Below, piece by piece: positions 1-7,850 of a stretch of DNA of 7,850 nt (positions are counted from its first letter, which is position 1; each line of letters begins with the position of its first letter). The notes under the pieces are model-generated. The model made no database searches and was not told where the DNA came from. It saw only the letters and a list, made by a program, of their open reading frames with translations. The position numbers were made by a program, and so were the translations under genes. Origin of the DNA: Casimicrobiaceae bacterium (GTDB lineage Bacteria > Pseudomonadota > Gammaproteobacteria > Burkholderiales > Casimicrobiaceae); assembly GCA_955652025.1 (NCBI GenBank), contig CATPAO010000146.1:1-7850 (forward strand). The letters run 5' to 3'.

Positions 1-584
1 ACGCCGACGTGCTACGTGCTGTCGCCAGTCTCGCCGGGGTCCTCGGCCGCCACGATGAATGCATCGAGCTCCTGCGCAGAGCGGTGTCGCTCGACCCTTT
101 GAGTACCTCCACGCGGCGCTTCCTCGGCTTGCGCTGCGCGATGTATGGGCGGCTCGACGAAGCCGAAAAGGCACTGCACGCCGCGCTCGACCTTAACCCC
201 AAGGCCGGCCTGGCGCACTGCTTCCTGTCGATCACCCGGTTGTTACAGGGCCACGCCGATGAGGCACTCGAACTCGCCGAACGGGAATTCCTTCCCGATT
301 TCCGGTTGCTGGGGACGGCCATGGCCCTGCACACGCTCGGGCGCGCCGCGGAAGCGGACGCCGCGGTGAATCAGCTGATCGCCGATCACGGCGCACCCGC
401 GGGCTATCAGGTCGCAGTGGCTTGCGCCTGGCGCGGCGAGGTCGACCGGGCGTTCGGATGGCTCGAAAGGGCGTACGAGGCGCGCGATCCGGGCCTCGCC
501 CATACGACCACCGATCCGCTGCTGAAGCCGCTGCACGGGGACGCGCGGTGGCCGCCGTTCGTGCAGAAAATGGGCCTCGCCTGA
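1..584 (+). CDS. TPR-repeat protein, C-terminal part (5' end outside window)
   Basis: The reading frame is open to the left edge (codons from position 3), so this is the last ~193 residues of a longer protein; the GTG at 9 is only an internal codon. At least three helix-turn-helix units of TPR type are visible, each with the G-R/H-x-D-E-A/C signature followed by an Ala/Leu-rich helix and an L-N/D-P turn: GRHDECIELLRRAVSLDP, then GRLDEAEKALHAALDLNP, then GHADEALELAE. The tail, with a W-L-x-R-A-Y-E segment followed by D-P-L-L-K-P-L and a terminal M-G-L-A, is typical of the TPR tail of large signalling proteins that begin with a winged-helix, kinase or adenylate-cyclase domain (family knowledge). 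TPRs mediate protein-protein contacts; the effector domain lies upstream and cannot be read here. It converges on the lyase gene with 15 bp between stop codons. Confidence 0.85.
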   Translation, partial: ADVLRAVASLAGVLGRHDECIELLRRAVSLDPLSTSTRRFLGLRCAMYGRLDEAEKALHAALDLNPKAGLAHCFLSITRLLQGHADEALELAEREFLPDFRLLGTAMALHTLGRAAEADAAVNQLIADHGAPAGYQVAVACAWRGEVDRAFGWLERAYEARDPGLAHTTTDPLLKPLHGDARWPPFVQKMGLA

Positions 585-615
585 GCGAATGGCGAGCGCC
601 TATCCGGTCAGGCGC
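576..615. terminator. Two small hairpins at the convergent gene ends (weak terminator candidate)
   Basis: CTCGCC (576-581) pairs with GGCGAG (591-596) around a 9-nt loop, and GCGCCT (596-601) pairs with AGGCGC (610-615) around an 8-nt loop. They sit on the stop codons of the converging TPR and lyase genes. No T-run follows on either strand, so a classical intrinsic terminator is not shown. Simple GC-rich chance pairing is possible. Confidence 0.2.
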
Positions 616-1778
616 GCGAAGCCGTCCGCCAGATCGTCGATCAAGTCCGCGGGATCCTCGAGCCCGACGTGGAGCCGCAGCGATGGACCGACCGCCTGCC
701 AGCGCGTGACGCTGCGCGTGCGTTCCGGATACGTAGGAATGATCAGACTCTCGAATCCACCCCAACTCCATCCCATCGCGAACAATCGCATGCCATTCAG
801 CATGGCGGCGATTCGCTCGTGCGCGACCGGGCGCAACACGACGCCGAACAACCCCGACGCCGCGGTGAAATCGCGCTTCCACAATGCGTGGCCGCGGGCG
901 CCCGGCAGCGCTGGATAAAGCACCTCGGCGACCTCGGGTCGCGTCTGCAGCCACTGCGCAATCTCGAGCGCGCTCGCCTGATGCTGCGTAAGCCGGGTCG
1001 CGAGCGTACGCAACCCGCGTAAGCCGAGAAAGCAATCGTCGGTCGATGCGGCGATGCCCATGTCGGTCCATATCCGATGCAGTGCCAGGTGCGTCGCTTC
1101 GCTTGCGACGATGACGCCGAGCAACACGTCCGAATGCCCGCCGATGTATTTGGTCGCGGCGTGAACGGAAACATCGACGCCGTGATCGAAGGCGCGAAAG
1201 CCGAGCGGCGTCGCCCAGGTGTTGTCGAGCACGACGATCGCACCGCGCGCATGCGCGACGGCTGCAAGCGCCGGAATGTCCTGCACCTCGAACGTCAGCG
1301 ATCCGGGGGACTCGGCGAAGACGATCCGCGTATTCGGCCGGAAGTCGCGCTCGACCGCCGCGCCGGCCAACGGATCGTAGTAGCTGACGTCGATGCCGAG
1401 CCGTCGCAAATGATTCTCGCAAAAGCGCTTCGTCGGTCCGTAAATGACATCGGTGACAAGCACGTGGTCGCCGGGTTTTGCGAGCGCCAGTAGCGGCAGC
1501 GTCGTCGCAGTCAGCCCCGAAGGGACGGCGAGCGCCGCGAAACCGCCTTCGAGCGTGGCCACCGCGTTCTGCAAATCGACCACCGTCGGCAAACCGTGCA
1601 GGCCATACGTCAGCCCCGCATACTCACCGCGCGCCGCCTGCTCGAGATCCGCCAATTCGCGGAACAGGATGGTCGTCGCGCGAAACACCGGCGTGTTGAC
1701 CGCGCCCAGGTATTTGCGCGGATCGCGGCCGAGATGCAGGACCTGGGTTGCCTTGCGGTAGCGCGTCCTGTTGGTCAT
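600..1778 (-). CDS. metC: Cystathionine beta-lyase (PLP-dependent, Cys/Met metabolism family)
   Basis: Predicted to cleave cystathionine to homocysteine, pyruvate and ammonia in cytosolic methionine synthesis. The 392 residues match the usual length. The PLP lysine is K210 in AATKYIGGHSD; the pyridine-ring aspartate is D185 in VLDNTWATP; Tyr113 (VIYGP) is the expected ring-stacking tyrosine; and GWSWGGFESLI (336-346, W340) matches the beta-lyase signature that separates MetC from gamma-synthases and gamma-lyases. LRLHVGLED near the end is also conserved. One oddity: the Y-G-R-x-G motif contributing a phosphate-binding Arg from the neighbouring subunit reads Y58-G-L-H-G. The ATG overlaps the gluconokinase TGA as ATGA and has no clear ribosome binding site of its own, so translation is probably coupled. 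It is last in a minus-strand operon. A related sulfur lyase activity (cysteine or methionine desulfhydration) cannot be excluded. Confidence 0.92.
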   Translation of the reverse strand: MTNRTRYRKATQVLHLGRDPRKYLGAVNTPVFRATTILFRELADLEQAARGEYAGLTYGLHGLPTVVDLQNAVATLEGGFAALAVPSGLTATTLPLLALAKPGDHVLVTDVIYGPTKRFCENHLRRLGIDVSYYDPLAGAAVERDFRPNTRIVFAESPGSLTFEVQDIPALAAVAHARGAIVVLDNTWATPLGFRAFDHGVDVSVHAATKYIGGHSDVLLGVIVASEATHLALHRIWTDMGIAASTDDCFLGLRGLRTLATRLTQHQASALEIAQWLQTRPEVAEVLYPALPGARGHALWKRDFTAASGLFGVVLRPVAHERIAAMLNGMRLFAMGWSWGGFESLIIPTYPERTRSVTRWQAVGPSLRLHVGLEDPADLIDDLADGFARLTG

Positions 1779-2272
1779 ACCGACGCGGTCTTGAGCTGCA
1801 ATCCGTCGCGAATCGCGGCCACTTGTACGGCCACCTCATTGCGAATGTCCACCACGAGCGCGTTGGCCGGCGCCTCCAAGGTGGCGAATTGACTCGCCAA
1901 CAGCGACGCCGGCATGTATTTATGTCGCCGCGTGGCGAGCCGCGCCTCGATCGTCGCGAGGTCGCCCTTCAAATAGACGACATGCATGTCGCCGGCGCGC
2001 GCGATGCGATCACGATAGCTTTGCTTGAGCGCCGAGCACGCGAGCACCGCGTGGTCGCCGCGCCCCTGCGCGCACCCGCTCAGGTCGGCAATGCGATCGA
2101 GCCACGGCCAGCGATCGTCGTCGGTGAGCGGAATACCGGCCGCCATCTTGGCAACGTTTGCGGGCGGGTGAAAGTCGTCGGCGTCGTAAAACACCCAGGC
2201 GAGCGATTGCGCCAGCGCGCGTCCCACGGTGGTCTTGCCGCAGCCCGTCACGCCCATCAGCATGACGATCAT
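1775..2272 (-). CDS. gntK: Gluconokinase (GntK family)
   Basis: Phosphorylates D-gluconate to 6-phosphogluconate with ATP, feeding the Entner-Doudoroff or pentose phosphate route in the cytosol. The 165 residues fit this compact kinase family. The P-loop is G7-V-T-G-C-G-K13-T-T; the substrate region reads DADDFHPPANVAKM (30-43) with G-I-P-L-T-D-D-D-R-W-P-W-L following; C-S-A-L-K-Q-S-Y-R-D (79-88) and the lid segment HKYMPASLLASQFATLE (117-133) are hallmark GntK sequences. The start at 2272 is supported by an AAGGAG ribosome binding site six bases upstream; an in-frame ATG at codon 4 is less well placed. Its stop overlaps the metC start by ATGA, and 30 bp separate it from the permease gene upstream. 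No gluconate transporter or Entner-Doudoroff genes are nearby, so its grouping with metC has no obvious metabolic logic. Confidence 0.94.
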   Translation of the reverse strand: MIVMLMGVTGCGKTTVGRALAQSLAWVFYDADDFHPPANVAKMAAGIPLTDDDRWPWLDRIADLSGCAQGRGDHAVLACSALKQSYRDRIARAGDMHVVYLKGDLATIEARLATRRHKYMPASLLASQFATLEAPANALVVDIRNEVAVQVAAIRDGLQLKTASV

Positions 2273-2278
2273 CGCGCG

Positions 2279-2284
2279 CTCCTT
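2279..2284 (-). promoter_or_regulatory. Ribosome binding site of gntK
   Basis: Read on the minus strand, AAGAAGGAG (2287-2279) precedes the ATG at 2272 by six bases (CGCGCG). This is a near-consensus Shine-Dalgarno sequence and decides between the two in-frame ATG codons. It lies in the 30-bp gap after the permease stop codon, so gntK can be initiated independently on the shared transcript. Confidence 0.8.
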
Positions 2285-2302
2285 CTTATGGAAAGCTGGA
2301 TG

Positions 2303-3187
2303 CTACCGAAACGCCGTCGAACGCGCCATGGCGCCGCGCGTGGCGAGCGCCGCGGCCGAAATGATCAACGCACCTCCGGTGAGCGCGCGAAGATCCGGGA
2401 TTTCACCGAGTAAGAGCGCCGCCAATGCGATGCCGTAGACGGGCTCGAGAATGCTGACGATGCTCGCGGTTTGAGCGCTCATGCGTCGCATGCTCGCGAT
2501 GAACATCGTGTGCGCGAGCGCCGTGCAAAACACGCCGAGCGTCAGCACCAACGCCACGTCGCGCGGCGTGAGCGCGATAGTCGGCGCGGTGACCACGACG
2601 ACCGGCAAAAGCCATAACGCGGCAAATGCGTTCTGCCACAGCGCGAGCGGCGTCGCGCCGACGCGCGACACCCGCGCACGATTGGCGAGGGTCAACAGCG
2701 CGAACGTGAGACCGGAGACGACGCCCCACGCAAGACCCCGCACGGTAGCACTCGACCATGAGAATTCCGGCACGAGCAGCGCCAGTCCGACGATGACCAG
2801 CGATACTTCGGCGAACTCGCGTGCGATTGGAAGGCGTCGGCGCGCAACAGTCTCGAACACCATGACGAACACGGGAAAGCTCGCGAATCCGAGAAGTCCG
2901 GTCGCGACGTTCGATATCTGGACGGCGGCAAAGAACGTCACCCAGTGCAGCGCAAGCAGCGCGCCCGTCGCGGCGAACGTTGCGTTCGGCCGGAGGATCC
3001 GTTGCCGCGTCATGCGCGCGACCACCGCCAGTGTGATGGCCGCGACGACCGTGCGCCCGAGGACGATGACGACTGGCGGCAGCGCGATCCACTTGCCGAA
3101 CAGCGCCGCAAAGCCGAACAACGCGACGGCAACGTGCAGCACAACCAGGGCGGTGGAGGAGCGCATACGAAGAACGTTGGGATCCAC
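2303..3187 (-). CDS. EamA/DMT-superfamily transporter (ten-helix permease)
   Basis: An inner-membrane protein of up to 294 residues with two repeated five-helix EamA halves. Hydrophobic segments are near residues 12-30, 36-57, 70-89, 93-112, 124-140, 150-168, 180-199, 208-229, 237-260 and 266-283. The end of the second half shows S-I-L-E-P-V-Y-G-I-A-L-A followed by L-L-L-G-E, the conserved E-P-x...G-E pattern of EamA domains; the first half has the matching H-W-V-T-F-F-A-A and F-A-S-F-P-V-F. Relatives export amino acids, amines or other small metabolites, but the substrate cannot be predicted from sequence. The start is uncertain: the GTG at 3187 gives 294 residues, while the ATG at 3166 (codon 8) starts just before the first helix and is equally plausible; neither has a convincing ribosome binding site. 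It is first in the minus-strand operon with gntK and metC, and is divergent from the glutamine-synthetase-like gene. Confidence 0.92.
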   Translation of the reverse strand: MDPNVLRMRSSTALVVLHVAVALFGFAALFGKWIALPPVVIVLGRTVVAAITLAVVARMTRQRILRPNATFAATGALLALHWVTFFAAVQISNVATGLLGFASFPVFVMVFETVARRRLPIAREFAEVSLVIVGLALLVPEFSWSSATVRGLAWGVVSGLTFALLTLANRARVSRVGATPLALWQNAFAALWLLPVVVVTAPTIALTPRDVALVLTLGVFCTALAHTMFIASMRRMSAQTASIVSILEPVYGIALAALLLGEIPDLRALTGGALIISAAALATRGAMARSTAFR

Positions 3188-3199
3188 GATGAGTGAAGC

Positions 3200-3231
3200 C
3201 GCAACGATTCTAAGCCGTCGCTAACGTTGCG
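3200..3231. repeat. Perfect 7-bp inverted repeat in divergent intergenic region (operator candidate)
   Basis: CGCAACG (3200-3206) and CGTTGCG (3225-3231) are perfect reverse complements separated by 18 bp, in the region between the permease and ligase start codons. The position suits a dimeric regulator site or an RNA stem-loop. No regulator gene lies in the window, and I do not recognise the site as a known operator. Confidence 0.4.
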
Positions 3232-3238
3232 CTAGAAT
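3207..3238. promoter_or_regulatory. Candidate divergent -10 boxes (TAGAAT on both strands)
   Basis: TAGAAT occurs on the plus strand at 3233-3238 and on the minus strand at 3212-3207, five of six matches to the sigma-70 -10 consensus in each case. Each points toward the gene on its side: the ligase at 3305 and the permease at 3187 or 3166. No convincing -35 hexamer is seen 16-18 bp upstream of either. Together they also form an inverted repeat (ATTCTA...TAGAAT, 20-bp spacer) that interleaves with the CGCAACG/CGTTGCG pair. Confidence 0.35.
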
Positions 3239-3292
3239 GCCCGAATCGCACGAACGGCTGCTTCTTTGCGCCGAGAACAACAGGATTTCTTC

Positions 3293-3298
3293 GGGGAG
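3293..3298 (+). promoter_or_regulatory. Ribosome binding site of the glutamine-synthetase-like gene
   Basis: GGGGAG ends six bases before the ATG at 3305. It favours that ATG over the upstream in-frame TTG at 3266, which would add 13 residues (MRREQQDFFGEFR) not expected in the family. Confidence 0.75.
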
Positions 3299-3304
3299 TT
3301 TCGC

Positions 3305-4678
3305 ATGCAGGTTCCGGCCACGCCCGCTCAAGTCATCGCCGCCGTGCGCAAGTCGCCGGGACATCGAGTCAAGGTCGCCGTCTCCGACATCGACGGTATT
3401 CTGCGCGGCAAGTACATCCACAAGGACAAATTCGCGTCGGCCGTCGAAGGCGGCTTCGGTTTCTGCGACGTCGTCTTCGGATGGGACTCTCAGGACGTCT
3501 GCTATGACAACACGACGCTGACCGGCTGGCACAAGGGCTTCCCGGACGCGTTGGCGCGGCTCGACCTGTCGACGCATCGCCGCGTGCCGTGGGACGACAA
3601 CGTCGATTTCTTCCTCGGCGAATTCGTGATGCAAAAGAACGGTCGCGAAGTGGCGTTCCCGCTCGATGGCCGGCAGGTGCTGAAGCGCGTGCTGAAACGC
3701 GCCCAAAAGCTTGGACTCAATCCGATGTGCGGTCTCGAATTCGAATGGTTCAACTTCGCGGAGACGCCGCAGTCGTGGGCCGACAAGAAGGGGGTCGGTC
3801 CGACGCCGATCACGCCAGGCATGTTCGGCTACTCGCTGCTTCGCGCCAATCATTCGCGTGAATTTTTCGCCGCGCTGTTCGCGGACACGGCCGCATTCGG
3901 CATTCCCATCGAAGGCTTGCACACCGAGACCGGCCCCGGTGTGTTCGAAGTGGCAATCGTATTCTCCGAGGCGCTCGAGGCAGCCGATCGCGGGCTGCTG
4001 TTCAAGACCGCGGCCAAGGAGATCGGCGCGCGGTTCGGGATCATGCCGAGCTTTATGGCCAAGTGGAGCGCGCAATATCCAGGGTGCTCCGGACATTGCC
4101 ATCAATCTCTGTCGGACGGCAAGAAGAACGTCTTCTACGACGCCAAGGGCCGTCATTCGATGAGCCGCGTGTTCGAAGGCTATCTGGCCGGACAGCTCAA
4201 GCATTTGCTCGAGCTGGCACCGATGTTCTGGCCGACGGTGAACAGCTACAAGCGTCTTGTCGACGGCTTCTGGGCGCCGGTCAAACCGACGTGGGGCGTC
4301 GACAATCGGACCGCGAGCTTCCGCGTCCTGTCGGGATCGCCCAAGGCGACACGACTCGAAACGCGCTGTCCCGGCGCCGATGTGAATCCGTATCTCGCCG
4401 TCGCCGCATGCTTGGCCGCGGGACTCGCGGGGGTCGAGAGTTCGATGAAGCTCACGACCAAGCCGATCGAGGGCACGAACCTCGGCGCCGAGAACGTTCC
4501 GCGAGCGCCGCGCACATTGATCGAGACCACGCGGACTTTTCGTCAATCCGATTTCGCACGCGACTGGTTCGGCGACGATTTCGTCGACCACTTCGCCGCC
4601 ACTCGCGAGTGGGAATGGCGGCAGTGGCTCGATGCGGTGACCGATTGGGAGTTGAAACGCTACTTCGAGATCATTTGA
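3305..4678 (+). CDS. Glutamine-synthetase-family ligase, probable gamma-glutamylamine synthetase (PuuA/GlnA4-like)
   Basis: Probably joins the gamma-carboxyl of glutamate to an amine, using ATP, in the cytosol. The 457 residues comprise an N-terminal beta-grasp domain (VSDIDGILRGKYI, 27-38) and a catalytic domain. The active site looks intact by alignment from memory with E. coli GlnA: metal ligands E145 and E147 (GLEFEW), E208 (HTETGPG), E215 (FEV), H264 (SGHCHQSL) and E352 (LETRCPGAD); arginines R317 (NSYKRL), R335 and R340 (DNRTASFR) and R354; and the NPYLAVAA block at 361-368. Two features argue against an ordinary ammonia-using GlnA: the residue matching the ammonia-site Glu327 is W323 (GFWAP), as in amine-using relatives, and the C-terminal adenylylation tyrosine motif is not seen. 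Neighbouring ADH, PuuD-like hydrolase and aldehyde dehydrogenase genes support a catabolic gamma-glutamylation role. The start is set by GGGGAG six bases upstream. The substrate is unknown; ethanolamine or another amino alcohol fits the context. Confidence 0.93.
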   Translation: MQVPATPAQVIAAVRKSPGHRVKVAVSDIDGILRGKYIHKDKFASAVEGGFGFCDVVFGWDSQDVCYDNTTLTGWHKGFPDALARLDLSTHRRVPWDDNVDFFLGEFVMQKNGREVAFPLDGRQVLKRVLKRAQKLGLNPMCGLEFEWFNFAETPQSWADKKGVGPTPITPGMFGYSLLRANHSREFFAALFADTAAFGIPIEGLHTETGPGVFEVAIVFSEALEAADRGLLFKTAAKEIGARFGIMPSFMAKWSAQYPGCSGHCHQSLSDGKKNVFYDAKGRHSMSRVFEGYLAGQLKHLLELAPMFWPTVNSYKRLVDGFWAPVKPTWGVDNRTASFRVLSGSPKATRLETRCPGADVNPYLAVAACLAAGLAGVESSMKLTTKPIEGTNLGAENVPRAPRTLIETTRTFRQSDFARDWFGDDFVDHFAATREWEWRQWLDAVTDWELKRYFEII

Positions 4679-4729
4679 ATGCCGCGTCGCGACAGCGCCG
4701 TGACACCGCCGCGACCGGCTTAGGCCAGC

Positions 4730-5103
4730 TCAGGCGTCGGGCGAGACCAGAAGGCAGATCAGCACGTTGCCGGTTTCGATCGCATACGGGTTTGCCGCGC
4801 CCGGGTTGATGGGCAGGAACGTTCCGTTCGCCTCCGCAGTATCGACGTTGCTGTCGCTCGTAACGGCCTGAAATTCGGGTTGAAGGCAAACGCAGGGTTG
4901 TACACCAGCAGAATGATTTTCCACGGCGCCTTGAAAGCACCTGCGGTTCCGTCTTTCCCGAGTCCAGGGGCGCCGGTCAAAACGTGATCGTGATAGGCGA
5001 AACTACGCGGCACTCCTGGGTGATAGCACGGATCGCAGTTCGGCCGATAACCCGATGGAAGCGCTTTCGGGTCGTTCGGACGCCGGGCCGGCCGCGTTGC
5101 CAT
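4730..5103 (-). pseudogene. Probable frameshifted small gene of unknown function
   Basis: Two minus-strand frames join into one protein-like sequence of about 124 residues. The upstream part runs from an ATG at 5103 (or 5163, adding 20 residues) through NCDPCYHPG, FAYHDHVLTGAPG and APWKIILLVYNPAFAFN. The downstream part continues as QAVTSDSNVD, NGTFLPINPGAANPY and ETGNVLICLLVS, stopping at 4730. The switch falls at the minus-strand TTT at 4873-4871, where one additional T would restore a single frame. Composition is unlike the Arg/Ala-rich shadow frames elsewhere, and aligned family members with an F-x-D-H-V-L motif are vaguely familiar to me as uncharacterised proteins. No ribosome binding site is obvious at 5103. 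No catalytic motif is recognised. It lies antisense between the ligase and the ADH genes. Alternatives are a sequencing error in an intact gene, or a chance reading. The rest of the 4679-5148 gap shows nothing else I can support. Confidence 0.5.
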
Positions 5104-5148
5104 TCGCGGTAGGATTGCGGCTTTCGTCCACAAGACCTTAAGAATCGC

Positions 5149-6321
5149 ATGCCCGCCGTACATCGCTTTGCCTTTCCCACGACGATCCATTTCGGTCCCG
5201 GCGTACGTGCGCTCGTCGCCGATCACCTGACATCGCGAGGCGTCCAACGTCCGTTGGTCGTCACCGACCGCGCGCTGGCCGCATTGCCGGTGTTCAAGGG
5301 CTTCCTCGACGACCTGCCCGGGCTCGATGTCGCGATCTTTTCGGAGATCTGGGGCAACCCGGTGGCGAGCCAAGTCATGGCGGGGGCTGCGGCGTTCAAG
5401 ACCCACCGCGCCGACGGCGTCCTCGGCATCGGCGGCGGCGCGGCGCTCGACGTCGCGAAGGCGATCGCGCTGATGGCCGTGCATGACGGCGACATCCTCG
5501 AATATGCGTGGGACCATCCGCAGGTGCGGCCGATCGAAAGACCGCTACCCTATTTTGTCGCGCTCCCGACGACGGCGGGGACGGGTTCGGAGGTCGGACG
5601 GTCGTCGGTCATCTCCGACGACGCCACGCACCTCAAGAAGATCATCTTCTCGCCGGCGCTCCTCGCGAAGGTCGTTTTCGCCGATCCGGAACTGACGCTC
5701 GATTTGCCGGTTCTAACTACGGCGGCGACCGGAATGGATGCGCTCACGCATAACGTCGAATCTTATTTGTCGCCTGCCTATCACCCACTATGCGACGGCA
5801 TCGCGGTCGAAGGCGTACGCATCGCAGCGGCCGCGCTTCCCAAGGCGGTGCGAAATGGTCACGACGTGGCCGCGCGTGGCGATATGCTGATGAGCTCGAT
5901 GATGGGAGCGATCGCCTTCCAAAAGGATTTGGGCGCCGTGCATTCGTGCGCGCACGCGCTGTCGACGGTCGCCGACCTCCATCATGGTCTCGCCAACGGC
6001 ATCATGATCGACCACGTGATGCGCTTCAATTTGCCGGCGGCGACGATCAAGCTTGCCGAGCTCGCGCGCGTTGCAAGCGTGCCGGGCGGCGATCAGGGAT
6101 CCGACGCCGCGCGGGCGAACGCGTTCATAACGTGGCTAGGCATGCTCAAGGCGGAGATCGGCATTCCGGCGCGTCTCTCCGAGTATCGATCCTCCCGGCC
6201 CATCGTGAAGGCAGACTTCGATCGCCTTGCCGATATCGCCGTCGCGGACATCTGTCATCAGACCAACCCGCGGCCGTGCACCCGCGGCGATTTCGAACGG
6301 ATCTTCGCCGAGTCGTTTTAG
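5149..6321 (+). CDS. Iron-containing (group III) alcohol dehydrogenase
   Basis: An NAD(P)-dependent dehydrogenase of 390 residues, the usual length for the family. The dinucleotide-binding domain shows GIGGGAALDVAKA (93-105) and PTTAGTGSEVG (140-150). The four metal ligands expected for the Fe-ADH family are present: D197 and H201 in GMDALTHNVE, H265 in GAVHSCAHAL, and H279 in LHHGLANG. Family members oxidise or reduce small alcohols and diols; the metal may be iron or zinc. Here it is followed after 10 bp by a PuuD-like hydrolase and then an aldehyde dehydrogenase, and it occupies the oxidation step that PuuB, an FAD oxidase, performs in the E. coli putrescine pathway. This suggests it oxidises a gamma-glutamylated amino alcohol to the aldehyde (inference). 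The ATG at 5149 starts just before the conserved F-x-F-P-T...F-G-P-G strand; no good ribosome binding site or promoter is seen upstream. Confidence 0.93.
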   Translation: MPAVHRFAFPTTIHFGPGVRALVADHLTSRGVQRPLVVTDRALAALPVFKGFLDDLPGLDVAIFSEIWGNPVASQVMAGAAAFKTHRADGVLGIGGGAALDVAKAIALMAVHDGDILEYAWDHPQVRPIERPLPYFVALPTTAGTGSEVGRSSVISDDATHLKKIIFSPALLAKVVFADPELTLDLPVLTTAATGMDALTHNVESYLSPAYHPLCDGIAVEGVRIAAAALPKAVRNGHDVAARGDMLMSSMMGAIAFQKDLGAVHSCAHALSTVADLHHGLANGIMIDHVMRFNLPAATIKLAELARVASVPGGDQGSDAARANAFITWLGMLKAEIGIPARLSEYRSSRPIVKADFDRLADIAVADICHQTNPRPCTRGDFERIFAESF

Positions 6322-6331
6322 GGCCTGTCTG

Positions 6332-7132
6332 ATGACCACTCCGCTGTTGATCGGCGTCTCCGCCCGCATACATCATCCCGAGGGACCGGCACGCGACTTG
6401 GGCGGCGTCTATACCAAGACGCTGCACTACCTCGAACAATCGGTCGCACACTGGGTGATCTCGGCCAATGTGCTGGTGTTCATGATTCCGGCAATCGAGA
6501 GCGAGGGCCTGATCAAGCGTGGCGACATGCGGCTCTATCATTATGCGGAGGCCCTTGATGGCGTCGTGTTGCAAGGGGGCGCCGACGTCGCGCCCGAATC
6601 CTATGGCATGACAGCCGAGCGTCCCGAGTGGGCGGGCGATCGCGTGCGCGACCGCTACGAGATCGAACTGTTCGAAGCCTTCGTCGGCAAGGGCAAGCCG
6701 GTGCTCGGCATCTGCCGCGGGTGCCAGCTGATCAACGTCGCGTTTGGCGGCACGCTGCATCAGGACATCGCCACCGCGCTGCCGGAGGCGCTCAACCATC
6801 GCAACGATCAATACGAGCTCAATTTCCATCCGATGCGATTCGTGCAGGGGACGCGCCTCGCGCGGCTCTATCCCACGCGCAAGGATGCGACTATCAATAC
6901 GATCCACCATCAAGCGGTCAACAAGCTCGGACGCGGGCTGGACGTCGAGGCCGTGGCCGTCCCGGACAACATCATCGAAGCAATACGCTGGCGCGGACCG
7001 AGCTATGTGTTCGGCGTGCAGTGGCATCCGGAATTCATGTTCGGTCCGGCGATGAGCGCGAATCATCTCGACGGCGCGCCGATCCTGAACGAGTTTCTCG
7101 ACGCCGTCCGCGAACGCAAAAAAAGCAAGTAG
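6332..7132 (+). CDS. PuuD-like gamma-glutamyl amide hydrolase (class I glutamine amidotransferase fold)
   Basis: Likely hydrolyses the gamma-glutamyl bond of a catabolic intermediate, releasing glutamate and the free product, in the cytosol. E. coli PuuD (gamma-glutamyl-GABA hydrolase) is the reference relative. The 266 residues hold the oxyanion block LQGGADVAPESYG (80-92), nucleophile C128 in GICRGCQLINVAFGG, a T-L-H-Q-D segment right after it, the H-H-Q motif at 192-194, and the remaining catalytic pair H232 and E234 in VQWHPEF. The ATG at 6332 is chosen because the protein then begins P-L-L-I-G-V-S, the family's first strand; longer starts inside the ADH gene add Arg/Ser-rich sequence. 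An AGGG eight bases upstream, overlapping the ADH stop codon, is a weak ribosome binding site. The gap to the ADH stop is 10 bp and that to the downstream TTG start is 7 bp, so the three genes look co-transcribed. Confidence 0.92.
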   Translation: MTTPLLIGVSARIHHPEGPARDLGGVYTKTLHYLEQSVAHWVISANVLVFMIPAIESEGLIKRGDMRLYHYAEALDGVVLQGGADVAPESYGMTAERPEWAGDRVRDRYEIELFEAFVGKGKPVLGICRGCQLINVAFGGTLHQDIATALPEALNHRNDQYELNFHPMRFVQGTRLARLYPTRKDATINTIHHQAVNKLGRGLDVEAVAVPDNIIEAIRWRGPSYVFGVQWHPEFMFGPAMSANHLDGAPILNEFLDAVRERKKSK

Positions 7133-7139
7133 AAGAGCT

Positions 7140-7850
7140 TTGAAAATCGTCAATCCAGCCACCGGCGCGCTCGTGTCCGAGGTGCCGGTCGACGGGCACA
7201 AGATGGTGTACGTCAAGTACCAGCGCGCGCGCGCTGCGCAGCCCGCCTGGGCCGCAGTCTCGCTACGCAAGCGCCTTGCCGCGATCGGCAAATTCCGCGA
7301 GCGTGTCGTCGCCATGCAGGACACGCTGGCGCGCACGTTGACCGACGAAGTCGGCAAGCCGATCCGCCAATCGCGCAACGAGTTGAAAGGCCTCACCGCC
7401 CGCCTCGATTTCTTTCTCGCGGAATCCGCCCGCGCGCTACGCGGCGAAACGGTCTTCAAGCAGGCGGAGCAAAGGCTCGAGGAGCGGATATCGCACGAGC
7501 CGCTTGGCGTGATCGCCAATATCTCGGCGTGGAACTATCCGTACTTCGTCGGCAGCAACGTGTTCCTGCCGGCGTTGGTCGCGGGCAACGCGGTGCTCTA
7601 CAAGCCGTCCGAATACGCGACGCTCACCGGCTTGCATATCACCGAAATGCTTCATCAATCGGGTGTACCTGCCGACATATTCGTTCCCGTGATCGGCGAA
7701 GGCGCGGCGGGCGCAGCGCTGCTGCGACAGCCGATCGACGGCGTCTTTTTCACGGGCTCCTACGCGACGGGCGCCCGGATCGCCGCGAGCGCAGGACGCC
7801 GGATGATCAAAGTTCAGCTCGAACTGGGCGGCAAGGATCCGATCTATGTG
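7140..7850 (+). CDS. Aldehyde dehydrogenase family protein, N-terminal part (3' end outside window)
   Basis: An NAD(P)-dependent aldehyde dehydrogenase, open through the right edge (237 codons seen). Visible features are the N-terminal I-V-N-P-A-T-G, the N132 catalytic asparagine in ISAWNYPYF, K155 in YKPSE for cofactor binding, the FTGS turn at 204-207, and E228 in LELGGKDP, the general base. The catalytic cysteine would lie just past the window. The frame has no ATG or GTG upstream: the only start fitting the family's usual M-K-I-V-N-P-A-T-G opening is TTG at 7140, seven bases after the upstream stop. A GAAGAG lies at 7132-7137, only two bases away, which is too close for a normal ribosome binding site, so coupling to the upstream gene is likely. 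In context it should oxidise the gamma-glutamyl amino-aldehyde made by the ADH to the acid, the role of PuuC in the putrescine pathway (inference). Confidence 0.94.
   Translation, partial: MKIVNPATGALVSEVPVDGHKMVYVKYQRARAAQPAWAAVSLRKRLAAIGKFRERVVAMQDTLARTLTDEVGKPIRQSRNELKGLTARLDFFLAESARALRGETVFKQAEQRLEERISHEPLGVIANISAWNYPYFVGSNVFLPALVAGNAVLYKPSEYATLTGLHITEMLHQSGVPADIFVPVIGEGAAGAALLRQPIDGVFFTGSYATGARIAASAGRRMIKVQLELGGKDPIYV

Follow-up and report, generated by a model that had tools for sequence, protein, structure and literature searches.

A predicted gamma-glutamyl route from ethanolamine to glycine and its phosphonate-gene context in Burkholderiales

The DNA analysed here, referred to as the window, is a stretch of 7,850 nucleotides (contig CATPAO010000146.1, positions 1 to 7,850) from a Casimicrobiaceae bacterium. 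As originally predicted, its plus strand carries a ligase, an iron-containing alcohol dehydrogenase (Fe-ADH), a PuuD-like hydrolase and an aldehyde dehydrogenase (ALDH), all of which were recovered as open reading frames with Pfam matches:

3305-4678, plus strand: 457-aa ligase of the glutamine synthetase (GS) fold, predicted to be a gamma-glutamylethanolamide synthetase (ATG start; PF00120, 301 bits)
5149-6321, plus strand: 390-aa iron-containing alcohol dehydrogenase, predicted to oxidize gamma-glutamylethanolamide (ATG start; PF00465/PF25137, 143/144 bits)
6332-7132, plus strand: 266-aa hydrolase of the C26 class I amidotransferase type, predicted to cleave gamma-glutamylglycine (ATG start; PF07722, 181 bits)
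7140-7850, plus strand: N-terminal half of an ALDH, predicted gamma-glutamyl-aminoacetaldehyde dehydrogenase (TTG start; PF00171, 191 bits, residues 1-237 only)

The last three genes are indeed tightly packed, with gaps of 10 bp between ADH and hydrolase and 7 bp between hydrolase and ALDH. Ligase and ADH genes are 470 bp apart, and this gap contains a broken antisense reading frame, so that a single transcript for the cluster is not certain; the pieces of this frame (4736-5103) gave no Pfam match. The ALDH reading frame runs off the contig end at 7850, and its remainder (residues 240-454, with the motif NTGQSCC) was located at the end of another contig, C190, belonging to the same genome.

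In the ligase, the metal, glutamate and ATP residues of glutamine synthetase are retained: the metal residues E145, E147, E208, E215, H264 and E352 are kept, as are R317, R335, R340, R354 and H266 (alignment, positions by eye). The position of the flap residue Glu327 of GlnA is occupied by W323 (again by eye), and the ammonia-site residue Asp50 of GlnA aligns, across a gap, with D68, so that this one ammonia-site residue looks kept. Counterparts at the flap position are W296 in PauA7 and F331 in GlnA4 (PMC6529630), and GlnA4 has been reported to be without glutamine synthetase activity (PMC9397018). The original label ‘PuuA-like’ holds only in a loose sense, since the ligase is 28% identical to E. 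coli PuuA and scores 165.9 bits where the PuuA (gamma-glutamylputrescine synthetase) equivalog requires 650; the GlnA equivalog was not reached either (209 against 429), and the score is far under the GlnIII cut-off. Identity is 39% to a protein annotated as IpuC and, over the aligned part, 32% to the solved chain 5dm3, which we take to be a protein of Chromohalobacter salexigens, and 26% to GlnA of the window's own genome, which encodes a second PF00120 protein that scores higher than the ligase of the window.

Like a solved Fe-ADH, the ADH carries Asp/His/His/His motifs, presumably the metal site (alignment by eye), and it passed no NCBIfam equivalog. The hydrolase motifs GICRGCQ and GVQWHPE, which we assume to be catalytic, align with 3fij; the protein shares 33% identity with E. 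coli PuuD across 168 aa and does not reach the PuuD equivalog cut-off (84 against 266).

Taken together, the four genes would form a gamma-glutamyl route that converts ethanolamine to glycine and returns the glutamate, a reading to which we assign a probability of roughly 0.8, with every reaction as well as the substrate predicted from sequence comparison. The ligase would use ATP to link ethanolamine, through its amine, to the gamma-carboxyl group of glutamate; the Fe-ADH would then oxidize the alcohol of gamma-glutamylethanolamide to a masked aldehyde, which the ALDH would convert to gamma-glutamylglycine, and the C26 enzyme would hydrolyse the latter to glycine and glutamate. The pathway as such is already published for Chromohalobacter, Phaeobacter and Streptomyces.

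Conservation of the cluster was assessed in two samples. The first comprises 61 genomes, i.e. the window's own (67% complete) and 60 relatives, 29 of which have the ligase at a threshold of 1e-60. The second consists of 80 named loci, the best 80 of at least 575 picked by ligase similarity, which are not mutually independent and six of which appear duplicated among the relatives (L092/G019, L093/G002, L094/G013, L097/G001, L150/G052 and L160/G010). The ADH is present in all 29 ligase genomes (fragmented in G001 and G003), and in 28 of them ligase and ADH lie on one contig within 2.5 kb. Downstream sequence reaches 2 kb or more in 68 of these best 80 loci, and a co-directional ADH is present in 61 of them; where it reaches 4.5 kb or more (58 loci), the ADH is present in 53, the ALDH in 48 and the C26 hydrolase in 42 cases. 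The association between ligase and ADH exceeds chance, and an absence of the ADH from the syntenic cluster in relatives, which had been named as an outcome against the original prediction, did not appear, although the ADH is missing in 7 of the 68 loci. The hydrolase was not found at 1e-25 in four of the 29 ligase genomes (G022, G027, G034 and G051) and occurs in seven genomes without the ligase; it is the weakest link of the pathway assignment.

Sixty-five of the best 80 named loci have at least 2 kb of upstream sequence and form the base for counting permease and PhnW neighbours. In 11 of these 65, the ethanolamine permease TIGR00908 adjoins the ligase, scoring above the 381.75-bit cut-off in seven (405-588) and just under it in four (360-376). 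The permease loci are spread over Bacteroidota, Bdellovibrionota and Betaproteobacteria; the ligase tree requires at least four label changes. This tree omits 3 of the 80 ligases because of their short length, its bootstrap is not fully settled, and L183 and L179 form long branches in it. EutR-like AraC regulators (133-152 bits, below the cut-off of 319) are encoded near 4 of the 11 permease loci and in L123. A search for EutB, the ethanolamine ammonia-lyase of the eut pathway, found it in 5 of the 32 genomes without the ligase and in no ligase genome, neither the window's own (67% complete) nor any of the 28 others. The TIGR00908 permease was not found in the window's own, incomplete genome nor, with the exception of G052, in the ligase genomes of its relatives, and at the ligase of 31 of the 65 loci both the permease and a co-directional PhnW are missing. 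EamA (2303-3187) was considered as an ethanolamine importer and rejected, since its gene keeps its place in G005, G012 and G017, relatives that have no ligase.

The presence of PuuA-, PuuC- and PuuD-like families could also be read as a Puu-type putrescine pathway, but this is hardly credible: a PuuB-like oxidase, whose presence just downstream had likewise been named as an outcome against the original prediction, was not found at 1e-10 in the neighbourhoods searched (L033-L085 and the 80 named loci), the best PuuB match in the window's own genome reaches only 25.5 bits and lies in the phnA region, the Puu equivalog cut-offs are missed widely, and an Fe-ADH needs an alcohol. Alternatively, the same chemistry might serve another amino alcohol or an alkylamine, such as alaninol, propanolamine, N-methylethanolamine or, as in the Ipu pathway, isopropylamine. 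That the ligase is nearer to the IpuC-annotated protein than to PuuA or 5dm3, and that G027 has a sarcosine/dimethylglycine-dehydrogenase-like gene beside the cluster, would fit such a substrate. Yet it appears unlikely, because the recurrent neighbours are the ethanolamine permease and the EutR-like regulator rather than the P450, ferredoxin and reductase of ipuC, and because a dimethylglycine-dehydrogenase-like gene follows within 8 kb in just 2 (L148 and L154) of the best 80 loci, many of which end early. DAO-type FAD oxidases, either DadA- or dimethylglycine-dehydrogenase-like, occur in 6 of these 80. The original proposal of a gamma-glutamylated amino alcohol, with ethanolamine as the first candidate, gains support from the permease, the EutR-like regulators, the searches for PuuB and EutB and the adjacency of the ADH; with this comparative evidence in agreement, ethanolamine is a well-supported predicted substrate.

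Ethanolamine is a head group of phosphatidylethanolamine, and the phosphonate 2-aminoethylphosphonate (AEP) is one of phosphonolipids. In the window's lineage, the cluster adjoins a full AEP degradation set (phnY, phnA, phnR, phnS2T2U2 and phnW), and in its genus AEP genes are often located just downstream of the cluster. In 23 of the 65 loci (from the best 80 of at least 575) the ligase gene lies directly downstream of a co-directional phnW, 19 times together with an AEP importer, and PhnW is encoded within 12 kb of the ligase in 15 of the 29 ligase genomes. In L126 and L127, two sister genomes that lack PhnW, the ligase is accompanied by an AEP-type (phnR-type) regulator and its predicted operator. 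Upstream of the window's own ligase, this shared operator was not found at one mismatch or fewer, and the regions preceding the ligases of its family showed no strong palindrome.

This proximity of PhnW and the phnR-type operators might suggest that the cluster itself works in AEP breakdown, which we consider very improbable. The products of phnW, phnY and phnA suffice for AEP degradation by the known route, and all three genes are present in the window's own genome, as are phnY and phnA in Aquabacterium L117, all over cut-offs. Moreover, PhnW is absent from 13 of 15 checked ligase genomes (mostly drafts of unknown completeness) and is kept without the ligase in G005, G012 and G017, and AEP offers the ADH no alcohol. 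On these grounds, a requirement of the ligase for AEP breakdown was rejected.

Forty-one of the best 80 loci combine an ADH with 2 kb or more of upstream and 5.5 kb or more of downstream sequence. In this set, HAD-IB is found with the cluster in 14 of 16 PhnW-context loci versus none of 8 permease loci and none of 17 others, counts that are not corrected for kinship. As a part of the window's own system HAD-IB was rejected: homologues occur in 28 of the 61 genomes and in 25 of 31 genera, in many cases where the ligase is missing, but no genome of the window's genus (0 of 22) has one.

With the cluster lying beside a full AEP gene set, the region is likely used for ethanolamine and for AEP, its phosphonate analogue, both of them amines of lipid head groups, and in some relatives the two gene sets would be co-regulated. 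A far more tentative and rather doubtful model for Burkholderiales is that a GntR regulator of the phnR_burk type might act on ATTGTNNACAAT and jointly switch on phnS2T2U2-phnW and the ligase-ADH-hydrolase-ALDH genes, that the PhnS2T2U2 importer might take up ethanolamine as well as AEP and thereby replace the ethanolamine permease, and that the HAD-IB phosphatase, where encoded 3' of the ALDH, might free ethanolamine from phosphoethanolamine. If so, the recovery of lipid carbon, nitrogen and phosphorus in Burkholderiales would be linked through a single neighbourhood, which some genomes arrange as one co-directional run behind a single predicted operator, and predictions on transporter specificity and regulation follow. 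Ethanolamine might then also be served by regulators and transporters whose annotation is phosphonate-specific. A linkage between AEP and gamma-glutamyl ethanolamine genes was not found described in the accessible parts of open-licence papers (PMC9311074, PMC5351497, PMC10132767), and the phosphonate-gene context of the ligase cluster, which was out of reach of the original prediction, seems to be the new element.

Among known systems, E. coli puuABCD has the ligase, ALDH and C26 hydrolase families as well as masked intermediates in common with the window (28-33% identity), but uses the amine oxidase PuuB where the window has an Fe-ADH. The isopropylamine (ipu) genes on Paenarthrobacter plasmid pTC2 include the 39% identical GS-fold ligase, yet their neighbours are annotated as P450, ferredoxin, ferredoxin reductase and short-chain dehydrogenase, unlike those in the window.

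In Streptomyces coelicolor, the gamma-glutamylethanolamide synthetase GlnA4 has been characterized, with an ALDH and a hydrolase predicted to follow (PMC6529630). The dehydrogenase is short-chain in a figure legend of that paper, whereas SCO1611 appears in the Fe-dehydrogenase row of PMC9397018 Table 2. Compared by description, the glnA4 cluster differs from the window in having a short-chain dehydrogenase (by the legend) instead of an Fe-ADH and in its regulator.

In Phaeobacter sp. MED193, the published description gives an operon with the same enzyme roles as predicted for the window, i.e. an ethanolamine gamma-glutamylase, two dehydrogenases and a gamma-glutamylglycine amidohydrolase; its proteins rise on phosphorylethanolamine, and the authors link it to the use of lipid head groups (PMC10132767). 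It is associated with the TRAP importer EtoVWX and an RpiR regulator, whereas the window's relatives have AEP genes or an APC permease. A TRAP transporter is also described for C. salexigens, and none was found among the window's genes. The C. salexigens pathway comprises PF00120, PF00465, PF00171 and PF05013 (PMC9397018, Table 2), so that ligase, Fe-dehydrogenase and ALDH belong to the same families, with the same predicted reactions, as in the window, but the hydrolase is PF05013 in place of PF07722, and the order ligase-ADH-hydrolase-ALDH is a further difference. With the gamma-glutamyl ethanolamine pathway the window shares the loss of the flap glutamate and a cluster containing PF00465 and PF00171, conserved in its relatives.

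The window is one entire contig (G000:C146) of a draft genome (2.78 Mb, 400 contigs, 67% complete) and carries the following features, the four cluster genes being supported by open reading frames and Pfam matches:

3305-4678, + strand: glutamine-synthetase-fold ligase
5149-6321, + strand: Fe-ADH
6332-7132, + strand: C26 hydrolase
7140-7850, + strand: ALDH, first 237 residues
upstream of the ligase, opposite strand: EamA transporter, gluconokinase-type kinase, cystathionine beta-lyase
start of the contig: TPR protein fragment

In the gap between ligase and Fe-ADH (4679-5148), the antisense strand shows protein-like stretches split over two frames, perhaps a broken gene, for which a Pfam match was sought and none found; in relatives, a GNAT acetyltransferase, an SBP_bac_5 binding protein or an Xaa-Pro dipeptidase is inserted here. 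Beyond the cystathionine beta-lyase gene, many relatives have a Liv-type ABC transporter permease (PF02653; loci L037, L040, L041, L043, L044, L048, L049, L052) and binding protein, often accompanied by a gene of ~1170 aa matching Pyr_redox_2 (PF07992) only.

Sequence identity of the ligase is 26% with the GlnA-like protein of its own genome, 32% with 5dm3 (aligned part), 39% with a protein annotated IpuC and 50% with the ligase of L058, which belongs to a different family within the order and has the operon ligase-ALDH-ADH. In alignments it keeps the residues for two metals, glutamate and ATP, with W323 at the position of the GlnA flap residue Glu327, a non-Tyr residue at that of Tyr179 and D68 at that of Asp50 (GlnA numbering, in part after PMC6529630). 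Both Glu327 and Tyr179 are likewise replaced in PauA7 and GlnA4 (PMC6529630, in excerpt). The Fe-ADH aligns along its length with an Fe-ADH of known structure, metal-site motifs included. Among the matches listed, none of the four cluster proteins reached an NCBIfam equivalog cut-off, and PuuA and PuuD, to which ligase and hydrolase had been likened, would therefore claim too much as names. The hydrolase has the Cys and His-Pro-Glu motifs in common with PuuD-like enzymes. The ligase gene of relative G034 (L057:7935-9247) is divided between two frames and that of G008 (L033:231-305) has an in-frame stop close to its start, i.e. sequence error or decay in each case.

Across the own genome and 60 relatives, the ligase occurs in 29 of 61 genomes (1e-60), always together with the ADH, which lies on the same contig at most 2.5 kb away in 28 of the 29. 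In G049 and G051, both of the deeper group, the ALDH is placed between ligase and ADH. In the one-contig genome G022, phnS2-T2-U2-W-ligase-ADH-ALDH-HAD share a single strand, and a C26 homologue was sought and none found. Three genomes of the same genus (L062, L063, L064), without ligase, ADH and ALDH, retain a C26 gene of 76-77% identity; it lies between EamA and folD, adjoining phnW. In G027, a sarcosine/dimethylglycine-dehydrogenase-like gene and a FocA-type transporter follow the cluster (L046:3036-6502).

Of the 29 ligase genomes, 15 encode PhnW, an enzyme of 2-aminoethylphosphonate (AEP) breakdown, at most 12 kb from ligase or ADH; it lies 26 kb off in G058 and on a different contig in 10, including the own genome. 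Three have no match at 1e-60, one of them (G034) with a contig-edge fragment. At the end of C190, another contig of the own genome, are ALDH-family residues 240-454 including NTGQSCC (88% identity to G008), followed by folD-type (THF dehydrogenase/cyclohydrolase) and DUF4743/NUDIX genes, both named by homology to the L040 copies, and by phnW, phnU2, phnT2, phnS2, the GntR gene phnR_burk, phnA and phnY, every phn gene above its equivalog cut-off. Since the same order adjoins ligase-ADH-hydrolase-ALDH on longer contigs of G008, G021, G007 and G016, with extra genes in places, the window cluster most likely runs on into this full AEP degradation set, across a junction that we infer rather than read. 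At the C190 end (L061:16813-17616), the ALDH C-terminal part is followed by a partial, inverted and diverged repeat of itself, suggestive of mis-assembly or of mixed strains.

A ligase-alignment scan yielded 80 named loci (the best 80 of at least 575), mainly from Burkholderiales (Ramlibacter, Polaromonas, Aquabacterium, Caenimonas, Rubrivivax, Rhodoferax, Curvibacter), with others from Bacteroidota, Bdellovibrionota, Planctomycetota and elsewhere. A co-directional ADH follows in 61 of the 68 with at least 2 kb visible. Among the 65 with at least 2 kb of upstream sequence, 23 have a co-directional PhnW gene within 2.5 kb upstream of the ligase (19 with PhnU2 as well) and 11 an ethanolamine permease gene no more than 3 kb away. 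The two never occur together; 31 loci have neither, three of these (L092, L093, L160) having PhnW downstream instead. The usual PhnW-type divergon is phnY-phnA-phnR facing phnS2-T2-U2-W-ligase-ADH-hydrolase-ALDH. On the ligase tree each label needs five changes (four of the permease changes forced by starred branches), and both contexts were therefore gained or lost repeatedly. A HAD-IB phosphatase (L117:14749-15396, L054:4160-4849 and others) is part of the neighbourhood in 14 of 16 PhnW-context loci and in none of eight permease loci, kinship ignored; it matches histidinol-phosphatase best (in L117, 239 of 280 bits), TIGR01490 is above cut-off, and a role as amino-alcohol-phosphate phosphatase would fit. 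In the window's genus it was sought and not found.

For each of the 11 permeases, TIGR00908 (ethanolamine permease) is the top match, seven exceeding its cut-off of 381.75 bits (L107, L112, L161, L166, L167, L170, L171) and four scoring slightly below (L115, L118, L143 and L150, i.e. G052). EutR-like AraC regulators accompany the permease loci L107, L115, L118 and L143, and another lies between PhnW and ligase in Polaromonas sp. OV174 (L123); these five, which the profile scan covered, match PRK10130 best, at 133-152 bits against a cut-off of 319, and L136 has a sixth member of their group. EutB was found in none of the 29 ligase genomes and in five of the 32 without ligase. With these neighbours and no EutB match, the original prediction of a gamma-glutamylated amino alcohol, ethanolamine first, is well supported, and the suggested replacement of the amine oxidase by an Fe-ADH agrees with the lack of any PuuB match in the locus neighbourhoods searched.

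Regulation may also connect the cluster to AEP. Relatives have a palindrome, ATTGTNNACAAT, commonly AGATTGTNNACAATCT, ahead of phnS2. One copy occurs in the own genome, also ahead of phnS2, and none was found upstream of the window ligase. The 80 named loci (1.226 Mb) contain 20 exact copies: 18 are no more than 260 bp ahead of a phnS2 or phnW match, which is partly circular because the motif was derived from such regions, two are at a ligase (147 bp upstream in L126, 100 bp in L127) and none is elsewhere. The two ligase sites played no part in motif discovery; L126 and L127 being sister rows on the ligase tree, they represent one event. Divergent from these ligases are a regulator of the phnR_burk family (cut-off 271.5 bits; L126 genome 326.3, L127 321.9) and an amino-acid-type permease, and neither genome, possibly incomplete, has a PhnW match. 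Overall, the link to AEP use is physical and recurring and, in one lineage, apparently regulatory; it is the part worth testing, and in the open-licence literature we found no paper linking AEP genes with the gamma-glutamyl ethanolamine pathway. The phnR_burk family is GntR-type, whereas the PhnR of PMC9311074 (in excerpt) is LysR-type.

Variants occur in other groups. On a Rhizobium leguminosarum plasmid (L181:33-9362), a PhnW-like transaminase (PRK13479 329/296; TIGR02326 312/400.8), a C26-type hydrolase, a GMC oxidoreductase, ligase and ALDH are consecutive, the annotated GMC oxidoreductase occupying the Fe-ADH place. Related ligases of Burkholderia vietnamiensis and Rhodobacteraceae plasmids stand in clusters without ADH, and the Legionella lytica set is annotated as glutamine synthetase, aldehyde dehydrogenase, iron-containing alcohol dehydrogenase and GMP synthase.

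Published work gives S. coelicolor GlnA4 as a known instance of the gamma-glutamyl ethanolamine pathway (PMC6529630), the C. salexigens enzymes as PF00120, PF00465, PF00171 and PF05013 (PMC9397018) and an operon of Phaeobacter MED193 as up on phosphorylethanolamine (PMC10132767). The latter source regards the pathway as demonstrated in C. salexigens and Agrobacterium, in disagreement with PMC6529630, for which that of C. salexigens is an in silico prediction. It is a well-supported prediction that the window cluster represents this already known route, with a C26 hydrolase replacing the PF05013 enzyme of C. salexigens.
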